From the NCBI RefSeq assembly GCF_014695915.1, contig NZ_JACJPF010000031.1, forward strand, positions 1-64,000: 64,000 nt of DNA. The letters are read 5' to 3'. The position numbers and the translations under genes are program-made. The notes beneath the pieces are model-generated. The model did no database searches, was not told the DNA's origin, and was given only the letters and a program-made list of their open reading frames with translations. The DNA comes from Trichocoleus sp. FACHB-40 (lineage in GTDB: Bacteria > Cyanobacteriota > Cyanobacteriia > Cyanobacteriales > FACHB-T130). Positions within the stretch are counted from its first letter, which is position 1. Each line of letters starts with the position of its first letter. Shown piece after piece: positions 1-64,000 of this stretch.

Positions 1-185
1 CTTAATATTTTAAAAAATTATAGCATTTAATATGAGACGAGCTTTAAAAATTGATTTCAATTGAAGATTATGCCAATTGTCAAAGTAACCCCTTGCCGAG
101 GCAAGTGAATAACCACCACAAAGTCTAAAAATGGAATTATTTTTAGTTTATATATTTACCCTTTCACTACATATTTACCACCACC

Positions 186-443
186 GAAATGCTAAAGCCC
201 TTACATGGAGAATGCGATCGCCCTCTCTTCCTCTGCGTTTCTGGCGTTTATAAAAACGCGATCCCCCGTAAGAAATGCTAAAGCTCTTACATGGAGAATG
301 CGATCGCCCTCTGTCCCTCTGCATCTCTGCTGCTTATGAAAACGCGATCCCCCGTAAGAAATGCTAAAGCCCCTACATCGAGAATGCGATCGCCCTCTGT
401 TCCTCTGCCTCTCTGCCGTTTATAAAAACGCGATCGCATCTTA
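186..443. repeat. Three tandem copies of an 86-bp HIP1-containing repeat
   Basis: Copies begin at 186, 272 and 358 with the word GAAATGCTAAAGC and each is 86 bp long. Every copy contains GCGATCGCCCTCT and an AAAACGCGATC tail. The third copy ends with a full HIP1 site where the first two have GCGATCCCCC. The copies differ by scattered substitutions, so the array is not freshly made. It ends at the stop codon of the MarC gene. An open frame across copy three is a by-product of the repeat. Confidence 0.85.
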
Positions 444-1034
444 CGTTAGAAACAATTCCCGAATTCCAGCACTGCCAATTTCCACCGCCAGTGCTGCTAG
501 AAGAAAACCTAGAAGTTTAGTAATGATAACTGCCCCTTCTGGCCCGATCAAGTGGTCTACGCGAGCAGACAGACGCACAATAAACCAAGTCACGAGCATA
601 GCAGACACAATACCTACCACCACGCTCAGATGAGCATCAGGAGACTCAGACATCAATAGCATCACCGCAGTCAGCGTTCCTGGCCCCGCCAAAAGAGGAA
701 AAGCCAACGGAGTAATCGCCACATCCCGCGTTTCATCAACGACGGGTGTATCCAGTTCTCCCTGGAGCATTTGTAGGGCAATTAACAGCAACAACAGGCC
801 TCCAGCTACCCGCAAAGACCCCATGCTGATTTCTAAATATTTTAGAATCCATTTACCGCCAAAGGCAAATAGCAGCAGCACGCCCGTTGCCACAATACTT
901 GCGCGGTTCACCACATTGTCTCTTTGCTCTGATTCCATGCCCTTAGTCAGGACTAGAAATATCGGTGCATTGCCCAAAGCATCTGCCAAGACAAACACAG
1001 CAACAAAGGTTTTGACCAGAACAGAGATATCCAC
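441..1034 (-). CDS. MarC family integral membrane protein
   Basis: A 197-residue hydrophobic protein with about six membrane helices (near 7-29, 47-64, 72-90, 110-127, 135-152 and 170-190). The MarC/YhgN family pattern is visible: the LGNAPIFLVL loop in the first half and PLAFPLLAGPGTLT at about 107-120 in the second half. Length fits the family, usually about 200 residues. The family was once linked to multiple antibiotic resistance but has no settled function, so no substrate is assigned. It sits in the inner membrane by prediction. The gene stands alone, and its stop codon touches the 86-bp tandem repeat downstream. Confidence 0.9.
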   Translation of the reverse strand: MDISVLVKTFVAVFVLADALGNAPIFLVLTKGMESEQRDNVVNRASIVATGVLLLFAFGGKWILKYLEISMGSLRVAGGLLLLLIALQMLQGELDTPVVDETRDVAITPLAFPLLAGPGTLTAVMLLMSESPDAHLSVVVGIVSAMLVTWFIVRLSARVDHLIGPEGAVIITKLLGFLLAALAVEIGSAGIRELFLT

Positions 1035-1378
1035 GATTGAAGTTTACGAAATGTTTCCTCAACCGTAATGCGATCGCTGTAAAATTTCCCCATTCCGAAG
1101 GTCGATCTAAAACTAACAAGTCAGCAGCCCCCAGCCCTGACTAGCGATCGCCTGTGTCTGATTTTTTTACTTTATCCGCCCTGGATCTTCTTTCGCATCC
1201 CAGCGCGTCTACCTGCGGTTATATTTCTCTAATCTTTTCCTGAAGAAGCAGCCCAAACAATCGCTTACCTCATCTCACAGAAGCGATCGCCCTGTTCTTC
1301 TCTCTTCCTGTCGCGCCTTGGAGCCTTTCTCTAACACGCCATCACTGGTCATTCTGGTGTGCGATCGCTACCCGCCAG
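1035..1378. other. Gene-free interval with several HIP1 sites
   Basis: About 340 bp between the start of the MarC gene and the end of the next small gene. It contains several GCGATCGC or near-HIP1 sites and no convincing reading frame, tRNA or strong hairpin. The MarC promoter should lie in its left part, but no clear -35/-10 pair was found. Confidence 0.6.
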
Positions 1379-1591
1379 TCATACCAACGCCGCAAGACGC
1401 TTCGAGTGCAGTAATTCCCGCGACTCTTGCCGTACCCTACCTTCCATCGCCTCTTTCTGTAACGTAATAAAAGCTGTAAAGTCCTCGAAATCGTACTTTG
1501 TCTGTAAAAGTTGACGTAGCTGATCTTCTGCTTCCACGGTTAGATACCCAGTCGCTAAAGCTTGTTGAACAATTTTACGGATTAGACTCAT
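1379..1591 (-). CDS. Small conserved-type protein, paralogue of the gene at 5728
   Basis: A 70-residue hydrophilic, probably helical protein. The frame can be extended upstream to 1702, but that extension is low-complexity and unlike the family. The ATG at 1591 has a GGGA motif 7-10 bases ahead and lines up with the start of the related gene at 5728: MSLIRKIVQQALATG here against MIRTLVQSAFQTG there. Both then share a xLxxxxxxxIRQxL-like stretch. I do not recognise a domain. Such short proteins occur in several copies in filamentous cyanobacterial genomes as far as I recall. No function is proposed. Confidence 0.6.
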   Translation of the reverse strand: MSLIRKIVQQALATGYLTVEAEDQLRQLLQTKYDFEDFTAFITLQKEAMEGRVRQESRELLHSKRLAALV

Positions 1592-1852
1592 AGTTATTCC
1601 CATCAGAACACGCGAATTTCCTATACAGCATTTTAACTGAAGACCAACCTTGCTTAAGTTTTGTTTCGCTTTTCCGGATAGATAAACCATATATCTATCC
1701 AAAGGAGTAGGCTAAATATCTATATCTAAAAGCTAGATTGTCTGAACTATCACCTTATTACTGGCCACAGAGGCGGCAAAGTAATAACATATGTTTTTAT
1801 GTTCCCAACATCACCAGCGTTTAGGCTGATTTAACTAATCCACGAGAGCCAC

Positions 1853-2665
1853 ATGAAGTCCTATCTTGCCGCCGCCATACAAATGACTAGCTTGCCAGAC
1901 CTGGAAAAAAACCTGGTACAGGCAGAAGAACTGATCGATCTTGCCGTGCGGCAGGGTGCCGAGTTAGTGAGCTTGCCAGAAAACTTTTCCTTCCTGGGAA
2001 AAGAGGAAGATAAGATTGCTCTTGGGGATGCGATCGCCACAAAGAGCGAAAAATTCCTCAAAACAATGGCACAGCGCTTCCAAATTACCATCTTAGGGGG
2101 CGGGTTTCCGGTTCCGGTTGACAGCCACAAAGTTTACAACACCGCCCTGCTCATCGATCCTTCAGGGCAAGAACTCGCCCGTTACGAAAAAGTGCATCTA
2201 TTTGATGTTAACTTGCCCGACGGCAACACCTACCGAGAATCTAGCACAGTTATGGCTGGCACTCGCATACCGCCAGTTTATCCCTCAAAGCACTTAGGTA
2301 ATTTAGGACTCTCGGTGTGCTACGATGTCCGGTTTCCGGAACTTTATCGGCACTTGGCGCAGATGGGAGCGGACATTTTCTTTGTCCCAGCGGCCTTCAC
2401 CGCCTACACTGGCGCGTACCACTGGCAAGTATTACTCCAAGCCAGAGCAATTGAAAACACCTGCTACATTATCGCCCCAGCCCAGACTGGGCAACACTAT
2501 GCCTTGCGGCAGACTCACGGACACGCGATGATTATTGATCCTTGGGGCGTTATTTTAGCGGATGCAGGGGATGCGCCGGGGGTAGCGATCGCAGAAATCA
2601 ACCCCTCTCGCCTCGAACAAGTCCGCCGTCAGATGCCCTCACTGCAACATCGGGTTTTCATGTAA
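1853..2665 (+). CDS. Carbon-nitrogen hydrolase (nitrilase superfamily, Nit1-like amidase)
   Basis: A 270-residue soluble enzyme of the nitrilase superfamily. The Glu-Lys-Cys catalytic triad is visible: E43 in LPENF, K113 in YEKVHLFD and C156 in SVCYDVRFPELYR. These motifs match the Nit branch, whose characterised members hydrolyse deaminated glutathione or omega-amides, so metabolite repair is the best inference. The exact substrate is not certain. The length is normal and the ATG at 1853 opens directly into the first beta strand. The gene stands alone, with about 260 bp of upstream sequence separating it from the divergent small gene. Confidence 0.9.
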   Translation: MKSYLAAAIQMTSLPDLEKNLVQAEELIDLAVRQGAELVSLPENFSFLGKEEDKIALGDAIATKSEKFLKTMAQRFQITILGGGFPVPVDSHKVYNTALLIDPSGQELARYEKVHLFDVNLPDGNTYRESSTVMAGTRIPPVYPSKHLGNLGLSVCYDVRFPELYRHLAQMGADIFFVPAAFTAYTGAYHWQVLLQARAIENTCYIIAPAQTGQHYALRQTHGHAMIIDPWGVILADAGDAPGVAIAEINPSRLEQVRRQMPSLQHRVFM

Positions 2666-2767
2666 CTTCCCCTTAACAATACTGGCGATATGCGAATAAA
2701 GCTGCTTGCCGCCAGTATTGTTGAATGGAAAAAGTCCCGCGAAGTGTTAACACCCACACTTTGCACC

Positions 2768-2887
2768 TTACTTACCAGGCTTTTTTGGCTTAGTAGTATT
2801 TTGGGTGCTAGTATTTTTCGGGGCGCTTCCCTGCCGTCTTGCGGGCTTGCCAATGTTAGAAGGTTGAAACTTTTTATTAGTAGCCAT
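2768..2887 (-). CDS. Small basic protein, 39 residues, hypothetical
   Basis: An open frame from ATG at 2887 to TAA at 2768 encodes a 39-residue protein rich in lysine, asparagine, threonine and proline (start MATNKKFQPSNIGKPARR, end KPKKPGK). No cysteine and no hydrophobic segment. A CAAGAG motif lies about 12 bases before the ATG and could be a weak ribosome binding site. Composition suggests a disordered, possibly nucleic-acid-binding peptide. I do not recognise it with certainty. Longer overlapping frames on both strands look like non-coding translation, which favours this short one. Confidence 0.5.
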   Translation of the reverse strand: MATNKKFQPSNIGKPARRQGSAPKNTSTQNTTKPKKPGK

Positions 2888-2980
2888 AAAAATAACAAAC
2901 TCTTGAAAAACAACGATATGCAGTTCTACAAGGTTGCTCTGGTTGGTTCCTGAAAGTTTGCCAAGCTACTCTTTTGATAT

Positions 2981-3009
2981 ACAAAAACGGGTAGCTAAAA
3001 AGCTACCCG
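2981..3009 (-). terminator. Rho-independent terminator of the aldolase gene
   Basis: A perfect 9-bp stem CGGGTAGCT / AGCTACCCG around a four-base loop. Read on the minus strand it is followed by TTTTTG. It lies about 55 bp past the aldolase stop codon. Confidence 0.85.
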
Positions 3010-3063
3010 CCAAGGAAAATTTTCTATTTTAGATTGGCGATTAAGCCAAAATCCAAAATTTGC

Positions 3064-4143
3064 TTAGACAGTCAAAGCCTTCTTGGTGACAGCGCTCAAC
3101 TCGCCTTTAGCATACTTAGCAGCGAAATCATCCAAAGACACCTGCTTAATCTTGGTGCCTTGACCAGCTGCGCCAAATTGCTGATAGCGATCGCCACAAA
3201 CCTTCTGCATATACTTGATAGAAGGCTTGAGGAAGTGGCGGGGGTCAAACTCCTTAGTATCTTTGGCAAGAGCTTCGCGCACTGCTGCTGTGATAGCCAA
3301 GCGGTTATCAGTGTCGATGTTAACTTTCCGAACACCGCTCTTGATACCCTTTTGAATTTCTTCTACAGGTACACCGTAGGTTTCTGGAATTGTACCGCCA
3401 TACTGGTTAATCAGAGCCAGTAGGTCTTCCGGCACAGAGGAGGAACCATGCATCACTAGGTGCGTGTTTGGCAGACGGCTGTGGATTTCTTCAATCCGGC
3501 TGATAGCCAGGATTTCCCCAGTCGGCTTGCGGGTAAACTTGTAAGCACCGTGGCTGGTACCAATAGCAACCGCCAAAGCATCTACTTGAGTTTGTTCCAC
3601 AAAGGCAACAGCTTCGTCTGGGTCAGTCAGCAGCTGGTCGTGAGAGAGAACTCCTTCCGCACCGTGACCATCTTCTTTGTCACCCATGCCAGTTTCCAGA
3701 GAACCCAGGCAACCCAGTTCGCCTTCGACGCTAACGCCGATGGAGTGTGCAACTTCTACCACTTTCCGGGTGACTTCGACGTTGTACTCGAAGCTGGCTG
3801 GAGTCTTAGCATCTGCTTCTAAGGAGCCATCCATCATGACGCTGGTAAAACCGTGGCTCATGGCAGAGTAGCAGGTAGATGGTGAATTCCCATGATCTTG
3901 GTGCATGGCAATGGGGATGTGGGGGTAAGTTTCCACTGCCGCTAAAATCAGATGGCGCAGAAAGTTTTCTCCAGCATACTTGCGAGCGCCGCGAGAGGCT
4001 TGCAAAATCACGGGACTATTTGTTTCATGGGCAGCCTGCATAATTGCCTGGATCTGCTCCATGTTATTTACGTTATAAGCAGGGATGCCGTAATCGTTTT
4101 CGGCCGCGTGATCCAACATCAGCCGCATTGGTACGAGCGCCAT
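3064..4143 (-). CDS. fba: Class II fructose-bisphosphate aldolase, Calvin-cycle type
   Basis: A 359-residue enzyme that joins or splits dihydroxyacetone phosphate and glyceraldehyde 3-phosphate (also sedoheptulose bisphosphate in the Calvin subtype). Family motifs are clear: AYNVNNMEQ near 22-30, the HQDHGN motif at 81-86 with catalytic D83 and zinc ligand H84, GTSHG, and the phosphate-binding VMHGSSSVP loop. The full length and the long C-terminal part match the cyanobacterial/CbbA subtype. A strong AGGAGG site lies 10 bases before the ATG at 4143. The gene is monocistronic, with its own terminator at 2981-3009. A tRNA-Lys gene lies upstream on the same strand. Confidence 0.97.
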
Positions 4144-4371
4144 AATATATGATCCTCCTAGTTAGTGGTCGTCAAGTTAATTTGTTCTAGACGAGCGAAA
4201 TTATTACGATAATCTTAAGATAGTTTACCAGTCTCTAGGGAATTATCTAAGTCAATTCATAGATTATCCCTAACTACAGCAACTATAAACTCGTTTTATA
4301 TACCAAGCGCGAGAAAGTAGAAAATTATTTTTTCTGCCTTTTGTCTTTTTCTATTTGTTTTTATATTTATA

Positions 4372-4443
4372 TGGGTCGCCCGGGATTCGAACCCGGAACT
4401 ATTCGGTTAAAAGCCGAGTACTCTACCGTTGAGTTAGCGACCC
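4372..4443 (-). tRNA. trnK-UUU: tRNA-Lys (anticodon UUU)
   Basis: The minus strand folds into a complete cloverleaf: acceptor stem GGGTCGC/GCGACCC, D-arm ACTC/GAGT, anticodon stem around CTTTTAA with anticodon TTT, and T-arm CCGGG TTCGAAT CCCGG. No CCA is encoded, and the discriminator base is A. Confidence 0.96.
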
Positions 4444-4510
4444 GAAGAAATTTGTGTTTTTCGCACCGTTCATAACGATAACACGAATTACTAGAAATGC
4501 AAAACTTTTT

Positions 4511-5425
4511 TCAGACAAAATTTATGGCTAAGCGCACAAGTGTCTCCAAACTGGCTCCTGGTTCCAGGTGAATTAGTTGCTCACCAGTATTTAGGGCATT
4601 GCGGGCCGCACTCCAAGGTTCTATGCAGTAAAAATCTTTGCCTTTGACCGTCCAAAAGACAAAGGTGGAATAGTTGTTGTCCCAGTTGAGGGTCAGCTGT
4701 AAGTGACGAGCGCGATCGCTAACTGTGGCAGAATTCCCGCTAAGCTGTCGAAAAGCAACATCAATTTCATCAGAGTCTAAGTCAAAGGCACCATTAAACG
4801 AATGGGTTTGCTGAGTGCGCTGATCCAGGTATTCGGTACCGGGGATTTCAAAGCTTAGTTGAGTCTTTTCCGGTGTCCAGAAGTAAGGATGCAAACCTGT
4901 GGAAAAGGGCATCACTGTCCCTGAGTGATTGGTGTAGCGCTGTTGAATTTCTAGCGTATTGCCCAACAGAACGTAGGTGAAGGCGAGTTGAAAGTCAAAA
5001 GGGTAAACGGCGCGTGTGGAGTCGTTGCTGTTTAGGACAAGGGTAAGGCTTGCTTTGTCTTGAGTCTCTTGGTCGGTAACTTCCCAAGGTTGTTCGCGGG
5101 CAAAGCCATGTTGCTTTAGATGGTATGACTGACCGTTAATAGTGTATGTATTTTCGGGTAAATTCCCGCAAATCGGGAAGAGAATCGGAATCCCACCTCT
5201 GACACTCAAGTCTGGATCGGCAAACCGCTCTGCATCTAGGTAGAGGATTTCCTGACCTTTGAGACGTAGGCTGGTGATAATACCGCCTCGTTCGGGAACA
5301 ACCTCTAGGTAAGATTGGGCGGCTTGGTCTGAGAGGACATAGGTTTTGTATTGCTGCTGCTTAATGGCGATCTCAAACACCTGTTTTGTTTCCCCACTTA
5401 TCGGGTGATCAGCTACCAGTCTCAA
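4511..5425 (-). CDS. Aldose 1-epimerase family protein (hexose-6-phosphate epimerase-like)
   Basis: A beta-sandwich galactose mutarotase-like enzyme of 304 residues that would interconvert alpha and beta anomers of a sugar or sugar phosphate. Visible motifs: GGIPILFPICGNLPE at about 77-91, KQHGFAR with H106, TGLHPYFW with H179, and CIEPWSA near the C-terminus holding the likely catalytic glutamate. The RGG-ILFP pattern resembles the D-hexose-6-phosphate epimerase branch more than classical GalM; the substrate is inferred. A GTG at 5380 is an alternative start that would remove 15 residues and better fit the usual N-terminus. It is flanked by tRNA-Lys downstream. Confidence 0.88.
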   Translation of the reverse strand: MRLVADHPISGETKQVFEIAIKQQQYKTYVLSDQAAQSYLEVVPERGGIITSLRLKGQEILYLDAERFADPDLSVRGGIPILFPICGNLPENTYTINGQSYHLKQHGFAREQPWEVTDQETQDKASLTLVLNSNDSTRAVYPFDFQLAFTYVLLGNTLEIQQRYTNHSGTVMPFSTGLHPYFWTPEKTQLSFEIPGTEYLDQRTQQTHSFNGAFDLDSDEIDVAFRQLSGNSATVSDRARHLQLTLNWDNNYSTFVFWTVKGKDFYCIEPWSAARNALNTGEQLIHLEPGASLETLVRLAINFV

Positions 5426-5727
5426 ACTTTAACAAACTTTTATACCCATCCTCATTAAGTTTATGCCTTTTTAACAGTTGTTCTTCTAAGCTGTCATTAA
5501 GGGATGGGTAACATATTTTACTTCGGTTAAAAGCTAGAGTCTCCATGCACAAATTAGCAAGAGCGAACAGTCAATCAGCCAACCCTCAAATAGTTTGCCT
5601 TAGCTGTGACCCAAATCACAGGTGAATACCGCCTAAAATCACACTTAATGACCGATTTCAATCAATATCCACGTTTGAAAAGTATTAGATACTAAGAATA
5701 CACACTCGAAGGATGCACGCCTACATC

Positions 5728-5970
5728 ATGATTCGCACACTTGTACAATCGGCTTTCCAAACAGGTTGTCTCAGCGTTGCTTCAGAAGGATTGATTCGCC
5801 AGGTGCTGGTGAACAAATGCTACCAGTCATCCGATTTAGAAGCTCTTCATTCCCTTTATGAGGCAGTGAATGCAGGTCAGATCAAAAGAGAGGCGGGCGC
5901 GGGTGTGGCAATGGTATCTTTAGGAGTCCTGGCTTTCAGGCCCTTAGCAGAGGGCTGCAAAGCGTCCTGA
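5728..5970 (+). CDS. Small conserved-type protein, paralogue of the gene at 1379
   Basis: An 80-residue protein. Its N-terminal 45 residues resemble the 70-residue product encoded at 1379-1591, with the same spacing of hydrophobic residues (LVQxAxxTGxLSV, then LIRQVL). The C-terminal third differs and is rich in glycine and alanine. The frame can also start at an ATG at 5713, which overlaps a GAAGGA motif. That motif would serve the 5728 ATG at about 14 bases, rather far. Homology with the paralogue favours 5728. The function is unknown, and no membrane segment is certain. Confidence 0.6.
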   Translation: MIRTLVQSAFQTGCLSVASEGLIRQVLVNKCYQSSDLEALHSLYEAVNAGQIKREAGAGVAMVSLGVLAFRPLAEGCKAS

Positions 5971-6800
5971 TTAATTCATTGAGGGATGCCGCAATACCGG
6001 AAAGCTACATATATTGATATATTCATAAAAATTTCCCCGTTCTAGCCGCCGACTTTGCCCAAGAATTATTAGAATGATTAATAAGAACTACCAATTGCAG
6101 CTTAGATGCACTTCGTGGAAAAAACGCGAGTAGTAATGTCAAAATTGATGGCTGCCGCAGCTTGACTTGTTTCCCGTCGGTGCTTTTCTCATCAGTAACC
6201 TTCCATCTACTCTACTCAAAGCGCTTGTGTGAGACCCGCAACTATTGTCATTCAAGTTTTTCTAGTCAGCCAATGACCTTGAATGAAGATGGAAGCGAGC
6301 TTTTAAGAGAAGCAACTTGGCGTCTACGAGCTTGTAGCTGGGGAGTATTGTGAAATTACCATCTTAAATACCACAGGATTCAAGCTAAACTTTGAGATTA
6401 AATCGGTAACATCATTTAGAACCCTCACCTTGAATTTTTGTCCTTACCCTCAATTCCCACATTTTCCTAGAAATCGGCGCCGGGCAGACCAAAAGGCATC
6501 CTCGCCAGCCCAAAAACTGGATTTCCAGCCTGAACCTGGAAAGGAAATCCCACCTGCGAGATTTTGGAGAGCGAGTTGGAGGAAAAATTCTTTTTCCCTC
6601 TCCCTGTCGGGGAAAAATCCCTATCCTCAAATTCGCTTCAAGATTCGAGAATTTGGGGAAAAGTGGGTAAAGATGAAAAGTGGAACTTGCCAGAAGTGGG
6701 GCAGTCAAATCGTATCAAGTTGGAAAGAAGTTGTGTATCCAAAAATTGGTTCACAGGTTTCTTACGGATTAAAAACTTATCAGCTCAGGAGAAGCAACCC
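5971..6800 (+). other. Long hairpin-rich interval, possible structured leader of the DUF6679 gene
   Basis: No convincing gene is seen here, though frames open by chance on both strands. The right half (6430-6700) is dense in inverted repeats. TGGATTTCC at 6519-6528 faces GGAAATCC around 6540. GGAAAAA TTC TTTTTCC forms a tight hairpin near 6582-6598. CCTCAAATTC and GAATTTGGGG form a stem at about 6625-6658. A long-range match pairs CCCACATTTTCC (6456-6467) with GGGGAAAAGTGGG (6655-6667), which would enclose about 190 bases. This could be a structured 5' leader or a small RNA. The left half (5971-6400) shows nothing I can name. Confidence 0.45.
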
Positions 6801-7112
6801 ATGCTACACCGCAAGATTTATCAACTCTGTTGCGATGGTCGTGAGGTCTGTATTTTCTTGCGGGACCAACAACGCTGGATAGAACGCGCTCGCATTCTTG
6901 ACATTGAAGGAGATTTAGTAACACTCCGGTATGAAACTGAAGAAGAAGATGAAGTTTGTTCTTGGGAAGAAATGGTTCGCCTGGAAAGCATCGGTGCTGT
7001 AACTCAGAAGTTGGCTTCAGTACCGCGAGGAAATGTTGAACCTCTTGTATCTGACGATTGCCCAGAAGCTGAGCAAATTCGTCCGAGTTTCCCAGACTCG
7101 AATCCAGACTAA
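6801..7112 (+). CDS. DUF6679 family protein (cyanobacterial, unknown function)
   Basis: A 103-residue acidic protein that starts MLHRKIYQLCCDGREVC and continues with RDQQRWIERARILDIEGDL, the pattern I know as DUF6679, a family of conserved cyanobacterial proteins without assigned function. The frame is open upstream to 6564, but the ATG at 6801 has an AGGAG site 9 bases ahead, and the sequence before it is hairpin-rich and non-family. The conserved part covers about residues 1-80, and the tail is acidic and proline/serine rich. A strong terminator follows 3 bases past the stop, so the transcript ends here. Confidence 0.85.
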   Translation: MLHRKIYQLCCDGREVCIFLRDQQRWIERARILDIEGDLVTLRYETEEEDEVCSWEEMVRLESIGAVTQKLASVPRGNVEPLVSDDCPEAEQIRPSFPDSNPD

Positions 7113-7114
7113 AC

Positions 7115-7153
7115 AGTTAAAAAGGCAAAATTCAAAGTTTTGCCTTTTTAACT
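7115..7153 (+). terminator. Strong bidirectional terminator after the DUF6679 gene
   Basis: A perfect 16-bp stem AGTTAAAAAGGCAAAA with a 7-base loop. The A-run on one arm and the T-run on the other let it act in both directions. It sits between two convergent genes (DUF6679 and the beta-CASP hydrolase). Confidence 0.9.
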
Positions 7154-7206
7154 ATGCAACTCGAAGCCACTACCATAATCGGTACTCGGATTTGGTGGTG
7201 GTTACT

Positions 7207-8886
7207 TCACTCTTCAAGACTTTCTAAGTCGGTATCAGAGGGTGTAGCGTTGGGATGCGCCGTTTCAAAAACTGGACAGTATCCCTCTGGTGTGACTTTA
7301 AAACCATAGAGGGGCGAGTCCTGATTCCAACAGCGTTGTCCCCGTTGGTGCAGGCAATTGCCGCAGCATTCAATACTCAGCGGAACTTTGGCATTGCTGC
7401 TCTGACTAAGTAGTTCCCGTTGGGACAAGCCGCGCAATACGAGTTCTTCACCCTGCCATCGGGCTTCTACTAAACCAGTGTCAGAAAAGTTAGTAAAGCG
7501 GGGGTCTAGAGCGATCGCTTCTGGTAAAGTAATTGTGACCACGGCTCCCAATTCCGACAGTTCCCCTTCATAGCTGGTTTCTGGTGCCGCAGGTTGCACA
7601 AACGTCTCGCCTATCGGGAGTTCTACCAACGTTCCCGCGCCTGGAGAATGCAAGTGGTAGCGGTTGTGTAACTCCTCCAAACCAGTTAAATCAGCCAAAT
7701 AAGTCGGGGAGCCGTGAACAAAAATTACGTGCTGCGGACGGAGATTGTGGATTAACTGGGTGGTTCCCAAACCATCCGAATGCTGTGCCAGTAAATAGTC
7801 CTGAGCAATCAGTGCTTCGCCGCCAGTAGTGAGGCTGTAGGGATATGGCATTGCCATGTTCCTACGTTGCTGAGGTTGTAATAATACCCAAGGCCCGGTG
7901 CCTGGTTGACAGTATTCCCTTAAATCGTGACTTTCATCGGTGAGGACGATACAGGGAGACTTACCAATCGAGGAACGCTGTTCTGAAGGCAACCGGCGCA
8001 CACGAGGACGCACCCGCTCATCCCAAAATAAAGATTGATGTCGGGCAAAATTTTGTACTGATGATGGGAGAGAGGGTAGCAGTTCCAGATAGGCATCGCA
8101 GCCAGCTGCAACGTTGCCATCTACCCAAATGTCTAAATTTTGACCAGTGAATAGGTGGTGACTCCGCAACAGCATTAGGAGTTCTTGCCCTAGCCCTAAA
8201 GTCGGGACAGGCATTAAGACAGATTTCGCCCCAGCGATCGCTTGATTAATTCGCTCTGCAAGGTTGTTTTCTTGGTTTCGTCGGTGGGGATGCCGTGCTG
8301 TGCCATAACTGCCTTCCACAATTAGCACATCAGGCTCTAAGCCGCGCAAAGCTTCCAAGGGCAACCCTTCCACCAGCCGGGAATTGGAGAGAAAGAAGTC
8401 ACCTGTGTAAAGTAGCGAGTAGGTGCGTTGTGGAGCAGTGTAGGTGAGCAATATTGCCGCAGCGCCTGGTAAATGCCCGGCTGGGAACAATTCCGCCGCT
8501 AGTCCGGTTTGGAATTCCACAGGCGATCGCATCGGCAAAGCCTGACACAATTGCGGAATATCCTTAATATCTACCTCTGGCCAATTCAGCGGCAGTAGTT
8601 GGGTTGTCACCTCACTGGCGTAAATTGGCAACTGTGGGAAAGCCTGACGTAACGCCAGTAACCCACGAGCGTGATCCGAGTGTGCATGGCTGCACAGCAC
8701 CAAATCTACTGGAGGATTTCCTGCTTTCAAAAGCGGCGAAATATCCGCCAAACCACAGTCTAAAAGAACGCGGTATTGGCCCAACCGCACCAGCAAACAT
8801 ACCCCTTCGTCGCTATGACCAACGCCATAGGGCAAATAGGCTAGATCATCGTAGCCGTGAGATGATGCCGGGGGAGCTTGACTCAT
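7207..8886 (-). CDS. Metallo-beta-lactamase/beta-CASP hydrolase with C-terminal Cys-rich extension
   Basis: A 559-residue protein with an N-terminal metallo-beta-lactamase fold: HxHxDH at 67-72 (SHAHSDHA), PAGHLPGAA and YTGDFF supply the other metal ligands. A beta-CASP insertion and a FVHGSP motif follow. This architecture is typical of RNA exonuclease/mRNA 3'-processing-like nucleases. A C-terminal region of about 150 residues ends in a cysteine cluster (CCGNCLHQRGQRC, then YCP) that could bind zinc or a cluster. The C-terminal module looks lineage-specific. RNA is the likely substrate by family, but this is inference. It is convergent with the DUF6679 gene across the shared terminator. Confidence 0.85.
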   Translation of the reverse strand: MSQAPPASSHGYDDLAYLPYGVGHSDEGVCLLVRLGQYRVLLDCGLADISPLLKAGNPPVDLVLCSHAHSDHARGLLALRQAFPQLPIYASEVTTQLLPLNWPEVDIKDIPQLCQALPMRSPVEFQTGLAAELFPAGHLPGAAAILLTYTAPQRTYSLLYTGDFFLSNSRLVEGLPLEALRGLEPDVLIVEGSYGTARHPHRRNQENNLAERINQAIAGAKSVLMPVPTLGLGQELLMLLRSHHLFTGQNLDIWVDGNVAAGCDAYLELLPSLPSSVQNFARHQSLFWDERVRPRVRRLPSEQRSSIGKSPCIVLTDESHDLREYCQPGTGPWVLLQPQQRRNMAMPYPYSLTTGGEALIAQDYLLAQHSDGLGTTQLIHNLRPQHVIFVHGSPTYLADLTGLEELHNRYHLHSPGAGTLVELPIGETFVQPAAPETSYEGELSELGAVVTITLPEAIALDPRFTNFSDTGLVEARWQGEELVLRGLSQRELLSQSSNAKVPLSIECCGNCLHQRGQRCWNQDSPLYGFKVTPEGYCPVFETAHPNATPSDTDLESLEE

Positions 8887-8959
8887 TATTCGATTGATAT
8901 TTGCAATTTAGAATTGTGGATTCCGACTCAATCCAAATCGGTTTAAAATCCAAAATTAA

Positions 8960-9082
8960 TTAGTGGGCAGAACCGTTTCCATGATAGTTGTCTGAATCGT
9001 AGAATCCATTCTTAGTGCCAAAGAACAGGCACGATACAGTAAAAAGAACTGTTAATGCCACTAAAACCAGCTTGACATCCAT
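8960..9082 (-). CDS. 40-residue single-helix membrane protein
   Basis: ATG at 9082 to TAA at 8960 encodes 40 residues: MDVKLVLVALTVLFTV, then SCLFFG, then a polar tail with GFYDSDNYHGNGSAH. One membrane helix spans about residues 4-22. The conserved-looking aromatic/Asp/Asn tail recalls small subunits of thylakoid complexes. The length would fit NdhP of the NDH-1 complex, but I cannot confirm this by eye, so no symbol is given. Upstream on the minus strand is an AGGGGAAAT purine stretch within 15 bases of the ATG. It lies between the beta-CASP gene (same strand, downstream) and the divergent glycosylase gene. Confidence 0.65.
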   Translation of the reverse strand: MDVKLVLVALTVLFTVSCLFFGTKNGFYDSDNYHGNGSAH

Positions 9083-9123
9083 TTGTTTTTATTTCCCCTA
9101 AGGTGTAATTAAGTATATTTACG

Positions 9124-9720
9124 ATGAATTGTATCAAAAATAATCAAATTGTAGAACTTTGCTGGCTAGAACGTCCATCCACGGAAGTTGCACCCGACCT
9201 AATTGGCTGTTCGCTGGTACGGCAAATGGCAGACGGAGAAATTATCCGGGGGTTAATAGTGGAAACTGAAGCTTACGGGGAAAACGATCCAGCGTGTCAT
9301 GCCTATCGGCGGCGAACTGGGCGAAACTCGGTGATGTTTGGGGAGGCGGGACGAACTTATGTTTATTTAATCTATGGGATGTATCATTGCCTCAACGTTG
9401 TGACAGACCGGGACGGCGTTCCTAGTGCAGTATTAATTCGGGCTTTGCAGCTAGAGTCAGTACCCAGATGGATAAATGAGCGCGACCGAGTAAAACCATC
9501 ACGAATTGCCGCGGGGCCAGGTAAACTCTGTCGCGCCCTGCAAATTGACAGCACTCTCAATGCACAAGTTATACAACCCGGCCAACCTCTGTGGTTAGAA
9601 CATCGCTCCTCAGAATTTACACCCGAAATCGTCCAGACGACCCGGATTGGTTTAACTCAGGGGATTGATTTGCCTTGGCGGTGGTATCTGGGAAACTGTC
9701 CGGCTGTTTCCAAACTCTAG
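9124..9720 (+). CDS. mpg: 3-methyladenine DNA glycosylase (AAG/MPG family)
   Basis: A 198-residue base-excision repair enzyme that removes alkylated purines such as 3-methyladenine and hypoxanthine. Family motifs are all present: LxRxxADGE near the start, IVETEAYGENDPACHAYRRRTGRN with the catalytic glutamate, FGEAGRTYVYLIYGMYHCLNVVT with the DNA-intercalating tyrosine region, SAVLIRAL, and a GPGKLCRAL motif. Full length for bacterial Mpg. It ends convergently with the next gene, sharing 4 bp across the stop codons. No paired operon partner. Confidence 0.93.
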   Translation: MNCIKNNQIVELCWLERPSTEVAPDLIGCSLVRQMADGEIIRGLIVETEAYGENDPACHAYRRRTGRNSVMFGEAGRTYVYLIYGMYHCLNVVTDRDGVPSAVLIRALQLESVPRWINERDRVKPSRIAAGPGKLCRALQIDSTLNAQVIQPGQPLWLEHRSSEFTPEIVQTTRIGLTQGIDLPWRWYLGNCPAVSKL

Positions 9721-10235
9721 AGATAAATTTCCTGTCCTTGGTCTGTGAAGCGGACATCTTTAATCTTCCACGCTTGATTACTAATCAGCGTTTTTCGCAA
9801 ACTGCCAAAAAGAGCGAATTGTTCGCAAGTTGACAAAGAGACAAACTTCCGTTCTTGATTGGGTGCGAGTCGCAAATCAACAGTAGCAACGCCACTTTTT
9901 TGATTAACCTTGACGCGATACCCAGCTAAATTAAAGTCGGCTGTGTCTCTTTCTTCCAAAACTTTACCAACCGCTGCTGCTACTGAATTTTTATCTGAGA
10001 CAGCTACTTTTTCTGGCACTAATTCCTGACACTGATTATCCGGTTGGTAGATGGTGACAGTGACAGTGTTTTTTGAGGTGGCGGTATTAGTTGTGCTAGC
10101 AGCAGTATTGGAAATTGTTGTTGGATTAACTGCATTCTCAGTTTTGGGATCAGCGGGAGTAGTAGTACAACTACTTAGGTTGAGGACAATTACCCCAGTT
10201 AAAAGCGGGACGATAGATTTTTTTATAAGTTGCAT
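9717..10235 (-). CDS. Lipoprotein with GerMN (sporulation/germination-like) domain
   Basis: A 172-residue secreted lipoprotein. A signal peptide (KK, then a hydrophobic stretch at 8-19) ends in the lipobox LSSC with the modified cysteine at C23. A Thr/Asn/Ala-rich linker of about 35 residues follows. Then comes a GerMN-like domain (VTIYQPDNQCQ, then SVAAAVGKVL, YRVKV, ATVDLRL, FGSLRKTL). In spore formers GerMN proteins act at the envelope; in cyanobacteria the role is unknown. It overlaps the end of the glycosylase gene by 4 bp. Two cysteines (near 104-137) could form a disulfide. Confidence 0.85.
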   Translation of the reverse strand: MQLIKKSIVPLLTGVIVLNLSSCTTTPADPKTENAVNPTTISNTAASTTNTATSKNTVTVTIYQPDNQCQELVPEKVAVSDKNSVAAAVGKVLEERDTADFNLAGYRVKVNQKSGVATVDLRLAPNQERKFVSLSTCEQFALFGSLRKTLISNQAWKIKDVRFTDQGQEIYL

Positions 10236-10399
10236 AATTTTTGAAACCTATATTTGGTATTTGGATAGATTGGTGCGATCGCGCCAATTGTGAAATGCAC
10301 CTTGAGGGGATAGCATATATTTACTGGCATTGCTTAGCGATATCAGTGTAGATTTCTGCGGAATTTATGGACCGAAGTCCATTAGGTGACAGTAGTAAA

Positions 10400-10463
10400 C
10401 TCCTCTAGCGTCTGGTGGGCGATCTAGTCTTTGCCAGCGCGTGGGGAGACTAGGAATAGGAGG
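10400..10463 (+). promoter_or_regulatory. Foldable mgtE leader covering the ribosome binding site
   Basis: CTAGTCT (10424-10430) can pair with AGACTAG (10447-10453), a hairpin ending five bases before the Shine-Dalgarno AGGAGG (10458-10463). Further upstream, CTCCT (10400-10404) is complementary to that Shine-Dalgarno. The two pairings could be alternatives that hide or expose it. I see no match to a complete known Mg2+ riboswitch. It is a candidate only. Confidence 0.35.
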
Positions 10464-10467
10464 AAGA

Positions 10468-11820
10468 ATGCTCACTCAAGAAGGACGTGTTGCACTGGCG
10501 GATATTGGCGACTTAAATCAGCTAAAGTCGGAATTGAATGGTTTGCCAGCGGTAGATGTGGGGGATTACATTGTAGAATTGCCTCCAGAAAAGCGGGCGC
10601 TCGCATTCCGATTACTGAAGAAAGATCCGGCTATTGATGTATTTGAATATCTGCCGCCAGAGGTGCAGGAAGAATTAATTAATTCGCTGCATGACAACCA
10701 GGTGGTGCAAATTGTCGAGGCGATGCGCCCTGATGACCGGGCAGAATTGTTTGATGAGTTGCCAGCTGGAGTCGTAAGGCGGCTGTTGCAGCAACTCAGC
10801 TCGTCGGAACGGCAAGCAACAGCGAGAATTCTGGGTTATCCAGAAGGTACTGCTGGGCGTGTGATGACTACGGAATATGTATGGTTGAGGGAAGGCTTAA
10901 CGGTGGGAGAAGCCTTAAGCAAAATCCGTCTGAGTGACGAAGATAAGGAAACAATTTATTACGCTTACGTCACGGACAACAACCGCAAACTGGTTCGGGT
11001 GGTGTCTTTGCGGCAGCTGTTATTTTCAATTCCCGATGCCCTTATCCGTGATATTGCCAGCGATCGCGTTGTCAAAGCTACTACGGAAACGCCCCAGGAA
11101 GAAGTCGCGCAACTAATGAAGCGTTACGACTTGATCGCAGTACCTGTAGTTGACCGCGAAGACCGATTGGTGGGGATTATCACCATTGACGACGTGGTGG
11201 ACATTCTAGAGGAGGAAGCAACTGAAGACATTCAGAAACTTGCCGGGGTGAGTGGTGGCGATGAAGCCGCTTTGTCGCCTCCTCACGTTACGCTTCGCAA
11301 GCGACTGCCGTGGTTGTTGGCTAATATTGGTTTGTATATTGGTGCGGCGAGTGCGATCGCGCCCTTCCAAGGTGTAATTTCTGTTGTGCCAGTTCTTGCG
11401 GTTATCATGCCGATTTTGTCTAACACCAGTGGCAATGTCGCCATTCAAGCTTTATCAGTGACAGTACGCGGACTCGGTGTAGGTGAAGTGACACCAGAAG
11501 ATACCTTAAAAATTCTCCGCAAGGAAATCTTAGCAGGGTTGGGTACGGCTTTAGCTTTAAGTTTTGCCCTTGGCATCCTTTCGTTAATTTGGTCGCCGCC
11601 AAATGACCGATGGGTGGCTTTAGTTGCAGCAATGGTGATGGCTGTTAATGTTATCGTAGCCGCGACTTTGGGAACTTTGCTGCCAATGGGTTTGAAGCGG
11701 GTTAACCTCGATCCAGCTCTAATTAGCGGCCCGTTATTAACTACAATGCTGGATGCAGTGGGATTTTTGACCTTCTTATCGCTGATATCGGTTGCTTTGA
11801 AGGTAGTAGCCCACAATTAA
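10468..11820 (+). CDS. mgtE: Magnesium transporter MgtE
   Basis: A 450-residue Mg2+ channel/transporter. Domain order: MgtE N superhelical domain (about 10-125), two CBS domains (about 130-250, ending in GIITIDDVVDILEEEATEDI), a connecting helix, then five membrane helices from about 275 to 447 with the NTSGNVAIQALSV segment and GxxPxxLKR near the pore. The frame extends to a GTG at 10441, but the ATG at 10468 has an AGGAGG site 4 bases before it and opens the normal N-terminus. The leader can form hairpins, which might give Mg2+-dependent control. pyrB follows 75 bp downstream. Confidence 0.95.
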   Translation: MLTQEGRVALADIGDLNQLKSELNGLPAVDVGDYIVELPPEKRALAFRLLKKDPAIDVFEYLPPEVQEELINSLHDNQVVQIVEAMRPDDRAELFDELPAGVVRRLLQQLSSSERQATARILGYPEGTAGRVMTTEYVWLREGLTVGEALSKIRLSDEDKETIYYAYVTDNNRKLVRVVSLRQLLFSIPDALIRDIASDRVVKATTETPQEEVAQLMKRYDLIAVPVVDREDRLVGIITIDDVVDILEEEATEDIQKLAGVSGGDEAALSPPHVTLRKRLPWLLANIGLYIGAASAIAPFQGVISVVPVLAVIMPILSNTSGNVAIQALSVTVRGLGVGEVTPEDTLKILRKEILAGLGTALALSFALGILSLIWSPPNDRWVALVAAMVMAVNVIVAATLGTLLPMGLKRVNLDPALISGPLLTTMLDAVGFLTFLSLISVALKVVAHN

Positions 11821-11830
11821 AAATGTAAAA

Positions 11831-11884
11831 TTAAAAATTAAAAATGAAAGAACATATCTTGATTTTTTAATTTTTAATTTTTAA
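11831..11884 (+). terminator. AT-rich inverted repeat between mgtE and pyrB
   Basis: TTAAAAATTAAAAAT (11831-11845) and ATTTTTAATTTTTAA (11870-11884) form a 15-bp AT-only stem. The repeat is made of TTAAAAA units, a type common between cyanobacterial genes. It could terminate mgtE weakly or act as a leader hairpin for pyrB, whose start lies 12 bases on. Confidence 0.5.
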
Positions 11885-11895
11885 TTATTTTTCTG

Positions 11896-12924
11896 ATGCC
11901 TACTACCAATTGGACTCGTCACCACATTCTTTCCTTGGCAGATTTCACGCCAGATGAATACGATACTGTGTTGCAAACTGCTGCCAGTTTTCAAGAGGTG
12001 CTTTCGCGACGCACGAAGAAAGTACCAACGCTACAAGGTCAGGTAGTCGCTAATTTGTTTTTTGAATCTTCTACCCGTACTCGCAGTAGTTTCGAACTGG
12101 CAGCAAAGCGCCTCTCTGCTGATACGCTGAATTTTGCAGCAGCAACGTCTTCTTTGACGAAGGGCGAGACAATTCTGGATACGGCAAAAACCTATCTGGC
12201 AATGGGTGCGGATATGATGGTGATTCGCCATCGGGAGGCGGGAGTGCCGCAAGCGATCGCCTTGGAAATGGATCGTTTGCGATCGCGGGTAGGTGTCCTC
12301 AATGCTGGTGATGGTCAGCACGAACACCCTTCCCAAGCACTCTTAGACTTGTTTACAATCTGCACTCTTTTAGACCCAGACCACCCGCGACTCGAACTCC
12401 TCAAAGACAAAAAAATTGTCATTGTCGGCGATATTCTCCACTCGCGGGTAGCCAGATCGAATATCTGGAGTTTGACAGCGACAGGCGCAGAGGTTCATCT
12501 AGCTGGGCCACCCACTCTTTTACCCCAGCTTTTTGCCGCCTACGGTAGCGAGATTCAGGGAGAGGAAACTCCCCAATCCCCAATCCCCAATCCCCAAAGA
12601 AAGCTATTTCTCCACTGGGATTTAGAACCAGCTTTACAAAATGCCGATTTTGTGATGACGTTGCGGCTGCAAAAGGAACGTATGACTCAGCATTTGCTGC
12701 CCAGTCTGCGAGAATACCATCAACGGTATGGGATAACACGCGATCGCCTGAAACTCTGCAAACAGGACGTTAAAGTGCTGCATCCAGGGCCAGTTAATCG
12801 TGGCGTGGAAATTAGTTCTGACCTGATGGACGACCCCCAGTTCAGTTTAATCTCCCAGCAGGTGACGAGCGGCGTTGCCGTTCGCATGGCACTACTGTAC
12901 CTGATGGGCAGCGGCAAATCTTAA
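11896..12924 (+). CDS. pyrB: Aspartate carbamoyltransferase catalytic chain
   Basis: A 342-residue enzyme joining carbamoyl phosphate to aspartate in pyrimidine synthesis. The carbamoyl phosphate site [13 protein letters not shown] (about residues 55-67), [15 protein letters not shown], the aspartate-binding [10 protein letters not shown] and the C-terminal [12 protein letters not shown] motif are intact. The length is a little above the usual 310-335 because of an in-frame insertion of CCCCAAT repeats at 12571-12597, which adds a [10 protein letters not shown] peptide in the aspartate domain. The insertion precedes the MTLRLQ loop and probably forms a surface loop. No regulatory chain gene is adjacent. 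Confidence 0.95.
12571..12597 (+). repeat. CCCCAAT heptamer repeat inside pyrB
   Basis: Three perfect CCCCAAT units plus a fourth partial one lie in the pyrB reading frame. They encode a proline-rich PQSPIPNPQ segment. It is the same repeat type as in the copper ATPase gene and in several intergenic sites of this window. Confidence 0.9.
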
Positions 12925-13030
12925 TCTGTGGGTCAGCATCTTGCCATCCCCTCACTGTTTATATTTTCATGGGCTTAGGGCGCTGGATCGATCACAATAG
13001 ATCCAGTTCCTTGCTCAGGATTTCAACTTG

Positions 13031-13525
13031 ATGAATGGTGTCACCAGTCTTTTAAACACTCCCACTCAACACCACAAAGGAGATAACTTTGCCATCTCCT
13101 TTGCTCCCTTGTCACTGGAAGAAGTTTATGCCCTAGCAGATGACCCAGGTAACGGTGCAATTGTGGTGATGAGTGGAATGGTTCGCAATCAAACCGATGG
13201 TAAACCAGTAGTTGCCTTGGAGTATCAAGCTTATGAGCCGATGGCTTTACAAATCTTTATACAAATTGCCGCTGATATCCGCCAAACATGGCAAGATGTC
13301 AATCGGGTTGTAATTCACCATCGCATCGGACGCTTAGAAATTGGTCAAATCAGCGTGCTGGTAGCTGTGGGTTGTCCTCACCGTTCGGAAGCCTTTGAAG
13401 CCTGCCAATATGCGATTGATACCCTGAAGCACAACGCTCCAATTTGGAAAAAGGAACATTGGGCGGATGGTTCTAGCAGTTGGGTGAGTATTGGTGCCTG
13501 CGAAACTCAACAAGAGGGTTGCTAA
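13031..13525 (+). CDS. moaE: Molybdopterin synthase catalytic subunit MoaE
   Basis: A 164-residue large subunit of molybdopterin synthase, which inserts sulfur carried by MoaD into precursor Z. Family features: GAIVVMSGMVRNQTDGKPVVALEYQAYEPMA, VVIHHRIGRLEIGQ, SVLVAVGCPHRSEAFEACQYAID, and KHNAPIWKKEHWADG with the catalytic lysines. The N-terminus carries a short non-conserved extension of about 20 residues. A TTG three bases earlier also opens the frame, but the ATG at 13031 is preferred. moaD is not adjacent; moaA lies about 19 kb away at 32456. Confidence 0.95.
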   Translation: MNGVTSLLNTPTQHHKGDNFAISFAPLSLEEVYALADDPGNGAIVVMSGMVRNQTDGKPVVALEYQAYEPMALQIFIQIAADIRQTWQDVNRVVIHHRIGRLEIGQISVLVAVGCPHRSEAFEACQYAIDTLKHNAPIWKKEHWADGSSSWVSIGACETQQEGC

Positions 13526-13665
13526 GTCGCTAATTGGCATTTGTTGCAAAACTTTAAGTTTTTAGGTGTCGTAGATTGCAGTTTGTAACTATTGCTTTAT
13601 CTCCGGAAAATTATCCTTTAGACTGAGTTGCAATTCATAAATTTGAGATAAGCAGGGTTAGATAA

Positions 13666-13980
13666 ATGCCAAATCTGCACTGGCACGATTATTTACTTTT
13701 CGCTTCTTTAGTTGCTAGTATTGCCGGACTTTTTTTACTATCTGATGGCGACTCAACTCAAGCTTCGGAGCTTGAGACAAGTGAGCAAATGCTGTTATCA
13801 ATGAGCTTTTCTTACTGGATAGTGCACTGCGTCATGGTAGGCATCCTGAAGCTTTGGCATCCTGAGTGGGAAATCTTATCAATTAATTTGAGGTTGACGG
13901 CTGCTTTTTCTTACTTGTTGACCTTTTCTTGCATACTGTCTCTCCCGCTACATAGAATGTCAGTACGTCAAGTAGAGTAA
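13666..13980 (+). CDS. Hypothetical membrane protein, three helices
   Basis: A 104-residue protein with three predicted membrane segments: about 9-27, 43-62 (LSMSFSYWIVHCVMVGIL) and 76-96. A polar, Glu/Ser/Thr-rich loop lies between helices one and two. I do not recognise a family. The base composition is like its neighbours. It lies after moaE without evident co-transcription (140 bp gap). A nested hairpin terminator follows, shared with the convergent SH3 gene. Confidence 0.6.
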   Translation: MPNLHWHDYLLFASLVASIAGLFLLSDGDSTQASELETSEQMLLSMSFSYWIVHCVMVGILKLWHPEWEILSINLRLTAAFSYLLTFSCILSLPLHRMSVRQVE

Positions 13981-14084
13981 TGTCAAGTTGGGATTTTGAA
14001 TCAATTCAAAGTATTAGGTTGTTGAGCGTGATTAACGCATCCTATAAATAGAAGGAAACAGCCACTCAATTGAATCTTGTCAAA

Positions 14085-14132
14085 AAAATCACCCCATTTC
14101 CAAGAAACTTGGTAAAAATATGGGGTGATTTT
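14085..14132. terminator. Nested-hairpin bidirectional terminator
   Basis: AAATCACCCCAT and ATGGGGTGATTT form the outer stem, and CCAAG AAA CTTGG forms an inner hairpin. The A-run before and T-run after allow action in both directions. It separates the convergent genes at 13666 and 14159. Confidence 0.8.
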
Positions 14133-14158
14133 AACTTAAATGAGTTTAGGCTAAGATA

Positions 14159-14806
14159 CTACGGACAACGGCCGACATTCAATGAGTTTGAACTAGGATA
14201 GCCGTAAGAAATCCATCCGGCAACCGGGGCGGTAATTTGTACCCAAGCACGGCGATCGCTATCGTAAGTTAAGTCTGGAGGACTCTTTACGAGAGTAACG
14301 CGATCGCCAAGTCTGATTCCACCAACTCTGGTGCCAGTTTTGTTGGGGCCACTACGGATAGCCAAACCCTCACTTCCTCTGTACGTAACTACGCGACAGA
14401 GGCTGGAAGGTTGAGCAGGGGGAGGATTGTTTGCTCCAGTGCAGGGTTTAAGGTATTGTGCCTGTATGTAACCGGTAGCAGGTGCATTGATCGCGATCCA
14501 ACCAGCACTACCATTATCTGCCAGAGTCACGGCTTCGTTGGGAGCTAAGGTTCTAATCGTTTGACTGGTGGTTGAACGCTGTGCGTAGACAAAAATCCGC
14601 TGATTAACGGCGCGGCACTGTCCCACAAGTCCCTGTGCTAGTAGTAACTCGCCCTGAGGCCGAATAGAATTTGGTTGTGATTCTTGAATAGAGCTATCTG
14701 TGGTGCTGTTAGTGACCGCAATGGCGGAGACATTCAAGCCCCCCACAGTGGTTAATCCGACAGCAAGCAGGGCAACAGGCATTGCCCAGTGGCTCTTTGT
14801 TTTCAT
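14159..14806 (-). CDS. Secreted protein with two bacterial SH3 domains
   Basis: A 215-residue exported protein. The N-terminal signal peptide has a hydrophobic core at about 9-30. After a Ser/Thr/Gln-rich linker come two SH3-like repeats. The first (about 63-120) has VYAQRSTTSQTIRTL, then GWIAINAPATGYIQAQYL. The second (about 137-213) has LAIRSGPNKTGTRVGGI, then AWVQITAPVAGWISYGY. Four cysteines (C64, C122, C137 and the penultimate residue C214) may form disulfides. SH3b domains often bind peptidoglycan, so a cell-wall role is likely, without catalytic domain. It has its own terminator. Confidence 0.85.
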   Translation of the reverse strand: MKTKSHWAMPVALLAVGLTTVGGLNVSAIAVTNSTTDSSIQESQPNSIRPQGELLLAQGLVGQCRAVNQRIFVYAQRSTTSQTIRTLAPNEAVTLADNGSAGWIAINAPATGYIQAQYLKPCTGANNPPPAQPSSLCRVVTYRGSEGLAIRSGPNKTGTRVGGIRLGDRVTLVKSPPDLTYDSDRRAWVQITAPVAGWISYGYPSSNSLNVGRCP

Positions 14807-15437
14807 ACGCTACACTCCTCATCTCACCAAAACGTTTGTGTTAGAAGCTTCCACATCGAAAAGCATCCCCGCAGTCGAGACTTGTTTTTCATAATGGTTG
14901 ACTGATTAGCTGGCGCATCTCTATCAACCCGTCCCTACATCACTAAGCAATAGGATAGTTAAGTTTGCGGAAGCTTCTTAGTCAAATAGCATACAGAAAA
15001 ATTAGTGTTAAATACATGAAAAAGGGGAATATTGTCAAGCAGTGCGCGGGAAGTGAAGTTATTGGGTAGACTCGTGTGGGGCAGGCAAGATGCCCCTCAT
15101 CGCAAGCCCATACTTCAAGGGCTACCTTTTTCTAACTTAACCAAGTGCAAGGGGAAGATATATAAACTCCCCTCGCCTAATCGGGAAGCAGGGTGGTTCA
15201 TATAATCGAAGAGAATATCGAAAATTGCGACATTTTGTAGGGGCATGGCAGTGCCTATGCCCCTAGCGCCAACCAGAATCAACTTTACAGAATTTTCTTT
15301 TAATAAATGAAACCACCCTGCCCTTCTAATCAGGAAGGGAGGCGAGGGGAGTTAGGTTTATCTTATAGGGGCAAGTATGACATTGAAAGTGGGCAGGCAA
15401 GATGCCCGCCCGATCAAAGAAACATTTTTTCCCAACT
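14807..15437. other. Gene-free interval with palindromic repeats
   Basis: About 630 bp between the SH3 gene and the HtrA gene. The left part (14807-15070) should hold the SH3 promoter. The rest is filled by repeats. GGGGCA/TGCCCC flanks GGCAAGA at 15078-15096, and a near-identical hairpin lies at 15389-15410 (GTGGGCAGGCAAGATGCCCGCC core). A larger inverted-repeat element lies between them and is listed separately. No reading frame is convincing. Confidence 0.65.
15158..15363. repeat. 206-bp inverted-repeat element (MITE-like) with nested hairpin
   Basis: The left arm contains AACTCCCCTCGCCT (from 15165), AATCGGGAAG and CAGGGTGGTTCAT. The right arm (15301-15363) holds these in reverse complement and in reverse order, with a few extra bases. 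The middle carries a perfect hairpin TAGGGGCAT/ATGCCCCTA at 15238-15265, a motif common between cyanobacterial genes. There is no reading frame for a transposase. This suggests a non-autonomous mobile element or a decayed palindromic repeat. Confidence 0.65.
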
Positions 15438-16388
15438 TCAAAAATTCACCCGGACATCAGCCAAACGGCGATTCCGTCCCACCGTGAGAATTGCCGAAGC
15501 GGGACGACGAGCTAAGAAAGTTTGCAAGTCTTGAACTCCCCTGAGACGACGACCATTAACAGCAATGATTCTGTCTCCGGGTCTGATTCCGATATTCGCA
15601 GCTGGCGATCCTGGCTGTACCCCCACAACTACCAGTGTCCCTGTATCTACAGTCACACCCAAGCCACGAGTTGAAGGCAAAGAGGGACTTTGCGCGGTAG
15701 TAATGGGGGGAGCGGTTCGGTTACGGTTTTGTTGAATAAAATTTCTGGCAACTGTCGCACTGGTAGCGAACCCAATCCCCGTATTGCCTCCGCCACCGGG
15801 ACTGAGAATGGCTTTGTTTACACCGATGAGTTCGCCCCGCGAGTTGAGCAAAGGGCCTCCGGAATTGCCCGGATTAAGTGCTGCATCTGTTTGTAAGTCG
15901 CCATTACGGCCAACACGGCTTAAAATACCTGTTGTCAAAGTTCCGGACAATCCAAAGGGGCTGCCAATAGCAAAGACGCGCTGACCGACTTGAATGCTTG
16001 CCGGATTGGACAGCTTTACACTGGGGAAGCGATCGCTCGTATTTAATCTTACTAGCGCTAAGTCATTCGCTCGGTCAGTAGCAATTACTTGCCCGGTATA
16101 GCGCTTGCCTGTAGTGGTATTGACGCTCACCACACCGCCTCTGGCGCTGCGAATAACGTGATCGTTAGTTAAAACCAGTCCTTCTGGACTAACAATAGTC
16201 CCAGAACCGGAACCTCTTCCGGTACTTATGGTAACTACCGCCGGACTGGCAGTGCGATAAACATCAATGCTAGTTTGTTCTTCACCTTGAGCTTGGGCAA
16301 GAATCGTGGGAACGGGAACACTGCTCACGGCAGGCGTATTGAGCAAACAAAGGGAAGCAGCACACAACAACCAGCGCTCAGGTTTCAT
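15438..16388 (-). CDS. HtrA/Deg-type trypsin-like serine protease with PDZ domain
   Basis: A 316-residue exported protease. A signal peptide covers about residues 1-30. The trypsin-like domain has the His-Asp-Ser triad: H77 in TNDHV, D109 in ANDLAL and S176 in NPGNSGGPL. One C-terminal PDZ domain (about 225-316) has VVGVQPGSPAANIGIRPGDRIIAVNG. HtrA proteases degrade misfolded periplasmic or thylakoid-lumen proteins. A TTG start at 16397 is possible, but the ATG at 16388 is preferred. It is shorter than the main cyanobacterial HtrA/HhoA/HhoB (about 400 residues), chiefly in the N-terminal linker. ruvC lies upstream on the same strand, 100 bp away. Confidence 0.9.
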   Translation of the reverse strand: MKPERWLLCAASLCLLNTPAVSSVPVPTILAQAQGEEQTSIDVYRTASPAVVTISTGRGSGSGTIVSPEGLVLTNDHVIRSARGGVVSVNTTTGKRYTGQVIATDRANDLALVRLNTSDRFPSVKLSNPASIQVGQRVFAIGSPFGLSGTLTTGILSRVGRNGDLQTDAALNPGNSGGPLLNSRGELIGVNKAILSPGGGGNTGIGFATSATVARNFIQQNRNRTAPPITTAQSPSLPSTRGLGVTVDTGTLVVVGVQPGSPAANIGIRPGDRIIAVNGRRLRGVQDLQTFLARRPASAILTVGRNRRLADVRVNF

Positions 16389-16491
16389 GACACTCAAAGG
16401 TAAGTAGCCGAATTTAAGAGGGATGACTCAATAAGACTGATGACGCAAATCCGCTGAGCGTGTTTCCTTTGTACGGATGTGTAGATTGCGG

Positions 16492-17022
16492 CTACTGCCC
16501 ATACCACGCTGTCAGCGCCACCGCAAGGGCATCTGCGGCATCGTCTGGCTTGGGAATATAGTCTAAATTTAATTCCCGCGCTACGGCTTGCTGCACTTCC
16601 GACTTATCAGCATTACCCATGCCAGTTAGCCCCTGCTTAATCTGTGCTGGCGTAAATTCAACATAGGGGATACCATGCTGCGCTAACACTAACACCATTA
16701 TCCCCCGCGCTTGAGCCACCAAAATTGTGTTCCCCATCCGATAGAAGAACAATTTCTCAATCGCCACCAAATCGGGTTCCCACTGATCGAGCAGAGTGTG
16801 CAAATCGTCGTAAATTGTGCGGAGTCGTTCTCCCATCTCCGTTTTGGCGGAGGTTTGGATAACGCCAAAATCCAGCAATGTTGCTACTTCTGGCGCGGTT
16901 TTTACCGGGCGCTTGGCAGCAGGAAGATTCGCCACAGTTAAGCAGTCAGGTGGTTTACAGAGAATTACGCCAAATCCTAATGTGGCAAGTCCAGGGTCTA
17001 ATCCTAAAATTCGCTTTTCCAT
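16492..17022 (-). CDS. ruvC: Holliday junction endonuclease RuvC
   Basis: A 176-residue resolvase that cuts four-way DNA junctions during recombination with RuvAB. The acidic catalytic residues are visible: D9 in LGLDPG, E89 in VAIEKLFF, and D160/D161/D164 in [30 protein letters not shown] is also conserved. Compared with the usual 160-170 residues there is an extra polar stretch at about 23-46 (CKPPDC, then [12 protein letters not shown]) before the FGVI strand. This is a surface insertion in the first hairpin and should not affect catalysis. ruvA and ruvB are not nearby. Confidence 0.95.
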
Positions 17023-17397
17023 TTAGCCAAGTTTACGGGATAAACCAAGCGAGCTGCCGCCTAAAATGGCGACTCAAGCTGACTTCTGATGCAATGTTTA
17101 TATTAGCTCCCTCTAATTCCTGATTTTGCTGCTGAACGTCGCAAGCGTATCATAAGCTCAGTTAAAAATTTGGAGACAAACTTTATTAGTTTCGTATGTC
17201 ACATCCCAAGAAGCTGCAAAAAATGTATTCTGATGGGCAAAGGCTCCCTGTTGCTCTTTATAAGTGGCAACTTAGACACAAGTGTGCCAGTCCAATCAAT
17301 TCGTAGAAGCGATTTATGGGAGCGTTCCTATTTCAGTAATTTTGCGCCCTTTCTCGTTAAAGTCGAATCTTGCCTTCGTGTTCCCCAGGAATCAGCA

Positions 17398-18801
17398 ATG
17401 TCAAACGCTATTTTTAAACAAGCCTTACGCACCCTGAGACAAGAGTCGCATATCCCCTGGGGTTTGAACTCCAGAACTCCCCATCGAGTCAATAGCTGGT
17501 TTAAATGGTTGGCTCCCGGATTGTTGGTAAAACGTTGGTTGGTGATTAGTGCGGGTGGTGTGCTACTAACCACTTTGGGTTTGGCAATTTGGGTGAAGCT
17601 GACGCCGATTTTTTGGTTGATTCAGTTCATTGGGGAGCTACTGGAAACGATTACTACCATCCTTCCTAACTATGTGTCTGGCCCTATTGCGATCGCTTTC
17701 GGCGTGTTTTTGATTTTTTTGGGGCAAACTCGCTCTATGGGAGCGATTACCTCAGTGCTGAAGCCCTCATCAGATGAACAACTGATTGATGTGCTGCTAG
17801 CTCATCGCAAACTGAACCGAGGTCCAAAAATTGTCGCAATTGGCGGCGGTACGGGGCTTTCTACTCTGCTTAGAGGATTGAAGCATTACAGTGCCAACAT
17901 TACCGCTATTGTCACTGTGGCAGATGATGGCGGCTCTAGCGGTCGTCTGCGGCGGGAAATTGGGGTGCTACCTCCTGGGGATATTCGCAACTGTATAGCA
18001 GCTTTGGCAGACCAGGAGAAGTTATTAACAGAACTGTTTCAATACCGCTTTAAGGCTGGGGATGGTTTAGTAGGTCACAGTTTTGGTAACTTGTTCTTAA
18101 CGGCGATGAGCGATATTACTGGGGATTTGGAGAGAGCGATCGCTGCTAGTTCCCAAGTTTTAGCTGTGCGGGGACGGGTGCTACCAGCAACATTGAGTGA
18201 TGTTCGTCTCTGGGCAGAATTAGAAGATGGGCGGCGGATTGAGGGAGAATCAAGCATCACGGAAGCGGGGGGTAAAATTAAGAAAATTGGTTGTATTCCC
18301 AGCAATCCCCCAGCCTTACCCAAAGCTTTACAGGCAATTCATGAAGCTGATTATATTATCATTGGCCCTGGTAGCCTTTATACCAGCGTGATCCCGAATT
18401 TGTTAGTACCGGAAATTGCCGCAGCGATCGCCCAAAAACAAGTTCCGATCATCTACGTCTGTAACATTATGACCCAGCCAGGGGAAACCCAAAGCTACAC
18501 TGTCTCAGACCACATCCGCGCCATTGACGCTGCTTGCGGTCAACAATTATTTAACGCCGTCCTGGTACATAAAAAAGTTCCCTCTGCTCATACTCTGATT
18601 CGATATGCTCAGGAAAGTTCTCATCCGGTTTTTTTAGACAGAGAAGCTGTAGGAGAGTTGGGACGACGAATTGTTCTGGCGAATGTGATGGATGAGGATG
18701 AAGAAACAGGTTATGTAAGGCACGATCCTCAACGTCTAGCTAGGATTTTGCTGAGGTGGTATAGTCGCGCTCAAGGGATAGAGTTAGGAGTTGGAAGTTA
18801 G
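17398..18801 (+). CDS. YvcK/CofD-like protein with N-terminal membrane region
   Basis: A 467-residue protein. Two membrane segments (about 45-66 and 93-110) precede a YvcK-type Rossmann domain: [18 protein letters not shown] at 135-152, [38 protein letters not shown] and [15 protein letters not shown]. YvcK proteins bind UDP-sugars and support cell-wall and carbon balance during gluconeogenic growth; they were once annotated as LPPG:Fo transferases. The membrane part appears in cyanobacterial members. The frame is open back to 17170, but the ATG at 17398 has an AGGA site 7 bases ahead and starts the family N-terminus. tsaE follows 3 bases after the stop. Confidence 0.9.
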
Positions 18802-18804
18802 GAA

Positions 18805-19260
18805 TTGCAAGTAATTTCTCTACTAGATGCAACAGCGACGCGATCGCTGGGTGTAAATCTTGGGCGATCGCTAAGTGCTGGGAGTACGATTTTGCTAGAA
18901 GGAGACTTGGGTGCTGGCAAAACTACTCTTGTTCAAGGCATTGGTGAAGGATTGGGCATTATCGATCCAATTGTTAGTCCCACCTTCACCTTAATTAACG
19001 AGTATCGGGAAGGACGCATTCCTCTGTATCACCTTGACTTATACCGCTTAGAACCTACCGAAGTGACAGTGTTAAACTTGGAAACTTATTGGGAAGGCAT
19101 TGAAGTCCCTTTGGGAATTGTCGCCATTGAATGGGCGGAACGTTTGCAGTATAAACCATTAAACTTCTTGAGCATCCACTTAACTTATTCCGCTGATAAC
19201 GGCCGCCAAGCTGAACTTGTCCCAGCAGGTGCATTTAATTTTGGGTCATTAAAGATTTAA
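18805..19260 (+). CDS. tsaE: tRNA threonylcarbamoyladenosine biosynthesis ATPase TsaE
   Basis: A 151-residue ATPase that works with TsaB and TsaD to make the t6A modification of tRNAs reading ANN codons. The P-loop GDLGAGKTT (33-41) and the following VQGIGEGLGI, SPTFTLINEY, HLDLYRLE and IEWAERL motifs are typical. The start is TTG, three bases after the YvcK stop codon, with a GGA just upstream; no ATG exists in the right place. Tight spacing implies co-translation with the upstream gene. Its stop codon lies inside the terminator stem. Confidence 0.93.
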   Translation: MQVISLLDATATRSLGVNLGRSLSAGSTILLEGDLGAGKTTLVQGIGEGLGIIDPIVSPTFTLINEYREGRIPLYHLDLYRLEPTEVTVLNLETYWEGIEVPLGIVAIEWAERLQYKPLNFLSIHLTYSADNGRQAELVPAGAFNFGSLKI

Positions 19261-19319
19261 ACGCTCTAGGTAGCAAAGGTACACGCAAACAACTCTGCCT
19301 ACCTTTGCGTTTAAATCTT
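19252..19319 (+). terminator. Long hairpin after tsaE
   Basis: AAGATTTAAACGC (19252-19264) pairs with GCGTTTAAATCTT (19307-19319), and AGGTAG with CTACCT inside. The outer arm includes the tsaE stop codon. It probably ends the yvcK-tsaE transcript. Confidence 0.65.
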
Positions 19320-19451
19320 ACCCTTTAAAAAGTTACACGGTAGGCATTATGCTCACCATGTCAACTCTTGTTGTATTATTATTTAACTATAATTACAAGA
19401 GCTTGTCAAGCAGTTTTTGCGAAAAAGATTGACTAATTTAAAAGTTAGAAA

Positions 19452-20778
19452 TTAGCAAAAAGATAAAGCTTGACCGCGGACTTCTGTATTAAGTTTTCCT
19501 CGGTCGTAAACAACCTGACCGCCGACAATAGTCACAACAGTCCATCCAGTGAGGTTCCAGCCTTCAAAGGGACTCCAACCACATTTAGTAAGTAAGTCCA
19601 CGCGCAAAACAGGGCGGTAATTGTTCAAATCAACAAGGATTAAATCGGCATCATAACCAGGAGCGATCGCGCTTTTTTTTGGAATATTATAAGCTTGGGC
19701 TACAGCCGCAGACATCCAGTTAGAAACTTGGGCAACACTACAACGTCCCTGCATAGCAGAAGTTAACATCAGCGGTAGAGATGTTTCAACACCTGGCATT
19801 CCCGAAGGAGTATTGGGGTAGACTTGAGCTTTTTCTTCCAAAGTGTGGGGAGCATGATCGGTAGCGATAAAATCAATTACACCATCGAGAAGAGCTTGCC
19901 AGCGAACTTCGTTGTCATGAAGCGATCGCAAAGGCGGATTCATCTGCGCCAGCGTACCAATTTTTTCATAAGCGCTAGTGTTTAGCAGCAAATGTTGCGG
20001 CGTTACTTCCGCAGTCACCCAACTCGGTTTATCCTGACGCAGTAACTGGGCTTCCTCATCTGTGGACATATGCAAAATATGTAACCGTCGCTGGTATTTT
20101 TTAGAAAGATTTAACGATAGTTGAGTAGCATTAAGGGCAGCTTGATTATCCTCAATTTGGGAATGAATTGCCGGATCGTTGATCCCGGCAAATTCCTGAC
20201 GACGTTAATTAATTCGGGCTTAATCTTCAGCGTGAACCGCAATTAAGCGATCGCCTTGTGCAAAAATGGACTCCAGCGCCGTATCCTGATCTACCAACAA
20301 CTGACCGTGCATCGATCCCATAAAAATTTTAATTCCAGCAGTCGGATGCGCCTCTATAAATATCCGGCAAAATTTCCGCCGTTGCCCCAATAAAAAAGCC
20401 ATAATTAACTAAGCACTTTTCTTTCGCCCGCAGCAGCTTGTCATCCAAAGCCGCCTGCGTAGTTGTCAGAGGGCGAGTATTAGGCATCTCCAGAAACGAC
20501 GTTATCCCTCCCTTGGCACAAGCGCAACTCGCAGTAAACAAGTCTTCTTTGTGTTCCAACCCTGGTTCTCGGAAGTGTACCTGCGGATCAATAACTCCCG
20601 GCAACAAAGTCAGACCCGAACCGTCTATTTCTTTACCAGAGTCATCTTTTGGGATTTCTGACGTAACCTGGACAATTTCCCCGCCACGAGTTTCGACATC
20701 CCCAATGAAAAACTCACCATTGGGCAGAAGAATATTAGCGTTGCGGATAAACAGAGAAGAAGCAGAGGAGCATAGCAA
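19452..20778 (-). pseudogene. pyrC: Dihydroorotase pseudogene, one frameshift and two nonsense codons
   Basis: Joined across lesions this would be about 440 residues of a dihydroorotase, the enzyme closing carbamoyl aspartate into dihydroorotate. The first frame (from 20778) has PGVIDPQVHFREPG, then NYGFFIGATAEILPDI. Near 20355 one extra T (coding strand) shifts the frame; the sequence resumes as EAHPTAGIKIFMGS in the second frame. That frame has TAA at 20220-20222 and again at 20205-20207. Between and beyond them the family sequence continues (VHAED, ARIN, RRQEFAG), and I infer that both stops were CAA glutamine codons. The rest is intact to 19452, with RLHILHMST, VTAEVTPQHLLL and IATDHAPHT. 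Decay looks recent. The alternative is assembly or base-call error. Confidence 0.88.
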
Positions 20779-21029
20779 TCGGTGGTTTATGCAATCGTCA
20801 AGTGAGCGCGAAAAGTGTATGCTGTGCTTAGACTTTACCGCAATAAGGCGTTTTTTTTAACTGGGGCCAAGACAATTATGGTAAACACGCCAGCCAAATA
20901 TTTTTAATGATGGCAGGATGTATTTAGGCAAAATTTAGACAAAATATAGGTAGAAACATTGTTTCCCTTGATATAAATCATTAGATGGGTAATCCGTTAT
21001 ATCCCTTTGCTTTGAGTGATTAACCGTTT

Positions 21030-21626
21030 ATGACTGACGTGCAGAATCAAGAACCAGACAGCAAAACCCAACAACAAGTTGAAAATCCCTTTATAGAGGG
21101 AATTAAAACGATTGGGCTTAGCGCCATTTTAGCCTTTGGAATTCGCTCTTTTGTAGCGGAAGCACGCTACATCCCTTCGGGATCGATGCTACCAACGCTA
21201 CAAATCAATGACCGTCTGATTATAGACAAGGTTAGTTACAAGTTTACCTCTCCAGAACGGGGAGACATTGTAGTATTTAATCCCACCGAAGCCTTAGAAA
21301 AGCAAAATTTCCACGATGCCTTCATTAAGCGGGTGATTGGTATACCGGGAGACAAGGTAGAGGTGAAAGGGGGGCGGGTTTATGTCAACGATCAAGCCTT
21401 GCGGGAAAAATATATCGACGAACAGCCTAATTACCGCTATGGCCCAGTGACGGTGCCACCTAACGCTTATTTGGTACTTGGTGATAATCGCAACAACAGC
21501 TACGATAGCCATTACTGGGGTTTTGTCCCCCGCGACAAGATAATTGGTCGGGCGATAGTACGTTTCTGGCCTTTGAATCGCGCCGGAGAAGTGGATCAGT
21601 CTCCAGTTGATTCCTCAGATAAGTGA
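21030..21626 (+). CDS. lepB: Signal peptidase I
   Basis: A 198-residue membrane-anchored protease that removes signal peptides from exported proteins. One membrane helix (about 23-43) follows a cytoplasmic polar N-terminus. The Ser-Lys dyad is clear: S52 in PSGSM and K100 in [25 protein letters not shown] and [10 protein letters not shown] complete the family boxes. The single anchor and short length are usual for cyanobacterial and plastid-type LepB enzymes, which include thylakoid forms. The gene stands alone between two minus-strand dihydroorotase-like loci. Confidence 0.96.
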
Positions 21627-21639
21627 AAGGGCTGATGGC

Positions 21640-21775
21640 TAATGGCAAGAAAAGCCCTGAACTAAAGTTTGGGCTAATAACTAAAGTCATCTAAAGATGA
21701 CTGGGTAAATGTTTCAACCCGTTAAAACGGGTTTAAGTTTTAAGCCTAAAATTTATTTAAGGCTTTTGCCAGTCG
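21640..21775. repeat. Palindromic repeat cluster after lepB, may terminate transcription
   Basis: Two perfect hairpins, AGTCATCT/AGATGACT (about 21685-21702) and AACCCGTT/AACGGGTT (21716-21733), the second followed by TAAGTTTT. Words such as CCCTGAACTAAAGT and AAATTTATT recur in the repeat cluster at 23200-23465, so both belong to one dispersed family. Confidence 0.6.
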
Positions 21776-21797
21776 GATGGCTAATTGTTCATTTATA

Positions 21798-23060
21798 TTA
21801 GCCGGGACTCCAATTTTGGACGACGCGGCCCTGTAACTGTTGACCTAGCCAGGGAGTGTTGAGTGAGAGGGATTTGAGGTTTTGTCTCTCGACTGTCCAA
21901 GTTAGTTGGGGGTCAAATAAAATAATTTCAGCGAGTTGACCAGCTGCGATCGCAGCTGGTTTTTGTTGTAAACACTGGGCGGGACGGGTACTCAAAACCC
22001 GCCACAGTTCCAAAGAACTCCAGTCGCCATTCTCAACCAGGGTGTGCCAAAGTAGCGGCAAAGCTAACTCTAAACCAATCGCGCCCGGTGGTGCTTCAGC
22101 GAAGGCGACGGTTTTTTCTTCGTAAGTATAGGGAGTGTGGTCAATAGCGATCGCATCAAGTACCCCACTCCGCACACCCTCAATTAATGCTGCTTGGTCA
22201 GATGGGTTCCCCAGAGGCGGTTCCAGGCGTAAAGAAGGATCGTAACTCCCCACATCCTCAGCATTTAGCAGCAAGTGCATCCAAGTGGTACTCGCCGTTA
22301 TTGGCAAACCCCGCGCCTTAGCATCCTGAATTAGCTTAACGCTGCGGCCGGTAGAAACGCGCATGATGTGGACTTTCGTGCCAGTGGATTCTACCACTTC
22401 CAACAAAGCAGCCAGAGCAGATGTTTCCGCGATCGCGGGATTTCCTGGCAAACCAAAACGAATTGAAGCCGCACCTTCTCGCATCACCCCATTGGTAGAA
22501 AGATGGCGATCGCAAGCCCACAAAGCCACTGGTTTTCCTAGAGGCTGAAGATATTCCAAAATTCTTCGCAGCAGCGCCAAATTCGATATCGGCTTACCAT
22601 CAGCAAAACCCACCACCCCAGCCGCTGCAAGTTCTGCCAACTCTGTCATTTGCTGGCCTTGCACGCCCAAAGTTAAAGCACCCCAAAATCCAATTTTGGA
22701 TTTTGGATTTCGGATTGTGGATTGTTGAAGATAGGATAAACCAGCTGGGTTGTCCATAGCTGGCAAGGTATCCGGCAAAATTGTCAACCGGGTAAAGCCT
22801 CCAGCCGCCCCTGCGGAAACAAGCGTTACTAAGGTTTCCCGTTCTTCAAACCCAGGTTCACCGGAGTGGCTGTATAAATCCACGAGTCCTGGCCCTAGCA
22901 CCAATCCACGACAATCCCGCACCGATGTTTCTGCGGGATTTGCAGAAATTTCAGTTTCGACTGCTTTTATATAACCATCAGCAATCAAAACGTCGGCAAT
23001 CTGGTCAGTTCCAGAAACAGGATCTATTACCCTTACTTGTTGAAGTAGTTCACTATTCAT
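21798..23060 (-). CDS. Dihydroorotase-like amidohydrolase with degenerate metal site
   Basis: A 420-residue member of the dihydroorotase/hydantoinase family. The fold is recognisable from GLVLGPGLVDLYSHSGEPG (about 52-70), IAIDHTPYTYEEK and AEIILFDP near the end. The metal ligands expected of an active type I dihydroorotase are altered: the HxH motif reads YSH, the HILH-type motif reads HIMR, and the PHH/PQH segment reads WMH. Such degenerate paralogues in other bacteria can be non-catalytic partners of aspartate carbamoyltransferase, which is a possible role here. In-frame insertion of TTTTGGA-type repeats adds IRNPKSKIGF at about residue 116. It lies close to the broken canonical copy at 19452. 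Confidence 0.8.
   Translation of the reverse strand: MNSELLQQVRVIDPVSGTDQIADVLIADGYIKAVETEISANPAETSVRDCRGLVLGPGLVDLYSHSGEPGFEERETLVTLVSAGAAGGFTRLTILPDTLPAMDNPAGLSYLQQSTIRNPKSKIGFWGALTLGVQGQQMTELAELAAAGVVGFADGKPISNLALLRRILEYLQPLGKPVALWACDRHLSTNGVMREGAASIRFGLPGNPAIAETSALAALLEVVESTGTKVHIMRVSTGRSVKLIQDAKARGLPITASTTWMHLLLNAEDVGSYDPSLRLEPPLGNPSDQAALIEGVRSGVLDAIAIDHTPYTYEEKTVAFAEAPPGAIGLELALPLLWHTLVENGDWSSLELWRVLSTRPAQCLQQKPAAIAAGQLAEIILFDPQLTWTVERQNLKSLSLNTPWLGQQLQGRVVQNWSPG
22693..22724 (-). repeat. ATCCAAA heptamer repeats inside the dihydroorotase-like gene
   Basis: Four or five degenerate TTTTGGA/TTTCGGA/TTGTGGA units lie within the coding frame and encode an IRNPKSKIG-like peptide. The same ATCCAAA unit occurs between genes at 57874-57900. 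Confidence 0.75.
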
Positions 23061-23491
23061 ATATAAGTACCGAGGGCTAAGGACTGAGGACGTTGTTAAT
23101 TCTGTTTGTTCTCAGCCCTCAGTCCTGAACTTCTCAGCCGTTTACAAAGCACATCTTGCACCAGTTGCAATAAACCGCCAGAGATTTTTCTGGCTAATAG
23201 CGAAAGTTTTCTTAAGACAAATGGCATTGACTTATGCCCTGAACTAAAGTAACAGGCTCAAAGCTCACAACCCGTTTTAAAGAGTTGAAAGACTTATTCA
23301 GTAAGCTTTAGCTTACTTTAGCTTTAAGCGGGAAATTTATTTCCTGGCTCAATTAAGCGCCATTCCTCTTAAGACGACTTAAGTCTTACCAGATAAAGAT
23401 TTCAGTCTATTTTAATAGACTTTCGCTATTAGCCAGAAAATTTATTTCTAGGCTAGCTTTGAGGCTTATTGAGAATAGTGCAAGATGTTAG
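23061..23491. other. Gene-free interval filled with palindromic repeats
   Basis: Just upstream of the dihydroorotase-like gene, GGACTGAGGAC and its near reverse complement form an inverted repeat (23078-23130). From 23200 to 23465 there is a chain of short palindromes: CTTAAGACGACTTAAG, AGTCTATTTTAATAGACT, GTAAGCTTTAGCTTAC, with AAATTTATTTC-GGC spacers. The words CCCTGAACTAAAGT and CAACCCGTT match the cluster at 21640-21775. No reading frame is convincing. Confidence 0.65.
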
Positions 23492-24841
23492 TTACAACGC
23501 ACCAGCAGCCGTTTTATCCAGAACACCTCCTCCTAAGTGAGTTGTGATATTCATCGCTTGCAGCACTGGCATACCATCTGGGCCTTGGGGATAATCAATT
23601 ACGGTGACTGCCCCATTACCCTGCTTAATGCTCCAGAAATTTTCTGGCTTTAAACCTAAAATGTGACAAAGCAAGACTTTGTTAGTGGCATCGTGAGCCA
23701 CCACTAAACCAGTTTTAGGCTGATCTCCAGAATAAGATGCGATCGCCATTTGCCAAGCGGCTACGCTGCGTTCCCATACCTGCTGCAAATTTTCTCCCTC
23801 TGGCATCTGCACGGTCTGGGGGTAATCTCGCCACTGTTCCAACATACCTGGGTACGTTAGCTCAATTTCTTCCTCAAATTTCCCTTCCCACAGCCCGTGA
23901 CTGATTTCCGCCAAAGGTGGCTGTAGTTCAATCTGGACATGGGGATGATATTTGAGAATAATTTCCGCTGTTTCCTTGGGACGCAGCAGTGGACTACTAA
24001 CAGCAAAGTCGATTTGCACATCTTTGAGAAATTCGGCCGCTTTTCCGGCTTGTTCTCGCCCATTGTCGTTAAGCGGGACATCAATTTGTCCCTGAAAGCG
24101 TTTCTGACGATTCCACTCAGTTTCCCCGTGGCGTACCAGCAACAAACGTAACCCCTTATGTCCCGGACGAAAACTGGGCAGAGTTTCGCCCACATGAGCA
24201 GTCAAATTCATCGACTCTAATTGAGCAGGTTTGTCCCAGCCATCAGCAAAATTTAGTACGCTGATGCCACAGTTCGACTGCTGAATCGAATGGTAACGCT
24301 CAGGGGACATAGCGATCGCATTCGCAATCAAAGCTCTATTGATGCCGTTATGCCCCACCAATAAAATAGTTCCCCCAGCGTGGCGTGGGAGAATTTCCTG
24401 CCAAAACTGTCGCGCTTGCTCGTAAAGAGATAAAACTGGAAAATGTTCCCTCACGCCCTCCGCTTCCTGTATCATCATTCGCAGTTCGTGGGGACGTTCC
24501 TGCCAGCAGCGATAATCTTCGGAAAATTTCTCCTTCACCTCAGAAGAAAGCATTTTCTCCCAAGCAGGCAAATCGATTTCCATCAGCTTATCTGACGCTT
24601 GTAAGGGCGCAGGTGTCGCCAAACAGGATACGATTACCTCTGCTGTCTGTTTTGCTCTTTGTAAGGGACTGGTATAGATTGCATCAAATTTTATGCCACC
24701 TAGAGCAGCACCAAGTTGACCAGCAGTGACACGACCTTTTTCGGTCAAAATTGATTCATCACAGCGGCCCTGAATTCTACGCTCAGTGTTATAGCTGCTC
24801 TGACCATGACGCACGAGAATGACACGAGTATTCAGGGTAAT
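23492..24841 (-). CDS. Tandem histidine phosphatase (phosphoglycerate mutase-like, two domains)
   Basis: A protein of about 449 residues with two histidine phosphatase domains in tandem. Each has the phosphohistidine motif: ILVRHGQSSYN near the start and LLLVRHGETEWN near residue 225. Each also has the later LVGHNG or VVAHDATN histidine. Such proteins hydrolyse phosphate esters; true phosphoglycerate mutase activity is uncertain. The frame is open to an ATG at 25051, but that stretch carries palindromic and STRR-type non-coding repeats. Homology begins at the residues ITLNTRVIL, so a non-ATG start is likely. ATT at 24841 is given; CTG at 24835 sits 8 bases after a perfect GGAGG. Confidence 0.82.
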   Translation of the reverse strand: MTLNTRVILVRHGQSSYNTERRIQGRCDESILTEKGRVTAGQLGAALGGIKFDAIYTSPLQRAKQTAEVIVSCLATPAPLQASDKLMEIDLPAWEKMLSSEVKEKFSEDYRCWQERPHELRMMIQEAEGVREHFPVLSLYEQARQFWQEILPRHAGGTILLVGHNGINRALIANAIAMSPERYHSIQQSNCGISVLNFADGWDKPAQLESMNLTAHVGETLPSFRPGHKGLRLLLVRHGETEWNRQKRFQGQIDVPLNDNGREQAGKAAEFLKDVQIDFAVSSPLLRPKETAEIILKYHPHVQIELQPPLAEISHGLWEGKFEEEIELTYPGMLEQWRDYPQTVQMPEGENLQQVWERSVAAWQMAIASYSGDQPKTGLVVAHDATNKVLLCHILGLKPENFWSIKQGNGAVTVIDYPQGPDGMPVLQAMNITTHLGGGVLDKTAAGAL

Positions 24842-24843
24842 AT

Positions 24844-24848
24844 CCTCC
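24844..24848 (-). promoter_or_regulatory. Shine-Dalgarno GGAGG that argues for a non-ATG start
   Basis: On the minus strand GGAGG is followed by ATATTACC and then CTG, giving 8-base spacing to CTG but only 2 to ATT. No ATG, GTG or TTG lies in frame at a suitable distance. Confidence 0.5.
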
Positions 24849-24860
24849 GCGAATCGATTG

Positions 24861-24910
24861 TAGATTTTAGATTTTAGACACCCCCCTTGATAAGGGGGTA
24901 GGGGGGATCG
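24861..24910. repeat. TAGATTT repeat and CCCCCCTT-type palindrome
   Basis: Two TAGATTT units are followed by CCCCCCTT GATA AAGGGGG and a further GGGGGG run. This type of element is common between genes and supports the view that the upstream extension of the phosphatase frame is not translated. Confidence 0.7.
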
Positions 24911-25077
24911 GATGCAAGGATTTCTCGTTTTTGGGCTGCTGCCTGAGAACGAGTTGAGCAAGGCTGCTGCCTGAATCCGTGAACAAAAAAGGTTCAGGAG
25001 AATTTTAACCTGTTCGGGACACGTCGCTAAGATATTCTCCAGAGGCGACACGATACTAAATGTTTATAGGAGAACGC

Positions 25078-26592
25078 ATGACAATTAAGCGGTTGATTTT
25101 GGGGTTGCTGACAATTTTGGCTATTGTTCAAGTTGCCCTGTCCTTGCAAGGCAGCTGGAGTCAGCCTCAGATTCAAAGTCGTCTGGAATTGTACCAAACG
25201 AATCTGTTGCTGCACGCAACCGAGTGGCAGCCGGAAAATTCCGGTGGCTCAAATTTGACGACCGCCCGTAACGCCATTCTGGGTGACGAACCCTTAAAAG
25301 CTGCCCAAAAGCAGTATCAGGATGCACTTTCGGAGGATAAAAATACTCTCCAAAAGCTCCAAGGGCAACTCAAAAAGCTGCAAGTTGAAGCTGAGACAGC
25401 TCCAAATAAATTGGATCAGCAGCAATTACTTTTGTCAATAGACAAGTTAAAAAAGGTGATTGATGAGCTGTACTTGCGAGTGGGAATCTTACAGGTGCCA
25501 GGAGAAACGGATGCAGCGATCGCAACCTGGAAAGAGACGAGTGAGCGATCGCCCTCTCAAACGGCTAATGTATTAATCGGGCTTTGGAGCAATCCCCCGC
25601 GCCTGTTGCCAGATGCCCAGGAGCAAATTGAACAGCATTTAGACGGTTGGTTCCGCTATCGCGCTTTAAGCAAGCTGTACGAATTACAGGAGCGAACAGA
25701 GGCGCTTTCGACTCTCAAAGCACAAGAACAGGAAATAGCCGAACAAGCAGTTTTTAAATTAGCAATGGTCGCTACGGTGCCGCTTTTCGGGGTAATTGTC
25801 GGCATAGGATTGCTGATTTTTCTGTTAGCTGGACGATTGATTAAGGGAAAAGAATCCCTTCTGGCTCACAATGGCGATGTTAAATGGACAACACCCTGGA
25901 ATGGGGAAACTATCTGGCAAGTGTTTGTTGTCGGCTTTTTCTTTATCGGTCAATTTCTGCTGCCGATCTTTTTCACCTTACTGCCGCTAAACCGAGCCAG
26001 CTTCGATAGTCGGACGCAAGCCTTGTTTGTTCTAGCTACTTACCTATTTTTGGCAATTCCGTGTCTTTTAGTGTTGTATTTCTCCATAAAACCATTTTTT
26101 CCCCTGCCTGAAGGTTGGTTTCGGATTGATTGGCGGGGAAACTGGATTTTGTGGGGATTGGGAGGCTACTTGGTAGCGCTACCGCTGGTGATTATAGTGT
26201 CGCTAATTAACCAAAAACTCTGGCAGGGACAAGGCGGGAGTAATCCGATTCTCCCAATTGCCCTAGAGGGAAGGGATAGCGTAGCACTGACGATATTTTT
26301 CATGACGGCGGCTGTGGCGGCACCCCTATTTGAGGAATTTTTGTTTCGCGGGTTTCTGTTGCCGTCTTTGACTCGTTACTTGCCAGTGTGGGGCGCGATC
26401 GCTGTCTCTAGCTTACTATTTGCTGTTGTTCACCTCCACCTCTCAGAAATCTTGCCTTTGGCGACTTTGGGGTTTGTGCTGGGTATAGTTTACACGCGAT
26501 CGCGCAACCTCCTCGCCCCCATGCTCCTCCACTCTCTCTGGAATAGCGCCACCCTCGTGAGTCTCTTCATCTTAGGCAGTGGCTCTACGTGA
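25078..26592 (+). CDS. CPBP family intramembrane metalloprotease (CAAX/Abi type)
   Basis: A 504-residue membrane protein. A first helix (about 5-25) is followed by a soluble, partly coiled-coil region (about 60-130, rich in K, Q, L). Several membrane helices follow from about 220, and the C-terminal CPBP domain has EEFLFRGFLLP, SSLLFAVVHLHL and the last-helix HSLWNSA. The glutamates and histidines of these motifs form the metalloprotease site. Family members process prenylated or signal peptides; the substrate is unknown. An ATG at 25060 is possible, but AGGAG lies 5 bases before the ATG at 25078. It is divergent from the tandem phosphatase gene. Confidence 0.9.
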   Translation: MTIKRLILGLLTILAIVQVALSLQGSWSQPQIQSRLELYQTNLLLHATEWQPENSGGSNLTTARNAILGDEPLKAAQKQYQDALSEDKNTLQKLQGQLKKLQVEAETAPNKLDQQQLLLSIDKLKKVIDELYLRVGILQVPGETDAAIATWKETSERSPSQTANVLIGLWSNPPRLLPDAQEQIEQHLDGWFRYRALSKLYELQERTEALSTLKAQEQEIAEQAVFKLAMVATVPLFGVIVGIGLLIFLLAGRLIKGKESLLAHNGDVKWTTPWNGETIWQVFVVGFFFIGQFLLPIFFTLLPLNRASFDSRTQALFVLATYLFLAIPCLLVLYFSIKPFFPLPEGWFRIDWRGNWILWGLGGYLVALPLVIIVSLINQKLWQGQGGSNPILPIALEGRDSVALTIFFMTAAVAAPLFEEFLFRGFLLPSLTRYLPVWGAIAVSSLLFAVVHLHLSEILPLATLGFVLGIVYTRSRNLLAPMLLHSLWNSATLVSLFILGSGST

Positions 26593-26757
26593 TGCTTCGT
26601 GCTTTATCTGCGCTGGGGGAATCGTTGACCCAAGCAGGGGCAACTAACTTAAAAAAAATTTACAATTTTTGCGCCAAGACGCGGACTTTCGCCTAACCTC
26701 AAAATAGAGGCGCTAGATTAATCTGGCACTCTTGGTGTCGCGGTAAGTCCCAAATCT

Positions 26758-29244
26758 ATGCAAGTTTCGACCAAATCCGTAGTTGCTACCCCCGAATCGT
26801 CGGTAGAGACTATTACCCTCGACGTCGGGGGAATGAGATGTGCAGGCTGCGTAAAGGTTGTAGAAAAGCAGCTAAAAGAGCATCCGGGTGTCATTTCCGC
26901 CTGCGTCAATCTGGTGACAGAAGTGGCTGTCGTAGAATGCGAATCTGGCGCAGTAGATCCAACAGCTTTGGCGCAGCAGGTCACTGACGCTGGATTTCCC
27001 ACCCAGTCTCGTGTAGCTTCTACAGGCGATGGAAAAGAGGCTTTGAGTCCAGCCCAGCGACACGCCGAGGAAAATCGTAAGCAAATGTGGCGCTTGGTAG
27101 TTGCAGGCGTGCTGATTCTCTTCTCCGGAATTGGTCATCTTGGGCAACACTCTTTACTTTTGCCGCAGTTGTCACTGCTGACGAATATTTGGTTTCACTG
27201 GGGATTAGCAACAGCAGCCTTGCTGTTACCAGGGCGCGAGATATTGCTAGATGGCTGGCGAGGTTTGCGGCGAAATGCTCCGAATATGAACACGCTGGTG
27301 GGATTGGGAACCCTGACGGCATACACGGCAAGTTGTGTGGCGCTGTTCTTCCCCCAGCTGGGTTGGGAGTGTTTCTTTGATGAGCCTGTAATGCTATTGG
27401 GATTTATCTTACTGGGGCGCACTTTGGAGCAACGGGCAAGAGGTCGCGCGGCGGCGGCGTTTGAGGCATTGTTAGCACTACAGCCAAAAGTAGCTCGTTT
27501 GATTGCCAATCCAACTAATTTGGGAAGAGGAGCAGGGGAGAAAAGCAGAGGGGCAGAGGAGAATTTTGCCAAATCCCCAATCCCCAATCCCCAATCCCCA
27601 ATCCCCAATCCCCAATCCCCAATCCCCAATCCCCAATCAGAAGTGGAAATCCCAGTCGATCAAGTCCGTGTGGGCGAGTGGTTGCGGGTGTTACCGGGTG
27701 AGCAGATCCCAGTCGATGGGGAAGTGGTGGCTGGTCAGACGACCGTGAATGAGTCGATGCTGACGGGGGAGCCTGTACCAGTAATGAAGCAGCCAGGGGA
27801 TGCGGTGGCGGCTGGGACGCTGAACCAGTCGGGAGCGATCGCTATTAAGGCAACTCGTACTGGTAAGGACACGACTTTAGCTCAAATTGTGGCATTGGTG
27901 GAAGCAGCCCAAACCCGTAAGGCACCAGTACAACAGTTGGCGGATACAGTGGCGGGTTACTTCACTTATGGGGTTCTAGCAGCTGCGGCTTTAACGTTCC
28001 TATTCTGGTACTTTGTCGGCTCTCAACTTTGGCCTGATGTCTCCATATTGCGGGTTGTTGGCATTGATAGCCATGCCGCAATGCACCACGCTGCCAGCAA
28101 CCACTCACCAATGTTATTAAGTTTGAAGCTGGCAATTTCTGTTTCGGTCATCGCCTGTCCCTGCGCTTTAGGCTTGGCAACACCCACAGCAATTCTAGTA
28201 GGGACTGGTCTTGGGGCAGAACGTGGGCTGTTGATCAAAGGTGGCGACGTGCTGGAACGGGTACACCATCTGGATACAGTGGTATTTGATAAGACGGGAA
28301 CGCTGACGACTGGTCATCCTACGGTGACAGATTGCTTACCCATAGGAAATTTAACCCCAGAAACTCTTCTCGTCCTGGCGGCGGCGGCAGAAAGTGGCAC
28401 GACGCACCCTCTAGCTAAGGCAATTTTAGAGGAAGCACATCGGCAAGAATTAGCGATCGCTCCGGCTGTAGAGTTTTATACGGAACCGGGGCTGGGGGTA
28501 TCGGCTTTAGTAGATAATTCGCGGGTTTTCCTGGGTAACGCTGACTGGTTAATTAAGCAGGGGATTGCGATTAGTGATACAGCGGCGGAGCGCACTTTAT
28601 CGCTATTTGCTGCTGGGAAAACGGTAGTTTATGTGGCAGTGGACGGTAATTTAGCTGGGTTGATTGCTGTAACTGATACCCTCAGACCGGATGCAAAGGC
28701 TACGGTGGAGCGATTGCGTTCAATGGGATTGCGGGTGATGCTGCTAACTGGGGATAGGATGGAAGCTGCTGTTGCGATCGCATCTCAGCTAGAACTGCAC
28801 CCTGATGATGTTTTGGCAAATGTCCGCCCAGAGGCTAAAGCCACCGCAGTGCAACAGTTGCAAACTTTAGGGCAACGAGTGGCAATGGTTGGCGATGGCA
28901 TCAACGATGCTCCGGCGTTAGCACAAGCCGATGTTGGAATTTCTCTCCAAGGGGGGACAGATGTTGCTATTGAAACTGCCCAAATTGTTTTAATACGCGA
29001 TCGCTTATCTGACGTGGTGCAGTCAATCCAACTCTCCCGTGCCACCTTCAACAAAATCCGCCAAAATCTCTTCTGGGCTTTTGCCTACAATACACTCTCG
29101 TTGCCCGTTGCTGCTGGCATCTTACTACCAAGTTTCGGCATTGTTTTAGGCCCATCTGCCGCCGGAGCATTGATGGCATTTAGCTCTGTAAGCGTCGTCA
29201 CCAATTCTCTATTACTCCGTCAAAGCCTGAAAAATCAAGATTGA
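26758..29244 (+). CDS. Copper-type P1B ATPase (CtaA-like)
   Basis: An 828-residue heavy-metal pump. One N-terminal HMA domain has GGMRCAGC with C28 and C31. Eight membrane helices surround the actuator motif (TGEP) and the CPC ion site (C467-P-C469). D511 in DKTGTLTTG is phosphorylated, and [17 protein letters not shown] closes the P domain. The CPC motif and HMA type indicate Cu+; the GMRCAGCVK context resembles cyanobacterial CtaA, which brings copper towards plastocyanin, more than PacS. Nine CCCCAAT units at 27572-27638 add about 21 residues of SPIPNPQ repeats before the actuator domain. A helix pair near 430 holds a His-rich loop (AMHHAASNH). Confidence 0.93.
27572..27638 (+). repeat. 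Nine tandem AATCCCC heptamers inside the copper ATPase gene
   Basis: Nine perfect units (63 bp, 27572-27634) and a partial tenth. Because 9 x 7 is a multiple of three, the frame is kept. The product gains three SPIPNPQ heptapeptides. The reverse strand reads GDWGLGI repeats in every frame, which explains a spurious long minus-strand frame here. Confidence 0.95.
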
Positions 29245-29573
29245 GGTTTGTCCGGAGTTTGTAGCTTCTCGGTTGTAGTCACTACGGGATCTCTAATAAC
29301 TACAATATGATAGGGGGAACATTGTAACCCAAAAGCACTATCATGCCTGCTGCAACTTGACAATACTGGCTTCAAAGGTGTAGAGGGTGTTACGCTGGAG
29401 TCCGGACAACATCAGCCATAGCTACTCTTGTTTTCCTCAAGATAATATCTGGTTGCTGGTTGTCAATCCGGGTGCAGGCACAGGCGCTTACGCCGCCAGT
29501 TGAAGATGGTGCCATTGTTAGTTGAAGTAACTGTTTTTTCCCAACCAACCGCTCTTTCTAAACTATTTTTTCA
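29245..29573. other. Gene-free interval, nothing recognised
   Basis: About 330 bp between the copper ATPase and the FHA gene. It holds no clear hairpin terminator, tRNA or short gene. The promoter of the FHA gene is expected in its right part but no strong -35/-10 pair was found. Confidence 0.5.
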
Positions 29574-29993
29574 ATGCCTTCAAAACTGCATCTGAACCAT
29601 TTATTGATTATTGAGGATGATCAGGGACGCAAGGAGTTTACCTTAGAAAATCCTGAATATTGCGTTGGCAGAGACCAAAAATGCGATATCCGGCTATACT
29701 CACAGTTTGTATCCCGTAGGCACGCAACTTTAGTGCAAAAAATGCGTGGGGATGGCTCCTATTACTACAGGATTGTCGATGGCGACAAAGGCAAGCCTAG
29801 TGCCAACGGACTGTTGATTAATGGGCGTAAACTTCAATCCCACGATCTTGAAGATGAGGACGAGATTGTTTTTGGGCCGCAAGTGCGGGCGAGATATTTC
29901 CACTTGAAGAAAGAATCAATCCCGACAGGGCCTCCCGATGAATGGGACATCACTCTGATTAGCCCCAACATGGTAGGCGAAGACGAAACTTAA
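29574..29993 (+). CDS. FHA domain protein
   Basis: A 139-residue soluble protein made mostly of one forkhead-associated domain, which binds phosphothreonine peptides. Motifs: YCVGRDQKCDIRL (about 28-40), SRRHATLV with the Ser-x-x-His pair, and a NGLLINGRKL strand, then LEDEDEIVFGP. The C-terminal 25 residues are polar. In cyanobacteria such proteins act in Ser/Thr kinase signalling. No kinase gene is adjacent, so the partner is unknown. It is a single gene. Confidence 0.92.
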   Translation: MPSKLHLNHLLIIEDDQGRKEFTLENPEYCVGRDQKCDIRLYSQFVSRRHATLVQKMRGDGSYYYRIVDGDKGKPSANGLLINGRKLQSHDLEDEDEIVFGPQVRARYFHLKKESIPTGPPDEWDITLISPNMVGEDET

Positions 29994-30044
29994 GCGATCC
30001 ACATCAAAAGCTCAACCTCCTGCTACCCAAAAGTGAGCGATCGC

Positions 30045-30392
30045 CTATCCGGCTACGCTTTCAACCAGTTGCCAATGGCGATTTTGGGCGATCGCCTGCT
30101 GCACTTGGTGGAACATTTGATGACAGTGGTTGTCAACCTGGAGGGGCAATTCTTCGTTTTTAATCACAAAATTCATCCGCACTTCTTGCTCTGTGGCGGT
30201 AGATTTATCAATCAGCACCTCGACCGTCACCAGCTTGGCAAAGGAGACGTGGCCTGGTATTTCCCTCGCCATCAGGTAGTCTCCAGTGTTATAGATAATA
30301 TCGAAATTGCAGGACTCCAAAACTTCTATGAGCACCTGTTGGAGACGCTCAAGGGGAACTGCAATGATAAATGAACAGGTATAGCGAGCCAT
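30045..30392 (-). CDS. Conserved-type hypothetical protein, 115 residues
   Basis: A soluble 115-residue protein with no signal peptide. The pattern of alternating hydrophobic strands (YTCSFIIAVPL, LVTVEVLID, VRMNFVIKN) and a long amphipathic helix (about 14-28) suggests a small alpha/beta or SRPBCC-like fold. I do not recognise it. The frame starts with TTG at 30395 or ATG at 30392; the ATG is used. A plus-strand frame overlaps most of it, but its translation looks non-protein (Cys/His/Phe rich). The gene stands alone. Confidence 0.6.
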   Translation of the reverse strand: MARYTCSFIIAVPLERLQQVLIEVLESCNFDIIYNTGDYLMAREIPGHVSFAKLVTVEVLIDKSTATEQEVRMNFVIKNEELPLQVDNHCHQMFHQVQQAIAQNRHWQLVESVAG

Positions 30393-30604
30393 CAAATAAA
30401 CCCCCGAGTCATATCCCTAGACCCTCTCATCATACCGAACCTTAGTTTAGGGTCATAATTAAGTATGCTTTTTTCTAAGGCTAGAGCCATTAATAAAGCT
30501 TTTATCAGCTTCTAGCATACCAGTCATCTCTCCGGAAAGAACCAGAATAGGACGGATGGCTGAATGTAAAAGGAAAAAAGTGCTGTGATGATGAGAATTG
30601 GGTA

Positions 30605-31270
30605 ATGCAGGGCAAGCTGATTGTGTTTGAGGGAGTCGAAGGTAGCGGTAAAACAACCCAGATACAGCGATCGCGCCATTGGCTTCTGGAAAGGATGAAT
30701 CAAAAGCCATCCAACGTTGTAGTAACCAGGGAACCGGGAGGGACAACATTAGGCAGTCGTTTGCGCCAGTTGTTGCTGCAAGGACACCAGCACCCAATCC
30801 AAGACAGGACTGAACTACTGATTTTTGCGGCAGATCGCGCTCAACACGTTGAGGAAGTTATTAACCCGACTCTCTTGGCGGGAGGAATTATTTTGTGCGA
30901 TCGCTTCACAGATTCCACAATTGCCTATCAAGGTTATGGTCGCGGTCTTAGCCTAGAATTAATCGAGAATATCTGCCAGGTGGCGACCGACGGTAGGACA
31001 AGTGACCTCACCCTGTGGCTGGATGTTGATGTCGAAGTTGGTTTAGCACGAGCCTTGGCTCGTGGAACTGCTGACCGGATGGAGCAAGCAGATTTAGCGT
31101 TTCATCGACGGGTACAGCAAGGCTTCACCGCATTGGCAGCAGCGTATCCGCATCGGATTGTGCGGGTGGATGCCAGTTGTAGTGAGGCAGAAGTACAAGA
31201 GCAAATTCAGATGATTTTGACTCAAAAATTTGCCCAATGGTATCCAGACAATTCCTTTTCCCCAGACTGA
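30605..31270 (+). CDS. tmk: Thymidylate kinase
   Basis: A 221-residue kinase converting dTMP to dTDP. The P-loop VEGSGKTTQ (11-19), TREPGGT (dTMP site, about 44-50), FAADRAQH and DRFTDSTIAYQGYGRG motifs are typical. The long lid region after LWLDVDVEVGLARAL reads RGTADRMEQADLAFHRRV. ATG at 30605 opens directly into the first strand. It is followed 68 bp later by holB on the same strand, a neighbour arrangement common in bacteria, so the two are probably one transcript serving DNA synthesis. Confidence 0.96.
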   Translation: MQGKLIVFEGVEGSGKTTQIQRSRHWLLERMNQKPSNVVVTREPGGTTLGSRLRQLLLQGHQHPIQDRTELLIFAADRAQHVEEVINPTLLAGGIILCDRFTDSTIAYQGYGRGLSLELIENICQVATDGRTSDLTLWLDVDVEVGLARALARGTADRMEQADLAFHRRVQQGFTALAAAYPHRIVRVDASCSEAEVQEQIQMILTQKFAQWYPDNSFSPD

Positions 31271-31338
31271 TCTTGGGAACGAGAAAATAGAGACAGATTC
31301 TCTGTTTACTCCTTTTCCTGCCTTTCTCCACCAGTTTA

Positions 31339-32328
31339 ATGAACTTTTTTGCACCACTTGTAGGACAAAATCAAGCCGTTGAGTTACTAACCCAGGCAGT
31401 TGCCCAAAACCGGGTTGCACCTGCCTACCTGTTTACTGGGCCAGAAGGTGTTGGCAGAAGTATAGCGGCCCGATGCTTTGTGGAGCTTCTATTCTGCACC
31501 CATCTGGCAAAACTAAATTCCAATACGCCTGCTGACGAAGCAAACTTAAAACATGGTTTCGCGTTACAAAAACGCTTGGCTGCTGGAAACCATCCAGACT
31601 TGCTCTGGGTGCAGCCAACTTATCTCCACCAGGGGGAAAGATTATCTGCCGCCCAAGCAACCGAAAAAGGTGTGAAGCGCAAGGCCCCGCCACAAATACG
31701 GCTGGAGCAAATTCGGGAAGTTGGTCAGTTTTTGGGACGTTATCCTCTGGAGGCTCCACGGAATATGGTGGTGCTGGAGGCGGCAGAAACAATGGCAGAG
31801 GCGGCGGCGAATGGCTTACTCAAAACGCTGGAAGAACCGGGACAGGCAACGCTGATTTTGATGGCACCATCAGAGTCCTCGTTGTTACCGACTCTGGTAT
31901 CGCGTTGTCAGCGGATTCCTTTTTACGGTTTAGATAAGGCGGCGATGAAGCAAGTGCTACGGCAAACGGGTCACGAAGAGATTTTGAAGCATCCGCCAGT
32001 GTTAGCGATCGCGCAAGGCAGTCCAGGGAATGCGATCGCATCCTTCACGCAACTCGCCACCATTCCCCCAGACTTACTCCAAGACATTACCCAGTTGCCC
32101 AAATCTCATCGCAATGCTCTCCAACTCGCCAAAAAAATTGATAAAACTCTAGATACAGAAGCCCAACTGTGGTTAGTTGATTATTTACAGCACAGTTACT
32201 GGCAGCAATTCTTAGACAGAAAAATTTCTAAATTGCCCTTACAGCATCTAGAAAAAGCCCGCGAATATCTCCGAGGCTATGCTCAGCCGCGACTGGTCTG
32301 GGAAGTGACTCTATTAAACATGATTTAA
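31339..32328 (+). CDS. holB: DNA polymerase III delta' subunit
   Basis: A 329-residue clamp-loader subunit of the AAA+ family. The N-terminus FAPLVGQNQAVELLTQAVAQNRVAPAYLF is typical. The P-loop reads GPEGVGRS, with Arg where ATP-binding loaders have Lys; degenerate P-loops are expected in delta'. ANGLLKTLEEPG, SLLPTLVSRCQ and a weak sensor region follow. An insert near 95-120 (SAAQATEKGVKRK) widens the first domain. The usual zinc-binding cysteines of HolB are reduced. It lies downstream of tmk, likely co-transcribed. Confidence 0.92.
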   Translation: MNFFAPLVGQNQAVELLTQAVAQNRVAPAYLFTGPEGVGRSIAARCFVELLFCTHLAKLNSNTPADEANLKHGFALQKRLAAGNHPDLLWVQPTYLHQGERLSAAQATEKGVKRKAPPQIRLEQIREVGQFLGRYPLEAPRNMVVLEAAETMAEAAANGLLKTLEEPGQATLILMAPSESSLLPTLVSRCQRIPFYGLDKAAMKQVLRQTGHEEILKHPPVLAIAQGSPGNAIASFTQLATIPPDLLQDITQLPKSHRNALQLAKKIDKTLDTEAQLWLVDYLQHSYWQQFLDRKISKLPLQHLEKAREYLRGYAQPRLVWEVTLLNMI

Positions 32329-32455
32329 GCCGCAGAGATTTTCAACGACTGTATCAGGCAAGCTTTCCTCTGGAGCAGTCTTTAGTATGGTGAATATACC
32401 CAGTGAACCCAGTAGTGGTGATAAAAACAAAACTGGGTAAGGGTTAGCAAATCTT

Positions 32456-33442
32456 ATGAACCAAGTAGATTATCTCCGTATCAGCTTAATTGACCGCTGC
32501 AATTTTCGGTGTCAATACTGTATGCCGGAGGGGGCTGAACTTGACTATATTTTGCAGCAGGAGCTGTTAACTAATCAGGAACTGCTTACTCTGCTTAAAG
32601 AGGTGTTTATCCCTGTGGGATTTAGTCGGTTTCGCCTGACTGGTGGCGAACCGTTGCTGCGTCCGCGTGTGGTGGAATTGGTAAGCGCGATCGCATCCCT
32701 AAGAGAAACCCAAGACCTCTCGATGACTACTAACGCCTTTTTACTTTCCCCGATAGCGCAAAACCTCTACAATGCTGGTTTGCGACGGCTCAATATCAGT
32801 CTCGACTCTCTCGATCCAGATACATTTGCCCAAATTAGTGGTAATCGCGGCCGTTCCCGCTGGCAAGAAGTCTGGGATGGAATCCAAGCTGCTCATCGCG
32901 TCGGTTTTGATCCCCTGAAACTCAATGTAGTAGTGATTCCTGGTGTCAACGATCACGAAGTTCTAGATTTAGCCGCCCTGACACTTGAGCGACAATGGCA
33001 CGTCCGGTTTATTGAATTCATGCCCATTGGCAACGACCAGCTTTTTGCGGGAAAGGGTTGGGTGTCCTCTGCCGATTTGCGGCAACGCATTCGTGACGTT
33101 TTTGGCTTGACAGAATCTTCCGTCCGTGGTAACGGGCCTGCGGATATTTTCCAGATTCCCGGAGCCAAAGGTACGCTGGGATTTATCAGTCAGATGTCAG
33201 AGTGTTTTTGCGATCGCTGTAACCGGATGCGTCTCTCAGCAGACGGCTGGTTGCGCCCCTGTCTGCTCAATGAAACTGGTCAAATTGACCTGAAAACTGC
33301 CCTTCGCACTGGCATTGAAACGGCTGAACTACGCGAGAAAGTGCAGCAGTTGCTCTTTCTGAAACCAGAAATTAACTTCAAGCAGCGAGATTCAGGATCG
33401 ACTGGTGCGTATAGCCGCACCATGTCGCAGATTGGTGGGTAA
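32456..33442 (+). CDS. moaA: GTP 3',8-cyclase MoaA
   Basis: A 328-residue radical SAM enzyme that starts molybdenum cofactor synthesis from GTP. The N-terminal cluster ligands are C15, C19 and C22 (CNFRCQYC), and the C-terminal cluster ligands C252, C255 and C269 (CDRCNRMR, then RPC). The GGEPLLRP motif is present, and the chain ends in the GG needed for activity. Spacing between clusters and full length are normal. It is monocistronic. The partner moaE is at 13031. A repeat-filled gap of 77 bp separates it from convergent rpsD. Confidence 0.96.
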
Positions 33443-33519
33443 TGGGGGATTGGGAATTGGGGATTGGGAAGAATTTTATCCAGTCCCCAGTCCCTAGTTG
33501 CCAGCCCCCAGCCCCTTGC
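33443..33519. repeat. GGGGATT-type STRR between moaA and rpsD
   Basis: Starts directly after the moaA stop with GGGGATTGGGAATTGGGGATTGGG and, after a short gap, has CCCAGTCCC-CCAGCCCC units in inverse orientation. The two halves can pair and may serve as terminator for both convergent genes. Confidence 0.75.
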
Positions 33520-34128
33520 TTACGCTTGCCGCGAGTAGTATTCAACCACCAGCAGTTCGTTAATTTGCAGCGCGATCCATTCGCGCTCAATAACGCCATT
33601 CACTTTACCAGCCAGCTTGGTTTTGTCGAACTCCAAATGGCTTGGCATATTTGCCAGACCTGGATATTCCAGGTTTGCTTGCACTAAACGACGCGATGCG
33701 TCATTGTCGCGGACACCAATTGCCTCTCCAGCGCGACACTGATAGCTAGGAATATTGACTACGCGACCATTAACCGTCACATGGCCGTGATTCACTAACT
33801 GACGCGCCGCAGGGATCGTGGGAGCCATCCCCAAACGGAAGACGGTGTTATCCAGACGCATCTCCAACAATTGCAGCAATGCTTGACCCGTTGAACCCGT
33901 GGCGCGACGTGCTTTACGCACGTAACGCAGCAGCTGCTTTTCACTCAACCCATAGTTAAAGCGGAGTTTTTGCTTTTCCTCAAGTCGGATAGCATACTCT
34001 GAACGCTTTTTGCGGGCTTGCCCGTGCTGACCGGGCGGATATGCGCGGCGCGGCGACTTGCGGCTTAAACCAGGCAGTTCACCCAAACGACGCACAACTC
34101 TGAGGCGTGGGCCTCTATATCGGGACAT
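33520..34128 (-). CDS. rpsD: 30S ribosomal protein S4
   Basis: A 202-residue primary 16S rRNA-binding protein of the small subunit. The start [21 protein letters not shown], the [16 protein letters not shown] segment and the S4 RNA-binding domain [43 protein letters not shown] (about 90-135) are complete. In many bacteria rpsD sits in the alpha operon; here it stands alone, which is usual in cyanobacteria and plastids. A GAGGAAGG ribosome site precedes the ATG at 34128, with a TATAAT box further upstream. Confidence 0.98.
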
Positions 34129-34444
34129 ATACCTTCCTCTTGGCTATTCTGCTTTAACTTTGCAAAACTTTCATTATACATTCATAAAGAAACTATAACC
34201 AAAAGTTTTTTGCGCGTTCCGAAACTGAGCGTGGAAACGCTGGTAGGGGAGGCTGTGCCTCGGCAATCTGTTTTAGATGAATTTCAGGTTGATTTATGAA
34301 AATTTTTCTAATAAGTAAAATAATCTTTCTGTTTCCCGTGCCGGGAAAAACTCTAGTTGTAGGGAATCGGAGCCACCCCATCTGCTGTGTTAATAGCGCC
34401 TTTGGTGCGTGGCGTTTGAGGAACCTCAGCCAAGAAATTAGCTA
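34129..34444. other. Gap between rpsD and the response regulator gene
   Basis: About 316 bp. The left 70 bp hold the rpsD ribosome site and promoter. The rest has a small GGAGGC TGT GCCTC hairpin near 34237-34250 and an open minus-strand frame whose translation does not look like a protein. Nothing else was identified. Confidence 0.5.
34173..34178 (-). promoter_or_regulatory. Probable -10 box of rpsD
   Basis: TATAAT on the minus strand about 45 bp upstream of the rpsD start. The upstream region is AT-rich; the best -35 candidate (TGGTTA at 17-base spacing) is weak. Confidence 0.4.
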
Positions 34445-34888
34445 CTAGCTAGCTGGTGGTAATTTGACAATGGTAAGCCAGAAGTCTTTTATTGACTGCA
34501 CCACTTGCAGGAACTGTTCAAGGTCAAGAGGCTTGGTGATGAAACAGTTAGCATGGAAATTGTAGCTGTTAAGAATATCTTGCTCGGCTTGCGAGGAGGT
34601 GAGAACTACCACAGGAATATGTTTTAGTTCGTCGTCGCGCTTAATTTCTTCTAGCACTTCAATACCGCTTCGCTTGGGTAAGTTGAGGTCAAGCAAGATA
34701 ATACCGGGACGAATGGCCTCTGTATACTTGCCTTGTCTTCGTAGGAAAGCTAACGCCTCAGCACCATCCCTGACGACATTCATGTGATTCCAAACCATAC
34801 TTTCTCTAAACGCTTCTTTGGTGAGACGAATATCACCCTCGTTATCTTCAACTAGTAGAATTTCCACTGGTATATCACCCGAATTCAC
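34445..34888 (-). CDS. Single-domain response regulator (Rcp1-like)
   Basis: A 147-residue CheY-like receiver of the kind that partners cyanobacterial phytochromes and multi-PAS kinases. Acidic pocket D15 (LVEDNEGDIRLTKEAF), phosphoacceptor D67 (ILLDLNLPKRSG), the VLTSS switch threonine/serine and the FITKPLD lysine are all present. There is no output domain, so it acts by protein contact. Its ATG lies 2 bases past the stop codon of the histidine kinase gene, so the pair is translationally coupled. Confidence 0.94.
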   Translation of the reverse strand: MNSGDIPVEILLVEDNEGDIRLTKEAFRESMVWNHMNVVRDGAEALAFLRRQGKYTEAIRPGIILLDLNLPKRSGIEVLEEIKRDDELKHIPVVVLTSSQAEQDILNSYNFHANCFITKPLDLEQFLQVVQSIKDFWLTIVKLPPAS

Positions 34889-34890
34889 CT

Positions 34891-37800
34891 TTAATGCACT
34901 CCTGTTCGGGGAATTGTAAAGTAAAATACACTTCCCTGTCCCACTTGAGACTCTACCCAGATTTGTCCGCCGTGCCGTTCAACGATTTTTTTGCAGATAG
35001 CTAAACCAATCCCTGTGCCGGGATATGCTTCGCGAGCGTGTAAGCGTTGAAAAATGATAAAGATGCGATCGCACTCTTGGGGATTTAGACCAATGCCATT
35101 ATCGCGAACTGAGAAGATCCATTCATTCTCTGTTGGCTGGACACCAATGTGAATCCGAGGGGGAGTATCTTGGCGAAACTTGATGGCATTGCCAATCAGG
35201 TTCTGTAACAGTTGACCGAGTTGCGTACTATCTCCCCTAACCGTGGGTAACGGATCGTAAGTGATGATGGCGTTACTTTCATCAATAGCGAATTCCAGAT
35301 TAGCGATCGCTTCCTGTAACACATCCTCGCACTCGACGGGATCAAACTCGTTGCCTCGCGTCCCCACTCGCGAATACTCCAGCAAATCTTTAATCAACCT
35401 TTGCATTCGGTTGGCACCATCTACCGCGAATGTAATAAATTCGTCGGCATCTTCATCTAGTTTCCCTTTGTAACGCCGAGACAAAAGCTGGGTATAGCTG
35501 GCAACCATTCGCAACGGCTCCTGCAAGTCGTGGGAAGCGACATAAGCAAATTCTTCCAGTTCAGCATTGGAGCGGGCTAGTTCTTGTGCCTGTTTAGAAA
35601 GTGTCTCCTCCATCTGCTTACGCTCGGTAATATCGATGATATAGCACACACCTTGATATTCATTTTCTTCGAGAAGAGCGCCACCAATCAGAACCGGGAC
35701 GCGCCTGCCATCAGCGCGAATGAATTCCTTCTCGAAAGGTGTACAAATTCCCGTAGCTGCAACCTCTTGGAGTTTTTGCTCATCCAGCTCTTTGTATTCC
35801 ACAGGTGTCATGTCTTTCCAAAGCACTTTCCCGGAAAGCAAATCCTCCCGCGTGTAGCCGATCATCCCCAAAAAAGCATCGTTGGCTTCGGTAACGTTGC
35901 CGAAAACATCCCAAAAGTTGATGCCAATCATGTTGGAATCAACAACGCGCCTAAACCGCCCCTCACTTTCTCGCAGCGCTGATTCCATCTGCTTGCGATC
36001 GTGAATATCTGTAGAAGTTCCGAGCCACTTGACAATTTGCCCATCATTCGCACGTACAGGCACTATCCGATTCAGGTGCCAGCGATATTGTCCATCAAGC
36101 GATCGCTTCAAGCGGTGTTCGCTTTCGTAACTTATGCTCTTGCGAACAGCCTGATACCAGTCGCGGCGAATTTGCTGTCGATCGTCCGGATGCACCGCAG
36201 ATACCCATCTGTAGCCCAGACTTTCTTCTAGTGTTAATCCGGTATAATCAACCCAGCGCTGATTGAAGTAATCGCAATTACCATCTGGCTGTACAGAAAA
36301 CACGATCTGCGGCATCGCTTCGGCTAGAGAACGATAGCGTTGCTCGTTTGCCTGAGCCAACTGCCGAGCAGCCTGTTCCCGCAACAAAAGGTGAGCGCGT
36401 TCTTCTTCTGAGAGCTTGCGTTCGGTAATGTCCCACCAGGAACCGATAATTTCTATCGGGTTGCCAGCTTCATCCCGCACCAGTTTTAATTCGTCGTGCA
36501 TCCAGCGATAGGTGCCATCCGGACGTAGGAAGCGGTATTCATGATGATGATGCCCTCGCTCAAATAGGTTTGACAGCCCAGCCAATATCTCCGGTCTATC
36601 CTCCGGGTGAATATGGTTCATCCAGAAGCCGGAATCCTCGGTAAATTCCCGCGGTTCATAGCCAAGTTGCGAGATGACGTTCTCGCTAATGAAGGTGGCA
36701 GAGTAGTCATTTGAAGCCTTGCAACTATAGATTACAGCTGGGCTAGAACTGAGTAGATGTTGCAGTCGCTCCTCGGCTATCTGGCGCTCAAGGATTTCAA
36801 TTTTTAAATGTTCATTAGCCAGCGTCAGCTCTTGGGTACGCTCTTTCACTCTGCTCTCAAGCTCTGCATTCAGTTTTTGTAAAGCTTCCTGGGCTTGTTT
36901 GCGCTGGGTGATGTCGGTGGAGATGCCACAAACTCTATAAGCGACACCACTAGAGTCATAAAGGGGAAATTTGATGGAAAGATAAGTGTGTATCCCGTCG
37001 TCAAGAGGAACACTTTCTTCAATCTCTAAAGAAGTTGTGGCTTGAAGTACATTCAAGTTATTTTCGGCAAATCGATCGGCTATCTCCAATGGCCAAATGT
37101 CGTACAGGCTTTTACCTACGATCTGCTCTTTAGTAACCTGGAACAATTCTTCATACCTGCGATTGACCAACTGGTATTTGTTCTGAGTATCAGTTAAGTA
37201 AATGAACGCCGGGGAGTTATCTAAAATTGCCTGTAGGCGCTGTTGGCTTTCTCGCAGTTCCTCCTGGGCCTTTTTACTTTCGGTGATGTCGCTGCCAATT
37301 CCCAGAAACCCAGTGATGTTTCCCTCTGCGTCGTATAAAGCTGTCACCGACAGCAGCATTCTGGAGCGGCGGCCATCTTTACAGATATAAGTCCATTCCT
37401 GCTCGTCTATTTCTCCGAGACGAGCTTTGGCAACAAGAACCTCGAATAATGGGGATTGGGGGTTAGGGATCGGAGATTGTTCCGCTTGTTCCCCAATCAA
37501 GAGCGCTCGCTGCTTTAATTCCTCTGTATCATGAAATATGGCGGGGGTTGTTTTCCCCACTACTTCTTCGGCAGCATATCCTAATAAGGCTTCAGCCGCT
37601 CGATTAAAGGTAAGAATGGTGCCATCTAGTGAAGTAGAAATAATTGTGTAATTGGCACCATCTAAAATTGCCCGTTGCAGGCTGGTTGTCTTTTGCAAAG
37701 CAGCTTCTGCTGCTTTACGTTCTTGTATTTGCTCTTGCAAATCTGCATTAGCTAATGCTAGTTCCGCCGTTCTTTCTTGAACGCGAATTTCTAATTCTTC

Positions 37801-39252
37801 GGCTGCTTTTCGCAACGCTGACTCTGCTTGTTTGCGATCGGTAATATCTTCGGCAATGCCGACAATACGGTAAACTTGCCCTTGGGCGTTGCGAACGGGG
37901 AAGGAGCGATCGCGTATCCAGCGTTGTTGACCGTTTGGCTGAATAATCCGGTATTGTTCCTCATACTCGCCTGAAGATTGTTTGGCGAAACTAGCGAGGA
38001 CGCGATCGCGATCTTCCTCATGGATAGCATCTACAAAAGATTTAGGTTGCTCGTAAAGACTCTCTCGCGTGCGTCCCCAAACTTCTTCGTATGCAGGATT
38101 AATGTAGATTATCTGGTTCTTATCCGGGTCACTCATCCAGAATACTTCCCGGATATTATTAGTAATCTGACGGAAGCGTTCTTCACTCTCCTGTAGCGCC
38201 ACTAAAGCTTGTTGATGTTCGACGATTTCACTTGCTAATTGTTCGTTGGAGCGTTTCAATTCTGTCATGTTACGCTCGATTCGCTCCTCCAGTTCTCCAT
38301 TGAGCTGGCGAAGCTCCTCTTCTGCTTTTTGCCGCTGCTTGTCTATAGTATTTAATGATTTGGCATTTCCCCAAATCAAAATACTAAAAATTACCAGATT
38401 CATCACTCCAATTACTGTAAATCCTTCTTCGGCATTAACCTTATCGTGACGATAACCGACGAGGATAAACCACGATAAGATTGGCGGAATCAGAATTACA
38501 GCTAAAGATAAACGCCTCGCCATCATACCACCAGCGTTATTGCTGGTGATCACTGCCATCAATCCTTTGTCCGGACAAGCAAATAAAATCCCGATACTCA
38601 ACAGCATGAACGCGATCGCGCTGTGCAGCGCTATTTTGGTATAGATACTAATTCCGTAAAATGAGGAAATGCCATATAAATACCCTAAAAAAGCCAGCCA
38701 TGCAACTAAAAAAGCTGCAATGCTCAATATCTGAGCAAAATGATAATTTGGGCGTTTTCTTAATAGTAGTATTTTGGCAACGCCAAGGATGAAAAAATTT
38801 AGAGCCGTATTGAATGCCATCCTGCCTGGAGCAAACCTGTGAATGGCATTATCTGACTCTTTAATCAGTAATTGATCAATACCAAAGTCTACGCCAAACC
38901 CATATTGTATCAACGTCAATAAACCAATTAAAGCAACGATAAAAGGTAAAGTTAAATGAAAAATAGGGACTCTTGAGTCTTGACTATTACCTCTTGAAAA
39001 TCCCCCAATTTCCAGCTTATTCATTTTTACATTTCGCCTCCTGCCTTCTTTATACAGGGAAGCACCTGCCAGGATAAACAAAAGTGCTGCGTTGACTTTC
39101 ATTGTCACAAATCCCGGAAAAACGCTCTTGAGGATGGTAATGTCAAAAATCCATCCGATTATGACCAAACAGCCAATTGCAAATACAATAATACTTGCAG
39201 CTTGCGAGATTGATCGCAGGTATTTGCTCAGACGCAAGTTAGTTTGCTGCAT
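34891..39252 (-). CDS. Membrane histidine kinase with six PAS domains
   Basis: A 1453-residue sensor kinase. About eight membrane helices lie in residues 15-300, with the motif FAPGRMAFNTALNFF. A coiled coil (about 305-345) leads to six PAS/PAC units, recognised by repeated ITxRKQAxE endings: about 355-475, 520-655, 665-790, 835-960, 975-1095 and 1100-1220. The kinase core has FAYVASHDLQEPLRM (H-box), NLIGNAIKF (N), DNGIGL (G1) and GTGIGLAIC (G2). STRR insertion adds SPIPNPQSP within the second PAS/PAC. The ligand is unknown; several PAS units may bind haem, flavin or small molecules. The next gene encodes its likely receiver. Confidence 0.92.
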   Translation of the reverse strand: MQQTNLRLSKYLRSISQAASIIVFAIGCLVIIGWIFDITILKSVFPGFVTMKVNAALLFILAGASLYKEGRRRNVKMNKLEIGGFSRGNSQDSRVPIFHLTLPFIVALIGLLTLIQYGFGVDFGIDQLLIKESDNAIHRFAPGRMAFNTALNFFILGVAKILLLRKRPNYHFAQILSIAAFLVAWLAFLGYLYGISSFYGISIYTKIALHSAIAFMLLSIGILFACPDKGLMAVITSNNAGGMMARRLSLAVILIPPILSWFILVGYRHDKVNAEEGFTVIGVMNLVIFSILIWGNAKSLNTIDKQRQKAEEELRQLNGELEERIERNMTELKRSNEQLASEIVEHQQALVALQESEERFRQITNNIREVFWMSDPDKNQIIYINPAYEEVWGRTRESLYEQPKSFVDAIHEEDRDRVLASFAKQSSGEYEEQYRIIQPNGQQRWIRDRSFPVRNAQGQVYRIVGIAEDITDRKQAESALRKAAEELEIRVQERTAELALANADLQEQIQERKAAEAALQKTTSLQRAILDGANYTIISTSLDGTILTFNRAAEALLGYAAEEVVGKTTPAIFHDTEELKQRALLIGEQAEQSPIPNPQSPLFEVLVAKARLGEIDEQEWTYICKDGRRSRMLLSVTALYDAEGNITGFLGIGSDITESKKAQEELRESQQRLQAILDNSPAFIYLTDTQNKYQLVNRRYEELFQVTKEQIVGKSLYDIWPLEIADRFAENNLNVLQATTSLEIEESVPLDDGIHTYLSIKFPLYDSSGVAYRVCGISTDITQRKQAQEALQKLNAELESRVKERTQELTLANEHLKIEILERQIAEERLQHLLSSSPAVIYSCKASNDYSATFISENVISQLGYEPREFTEDSGFWMNHIHPEDRPEILAGLSNLFERGHHHHEYRFLRPDGTYRWMHDELKLVRDEAGNPIEIIGSWWDITERKLSEEERAHLLLREQAARQLAQANEQRYRSLAEAMPQIVFSVQPDGNCDYFNQRWVDYTGLTLEESLGYRWVSAVHPDDRQQIRRDWYQAVRKSISYESEHRLKRSLDGQYRWHLNRIVPVRANDGQIVKWLGTSTDIHDRKQMESALRESEGRFRRVVDSNMIGINFWDVFGNVTEANDAFLGMIGYTREDLLSGKVLWKDMTPVEYKELDEQKLQEVAATGICTPFEKEFIRADGRRVPVLIGGALLEENEYQGVCYIIDITERKQMEETLSKQAQELARSNAELEEFAYVASHDLQEPLRMVASYTQLLSRRYKGKLDEDADEFITFAVDGANRMQRLIKDLLEYSRVGTRGNEFDPVECEDVLQEAIANLEFAIDESNAIITYDPLPTVRGDSTQLGQLLQNLIGNAIKFRQDTPPRIHIGVQPTENEWIFSVRDNGIGLNPQECDRIFIIFQRLHAREAYPGTGIGLAICKKIVERHGGQIWVESQVGQGSVFYFTIPRTGVH
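37451..37500 (-). repeat. Degenerate GGGGATT repeats inside the kinase gene
   Basis: Four degenerate heptamers (GGGGATT, GGGGGTT, AGGGATC, GGAGATT) followed by TTCCGCTTGT and CCCCAATC. Read in the coding direction they give the same SPIPNPQSP peptide as in pyrB and the copper ATPase, embedded in the second PAS/PAC unit. Confidence 0.8.
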
Positions 39253-39570
39253 AATTTTGGTTTAGCTTTGATAGTGGACGTTGTTGTTTTTAGGTGTTAT
39301 ATAAATGCTTGCCGAAGTCGGAAAAAATAATAAAGCGCACAGAACGCTAACAAAGAGAAATAAACGATTTTAGGGAGGATTGAGAATTGTTATAAATTGA
39401 TGGATATAATTATTATGGATAGAGCGACACAAGCCTTACCCATCGAATCCCAGCCAATGTTGGGTTTCTAGCTCAGAGGTTTATTTTAATTATGTCTACA
39501 TACTTAGTTATTTTTTCAAAAATAAGAAGTGATCGTAATCACTGACAATTTATTAATTGGTTAGAAAGTA
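39253..39570. other. Divergent intergenic region, kinase and BtuF-like gene
   Basis: About 318 bp holding promoters for both divergent genes. It is AT-rich, with a weak CCCA/TGGG hairpin near 39450. I found no cobalamin riboswitch motif upstream of the BtuF-like gene. Confidence 0.5.
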
Positions 39571-40497
39571 ATGAAACAAAAAGAGTTAAAAATTGTCTCT
39601 CTTATCCCCAGTGCAACGGAAATTTTAGCGATATTGGAGCTGACTGATGCTATTGTTGGGCGATCCCATGAATGCGACTATCCAAGAGAAATCCAAAATC
39701 TACCAGTCTGCACTCAGCCTAAATTTAATCCTGAAGGCAGCAGTCCAGAAATTCACGATCGCGTTACGGATTTGTTGCAATCGGCTCTGAGTGTCTATAA
39801 AGTTGAAACCGACATTCTAGAACAGCTGCAACCTACGCACATTGTTACTCAAGCTCAATGTGAAGTGTGTGCTGTTAGTCTGGCAGAAGTTGAGAAAGCT
39901 GTTGCCAGTCTTACCCATAACCAGGCGCAGATTATTTCCTTACAGCCCAATTTCTTGAGCGATGTCTGGGATGATATTGCAAGAGTTGCTGCGGCTTTAG
40001 AGGTGGAATCGCAACCAGTGCTGACTGGGTTACAATCTCGGATTGATGATTGTGTGGAAAAGACGCGATCGCTATCCTTAACAACTCGTCCCACTGTTGC
40101 TTGTATCGAGTGGATCGATCCGTTGATGGCGGCAGGAAATTGGATTCCAGAATTAGTCCAAATGGCGGGAGGAGAACCGCTGTTTGGTGTTGCGGGAGAG
40201 CATTCTCCGTGGTTGAAGTGGGAAGAGATGGCGATCGCAAACCCTGCCATAATTATCTTCATGCCCTGTGGTTTCGACTTAAGCCGCACCCGTTCTGAAG
40301 CAATTGAGGTAACTCAGCGTCCCGAATGGCAAAGCTTGCAAGCTGTACAAACTGGCAGAATCTATCTTACCGATGGCAACGCCTACTTCAACCGTCCCGG
40401 CCCTAGATTAGTAGACTCTCTGGAGATATTAGCCGAAATTATCCATCCAGAAATCTTCCACTTCGGATATCAAGGCACTGGATGGGAGTTTTTGTAA
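39571..40497 (+). CDS. BtuF-like cobalamin/metal-chelate binding protein without signal peptide
   Basis: A 308-residue protein with the two-lobed fold of class III substrate-binding proteins: IVSLIPSATEILAILELTDAIVGRSHECDYP at the N-terminus, THIVTQAQCEVCAVS, a long connecting helix and GRIYLTDGNAYFNRPGPRLVDSLEILA near the end. The start is polar (MKQKELK), with no signal peptide or lipobox, and no transporter genes are adjacent, so a cytoplasmic role is likely. Cytoplasmic BtuF-like proteins are widespread, with unclear function. The CEVCA pair of cysteines could bind metal. A strong terminator follows. Confidence 0.85.
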   Translation: MKQKELKIVSLIPSATEILAILELTDAIVGRSHECDYPREIQNLPVCTQPKFNPEGSSPEIHDRVTDLLQSALSVYKVETDILEQLQPTHIVTQAQCEVCAVSLAEVEKAVASLTHNQAQIISLQPNFLSDVWDDIARVAAALEVESQPVLTGLQSRIDDCVEKTRSLSLTTRPTVACIEWIDPLMAAGNWIPELVQMAGGEPLFGVAGEHSPWLKWEEMAIANPAIIIFMPCGFDLSRTRSEAIEVTQRPEWQSLQAVQTGRIYLTDGNAYFNRPGPRLVDSLEILAEIIHPEIFHFGYQGTGWEFL

Positions 40498-40516
40498 CCT
40501 TTTTAATCTTCTTGAG

Positions 40517-40547
40517 AATCCCCGAAATGCTATTTCGGGGATTTTTC
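40517..40547 (+). terminator. Rho-independent terminator after the BtuF-like gene
   Basis: AATCCCCGAAA / TTTCGGGGATT stem, five-base loop, then TTTT. Begins 20 bp after the stop codon. Confidence 0.92.
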
Positions 40548-40936
40548 GTTTACGAAGCCGACTTGAATGTGTAGATTTTCTCGCTACACATTCGATTCAT
40601 TGGGAAATTGAATGCGATCGCACAGCCATAAAACAACTTTGTGGGATTAAAAGATTTCTGGTAAGTTCTAGCTTTGTGGATAGCCTGCTTTAATAATTCA
40701 TATAAAAAATTCTGTATTTAAATATACATTTTTTATTCAAATCAGGACATCTATCAAGTTATCCTGACATTAACAACTAGCTTCCACACCTGCAAAACTT
40801 GGGAGTTCTAGAGTTGGGAAGGCATTCCAAGCTTTCACCAGGCTATTGCCTTTGGTTGCTGGCGTTGGCACTCCAGCTAAGTTCTCAGATTTTAGTCGTC
40901 TGTGAAATGTGATGTGAGTTGAAATCACTGAAATCA
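40548..40936. other. Gene-free interval before the MFS gene
   Basis: About 390 bp. Contains one HIP1-like site near 40614, and AT-rich palindromic words (AAATATACATTTTTTATTCAAAT) around 40720. No gene, tRNA or strong promoter was recognised. Confidence 0.5.
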
Positions 40937-42187
40937 ATGCCGAAATCCAAAGAATTTTTTAATCACTTACCCCATACCGAATCAGCCGATCTCGGGATTC
41001 GCCTAAAGCAGCATAAAGACCTGTTTTTATTGCTTTCAATCGCGGCGGGGCTAATTTTTCTCCAGGGGTACATGATTGCTCCCCTGATTCCACGTTTGGC
41101 TGAAGTTTTTAATGTTCCGGTTCAGGAAATTGGCTTTATCGTTCCAGCCTATATGCTGTCCTATGCACTGATGGCATTATTCTTCGGACTCCTATCCGAT
41201 CGCTTTGGTCGATGGTCTATTATTCGCATCTCGCTTGCTGTTTTTGTCATTTGCACTGCTTTAACTGCCACCGCTCAAACTGCTTCGCAGATGGCAACCT
41301 GGCGGCTATTAACAGGAATTGGAGCCAGTGGAGTGATTCCTCTTACCTTTGCCTTAATTGGCGATTTATTCCCGTTTAATCAGCGAGGTAGCAAGCTAGG
41401 ATTGGTGTTTGCAGCAATGGAAGGGGGTATGGCAGCAGGATCGGCGGGGGGAGCCATTCTTGAGCCATTTGTCGGTTGGCGATCGCTCTTTATAGGTACT
41501 GCTGTGCTTGCTGCTGTTGTCCTTTGGCGGCTTCATCCTTACGGCTCTTTATTTGATACACCAAAAGTCACGAAATTACCGACTATTCGCCAAATATTTA
41601 GGGGATACAGCCAGATATTAGCCACCTTTCGGGGAAAACGTACATATATTTATGTTCTGTGGAATGGTATTTACCACTCTGGGGTATATACATGGCTAGG
41701 GTTGTATTTATCGCAACGGTACAACATGGATGCCCTGAGCATTGGTTTAAACATTCTTGGGTACGGCATTCCCGGATTATTGCTAAGTTCTCTAATTGGT
41801 CAAGCCGTGGATCGGTGGGGACGGCGTTGGCTAGTTCCAGCCGGGTTGGTCATGGCTGCTCTAGCTGGGATTGGAATGATTTTTGAGATTCCGCCAATCG
41901 GAACGACGATCGCAGTTCTTATTTTGTCTTTAGGGTATGACTTAACTCAACCGTTATTTGTCGGAATTGTGACCGATTTAGGAGATGACAACAATTTGGG
42001 GCAAACGATGGGACTGAAGGTATTTACTCTCTTTACTGGATTTGGTGTAGGCAGTTTCATATTTGGCGAGCTACTGCGCTTTGGATTTGCACCTTCTCTT
42101 GCTATCTTTGGTGGTATTCAGTTAATCGCGGGTTTGATCGCAGTTCCACTATTCTGGCAGGAAGTCCCTTCTCGATTACGGGGTTAG
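40937..42187 (+). CDS. Major facilitator superfamily transporter (DHA1-like)
   Basis: A 416-residue permease with twelve predicted membrane helices. The loop motif A after helix two reads GLLSDRFGRWSIIR, and a second copy after helix eight reads IGQAVDRWGRRWLV, showing the usual two-half MFS structure. SGVIPLTFALIGD after helix five resembles the antiporter motif C region of drug:H+ antiporters. The substrate cannot be told. The frame opens at a TTG at 40919, but the ATG at 40937 is better. A MITE-like element follows directly downstream. Confidence 0.88.
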   Translation: MPKSKEFFNHLPHTESADLGIRLKQHKDLFLLLSIAAGLIFLQGYMIAPLIPRLAEVFNVPVQEIGFIVPAYMLSYALMALFFGLLSDRFGRWSIIRISLAVFVICTALTATAQTASQMATWRLLTGIGASGVIPLTFALIGDLFPFNQRGSKLGLVFAAMEGGMAAGSAGGAILEPFVGWRSLFIGTAVLAAVVLWRLHPYGSLFDTPKVTKLPTIRQIFRGYSQILATFRGKRTYIYVLWNGIYHSGVYTWLGLYLSQRYNMDALSIGLNILGYGIPGLLLSSLIGQAVDRWGRRWLVPAGLVMAALAGIGMIFEIPPIGTTIAVLILSLGYDLTQPLFVGIVTDLGDDNNLGQTMGLKVFTLFTGFGVGSFIFGELLRFGFAPSLAIFGGIQLIAGLIAVPLFWQEVPSRLRG

Positions 42188-42253
42188 CGACTGTTGCCCA
42201 AACCAATGTTGCCTAAATCAATACTGCTCACATCAGTGCGATTAGTGCTGGTA

Positions 42254-42372
42254 AGAGGATATCTGAAAAGTCATAATCGAGACGCTTAGAGGGTGGAAAT
42301 TCGCTTAAATCCCCCTGAATAAAGAGTGCTGGGGGATTCAAGCTAATTTTTGACACTTCTCAGACATCCTCT
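42254..42372. mobile_element. MITE-like element with 20-bp terminal inverted repeats
   Basis: AGAGGATATCTGAAAAGTCA (42254-42273) is matched in reverse complement, with two substitutions and a two-base gap, by TGACACTTCTCAGACATCCTCT (42351-42372). The 119-bp element also has an internal hairpin AATCCCCC/GGGGGATT. There is no coding capacity, so it would need a transposase in trans. No clear target-site duplication was seen. Confidence 0.65.
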
Positions 42373-42406
42373 AAGATTTTATTAGGTTTGAGGAAAGGGA
42401 GGGAGT

Positions 42407-43030
42407 GTGGAACAACACGAGCATCTGACAATTGCGGAGTACCAGGCGACGGCGGAATCTTTCCGGGATGGAACTTGGGATCACGATGTCTCTCAAAATC
42501 GCGATGCTCTGGTAGCGGCTATGCCTAAGATACCTGGTAAAATACTCGACTTAGGCTGTGGCCCTGGGCGTGACTTGGTTGCTTTTAAGCGTCAGGGGCA
42601 TACGGTGATTGGCTTGGATGCTACACCAGCGTTTGTGGAGATGGCGCAACAGGCGGCAGATTGTGAGGTTTGGCAACAGTCGTTTCTCCGGCTTGAGTTG
42701 CCTCCAGAAACTTTTGATGGCATTTTTGCCAATGCTTCTTTGCTTCACGTTCCCCGTGCGGAAATGGTTAGGGTGTTGAAAGATTTACATCAAACACTTG
42801 TTCTTGGCGGCGTAATTGTTATTTCTATTTGTCGCGGCGATGATGAGGGTTATAGCGTTCGTCCAACTGGTTATCGTTATGTTGTTGGTTGGGAATATGA
42901 AACTTTAACTGCTTGTCTAGAAAAAGCTGATTTTGAAATTTTGCACCACTACTATCGTCCGCCTGGTTTGCCCTGCGAGGCTCAATCTTGGCTGGTGATG
43001 GTGGCAAGAAGAAAAGTTTTGAGTTGTTAG
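42407..43030 (+). CDS. Class I SAM-dependent methyltransferase
   Basis: A 207-residue methyltransferase. Motif I ILDLGCGPGRDLVAF (about 45-59) binds SAM, followed by GLDATPAFVEMA, FDGIFANASLLHVPRAEM and a GGVIVISI strand. The family resembles small-molecule or thiol methyltransferases of the UbiE/TPMT-like type; substrate unknown. Translation starts at GTG at 42407 inside the purine-rich AGGAAAGGGAGGGAG, with the Shine-Dalgarno very close. It is followed 13 bp later by the SDR gene, so an operon is likely. Confidence 0.88.
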   Translation: MEQHEHLTIAEYQATAESFRDGTWDHDVSQNRDALVAAMPKIPGKILDLGCGPGRDLVAFKRQGHTVIGLDATPAFVEMAQQAADCEVWQQSFLRLELPPETFDGIFANASLLHVPRAEMVRVLKDLHQTLVLGGVIVISICRGDDEGYSVRPTGYRYVVGWEYETLTACLEKADFEILHHYYRPPGLPCEAQSWLVMVARRKVLSC

Positions 43031-43043
43031 TGGTAATTTGCAG

Positions 43044-43718
43044 ATGACGGCTGAATCATACATTTTTATAGGTGGGGCAAGTCGGGGTGTAGGTAGAGAA
43101 ATTGCCAATTACTTAACAGGGGAAAATCAAAAAATAAAGGCAATGTTGCGCTCTGATATGTCTCGCGCTGATTTGGAAGGAATGGGAATTAAAGTAGTAA
43201 TGGGAGATGCCCTAAATGTTGCCTCTGTGGAGCAGGCAATGCTGGAAGAAACGATTCATGCTGTAATTAGTACCATTGGCGGTTTACCTAAAGACGGCGA
43301 AAGAGCTGATTATTTGGGCAACAAAAATCTCATAGATGCGGCGGTGAAAGCGGGAGTTAAAAAGTTTATCTTAGTTTCTTCTATTGGCAGCGGCAACAGT
43401 GTTGTTGCTTTGCCGCCGCAAGCGTTGGAAACTCTAAAACCAGTTTTAATTGAAAAAGAGAAAGCTGAGCAATATTTGATTGAAAGTGGACTTATTTACA
43501 CAATTGTTCGCCCTGGTGGGCTGAAGTCTGAACCGGCAACTGGTAACGGAGTTTTAACGGAAGATCCGCGAGTTGCGGGAACAATTCATCGGGCTGATGT
43601 GGCGCAATTGGTTTGTCGATGTCTTGAGTCTGATGCTGCTAATAATAAAGTTTTGTCAGCTCTTGACAGAAATATGATGTATGGGCAAGTTGAGTTTGAG
43701 GAGTTTAGCTTGACTTGA
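43044..43718 (+). CDS. NAD(P)-binding atypical SDR family protein
   Basis: A 224-residue Rossmann protein. IFIGGASRGVGREIANYL near the start is the dinucleotide-binding motif; VVMGDALNVASVEQAM, ISTIGG and KFILVSSIGSG follow. It lacks an SDR YxxxK pair in the usual place, as in the NmrA/atypical SDR group. The substrate is unknown; plant relatives include thylakoid-associated reductases. The frame begins at TTG at 43038 or ATG at 43044; the ATG is used. It ends by overlapping the convergent gene at 43705 by 14 bp. Confidence 0.87.
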   Translation: MTAESYIFIGGASRGVGREIANYLTGENQKIKAMLRSDMSRADLEGMGIKVVMGDALNVASVEQAMLEETIHAVISTIGGLPKDGERADYLGNKNLIDAAVKAGVKKFILVSSIGSGNSVVALPPQALETLKPVLIEKEKAEQYLIESGLIYTIVRPGGLKSEPATGNGVLTEDPRVAGTIHRADVAQLVCRCLESDAANNKVLSALDRNMMYGQVEFEEFSLT

Positions 43719-44124
43719 AGGGTTTTAGCCAGCTGCGATAAATTGCTAAGTCAAGGGTGAAACGAGCGATCGCAAACAGCAAGATACTCTCAATTCCCAG
43801 TACAGCATACAACCAGAAGGTATCGGGGAAATTTAGCCCAACCTCTATTTGCCCTAATCCCCGCACCAACCCAAAGGCAAACACAGCGCCAGTTTTGAGA
43901 TGCGAGTTGCGGTCTTCCCGAATAATATAACGGTAGGTGACACCAAAGAGAAAACCGCTCAAAAGAGCGATCGCTACCTTCACCAGTAAATTAAAACCAG
44001 TCACGATCTGTATTTGTGACAGTAAATTATTGCCCAGAGTGACAATACTATAAGTTAGGAAAACGGACACTGCCGCCAGGGTTCCTGCTTTGATAGATTC
44101 AATTCGCTCTTTTGGATCAAACAT
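43705..44124 (-). CDS. Hypothetical four-helix membrane protein
   Basis: A 139-residue hydrophobic protein. Predicted helices: about 15-35, 45-65, 78-95 and 105-128. The N-terminus (MFDPKERIESIKAG) is cytoplasmic and charged. I believe such proteins are conserved in cyanobacteria but cannot name the family. Its 3' end overlaps the SDR gene on the other strand by 14 bp. Its 5' end is odd: CCCCAAT-type repeats begin 2 bases before the ATG, leaving no ribosome binding site. Confidence 0.65.
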   Translation of the reverse strand: MFDPKERIESIKAGTLAAVSVFLTYSIVTLGNNLLSQIQIVTGFNLLVKVAIALLSGFLFGVTYRYIIREDRNSHLKTGAVFAFGLVRGLGQIEVGLNFPDTFWLYAVLGIESILLFAIARFTLDLAIYRSWLKPFKSS

Positions 44125-44232
44125 AATGGGGATTGGGGACTGGGGGCTGGGGGCTGGGTACTAGGGACTAGGGGCTGGGGGCTGGGTGCTAGGGACTAGG
44201 TAAGACTTTTTCCCAATTCCCAATTCCCAATT
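44125..44232. repeat. GGGGATT/GGGGACT-type STRR array
   Basis: Heptamer-like units GGGGATT, GGGGACT, GGGGGCT, then TACTAGGGACTAGGGGCT units, and TTCCCAATTCCCAATTCCCAATT at the right end. It covers the upstream region of the gene at 43705 completely. Confidence 0.85.
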
Positions 44233-44305
44233 AAGTGCCATAGAAGTCTCAGATTGAATTATCATATGGCTTGGAGACATTTCGTGATGGTTTTTACATA
44301 TAGCT

Positions 44306-44395
44306 ATGGATATTTTGTCGTTGGGCTGGGTGACGGTTCTGGTTCTGTTTACGTGGTCGATTGCAATGGTAGTTTGGGGTCGTAACGGCTTCTAA
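44306..44395 (+). CDS. petN: Cytochrome b6f complex subunit 8 (PetN)
   Basis: A 29-residue single-helix subunit, [15 protein letters not shown] then [14 protein letters not shown], matching the PetN pattern (MDI-x-SLGW at the start, VVWGR-x-G at the end). PetN is needed for assembly or stability of the b6f complex that links the two photosystems in the thylakoid membrane. Gene too short for ordinary frame finders. It is followed after 7 bases by the small gene at 44403, so the two are likely co-transcribed. Confidence 0.95.
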
Positions 44396-44402
44396 AAGCA
44401 TC

Positions 44403-44651
44403 GTGGAAACTTCTGTCGTTAGTGTTTTAGGTCTTGTTACCTTTGCGTTGCTGTTTATAGTCAGTGGCGGTGTCGTTTATCTGACGCTGGCGGAGTGGCG
44501 CGATCGCCGTCGTCAGGAGAAAGAAAAACGAGAAAATAAGTTGCCCCTCACTGGTCGTCGTCAGGAGAAAGAAAAACGAGCGGATAAGCCGCGCGATCGC
44601 CGTCAGGAGAAGGAAAAACGGGTGGAAAAGGTGCGCGATCGCCGTCGCTAG
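44403..44651 (+). CDS. Small membrane protein with repeated basic tail
   Basis: An 82-residue protein starting at GTG, 7 bases after petN. One membrane helix (about 5-29) is followed by a strongly charged tail that holds three copies of an RRQEKEKR-type unit (about 36-43, 52-59 and 66-73). At DNA level the copies are CGTCAGGAGAAAGAAAAACG-like words, with HIP1-type GCGCGATCGCCG sequences between some copies. No ribosome binding site stands out. Function is unknown. The position suggests a link to the b6f complex or thylakoid membrane, but it may only be read-through neighbourhood. Confidence 0.6.
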   Translation: METSVVSVLGLVTFALLFIVSGGVVYLTLAEWRDRRRQEKEKRENKLPLTGRRQEKEKRADKPRDRRQEKEKRVEKVRDRRR

Positions 44652-44678
44652 AGTGTGGCTAAAGGCGAAACTCCAAGG

Positions 44679-44740
44679 GAACCCTACCCCAACCCCATCT
44701 CCGCTTGCGGGGAGATGGGGTTGGGGTAGGGTTCTTTTTT
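44679..44740 (+). terminator. Long perfect hairpin terminator
   Basis: GAACCCTACCCCAACCCCAT and its exact complement form a stem of over 20 bp around GCTTGC, followed by a run of six T. The same G-rich/C-rich palindrome type is widely scattered in cyanobacteria. It also sits at the 3' end of convergent recQ. Confidence 0.85.
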
Positions 44741-46191
44741 CAATTGCAATTATCACAGTGTCCGCATCGCCACCCAGCCGCCTCTTTTGCAAAGCCAAAA
44801 GCTTGTAACAAAAACTGCCAACGGCATTCTCGTGTTGTAAGATACTGGGTCATTTGAGACTGAAACTGCTGCTGCTGCGCGTTCAATTCGCCAAAGGAGC
44901 AAGATTTTCCTGATTGATGGCGAATATAATGAAACGGGCTTTGCCATTCTAATTGTCCGGCGCTGTGGAGTAGGGCGAGAGCAACTGCACCGTCGCGAAA
45001 CTGCTTCGCCACCGTTGTTACTTCGCCTTGAGTTGGAAGTTTGGAAGCAATAGCTTGAGCTTCTTGGTATTGCGATCGCATCTTTCCTGCAAAAAATTCC
45101 CGTCTCTGCTTATCCTCCGGGTTCAGCCACCCCGTAGCCTCGCTAACTAATGTTAAAGCTTCCGCAGGCTTCCCATCTCGTCCAGCTCTCCCAACTTCCT
45201 GCACGTACTCGGAAAGCAGCAAAGGCGAATGGTAGTGAATTACCCAGCGAACATCTGGCTTATTGATGCCCATACCAAAGGCACAAGTACAGACAACAAA
45301 AGGCATTTTACCACCCAGCCAACTCGCTTCAATTTCGCGACGTTCCTCTGGACTCAACCCTGCATGATAAGCTGCTGTTGCATAACCTTTTTGCCGTAGC
45401 AATTCGGTTAATTCTTCGCTATCTCGCCGTGTGCGGACGTAAACTAAGCCTGCTTGGTTTGGTCTTGCCTGAATAAACTTTAACATCCCTTGGCGGCGAC
45501 CTCTGGGTGTCCAAATAGTTTGAACTTTAAGATGCAGATTTTGCCGATACGGACTTATTTGGAAAGCAGCGGGTTTTTGCAGTTGTAAGACTTGCTGGAT
45601 GGTTGCTCTAGCTTTTGGATCGGCTGTGGCGGTGAAGGCTGCGATCGCTATTTTTGTCCTAGCTGGCTTTGATTTTAACAGAGCTAGACGCACTGCACCC
45701 AATCTTCTATAAGCTGGGCGAAAAGTTTCTCCCCACTGCACCAAACAATGCGCCTCATCCAAAATTAACCCATTAATTTCTAGCTGCGGTTGACACAACC
45801 TTTCCCACACTGGCGCACTCAGCAAAGTTTCTGGCGACAAATACAATAGTCGTAACTTTTCCAAATTTTGCAGAGTTTTCTTGCGTTCCCAAGTGGGTAA
45901 TTCACTATGCAAAAGAGCAGCTGGCAACTTGCGATCGCGCAATTCTTGCACTTGATTTTCCATCAGCGCCACCAAAGGCGAAATCACCAACGTTAACCCA
46001 TTTTGAAGTAAAGCTGGAAGTTGAAAACAAATAGATTTCCCGCCGCCAGTTGGCATCACAATTAAAGCATCATGCTTTTCTAATAAACTGCGAATAATTT
46101 CTCCCTGCGGCGGACGAAAATCATCATATCCCCAGATTCTTTTAAAAGCTGCGAGAACCTCTTGCCAAGATGTTGTATCAGAATTATACAT
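44740..46191 (-). CDS. recQ: RecQ family ATP-dependent DNA helicase
   Basis: A 483-residue 3'-5' helicase of superfamily 2. Motif 0 YDDFRPPQGEII, Walker A MPTGGGKSICFQLPAL (about 45-60), LILDEAHCLVQWGETFRPAY (motif II DEAH), AFTATAD, the motif V region CAFGMGINKPDVRWVIHY and QEVGRAGRDG (motif VI) are complete. The C-terminal zinc site is seen as C-x-H-C-x-x-C (RCGHCDNC) with one further Cys upstream. It lacks the HRDC domain, so it is a short RecQ. It starts 1 bp from a divergent Uma2 frame. Confidence 0.93.
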   Translation of the reverse strand: MYNSDTTSWQEVLAAFKRIWGYDDFRPPQGEIIRSLLEKHDALIVMPTGGGKSICFQLPALLQNGLTLVISPLVALMENQVQELRDRKLPAALLHSELPTWERKKTLQNLEKLRLLYLSPETLLSAPVWERLCQPQLEINGLILDEAHCLVQWGETFRPAYRRLGAVRLALLKSKPARTKIAIAAFTATADPKARATIQQVLQLQKPAAFQISPYRQNLHLKVQTIWTPRGRRQGMLKFIQARPNQAGLVYVRTRRDSEELTELLRQKGYATAAYHAGLSPEERREIEASWLGGKMPFVVCTCAFGMGINKPDVRWVIHYHSPLLLSEYVQEVGRAGRDGKPAEALTLVSEATGWLNPEDKQRREFFAGKMRSQYQEAQAIASKLPTQGEVTTVAKQFRDGAVALALLHSAGQLEWQSPFHYIRHQSGKSCSFGELNAQQQQFQSQMTQYLTTRECRWQFLLQAFGFAKEAAGWRCGHCDNCN

Positions 46192-46222
46192 AATGGTAGT
46201 AGATGCCGAAAATAGTAAATTT

Positions 46223-46804
46223 ATGAATACCCTAATTTTGAATATACCCTCTGCTGTTAAGCTGACAGATGAACAATTTTATCAAATTTGTCTGGCAAAT
46301 CCAGATTTAAGGCTGGAACTAACTGCACAAGAAGAATTGATAGTTATGCCACCAACTGGCGGAGAAACTGGTAGACGTAACTTTAGCTTAAACGGTCAGC
46401 TTTGGCTATGGAATCGCCAAACAAATCAGGGCGTTGCTTTCGACTCCTCAACTGGTTTTAAATTACCCAATGGTGCGACTCGTTCTCCTGATGTCAGTTG
46501 GGTAAAGCAAGAACGCTGGGATGCTTTAACTGCTGAACAAAAAGCAGAATTTCCGCCACTTTCTCCTGACTTTGTGCTGACATTGCGTTCTGCAAGTGAT
46601 TCTCTGTCTAAAGCAAGAGACAAAATGCAAGAGTACCTTGACAATGGCTGTCGTTTGGGGTGGTTAATTGATCCACAAAATCAACGGGTGGAGATTTATC
46701 GACAAGATCGGGAAGTAGAAATTATCCAGTCTCCTACAACTTTATCTGGTGAAGAAGTGCTACCTGGATTTGTACTAGATTTAACGCAAATTATCAGTAT
46801 TTGA
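46223..46804 (+). CDS. Uma2 family endonuclease-fold protein
   Basis: A 193-residue member of the Uma2/DUF820 family of PD-(D/E)XK nuclease fold, highly expanded in cyanobacteria. Motifs: RLELTAQEELIVMPPTGGETGRRN, then SPDVSWVKQERW, SPDFVLTLRS, YLDNGCRLGWLIDPQNQRVEIYR. The acidic D in SPDV and the E/D-x-K-like region form the putative active site. The role is unknown and many copies may be decayed or mobile. The frame begins at ATG 46193, one base from the recQ start, but the ATG at 46223 matches the family N-terminus MNTLILNIPSAVKL. Confidence 0.88.
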   Translation: MNTLILNIPSAVKLTDEQFYQICLANPDLRLELTAQEELIVMPPTGGETGRRNFSLNGQLWLWNRQTNQGVAFDSSTGFKLPNGATRSPDVSWVKQERWDALTAEQKAEFPPLSPDFVLTLRSASDSLSKARDKMQEYLDNGCRLGWLIDPQNQRVEIYRQDREVEIIQSPTTLSGEEVLPGFVLDLTQIISI

Positions 46805-46833
46805 AAGCGCGATCGCATCCTCTGCATTTCAAA

Positions 46834-47634
46834 TCATTTCGTCGCCACTACAGCCAAATTCCAAGCAAAACGCTTCATCAAAGGAATATGTTTTACCACA
46901 CTATCTAGAGTTTCTAAGCACTGATATGTCGGCTTTAATCTTTCCTGTTCAATAATAATTTTTTTCCAATAACGCTCCTTATTTGGATCGACTTTTTCAA
47001 TCAAATAGAAGCGCAAGAAAATCCACAGGGTCGCCAGCCAAAACGTATCATAAGACGTTTCTGAAAACTGGGATTTGACAAAATTTACAATATTAATATC
47101 CAGCGGTGTTTCATCTTCAGTTCGCACCTTAGTAGCCATCCGCCGATAAACATTAATAACTGGATTGTGCTTCAAAGGGTCCCAAAAACAAGCTTTTCCA
47201 CCAGGCTTGAGAACCCTGTGCATTTCCCTAATAGCGAGTTTCGGATTCGGCAAATGGTGCAGCAAATTCGAGGCGTAGACGATATCAAAACTATTATCCG
47301 GGCAATCAAGAGCGATCGCATTCATAGTTCGCCCCTCAATCTCCACCCCATTAGCAGCTGCCAGTTGCAGCGCCACTTCCACCATACCCGGAGAATAATC
47401 AGATGCTAAGCATAGCGCCCCTTTCCTGGCAAAATAGACGCTATTTTCACCAGCACCACACCCTAAATCTAAAAGTCGCTTACCTCTAATATCCCCTAAT
47501 TGCTTGAGGATAAATCGATTTTCTGGCGCGGTACAAGCTTCAAAGTAATCTTTAACTTTGATTCCTTCTACATCTATAGTAGATGCCCATTGATCGTGAA
47601 ATTTTTTCTCTTTGTCAAAAATATCTTCTTTCAT
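46834..47634 (-). CDS. Class I SAM-dependent methyltransferase (UbiE-like)
   Basis: A 266-residue methyltransferase. KRLLDLGCGAGENSVYFARKGA (about 50-71) is SAM motif I, followed by DYSPGMVEVALQLA, DIVYASNLLHHLPNPKLAIREMHRVLKPGGKACFWDPL. The C-terminal 100 residues hold a WLATLWIFLRFYLIEK hydrophobic stretch that could contact a lipid or membrane. The substrate may be a lipid or quinone-like molecule, but this is inference. The ATG at 47634 is upstream of leuA's 3' end, with a hairpin between them. Confidence 0.88.
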   Translation of the reverse strand: MKEDIFDKEKKFHDQWASTIDVEGIKVKDYFEACTAPENRFILKQLGDIRGKRLLDLGCGAGENSVYFARKGALCLASDYSPGMVEVALQLAAANGVEIEGRTMNAIALDCPDNSFDIVYASNLLHHLPNPKLAIREMHRVLKPGGKACFWDPLKHNPVINVYRRMATKVRTEDETPLDINIVNFVKSQFSETSYDTFWLATLWIFLRFYLIEKVDPNKERYWKKIIIEQERLKPTYQCLETLDSVVKHIPLMKRFAWNLAVVATK

Positions 47635-47656
47635 GGTTGCTATTAAGAAATAAAAG

Positions 47657-47696
47657 CAAAGGTACGCAAAGGATTCTCTTACTTTGCGTACCTTTG
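47657..47696 (-). terminator. Perfect hairpin between leuA and the methyltransferase gene
   Basis: CAAAGGTACGCAAAG / CTTTGCGTACCTTTG, a 15-bp perfect stem with a 10-base loop, 22 bp past the leuA stop. It likely ends leuA transcription. The same AAAGGTACGC word occurs in the tsaE terminator. Confidence 0.7.
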
Positions 47697-47717
47697 TGTC
47701 AACCTCTGCGCCTACGT

Positions 47718-49328
47718 TTACAATTTCTGATAAGTCACGGCTTCCCGCCCTTCCTGAGCTTGTAAAGCTGAGTAAAGGCGATTCAAGGCGTTGAGATAAG
47801 CTTGGGCGGAGGCGACGATGATATCGGTGTTCGCCGCATGACCGGAAAATACCCGTTCTCCGTGCTTCAGGCGAATGGTGACTTCGCCGATAGCATCAAT
47901 TCCAGCAGTTACAGATTGAACGGAAAACTCAATCAGTTGGTTGGGTACGTTCACCACGCGGTTGATTGCCTTATACACGGCATCTACTGGCCCCGTACCA
48001 ATGGCGGCATCAGTTAATTCTTCACCTGTGGGGGTGCGGAGTGTTACTGTGGCTGTGGGCTGGGAGTTGCTGCCGCAGGATACCTGCACCAATTCTAAGC
48101 GGAAAATTTCGGGAGCTTGTTGGGTTTCGTCGTTAGCGATCGCTTCCAAATCCCAATCGGTGATTTCTTTCTTTTTATCCGCCAATTCTTTGAACTTCAG
48201 AAATGCTTTATTTAACTCGCTATCAGTTAGTTCAAAGCCCAATTCTTTCAGTCTGGCGCTGAAGGCATGGCGACCGGAATGTTTGCCTAATACAATCTGA
48301 TTATCTGTTAATCCGATGGATTGGGCATCCATGATTTCATAAGTCAGCTTGTTTTTTAGAACCCCATCCTGGTGAATTCCTGACTCGTGAGCAAAGGCAT
48401 TCGCGCCGACAATTGCTTTATTTGGCTGCACCAACATCCCAGTCAAATTAGAAACTAATCGGGATGTCTTGTAAATTTGGCGCGTATCAATATTGGTCAG
48501 CGGTTCTTCTGAATCCTCTGAACGTCCCAAAAATGGATTGTAATATTGCCGACGCACATGGAGAGCCATTACCAATTCTTCTAAAGAAGCGTTTCCAGCA
48601 CGTTCGCCAATGCCGTTAATAGTACATTCCAGCTGACGTGCTCCATTTTTCACAGCTTCCAAGAAGTTAGCTACAGCCAAACCTAGATCGTTGTGACCGT
48701 GAACTGAAATAATTGCTTGGTCAATGTTGGGAACGTTTTCTTTAATTCCCCGAATTAAATCCCCAAATTCGCTGGGAGTCATATAACCCACAGTATCGGG
48801 AATGTTAACAGTTTTGGCACCAGCAGCAATGGTTCTTTCTAGCACTTGGTAAAGAAACTCTGGGTCAGAACGTGCTGCATCCATTGGAGAGAATTCTACA
48901 TCGTCCATCAAGGATTTGGCATAAGCGACCATTTCTTCTGCGATCGCTAACACTTCAGCCCTAGATTTTCTTAGCTGATACTCCAAGTGAATATCTGATG
49001 TTGAAATAAACGTGTGAATTCTACCCTTTGCCGCTGGTTTTAGCGCTTCGGCTGCTGCTTCGATATCTGCTTTAATTGCTCTTGCCAAACTACAGATAAC
49101 TGGGCCATCTTCTGTCCCTACTGTTTTAGCAATTTTCTGCACAGCCTCAAAATCTCCAGGGCTGGCATAAGCAAAACCGGCTTCAATCACATCCACGCCT
49201 AAACGCGCCAGTTGTCGCGCAATGCTCAACTTCTCGTCTACATTTAAGGTAGCTCCGGGACACTGTTCGCCATCCCGAAGAGTGGTATCGAAAATTACGA
49301 TTCTGTCTTGGTTTGATTGATTTTCCAT
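47718..49328 (-). CDS. leuA: 2-isopropylmalate synthase
   Basis: A 536-residue enzyme that condenses acetyl-CoA with 2-oxoisovalerate, the first step of leucine synthesis. [19 protein letters not shown] (near residues 10-28) holds the metal and catalytic Arg-Asp, [12 protein letters not shown] and [15 protein letters not shown] continue the TIM barrel with zinc histidines, and the C-terminal regulatory domain (about 395-515) binds leucine. Full length, as in cyanobacterial LeuA. Feedback inhibition by leucine is expected from the family. The gene is monocistronic with a hairpin terminator; no leader peptide for attenuation was seen. Confidence 0.97.
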
Positions 49329-49407
49329 AGTAATTGGTCAGTCCTCAGTTGTTCTCGATCAATTTCTAATAGCTAATTGGTAATTTTTCATCCCCATTAG
49401 TCATTAG

Positions 49408-49917
49408 CTAATATTCAGTCTTCTCAATATGATCCCGAATATCATTTAAGTCTATGTAACGATCTGTAGCGTTTCGCAGCTCTCTAGCTATCATTCCTTC
49501 TGTAGAAACCACTGTGATATGAGTATTTTTGGAACGTAATAGTTCGATGGCTCTTTCAAAATCGCCATCGCCACTAAATAAAACTACCCTGTCGTACTGC
49601 TCTACTGTATTAAACATATCTACGACAATTTCAATATCTAAATTTGCTTTCTGGGAGTAGCGCCCAGATGTATCATCGTAGTATTCTTTGAGAATTTTAG
49701 TGCGAACGGTATACCCTAAACTAATTAGTGCGTCTCGAAATCCCCGCTGATCCTGCGGATCTTTAAGCCCTGTGTACCAAAAGGCATTGATGAGTGTTGT
49801 TTCTGGCTGTTCTTTTTTGAAATATTCCAACACCCTTCTAGGATCAAAAAACCAACCATTTTTTTGTTGAGCGTAGAACATATTGTTCCCGTCTACAAAA
49901 ATAGAAAGACGGTTCAT
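49408..49917 (-). CDS. LabA/DUF88-like NYN domain protein
   Basis: A 169-residue protein of the NYN (PIN-like) nuclease superfamily. LSIFVDGNNMFYAQQKNGW holds the first catalytic aspartate, DIEIVVDMF and VVLFSGDGDFERAIELLR the others, so metal-dependent RNase activity is possible. LabA of Synechococcus, in the same family, modulates circadian gene expression. The frame starts with ATG at 49929 or 49917; the latter gives the family start MNRLSIFVDG. The two upstream genes point the same way, but gaps are large. Confidence 0.88.
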   Translation of the reverse strand: MNRLSIFVDGNNMFYAQQKNGWFFDPRRVLEYFKKEQPETTLINAFWYTGLKDPQDQRGFRDALISLGYTVRTKILKEYYDDTSGRYSQKANLDIEIVVDMFNTVEQYDRVVLFSGDGDFERAIELLRSKNTHITVVSTEGMIARELRNATDRYIDLNDIRDHIEKTEY

Positions 49918-50266
49918 TAAGCAAGCCATAGAAGCTAAGACCTAAAATTTGTAGAAAAGAATTTAATCGGAATGATTTATTCTAGCAATTTGTTAGTATA
50001 ACAGTTTACTTATACTTACTCTAGCGTCAATATACTATATCTGTTTCTCTGTAACTGTATGCCCAAAGACCGACAGTGGCATTCAGGCGGACTTTAGAGC
50101 TGGCTTCGGGGAGCAAAATCGGAAAATTGACACTGCACACCAAGATCGCTCTGACAATTACTGCTTATTTAAACTCTACCTTAGTTCAGGAATTTGTAAA
50201 TGTCCTACTTGTCACAAGAATGAATATTTAGGACAAGCTATTAGCCACTACTGCCCCTGTAACATC
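49918..50266. other. Gene-free interval, nothing recognised
   Basis: About 350 bp upstream of the NYN gene and past the sulfurtransferase stop. AT-rich on the left, where the NYN promoter is expected, and no palindromic repeats, tRNA or gene in the remainder. Confidence 0.5.
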
Positions 50267-51088
50267 TTAGAGGTAGGAACACCAATCGCTCCAGCTGCCA
50301 GCATAAAGCTTGCCTGTGTGAATGCCAGCTATTTCAAGAGATAATAGATTGACGCAAGCAGTGACACCAGAACCGCAATAAACCAAAATTTCTTCAGCTT
50401 GCTCTAAACCGTTCCATCGTTGGCGTTGTTCTGTCATCAGTCGTAAGTAAGATTGAGTGTTAGAGACATCTTGCCAAGGGTAGTTAAGTGCGCCAGGAAT
50501 ATGACCTGCAATCGGGTCAATTGGTTCTCGTTCGCCTCGGTAGCGATCGCCTTCTCGCGAATCTACAAGCATAACTTGCGGCAAGTCTTTCTTTGCTTTC
50601 ACTGTTTCAATATCCACCACCAAATCTTCTTGCAACCGCACCACAAAATTACCTGGATCTGGTATCGGTAGAACATCTGTAACCCGATGCCCCCCAGCGA
50701 CCCATCCCGCAAACCCTCCATCCAAGACGACTTGACGATTATGCCCCAGGTAGCGCAGCAGCCACCAGAGACGGGACGCAAAGGCGAATCGGGAATCATC
50801 GTAAGCAACAACCAGGGTTTCTTGAGAATTTACCCCGATAGCTGCTAACTTCTTAGCTAACTCTTCTGGGCTGGGTAAAGGATGTCTTCCACCATGCTTT
50901 TCAACATTACCCGAAAGGTCTTTATTTAAATCCAGATAGTAAGCACCCGGTATGTGACTGGTGAGATACTGTTTGTGTCCCAATTCTGGATCTGTCAGGG
51001 AAAAGCGACAATCTACAATAACGACTTGAGGATCGTTAACGTGTTCACCTAGCCATTCGGCGGAAACTATAAAGTTGTTATCAGTCAT
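50267..51088 (-). CDS. Two-domain rhodanese sulfurtransferase
   Basis: A 273-residue sulfurtransferase with two rhodanese domains. The N-terminal domain has VIVDCRFSLTDPELGHKQYLTSHIPGAYYLDLNKDLSG. The C-terminal domain has the active loop with C238 in YCGSGVTAC. The sequence CGSGVTA fits 3-mercaptopyruvate sulfurtransferase better than thiosulfate sulfurtransferase (which often has CRKGVTA), so transfer of sulfur from 3-mercaptopyruvate is likely. The frame extends to 51151, but the ATG at 51088 (MTDNNFIVSAEWL) is the family start. A single gene. Confidence 0.92.
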   Translation of the reverse strand: MTDNNFIVSAEWLGEHVNDPQVVIVDCRFSLTDPELGHKQYLTSHIPGAYYLDLNKDLSGNVEKHGGRHPLPSPEELAKKLAAIGVNSQETLVVAYDDSRFAFASRLWWLLRYLGHNRQVVLDGGFAGWVAGGHRVTDVLPIPDPGNFVVRLQEDLVVDIETVKAKKDLPQVMLVDSREGDRYRGEREPIDPIAGHIPGALNYPWQDVSNTQSYLRLMTEQRQRWNGLEQAEEILVYCGSGVTACVNLLSLEIAGIHTGKLYAGSWSDWCSYL

Positions 51089-51354
51089 AACTTGAAAATT
51101 CAATCTAAAATACCAAATAATTGAGATTCGCTTTGTATTGAGTAATGGCAATAAAAAAATATGATTGGTGTAATTATGAGTAACAATATCTTTACAATTT
51201 CCTTATAGGCACAGAGTAATCTTACCAAAAATGATGTTTTTTGTATTGCTCTAGGTTGTTTCCTTGGTACAAACTAACTACTATAAGCACTTCAGAACAC
51301 TCAAGGGTAGAGATGCTTACAACGTCTCTATAACCTAAGCATCAATTAAGAATA

Positions 51355-52236
51355 ATGGATAATGGCGGCATCTTCACACCACAACTTACAGATGATGGCT
51401 CATTCACCTTCTTCTCACAAGAGTTTGGCGAAGCTTTTCACAGTCAGCATGGTGCTAAGCAGGAAGCCGAACTTAAGTTTGTGAATCCTCTCCAACTCAA
51501 CGAGAAAGCGCAGCAACCAACATTGCATCTATTGGATGTTTGTTATGGTCTTGGCTACAATACAGCAGCAGCGTTGGAGACGATTTGGGCAGTAAATCCA
51601 GATTGTCGCGTTGAGTGGGTAGGCTTGGAATTAGACGCATCTGTAGCACCAGCTGCGATCGCGCATAATCTCCTCAACAGATGGAACCCCGAATACATCC
51701 AAATTCTCGCTAAACTAGCAATATCTGGACAAGTTAAGACAGAACGTTTACAAGCAAATCTACTCATCGGTGATGCTAGGGAAACAATTAGGCAAGTATA
51801 TCTCTCCGGCTTTAGAGCAGATGCAATTTTTCTCGATCCCTTCTCACCCTTGCACTGTCCCCAACTGTGGACAGTGGAATTTCTGGACATGGTTGCCAAA
51901 TGCTTAAAACCTTCAGGGAGGCTTGCTACCTATTCCTGTGCGGCGGCGGTGCGGACAGCACTTTTAGCAGCCCAGTTACAAATTGGTGCGACACCACCAG
52001 TCGGGAGGCGATCGCCGGGAACCGTCGCCGCGCAAAAAGCCCCATTACCGCCACTATCATTACAAGAACAGGAGCATTTGCAAACCAAAGCCGCCATTCC
52101 CTACCGCGATCCGACTCTGAACGATCCAGCCGATGTAATTTTGCAACGGCGTACAATAGAACAGCAAACCAGTTCTCTAGAGCCATCCTCTCATTGGAAA
52201 AGGCGCTGGTGTCAAAAGCAAGATCCAAAATCTTAA
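51355..52236 (+). CDS. MnmC-like methyltransferase (tRNA wobble uridine modification)
   Basis: A 293-residue protein with the MnmC methyltransferase domain. Motifs: TDDGSFTFFSQEFGEAFHSQHGA near residues 12-35, LHLLDVCYGLGYNTAAALE (SAM-binding), AIFLDPFSPLHCPQLWTVEFLDMVAKCLKPSGRLATYSCAAAVRTAL. It would finish the mnm5U side chain at tRNA position 34. It has no FAD oxidoreductase domain of the fused E. coli MnmC, so only the methylation step is covered. The C-terminal 90 residues are polar, with little conservation visible. Confidence 0.9.
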   Translation: MDNGGIFTPQLTDDGSFTFFSQEFGEAFHSQHGAKQEAELKFVNPLQLNEKAQQPTLHLLDVCYGLGYNTAAALETIWAVNPDCRVEWVGLELDASVAPAAIAHNLLNRWNPEYIQILAKLAISGQVKTERLQANLLIGDARETIRQVYLSGFRADAIFLDPFSPLHCPQLWTVEFLDMVAKCLKPSGRLATYSCAAAVRTALLAAQLQIGATPPVGRRSPGTVAAQKAPLPPLSLQEQEHLQTKAAIPYRDPTLNDPADVILQRRTIEQQTSSLEPSSHWKRRWCQKQDPKS

Positions 52237-52417
52237 ATTTAGGTCTTAAAATTTATCACAACTATGGCAACAAAACTTTGCATAATCGCTCTAAAATATC
52301 CGTGAAAAGCCTGATTTCATAATTGAGCGATTCGTTCATACTAAAAACAAATTTCTAGGATAAGCGATTTTAAACTTATTAAATGCTTCTACTTTTTCGC
52401 AAATAAGGTGTTCTTCA

Positions 52418-53428
52418 GTGAGCTTTATCGATTCTGAATTGCCCAAAGTTCTAGTTGTTGACGATCATCCCTCCAGTCGGATGACAGCAGTAGCACTCCT
52501 GTCGGTGGAAGGCTACGAAGTATTAGAAGCAGACAGTGGCCCAGTAGCATTAGAACGAGTGCTGGAAAGCAATCCGGACTTGATTTTGCTAGATGTAATG
52601 ATGCCGGGGATGGATGGATTTGAGGTGTGTCGCCGCCTGAAGGAGAACGAACACACGCGCTTGATTCCGGTAGTGTTCATCACCGCATTAAATGACAGGC
52701 GATCGCGCATTATGGGCATAGAAGCTGGTGGTGATGACTTTCTCACCAAACCCTTCGACCGCTTGGAATTATCTGCCAGAGTGCGATCGCTCGTTCAGCA
52801 AAAGCGCTTAAATGAAGACCTGGATCACGCTGAACAAGTTCTTTTCTCAATTGCCCGTACCGTCGAAAGCCGCGACCCTGTAACTGGCGACCACTGCGAA
52901 CGACTGGTGACAATGGGCAGAACCTTCGGAGAATTTATCAATCTTGGACGCAATGAAGTTCGGGATTTAGTGTGGGGAGGCTATCTCCATGATATCGGTA
53001 AGGTAGGAATTCCCGACTCCGTGCTGCTCAAAAAAGGAAAACTCACCCCCGAAGAGTGGGACATTATGAAACAGCACGTCACCATCGGGGAGACTATTTG
53101 CAAACCCCTGCGAACCATGCGGGGTGTCATTCCCATTATTCGCTATCATCACGAACGCTGGGACGGTACTGGCTATCCGGATGGACTCGTAGGCGATGAA
53201 ATCCCAATTCTTGCTCAAGTGTTTCAAATTATTGATATTTACGATGCCCTAACCAGTGAACGCCCATATAAACGGGCTTTCACCCCAGCCGAAGCTTTAG
53301 AAATCATGAACGAGGAAGCCTCAAAAGGTTGGCGCAATCCCCAACTTGTGCAGCAATTTGCTGAATTTATTCAATCTACTCAGCAACCTGAAAGCCTGAG
53401 TCGTGAGGAAGCGTTTGCTCAAAAATGA
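52418..53428 (+). CDS. Response regulator with HD-GYP phosphodiesterase domain
   Basis: A 336-residue two-domain regulator. The receiver (residues 8-125) has phosphoacceptor D59 in LILLDVMMPGMDG, with D15/D16 and the KPF lysine. The HD-GYP domain (about 145-325) has GGYLHDIGKVGIPD (HD motif) and YHHERWDGTGYPDGL (GYP motif), so it should hydrolyse cyclic di-GMP. It starts at GTG (52418) with an AAGG site about 10 bases ahead. No histidine kinase is adjacent. It is followed by glmU on the same strand after a gap of 104 bp. Confidence 0.95.
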   Translation: MSFIDSELPKVLVVDDHPSSRMTAVALLSVEGYEVLEADSGPVALERVLESNPDLILLDVMMPGMDGFEVCRRLKENEHTRLIPVVFITALNDRRSRIMGIEAGGDDFLTKPFDRLELSARVRSLVQQKRLNEDLDHAEQVLFSIARTVESRDPVTGDHCERLVTMGRTFGEFINLGRNEVRDLVWGGYLHDIGKVGIPDSVLLKKGKLTPEEWDIMKQHVTIGETICKPLRTMRGVIPIIRYHHERWDGTGYPDGLVGDEIPILAQVFQIIDIYDALTSERPYKRAFTPAEALEIMNEEASKGWRNPQLVQQFAEFIQSTQQPESLSREEAFAQK

Positions 53429-53532
53429 CTCAGATGATGGGAAAGCTTTTCCTCAAGTGTGAAATTCAACTTTGAAGGTTCACCCTTCATCCTTTATCCT
53501 TTTAGCTGGTAGCTGAAGGCTGATAGCTAAAC

Positions 53533-54909
53533 ATGGTAGCAGTAGCAATTCTTGCAGCAGGACGTGGAACGCGGATGAAATCGGATCTGCCCAAAGTTTT
53601 ACACTCTTTGGGAGGGCGATCGCTCGTCGAACGGGTTCTGCATAGTCTGTCCGAAATCAATCCATCTCGGTGTCTTGTCATTGTCGGGTATCAGGGCGAT
53701 CGCGTCAAAGACTCTCTTGCGGGGGTTATTAATCATTTGCCCCCAATTGGAAGTTTAGAGTTTGTCGAACAAACAGAACAGTTGGGTACAGGCCACGCCG
53801 TCCAGCAATTACTTCCCCACCTAGAAGGCTTCGCTGACGATTTGCTGGTTTTAAATGGGGATGTTCCTCTCTTGCGACCGCAAACCATCCAAAATCTGTT
53901 GCAGACTCATAAAACAAATCAAAACGCCGCTACCCTTCTCACCGCCCATCTCCCCAATCCTAAAGGCTATGGGCGGGTTTTTTGTAACGGTCAAAATCTG
54001 GTAAAAGAAATTGTGGAAGACCGGGACTGCACACCCGCTCAAAAGCAAAATCGTCGGATTAATGCAGGTGTTTACTGTTTCAAGTGGTCGCAACTAGAAA
54101 AGGTGCTGCCGCAACTGGTGGCGAACAATGACCAGCAGGAATACTATCTCACCGATGCAGTAAAATTCATGGCACCTGTGATGGCTGTGGATGTAGAGGA
54201 TTATCAGGAAATTCTCGGCATCAACGATCGCAAGCAGATGGCTTCGGCTTACGAAATATTACAAGAGCGGGTGAAAGATTCTTGGATGGCTGCTGGTGTC
54301 ACTCTGATTCACCCAGACACGATTACGATTGACGACACGGTGCAGCTTTCTCCCGATGTGGTCGTTGAACCCCAAACTCATCTGCGCGGACAAACGGTAA
54401 TTGGTGCAGGTAGTCGCATTGGCCCCGGTAGCTTGATTGAAAATAGCTCTATTGGGGAAAATGTGACGGTGCTTTATTCCGTGGTGACGGACAGCGCTGT
54501 TAAAAATGGCAGCCGAATTGGCCCTTACGCCCATCTGCGAGGTCATGTAGAGGTTGGGGAATCTTGCCGGGTCGGGAATTTTGTGGAATTGAAAAATAGC
54601 ACTTTGGGCGATCGCACAAATGTCGCTCACCTATCTTATTTAGGAGATGCCACACTGGGTAATAAAGTTAACATTGGTGCTGGGACAATTACGGCAAACT
54701 ACGACGGGGTGAAAAAGCATCCGACAACCATAGGCGATCGCACGAAAACTGGTTCTAACAGTGTTCTTGTCGCTCCCCTAACATTGGGAGAAGATGTGAC
54801 TGTTGCTGCTGGGAGCGTAGTTACAGAAGATGTGCCAGATGATTCTCTGGTAATTGCGCGATCGCGTCAAGTAATTAAACCCGGTTGGCGCTTGAACCCA
54901 GAAGAATAA
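53533..54909 (+). CDS. glmU: Bifunctional GlmU
   Basis: A 458-residue enzyme making UDP-N-acetylglucosamine for cell wall and lipopolysaccharide. The N-terminal uridylyltransferase has [18 protein letters not shown] (about 6-23), EQLGTGHAV and GDVPLL. The C-terminal acetyltransferase is a left-handed beta helix of hexapeptide repeats (about 255-450), with [23 protein letters not shown] and GANYDG-like [12 protein letters not shown] motifs. Full length. ATG at 53533 follows a run of short repeats and lacks a clear Shine-Dalgarno. A hairpin follows its stop. Confidence 0.97.
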
Positions 54910-54923
54910 CTTTACCCGTCTTT

Positions 54924-54950
54924 GCGTTCCCAGCCAGAGACTGGGAACGC
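54924..54950 (+). terminator. Palindromic repeat after glmU
   Basis: GCGTTCCCAG / CTGGGAACGC perfect 10-bp stem with a 7-base loop, 15 bp after the stop codon. No T-run. It belongs to a dispersed cyanobacterial palindrome type and may block read-through between convergent genes. Confidence 0.6.
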
Positions 54951-54970
54951 ACAAATCGAGAATGTCAATG

Positions 54971-55276
54971 TTATTCGTCCTCAGCATCTGCAAATAAAGA
55001 GCCTAAATTGCGTCTGCCACTCACGACTCGCATGATTTCAATAACATCATCTTTGACTCGATAGAAAATAATGAATCCTTCCAAAGGAAGTCCGCGCAGG
55101 TAAGAACGAATCTGAGGATAGCCACGTCCCATCTCTGGGAAACGAACCAACTGTTTACACCTTTCATTGAAGGCCTGAAACCAGCGTTCCCCTGCCTCCA
55201 AATTGCAAGCCAGAAAATAATTACTAATTTCGTCTAAATCTTGGTTGGCTTCAGGTGCAATAATATGGCGACTCAT
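54971..55276 (-). CDS. RelE/ParE family toxin
   Basis: A 101-residue toxin of the ParE/RelE superfamily. Motifs: EANQDLDEISNYFLA near 8-22, AGERWFQAFNERCKQLVRFPEMGRGYPQIRSYLRGLPLEGFIIFYRV and a VVSGRRNL end, with the usual C-terminal arginines. ParE members inhibit DNA gyrase, RelE members cleave mRNA; which applies cannot be decided. Its ATG overlaps the antitoxin stop by 4 bp (ATGA), so toxin synthesis depends on antitoxin translation. A short acidic tail (ADAEDE) closes it. Confidence 0.9.
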   Translation of the reverse strand: MSRHIIAPEANQDLDEISNYFLACNLEAGERWFQAFNERCKQLVRFPEMGRGYPQIRSYLRGLPLEGFIIFYRVKDDVIEIMRVVSGRRNLGSLFADAEDE

Positions 55277-55539
55277 CCTCGATCTTGGCGAACTTGACGA
55301 AATCTTTCTAAAATACGGTTCACAACTTCTTCACCGTCTTGACCTTCGCCTCGATCTAAAGATGCAGCAGCAGCATCTATTTTCTCACGAGTTTCTTGCA
55401 CCCACTGTTCGTAATCCTTATCCCGTTCTTCCAGCAGTCGAAAGGCTTCTATAATAACCTGATCGACGGTTTGATACTTCCCAGTTTTCAGTTGCTCTTG
55501 AATGAATTGCTCTTGTTCTGGCTTTAATGAAATGCTCAT
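55273..55539 (-). CDS. ParD-like antitoxin
   Basis: An 88-residue antitoxin. The N-terminal ribbon-helix-helix (SISLKPEQEQFIQEQLKTGKYQTVDQVIIEAFRLLEERD, residues 2-40) should bind the promoter of its own operon; the C-terminal half is charged and would wrap the toxin. The frame opens earlier at 55569, but the ATG at 55539 fits the family. Together with the overlapping toxin it forms a type II module, usually autoregulated. It lies between glmU and the isoaspartyl peptidase gene. Confidence 0.88.
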   Translation of the reverse strand: MSISLKPEQEQFIQEQLKTGKYQTVDQVIIEAFRLLEERDKDYEQWVQETREKIDAAAASLDRGEGQDGEEVVNRILERFRQVRQDRG

Positions 55540-55688
55540 AGCGATTGATACAGGAGTTTTTCCTATCATAAAGCGATCGCCCTTGGACGCTCCCTGATAG
55601 GCGACAGCCTTGCCGAATGCCTGCCCTATATGAGTGCAATGCTTTCGGCATGGTGGTGTATGACCAAAGCGCCTAACTAACGCTTAAT

Positions 55689-56648
55689 TTAAGCTACAAA
55701 GCCTGTGAGGGTGTCTCCAGTCCATTCCAGAGTGTCGCCGATCTTTTCGCCAGTGTGAAAAGCAGAAAGGAGGACTTCACTGGTTTTGCCAAAAGCGATC
55801 GCGCCTGTCGCATCAATTCCAATCGCCCCAAAATCTCGGCGGTGGTGATAAGCTTCGCCAAACGAGCGCTCAAATGCTTGGGCAAGAGATAGGCCATCAG
55901 TGACACGTACCACAATCCGCGCCGCCAGACACTCATCAATGATGTCTTCCCCAATACCCGTACAACTGATCGCTGCTTTCTGGGTGGCGTAGTTGCCAGC
56001 TGGCATAGCTGAGTCACTAACCCGCCCAATTCGCTCAAAACCCTTGCCACCCGTCGAAGTTCCGGCAGCTAAGTTTCCTTGCCCATCTAGAGCCACTACA
56101 CCAATCGTTCCAACTCCTGCCTTACTTGGCTCAACCAGCTCTTGTTCCGCTATGACTCCAGCAGCTTCTTTGATAAAGTTCTCATCGCGTTCCTGAAGCC
56201 ATTCCTGCAACCGGATCTCGATCATGGGATTGTAGACTGGAACTTGCAATTCCCGGATTAGTTCCATCGCCCCAAAATCCGACAGCACCCGATCCGCAGA
56301 CGTTTGTAAAGCTTGAGCTAACTCAATCGGATGTTGTACCCGCGAGACATTGATTACACCACTGAAACGCTGACTTTCCCCATCCATCAGCGAAGCACTC
56401 ATGCGAATTTGCCCGTCTGATTGCAGTACGGAACCTGTTCCAGCATTAAAGCGGGGATCGTCCTCTAGCATATGGCAAGCACTGACAACTGCGGCTGAGG
56501 CAGTTGCTCCTGCCATCAGCAACAAGTAAACTTCCTCTACGACTTTGTATAGAGATTGGCGTACTGCATCAACTCCCCCTTTACTCTTGAGAGAGCTTCC
56601 GGCACCGCCGTGAATGATAAGCTTGGGTTGCACCTGGTTAACTGACAT
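55689..56648 (-). CDS. iaaA: Isoaspartyl peptidase/L-asparaginase (plant type)
   Basis: A 319-residue Ntn hydrolase that splits isoaspartyl dipeptides and asparagine, clearing damaged protein products and stored cyanophycin breakdown dipeptides. IIHGGAGSS opens the alpha subunit, FNAGTGSVLQSDG binds the sodium loop, and autocleavage occurs before T181 in GVGTIGVVALD, followed by GNLAAGTSTGG and GRVSDSAMPAG. All parts are intact. In cyanobacteria the enzyme finishes cyanophycin degradation to aspartate and arginine. No cyanophycinase gene is adjacent. Confidence 0.94.
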   Translation of the reverse strand: MSVNQVQPKLIIHGGAGSSLKSKGGVDAVRQSLYKVVEEVYLLLMAGATASAAVVSACHMLEDDPRFNAGTGSVLQSDGQIRMSASLMDGESQRFSGVINVSRVQHPIELAQALQTSADRVLSDFGAMELIRELQVPVYNPMIEIRLQEWLQERDENFIKEAAGVIAEQELVEPSKAGVGTIGVVALDGQGNLAAGTSTGGKGFERIGRVSDSAMPAGNYATQKAAISCTGIGEDIIDECLAARIVVRVTDGLSLAQAFERSFGEAYHHRRDFGAIGIDATGAIAFGKTSEVLLSAFHTGEKIGDTLEWTGDTLTGFVA

Positions 56649-56689
56649 TCCTTGAACCTTTGTAATGCGTGATATTTAGCGAGGATTAG

Positions 56690-56742
56690 GGATTGGGGAT
56701 GGGGAATTGGAAGGAATCTTACCCAGTCCCCAGCCCGCAGCC
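56690..56742. repeat. GGGGATT-type STRR between iaaA and the DUF2256 gene
   Basis: GATTGGGGATGGGGAATTGG on one side and CCCAGTCCCCAGCCC on the other, degenerate heptamers of the same family as elsewhere. The two arms are partly complementary. Confidence 0.7.
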
Positions 56743-56745
56743 ATT

Positions 56746-56889
56746 TTATGAGCGGCGGCGGCGACAGCGCTCCGAACAGTATTTCACATCATCCCAGCAA
56801 TCAGCCCATTTTTTGCGCCAAGTGAAGGGACGTTGACATACCGGGCAAATTTTTGTGGGTAAGTCGGACTTGGAACGAACACGCTTCAT
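56746..56889 (-). CDS. DUF2256 family zinc-ribbon protein
   Basis: A 47-residue basic protein with two pairs of cysteines (CPVC at 15-18 and CSERC at 38-42) and the motif [24 protein letters not shown]. This matches the DUF2256 pattern, a small treble-clef/zinc-ribbon-like family of unknown function, widespread in bacteria. ATG at 56889. The gene is too short for ordinary frame finders. In some genomes DUF2256 lies beside photolyase or cryptochrome genes; no such neighbour is present here. It is divergent from trmJ by about 107 bp. Confidence 0.9.
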
Positions 56890-56996
56890 GCTAAGTTGAC
56901 GATACATTGCTATTTAATTTTACGTAACAATTAGGGCAGGATGGCTACTATCTGTCTACAGATAGATGTGCTTTTTACTGTTTTCTTGAGTAAGTC

Positions 56997-57809
56997 ATGG
57001 ATGAAACCACATTAACGAGGGTGCGGATTGTGTTGGTGGAGCCAGCTGGCGCTCGAAATGTTGGTGCTGTGGCTCGTGTGATGAAAAATATGGGGCTGCG
57101 TCAGTTGGTGCTGGTGAATCCCCAATGCGATCGCCTCTGTGAAGAAGCTGTGCATATGGCAGTTCATGCCCTAGATGTGTTGGAACAAGCCCAGGTAGTT
57201 GCCACAATGCCAGAAGCATTATCCGGGTGTACTCGTGCGATCGCTACCACTGCCCGCGTCCGAAGTATAGAAACTCATCTGGAAAATCCCAGAACCGCTT
57301 TACCGTGGTTGATTGCAGAACCAGTGTCATCAGCTTTGATTTTTGGCCCCGAAGATCGGGGGTTAAGTAATGCGGAATTGAATTATGCTCAACGATTTGT
57401 ACGCATTGCCACCAATCCGGAGTATCCTTCTTTAAATCTGGCAGCTGCTGTTGGCATTTGTTGTTACGAGCTTTATTCGTCAGTAATCAGCGAATTGTCA
57501 AGTTGTCAGGTTGAGTTGTCAGATTTTAATAGCTTGGCAACCTTTCAATCTGACAATATTGAAACGCCGACTGAAACTGCACCCTTAGAACTCTTAGAGG
57601 GGTATTATCAGCAGATGGAAGCTGTGTTATTAAAAATGGGTTATCTGTATCCCCACACTGCGACAAGTCGCATGGAAAAATTTCGCCGCATCTTCAATCG
57701 AGGTAATTTAAGCAAAGAGGAAGTAGCTATGCTTAGAGGGATTTTTAGTCAAATGGATTGGGCGCTGCAATTTTTACCCGAATCAGCAATAGGCGATCTC
57801 AAGCAATAG
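56997..57809 (+). CDS. trmJ: tRNA 2'-O-methyltransferase TrmJ-like (SpoU family)
   Basis: A 270-residue SPOUT methyltransferase that would methylate the 2'-OH of nucleotide 32 in tRNA. Motif 1 VEPAGARNVGAVARVMKNMGL (about 15-35), motif 2 ALIFGPEDRGLSNAEL (about 112-127) and motif 3 PSLNLAAAVGICCYEL (about 143-158) build the knotted SAM site. The C-terminal 80 residues form the TrmJ-type helical extension. ATG at 56997 starts a typical N-terminus. STRR sequence follows 18 bp after the stop. Confidence 0.92.
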   Translation: MDETTLTRVRIVLVEPAGARNVGAVARVMKNMGLRQLVLVNPQCDRLCEEAVHMAVHALDVLEQAQVVATMPEALSGCTRAIATTARVRSIETHLENPRTALPWLIAEPVSSALIFGPEDRGLSNAELNYAQRFVRIATNPEYPSLNLAAAVGICCYELYSSVISELSSCQVELSDFNSLATFQSDNIETPTETAPLELLEGYYQQMEAVLLKMGYLYPHTATSRMEKFRRIFNRGNLSKEEVAMLRGIFSQMDWALQFLPESAIGDLKQ

Positions 57810-57827
57810 GACGCGCCATAGAATAGG

Positions 57828-57900
57828 GGATTGGGGACTGGGGACTGGGGACTGGGGACTGGGAAAATTTCCCAATCCAAAATCCAAAATCCAAAATCGA
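57828..57900. repeat. Mixed STRR array (GGGGACT and ATCCAAA units)
   Basis: One GGGGATT and four GGGGACT units followed by CCCAATCC and three perfect ATCCAAA units. Two heptamer families lie side by side here, between trmJ and the beta-lactamase-fold gene. Confidence 0.88.
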
Positions 57901-57968
57901 TGTCGCCTGTACAGTGGTTGGGCGCTCTTTTTAACAACTAACAGCTAATAATGGTGGAGGAGTTGGGA

Positions 57969-59570
57969 GTGACTCAGCAGCCTGCAAATCAGTCAGTTGT
58001 GCCAGAGGTATCAGTGGGGAGTAAGTATACAGGCAAAGGGCAAACGCCCGACAAGGTTCGCGCCGCCATCCGCGAACGTCGCCGCCGAAAGGAAAAAAGT
58101 CAAATTGCATCGCCAACACAGCGCGAAGCATCTAGCAGCCCAGTGTCACGACGTACACCCTTGGTAAGGGTGGAAGACAAGCGTCAACCTGGAATTGGGA
58201 GTGAGGAATTACGGGCGGATTTAGGGCAGAAAGCGGCTTTGGAAACAGAAAGACGGAAATCGTACTTGTCGGCGCGATCGCAAAGCAGTACAGATTTGAC
58301 TCGTGGAGGGCAACAAGCACGTCGGCGTACCGGCCGAGTGCGCCAGAGAGCAAATGCCAATCAGTCAATCTTTGCTGCCTCCTCAGAGCCAAGGAATAAT
58401 GTTACACGCCTGAAAAAACCTTCTGCGTCTTTACCTGTCAATCTGCCAGTAAATAAGTCAACTCGTCGGACAAAACCTCAACGCCCGGTATCGCCTCTGC
58501 TATACGCTGCCCGTCTGTTGATTTTGGGGGTAGGAGTAGGGGCGATCGCTGGTACTTTATTATCAGCCTGGGACCCAGCCAAGCGCCAACTAACAGGCGC
58601 TATTAATCCAGAAGTCGCGATCGCTCAAAATTCAGCCGTTGGCGGCGAAGCACTAACTTCAGGACAACCGAATACTCAGAACTTACCACCAACTGCGCTC
58701 GCTGTGGGCGAAGAAATCCCAACTTTAAAAGCCAAAGTGCAAGCTTTGGTAACGCAAAATCCCAAATTTCAGCCGGGAGTATTTTTAGTAGATTTGGAAA
58801 CCAATGCTTACCTAGACTTGTCGGGAAGCGAAGTTTTCGCCGCCGCCAGCACGATCAAGGTGCCAATTTTGGTCGCCTTTTTTCAGGATGTCGATGCTGG
58901 CAAAATCCGTTTGGATGAAAAATTAACTTTAGAGCAAAATGCGATCGGGGGTGGAAGCGGCGACTTGCAGTACAAAAAGCCAGGGACGCAGTACACAGCC
59001 CTGGAAGTGGCAACCAAGATGATTATCATCAGTGACAACACTGCCACAAATATGCTAATCCAGCGTATGGGGGGCGCTCAGGCGCTCAATCAGCGCTTCC
59101 AATCTTGGGGCTTAACAGCAACAGTAATTAACAACCCACTTCCAGACTTGGAAGGAACCAACACAAGCACTCCTAAAGATTTGGCGAATTTGATGGCAAT
59201 GGTTAATCAAGGAAATTTGATGTCTTTGCCATCACGCGATCGCTTGTTGGACATCATGCAGCGAACAGTAACTAACTCGTTGCTACCAAAGGGACTCGGA
59301 AAAGGCGCTACCATCGCCCACAAGACCGGGGATATCGGCTCTTTACTCGCAGACGTTGGTTTAATCGATTTGCCTAGTGGCAAGCGCTACATAGCTGCTG
59401 TGATGGTGAAACGCCCCCACAACGATTACAAAGCCTCGGAGTTGATTCGTCAGATTTCTCGTATAGCTTATCAATACTTCAGCGCACCGCCATCAGTCCC
59501 TGATGCAACTGAAGTGTCTCCCATACCTAAGCCTGTGACTGCGGGAAATAATACCAGTTTTATTAATTAA
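57969..59570 (+). CDS. Membrane-anchored class A beta-lactamase-fold serine hydrolase
   Basis: A 533-residue protein (539 if started at ATG 57951). The ATG lacks a ribosome site, while GTG at 57969 follows a GGAGGAG stretch by six bases, so GTG is preferred. The first 180 residues are basic, Arg/Lys/Ser/Pro rich and probably disordered in the cytoplasm. One membrane helix (about 180-202) follows. The C-terminal domain has the active residues in 57951 numbering: S300 and K303 in STIK, SDN at 361-363 and KTG at 458-460, a penicilloyl-type serine hydrolase. It may act on peptidoglycan or on beta-lactams; activity is not proven. Confidence 0.85.
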   Translation: MTQQPANQSVVPEVSVGSKYTGKGQTPDKVRAAIRERRRRKEKSQIASPTQREASSSPVSRRTPLVRVEDKRQPGIGSEELRADLGQKAALETERRKSYLSARSQSSTDLTRGGQQARRRTGRVRQRANANQSIFAASSEPRNNVTRLKKPSASLPVNLPVNKSTRRTKPQRPVSPLLYAARLLILGVGVGAIAGTLLSAWDPAKRQLTGAINPEVAIAQNSAVGGEALTSGQPNTQNLPPTALAVGEEIPTLKAKVQALVTQNPKFQPGVFLVDLETNAYLDLSGSEVFAAASTIKVPILVAFFQDVDAGKIRLDEKLTLEQNAIGGGSGDLQYKKPGTQYTALEVATKMIIISDNTATNMLIQRMGGAQALNQRFQSWGLTATVINNPLPDLEGTNTSTPKDLANLMAMVNQGNLMSLPSRDRLLDIMQRTVTNSLLPKGLGKGATIAHKTGDIGSLLADVGLIDLPSGKRYIAAVMVKRPHNDYKASELIRQISRIAYQYFSAPPSVPDATEVSPIPKPVTAGNNTSFIN

Positions 59571-59641
59571 GGGACTGGGGACTGGGGATTGGGGATTGGG
59601 TAAGACTTTTTACTAATCCCCAATTAGCAATTAGCTATTAG
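59571..59641. repeat. GGGGACT/GGGGATT STRR and TAGCTAT repeats
   Basis: Starts right after the hydrolase stop codon: GGGACTGGGGACTGGGGATTGGGGATTGGG, then after a gap CCCCAATTAGCAATTAGCTATTAGCTATT. It separates two convergent genes and can form a partial hairpin. Confidence 0.85.
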
Positions 59642-60655
59642 CTATTGAGTAACAAGTGATAACTGCTCCAGAGTTTGCCAAATTTCCTGCAATAAAGGGT
59701 CTAGTCCAATTCGCGCCACTGCTGAAATAGCAAAGACGGGTGCATCAGTCAAAGAACGTAACTGTTGCGCGATCGCTTCTACATCGCGTTCCCCTGGAGC
59801 CAGCGCATCCACCTTATTGAGTGCTATAAATTGCGGACGTTCCGTTAAACCCCGCCCGTAAGCCTCTAACTCCTGCTGTATAGTTTGATACGCCTCAATT
59901 GGATCGTCGCTGGTAACGTCAATCATGTGCAGCAGTAAGCGGGTGCGCTCAATGTGACGCAAAAAGTCGTGACCTAATCCGACACCCGTATGAGCGCCCT
60001 CAATTAAACCAGGAATATCGGCAAACACAGTACCATCGCCGTTGGGTTTGCGTACCACGCCCAAATTCGGCACCAAAGTTGTGAAAGGATAATCTGCCAC
60101 CTTTGGTCTGGCAGCAGAAATCGATGAAATCAGGGTAGACTTACCCGCATTGGGTAAACCAATAATTCCAACTTCAGCTAACAGCTTCAGTTCCATACGT
60201 AGGTGCCGTTTTTCACCAGGCAGCCCATCTAAGGCATACTCTGGCGCTCGGTTGCGATTGCTCAGGAAATATTGATTTCCCAATCCGCCCTTGCCACCTT
60301 GAGCTATACAAAAAGTTTGCTTTGGCTCGACCAAATCAGCCAACAGTTCATCCGTTTCGGCATCATAAATCATAGTGCCACTGGGGACATTAATCACGCG
60401 ATCGCGTCCCGCCGCACCAGTCCGATTATTCGGGCCTCCCCGCTCTCCGTCGTCTGCCTTAAAACGATGGTTGAACCTAAAGTCCAGCAGCGTTTGCAAA
60501 TTCTCTTGAACTACTAGATACACCGAGCCGCCGCGTCCCCCATTACCACCCGATGGGCCGCCTGCTGGCACATACTTTTCCCGGCGAAAAGCGACAATTC
60601 CATCGCCACCTTTTCCCGCCTCAACTTCAACTTCTGCCTGATCGATAAATTGCAT
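59642..60655 (-). CDS. obgE: GTPase ObgE
   Basis: A 337-residue GTPase involved in ribosome assembly, stress response and cell cycle control. The N-terminal glycine-rich Obg fold (residues 1-158) has [37 protein letters not shown]. The G domain has the P-loop [23 protein letters not shown] (switch I), [26 protein letters not shown] (G3) and NKVD (G4). It stops after the G domain, without the C-terminal OCT domain, which is common in shorter bacterial Obg. ATG at 60655. Confidence 0.96.
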
Positions 60656-60676
60656 AATTACTAATTGAAAGGTTGC

Positions 60677-60730
60677 TAATTGCTGATGGCTAATTGTTCA
60701 TTGTTCATTGCTATTAGCCATCAGCAATTA
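60677..60730 (-). terminator. Long hairpin at the end of the TerB/Mo-nitro_C gene
   Basis: TAATTGCTGATGGCTAAT and ATTAGCCATCAGCAATTA form an 18-bp perfect stem with an 18-base loop rich in TTGTTCA repeats. The stop codon of the upstream gene lies inside one arm. Confidence 0.7.
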
Positions 60731-61414
60731 ACAGTAAGTCGAAACATCTTCTCCACAATCATCCGCCAGATAGGACAAAGCCCGGAAGCGCAAACCTACT
60801 AACTGTTCGTAGAGAGGATTGAGCTTGCAAAGTGGCGGGATGTGGACAATCTTTTGCCCGAACAGCTTAACATCTCGCTCGAACGGACACTGAGCGGGAA
60901 TCATTTTACACAAAAATCGGGCTAATCGCTGGTCATGAATTTCTAACCCGTCAAGCCAAACTCTGACAGGTTGCAGCACCACGCGATTTTTGATCCGAGC
61001 CGCCGCCCCTGTCTCCAGTTTAGAGTCAATCTGACCTCCTGGGCTGGATTTCAGCGCCTGTCGCAGCACGGACAGCGCTTTTGGCTCCTGTCCCAATGCC
61101 TGACAAAACTCGCTCAACAATTGATCCTCGCTGGAGGAATAGACACCATCAGCTACTGCCACCATTACAGCAGTACGCAGGAAATTTTCTGCGGCGCGGG
61201 CATCTTTTCCAAAAGCTGCTGCCAGTTCATCGGGTGTAATTTGTTCAAGTGATGCGAAATCACTATCAAGAGCCAGTTCATCTTGAGCCAGCGATGCAAT
61301 TAATTTTTGTTCTTCGGCATCAAAATCGCCGTCTGCCCAAGCAAGCGTCAGCAAACCGCGTATCCAAGCCGTCATTTGCTGGCTAGTGTAGGGAGATTGA
61401 AGCACGCTTGTCAT
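60728..61414 (-). CDS. TerB-like protein with Mo-dependent nitrogenase C-terminal (Mo-nitro_C) domain
   Basis: A 228-residue fusion. The N-terminal 115 residues form two TerB-like helical repeats (LLTLAWADGDFDAEEQKLI, then VMVAVADGVYSSSEDQLL), metal-binding-like acidic loops. The last 85 residues match Mo-nitro_C: VRVWLDGLEIHDQRLARFLCKMIPAQCPFERDVKLFG, IPPLCKLNPLYEQLVGLRFRALSYL and the C-terminal cysteine. In cyanobacteria this module occurs in short proteins near nif genes and elsewhere; it is not part of nitrogenase itself. It lies next to obgE, outside a nif cluster. Confidence 0.9.
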   Translation of the reverse strand: MTSVLQSPYTSQQMTAWIRGLLTLAWADGDFDAEEQKLIASLAQDELALDSDFASLEQITPDELAAAFGKDARAAENFLRTAVMVAVADGVYSSSEDQLLSEFCQALGQEPKALSVLRQALKSSPGGQIDSKLETGAAARIKNRVVLQPVRVWLDGLEIHDQRLARFLCKMIPAQCPFERDVKLFGQKIVHIPPLCKLNPLYEQLVGLRFRALSYLADDCGEDVSTYC

Positions 61415-61542
61415 AAAACTCTAATTTTGGTTGAATGTACGTTGCGATCGCTTTAAGTCGATTTTAGCTCTGGCTCTGACGCACTTGTTTATCTAAAAGA
61501 CTCAACTACTTGCTGAACACCGTTTTTGGCGAATTTAGCAGA

Positions 61543-61616
61543 GTTAGGATCGTTTCTCTCTTCGATCCTAACCAGCTTTGCGTACACACGCGGGGGGTTT
61601 TCTGTCAGGAAAACCC
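61543..61616 (-). terminator. Two hairpins after comF
   Basis: GGGTTTTC/GAAAACCC (61595-61616) and GTTAGGATCG/CGATCCTAAC (61543-61572) lie directly past the comF stop. The first one ends on the first base of the comF stop codon. No T-run follows on the minus strand. Confidence 0.5.
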
Positions 61617-62302
61617 TACTTGTGGACTGTTTTTTGGAAATTTTTTGGTGTAGCGATCGCTACCAGCCCGTATACTGGAATACCTTGCCCCTTCAGGGTT
61701 TCACTTGCCGCTTTAGCTGTCGCCCCGGTAGTATAAATATCATCCAATAGTAGTACAGAGCGAGATGGACGCGATCGCCTAAAGCCTTTCCCCAAACTGA
61801 AAGCTCCAGCTAAATTTTGTTCTCTCTGAGTACCAGATAAGCTAAATTGAGCTTCAGTCTCCCGAATACGTTCCAAGCCGCATTTTTGTAAGGGGAGGCG
61901 GGTGAACTCGCAAAAGCTTTGTGCTAATAAGTCAGCTTGGTCATATCCACGCTTTTTGCGCTTCTCTGCGTGCATGGGAACGGGAACAACGACTAGAGAT
62001 GGAGAAGACATAGGAGAATTTAACCAAGCTTGACCTAACCAATGGCCCAAAGGACGAGCTATCTGGGGTTGGTTTTCATATTTTAAGGCAGCGATCGCTC
62101 TTTTTATTGCGCCCCCATAAACTCCCCAGGCAAATACAGGAAATTCCTCTTCCCATTGGGCGTAATTTGATGATTGGCAGCGTTGAAGTTGTCTGTAACA
62201 ATCGTGACAAAATTCTTTGGGAGTTGGGCGCTGGCAAAGAGGACAACTAGACTCAATAAAAAGATTTAGCAAGCTTTGGAAAATCTGATGGCTGTTCCCC
62301 AT
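61616..62302 (-). CDS. comF: ComF family phosphoribosyltransferase-fold protein
   Basis: A 228-residue protein of the ComF family, linked in other bacteria to DNA uptake and processing of incoming single-stranded DNA. An N-terminal zinc ribbon has C20-x-x-C23 and C32-x-x-C35. A type I phosphoribosyltransferase fold follows, with the PRPP-loop-like VLLLDDIYTTGATAKAASETL near residues 180-201. GTG at 62311 precedes, but the ATG at 62302 has a GGAG site 8 bases ahead. In naturally transformable cyanobacteria comF is needed for transformation. The gene stands alone. Confidence 0.92.
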   Translation of the reverse strand: MGNSHQIFQSLLNLFIESSCPLCQRPTPKEFCHDCYRQLQRCQSSNYAQWEEEFPVFAWGVYGGAIKRAIAALKYENQPQIARPLGHWLGQAWLNSPMSSPSLVVVPVPMHAEKRKKRGYDQADLLAQSFCEFTRLPLQKCGLERIRETEAQFSLSGTQREQNLAGAFSLGKGFRRSRPSRSVLLLDDIYTTGATAKAASETLKGQGIPVYGLVAIATPKNFQKTVHK

Positions 62303-62461
62303 TTTCGGCACTCCAACCTAATCAACTATTTTTAATCCTGGCTTAAAATGGTTATCTATAAAGCAAGTTAAACCTAACTATAAGAATTATTTATATTTTT
62401 GTGAAAATCAACCCACAACGCTCAGGTATTACCTGAGTATTATCATCTCAGAGGAAATCTC

Positions 62462-64000
62462 TTGAACATCAGCTTCTGGTCGCAGCAGAGTGGCCCCATC
62501 CTTACCTTAGTAACGATTGCTATCATTGAGCTACTGTCCCAGACTGTATTTTCCATTCCCAACCCAGCTCCGATCTACCTCACGGCTGTAGTATATGCTA
62601 CATTCAGCGGCAGTTTCCCCTCTGGGTGGATCAGCGCGACGATGACGCTAGTTTATGCTCTCTGGTTCTTTTCTACACCAGGGGAACTATTTCACTACAC
62701 AGATGCTAATGCACACAGCGTACTTGTCCTAGCTTTAACGACACCCGCGCTGGTATTGATGGTTGGTTTCCTGAAACACAGAGTAGAGAAGGCTGTGCAG
62801 CTAGAGACAGCAAATACCATTCTCCAACAGCAGCTGGTTGAGATGCAGCAGGTGGAGGTAGAACTGCGAAATGCAAACGATCGCTTTCATCTGGCAGCAG
62901 AGGCGGTTAAGGGTATTATTTACGACTGGGATATTACTAAAAATTACGCAGAAAGAACAAAAGGGCTGACCGAAGTTTTAGGTTATCAACTCCAAGAAGC
63001 TGAAGCTACCGCTGATTGGTGGGCAGAGCGCATCCATCCGGAGGATATAGAGCGTGTACAAGAGGCAATTAAGCAAGCTCTTGCTCTAGAGAGCAGTTTT
63101 ACTATCGAGTATCGAGTTTGCCACAAAAGCGATCGCTACCTGTATGTTTGGGATAGAGGGCTAATAGTGAGAGATGCCTCTCAAGCCGCGGTGCGAGTAG
63201 TGGGCTGCACCTTGGATATAAGCGATCGCTTCCACGCAACTATGGAACGCGATCGCCTGCTGGAACAATTAGAAACCGAACGCGCCCTCTTAGAAGCAGT
63301 GCTGCAACAAATGCCAGCGGGTGCAATAGTTGCCGAAGCACCGTCAGGAAAGCTAATTTTGGGCAACGACCAGGTGGATCAGATTTGGCGGCATCCTTTC
63401 TTAACATCTGCGAACATTCAGGAGTACCACAAATACAAAGGCTTTCATCCGGATGGGCATTCCTACGAGCCGCAAGAGTGGCCTCTGGCGCGTTCCATAA
63501 GCACAGGCGAAGTGGTGATGGAAGAGGATATTGAAATACTGCGCGGCGACGGTACGCGGGCTACAATGCGCGTCAGCTCCTCCCCAGTGCGATCGCGTAC
63601 TGATGCCATTGTCGCCGGAGTAGTTATTTTCTCCGACATCAGCGATCGCAAACGAAATAAAGCGCTGATGAAAGCGCAAAACACCGTTTTAGAAATGATT
63701 GCCAGCGGCGCTCCCCTTCCCCAAGTGCTGGATGTTTTGACTAGATTAATTGAAGAACAATCCAATGGGGCGCTTTGCTCCATCCTACTACTGGACAAAG
63801 AAGGGAAAAAACTATTTTTCGCTGCTGCCCCCAGCCTCCCAGAAAGCTATAAACAGGTAATTGCTGATGGTCTTCCCATCGGTGAGAACGCTGGCAGTTG
63901 CGGAACTTCAGCTTATAGACGGGAGCCGGTAATTGTATCCAACATTGCCAATGATCCCCTCTGGGCAGAATTCAGCCATTTTGCCTTGGCTCACGGACTC
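62462..64000 (+). CDS. Membrane sensor protein with PAS and GAF domains, cut by the window edge
   Basis: The frame opens at TTG (62462), with an AGAGGAAA site 8 bases ahead, and runs open to the last base; 513 residues are visible and the C-terminus is missing. Three or four membrane helices (about 12-110) of a DUF4118-like or MASE-like sensor are followed by a coiled coil, a PAS domain (about 137-260, with RIHPEDIERVQEAI and CTLDISDR), a second PAS (about 275-400, ending in VIFSDISDRKR), and the start of a GAF domain from about 415 (LTRLIEEQSNGALCSILLLDKEG, CGTSAYRREPVIVSNI). A histidine kinase or GGDEF output should follow beyond the edge. Confidence 0.9.
   Translation, partial: MNISFWSQQSGPILTLVTIAIIELLSQTVFSIPNPAPIYLTAVVYATFSGSFPSGWISATMTLVYALWFFSTPGELFHYTDANAHSVLVLALTTPALVLMVGFLKHRVEKAVQLETANTILQQQLVEMQQVEVELRNANDRFHLAAEAVKGIIYDWDITKNYAERTKGLTEVLGYQLQEAEATADWWAERIHPEDIERVQEAIKQALALESSFTIEYRVCHKSDRYLYVWDRGLIVRDASQAAVRVVGCTLDISDRFHATMERDRLLEQLETERALLEAVLQQMPAGAIVAEAPSGKLILGNDQVDQIWRHPFLTSANIQEYHKYKGFHPDGHSYEPQEWPLARSISTGEVVMEEDIEILRGDGTRATMRVSSSPVRSRTDAIVAGVVIFSDISDRKRNKALMKAQNTVLEMIASGAPLPQVLDVLTRLIEEQSNGALCSILLLDKEGKKLFFAAAPSLPESYKQVIADGLPIGENAGSCGTSAYRREPVIVSNIANDPLWAEFSHFALAHGL

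Follow-up and report, generated by a model that had tools for sequence, protein, structure and literature searches.

The broken type-I dihydroorotase gene of Trichocoleus sp. FACHB-40 is very probably an ancestral gene that was made dispensable by an incoming type-II PyrC, which this genome encodes on a separate contig. The broken copy lies in the window, as the 64,000-nucleotide stretch of DNA analysed here is called, which forms part of a draft genome of 126 contigs (G000). Its remains show full-length homology to the NF005751 family: the two matching frames are 77% and 82% identical to the intact protein of G002, a relative from the same family that served as the reference for coverage, and one piece alone reaches 548.9 bits on NF005751, above the cut-off of 529. 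In G002, an intact type-I gene is found at the matching place and, as in the window, adjoins PyrX, the name used here for the NF005614/PRK07369 dihydroorotase-like paralogue (Table 1). According to the proposed course of events, the type-II gene would have arrived on a mobile segment, presumably before the decay of type I began; both dihydroorotases would then have coexisted, two enzymes for one step, until selection on the older gene lapsed and it accumulated lesions without leaving its ancestral location next to PyrX, the arrangement that is also seen in G002. A broken core gene can thus signal a displacement.

Table 1. Genes and lesions in the window, with the basis for each assignment
Feature	Position	Strand	Basis
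pyrB, aspartate carbamoyltransferase, intact	11896..12924	+	Over family cut-offs
tsaE, intact, on the other side of the pseudogene	18805..19260	+	dN/dS 0.04 against G040
Type-I dihydroorotase pseudogene (NF005751/PRK07575)	19452..20778	-	Family matches in two frames with stops; 437/440 residues covered
In-frame TAA, a glutamine codon in relatives	20205..20207	-	Alignment with G040, G001 and G002
In-frame TAA, a glutamine codon in relatives	20220..20222	-	Alignment with G040, G001 and G002
Frame change of one base compared with G040, G001 and G002	20355..20358 (near 20357)	-	Alignment
ATG at the aligned start position of intact copies, not in frame with the pseudogene body	20771..20773	-	Spacing of 22 against 21 bases
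Signal peptidase I gene, intact, between PyrX and the pseudogene	21030..21626	+	dN/dS 0.03 against G040
PyrX, intact dihydroorotase-like paralogue (NF005614/PRK07369)	21798..23060	-	681.9 bits, cut-off 456

The type-II gene and its mobility

The first-pass annotation, made from the letters of the window, had noted an intact pyrB nearby, as is indeed the case, and had left three explanations for the broken copy: another enzyme does the job, the lesions are read around, or they are errors. Its proposal to search the rest of the genome for another pyrC proved fruitful, since an intact, E. coli-like type-II PyrC (TIGR00856) is encoded at C19:20083-21099, with 525.2 bits against a cut-off of 292.95. 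The first explanation therefore fits, while read-around is unlikely and errors are rejected on evidence given below. The C19 protein aligns over its length with solved dihydroorotases (1j79, 4lfy) and reaches 42 bits with TIGR00857, a type-I model. Inspection by eye of the alignment to 4lfy finds the metal-ligand motifs present, the ligand list being that given in PMC2770081 and its mapping onto the type-II motifs being in part assumed. From these matches we infer that the C19 protein supplies the dihydroorotase activity of the cell. It is like E. coli PyrC in its full-length match and its ligand motifs, but the cyanobacterial type-II gene is apparently acquired and mobile. A role as a zinc-limitation paralogue, as described for Pseudomonas in PMC2770081, is unsupported, as no zinc-limitation neighbours were noticed beside the type-II genes looked at (C19 and three Nostoc plasmids).

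Contig C19 is 29.6 kb long and includes ParA-like, integrase-family and DDE-family genes. The stretch G000:C19:12000-29000 also has KatG-like, cupin, SOUL and DJ-1/PfpI genes, some of which are near-unchanged in other genera or families; the KatG label is our assumption for a gene whose protein matches PF00141. For instance, the cupin gene shows a dS of 0.18 and 0.21 to G023 and G051, which belong to other families, and the SOUL gene a dS of 0.15 to G003, which belongs to another genus of the same family. Between G000 and G040, a second genome labelled as the same species and assembled independently, dS is 0.26 for type II, 0.10 for PyrX and 0.03-0.08 for a block of five type-II neighbours, so that type II itself must either have been exchanged or have come in separately.

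Plasmids or other mobile segments apparently carry the type-II gene from one cyanobacterial family to another. Across ten genomes from five families, type-II proteins share 94.4-97.7% identity irrespective of how distant the hosts are; for the PyrX proteins of these ten genomes, identity between genera is 62-80%. In 43 of 45 pairs, type II is the more similar of the two; the two pairs in which protein identity is reversed (G000-G040 and G003-G004), counted here against the displacement, are both close ones. Likewise, type-II dS ranges from 0.20 to 0.65 among the ten genomes, and PyrX dS is about 1 between the two genera of family f1 and, from family to family, 1.98 to saturated. The type-II gene, annotated as pyrC, is carried at 88.5-88.8% identity by three plasmids of Nostoc that measure 271-447 kb, one typed as conjugative and two as non-mobilizable, and plasmids would be the vehicle. 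Counted against the plasmid route is the location of type II on contigs of 5.3-8.5 Mb, i.e. chromosomes, in G051, G117, G253 and G295; in G247 it lies on a 58.9-kb contig that is partly N. A search for phage returned four records, none of them named cyanobacterial.

Outside the cyanobacteria, the nearest relatives among the best 80 loci listed are mostly betaproteobacterial, and the non-cyanobacterial identities among these loci are 80% and 75% in two MAG records and about 65-70% in the others. A quick, midpoint-rooted tree of type II, which included 21 of 63 non-cyanobacterial rows and in which 39 of 89 inner branches are open, places 67 cyanobacterial rows together (aLRT 98), with the type II of the window's genome in a 12-row clade (aLRT 99) that spans six families. 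Four rows of genus g22 (family f19) stand apart with a far more divergent type II (331-350 bits on TIGR00856), apparently a separate acquisition. Under this midpoint rooting, the pattern suggests a source in the betaproteobacteria, dissemination among the cyanobacteria and one or more further acquisitions. One MAG labelled Rhodocyclaceae (JADCJC010000001.1) encodes a type-II PyrC with 80% identity that branches just outside the cyanobacterial group; it is either a relative of the donor or a question of binning. As for why type II would prevail, a self-sufficient enzyme may be simpler to transfer than one that depends on partners. It is doubtful that mobile type-II pyrC behaves as self-entrenching cargo which, by providing an essential step, allows the host gene to decay until the host cannot lose the carrier element; if it did, a plasmid would become indispensable with no toxin-antitoxin system involved.

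Distribution of the two forms across the order

Dihydroorotases of types I and II have been described before (PMC12524618), and within this cyanobacterial order the two forms are distributed in a complementary, near-exclusive manner. Among 292 genomes, each at least 95% complete, 68 have type II over the cut-off together with a weak type I, 212 have a strong type I without type II, four have both forms by score and eight have a weak type I without type II over the cut-off. The corresponding Fisher p of 4.5e-52 is not a true probability, since the 292 genomes are related and not independent. Here, weak denotes a best NF005751 E-value above 1e-200, a line drawn after seeing the listing, and strong is likewise defined by score, the 212 including one genome (G068) whose type I has two in-frame stops; the 216 strong copies and six broken copies over the cut-off give a type-I tally of 222. 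Genomes with type II over the cut-off come from 15 families and 30 genera; in an earlier sample of relatives they had made up 13 of 40.

When type I was examined in 21 type-II genomes, hand-picked and thus non-random, from a total of 73 (72 over the cut-off plus G118, where type II lies in two frames), it was broken or fragmentary in 19, with a single apparent frameshift at one extreme (G152) and short pieces at the other (G004, G051, G161). In two of the four genomes with both forms by score (G084 and G152), type I is split across frames. The other two, G047 and G295, represent the transitional state, with type I in one piece and without stops next to type II, and are the two of the 21 in which it is whole. 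Type-I-only and type-II genomes occur side by side in seven genera (g11, g15, g34, g50, g90, g111, g114), and the presence of type II changes at least six times on a quick PyrX tree of 35 genomes, where "I" simply denotes the absence of type II and also covers G010, G068, G233, G242 and G244. The simplest reading is that the switch occurred repeatedly and separately in several cyanobacterial lineages.

Non-orthologous gene displacement is a known process, exemplified by the phosphoglycerate mutases dPGM and iPGM, for which PMC2964296 leaves open whether genomes with both forms represent early displacement. The dihydroorotase case resembles that one (PMC2964296) in that an essential enzyme has two forms with a patchy, complementary distribution, some genomes having both, shaped by transfer and loss. 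It differs in two respects: types I and II are distant relatives within one superfamily, so that this is replacement by a distant homologue, and many stages of decay survive in place. The swap of an essential gene is usually inferred after the event, whereas this single order displays both genes whole, one frameshift, several lesions, fragments and no recognisable copy. The case is therefore of more than usual interest, because intermediate stages survive, and these provide natural replicates for timing and testing displacement. No account of a dihydroorotase switch in cyanobacteria was found among the papers listed from the open-access literature, to which the search was mostly confined; the process is thus known, and the cyanobacterial case appears undescribed in the literature searched.

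Some genomes do not follow this pattern. A full-length type I with two in-frame stops is present in G068 (C12:53118-54434), where no type II was found, although its genus mates G023 and G084 have it; in G197, type I is likewise broken and type II was not found, and neither form was found in G010, G154, G233, G242, G244 and G281. An intact copy of either form was therefore not found in eight genomes, and it must be stressed that decay or loss of type I without a visible type II does happen, which is counted against displacement. An amidohydrolase search of six of these eight and other exceptional genomes returned unassigned matches, and unassembled plasmids, another enzyme or PyrX could lie behind such genomes. 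The broken copies in G068 and G197 also lend something to the idea that type I decayed for another reason, for instance pyrimidine uptake, with type II merely present. This is nevertheless very unlikely in view of the near-exclusive distribution and of the seven genera that hold both states.

PyrX and the name dihydroorotase

Three different proteins in the window's genome bear the name dihydroorotase, and a dihydropyrimidinase-family gene is present as well on contig C125 (563 bits, cut-off 393). It is highly improbable that PyrX is the one that supplies the activity, type II being incidental. In favour of PyrX, the gene is intact in the window, the type-I query matches PyrX in G010, G233, G242 and G244, and PMC2770081 reports activity for a PyrC paralogue of Pseudomonas that lacks the usual zinc ligands. 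However, alignments reveal that PyrX has lost metal ligands, namely the first His of HxH and that of HILH. In addition, PyrX is found alongside either dihydroorotase form in many genomes, yet types I and II substitute for each other, and it is not universal, since no PyrX-like match was found in G019 and G029. Finally, there is a precedent for a dihydroorotase that is inactive and nevertheless needed, as the title of a reference in PMC2770081 speaks of an inactive dihydroorotase required for aspartate transcarbamoylase assembly in Pseudomonas putida. The inactive PyrC' of Pseudomonas resembles PyrX in its unconserved zinc ligands (PMC2770081), but PyrX is likened to it from its sequence and binding to PyrB is not implied. 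The type-II PyrC of C19 thus remains the preferred source of the activity.

Another example of the ambiguity of the name is offered by G233 and G242, one-contig genomes of 1.4-1.5 Mb in family f8, in which neither type I nor type II was found and only a PyrX-like protein was (C1:154081-155184 and C1:520251-521267, respectively), with both His residues of HxH lost. These two genomes are probably UCYN-A nitroplast relatives. A PyrC of 1269 bp is listed for UCYN-A in PMC12234771; since this length fits PyrX, that annotation may not mean enzyme activity.

Lesions and selection at the type-I locus

The broken dihydroorotase announced by the first-pass annotation is borne out, both TAA codons and the one-base frame change being present in the sequence. 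The supposition that both stops had been CAA codons agrees with the glutamine read at these positions in G040, G001 and G002, and the +1 shift, which had been put near 20355, is seen in the alignment as one base fewer in the same three genomes near 20357. The list of lesions was incomplete, however, since it lacked the out-of-frame ATG: from the expected start to the first conserved block there are 22 bases in the window and 21 in both G001 and G002, which makes this ATG a probable further lesion of the gene. A TTG at 20778 is in frame with the pseudogene body.

In the alignment with near relatives that had been proposed, G040 is 94% identical to the window over 1.8 kb at this locus. Both stops and the frame change of the window are missing from its copy, which shows damage of its own, namely gaps of 11 bases at the start and of one base in the first third, an in-frame stop near the end and an altered TDHAPHT motif. 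With stop codons excluded, the type-I copies of G000 and G040 differ by a dN of 0.0387 and a dS of 0.0734, i.e. a dN/dS of 0.53, against 0.08 between the intact copies of G001 and G002. Seven flanking genes, some of which we take to be PGM, CPBP and ruvC, show a dN/dS of 0.03-0.14 between G000 and G040 and no gaps. The ratio of nonsynonymous to synonymous changes is 37:21 in type I and 39.5:139.5 in the seven flanking genes (Fisher p 1.3e-8, with counts rounded). The type-I copy thus combines a disrupted frame with relaxed selection, and among the genes compared it is the only one decaying. That the decay is recent, as had been surmised, follows from the comparison of the window's copy with intact relatives, in which dN/dS is still 0.08-0.09.

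These observations also decide on the two remaining explanations. Sequencing or assembly errors in a working gene could be suspected in a draft genome of many contigs, but they are rejected almost with certainty, because an independent assembly of the same species is broken differently and the relaxed selection is absent from the seven neighbours, the nonsynonymous excess being confined to type I among the genes compared; broken copies in 19 type-II genomes also speak against them. It is just as hard to believe that the stops and the frame change are read around to give a working enzyme: HILH and TDHAPHT are retained in the window's copy, but the lesions are not shared with G040, which alters TDHAPHT, selection is relaxed and the ATG is out of frame. 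A gene that is split and still working is ruled out, the C-terminal part of the G040 copy being damaged too.

Finally, one feature of the pseudogene that resembles damage is not damage. The first His of HxH is replaced by Gln in the window's copy, but Gln is also found in intact relatives and in 2gwn, the P. gingivalis-kind type I that is the best solved homologue of an intact relative's protein and that differs from the window's copy in the latter being broken; the change is therefore a trait of the family.
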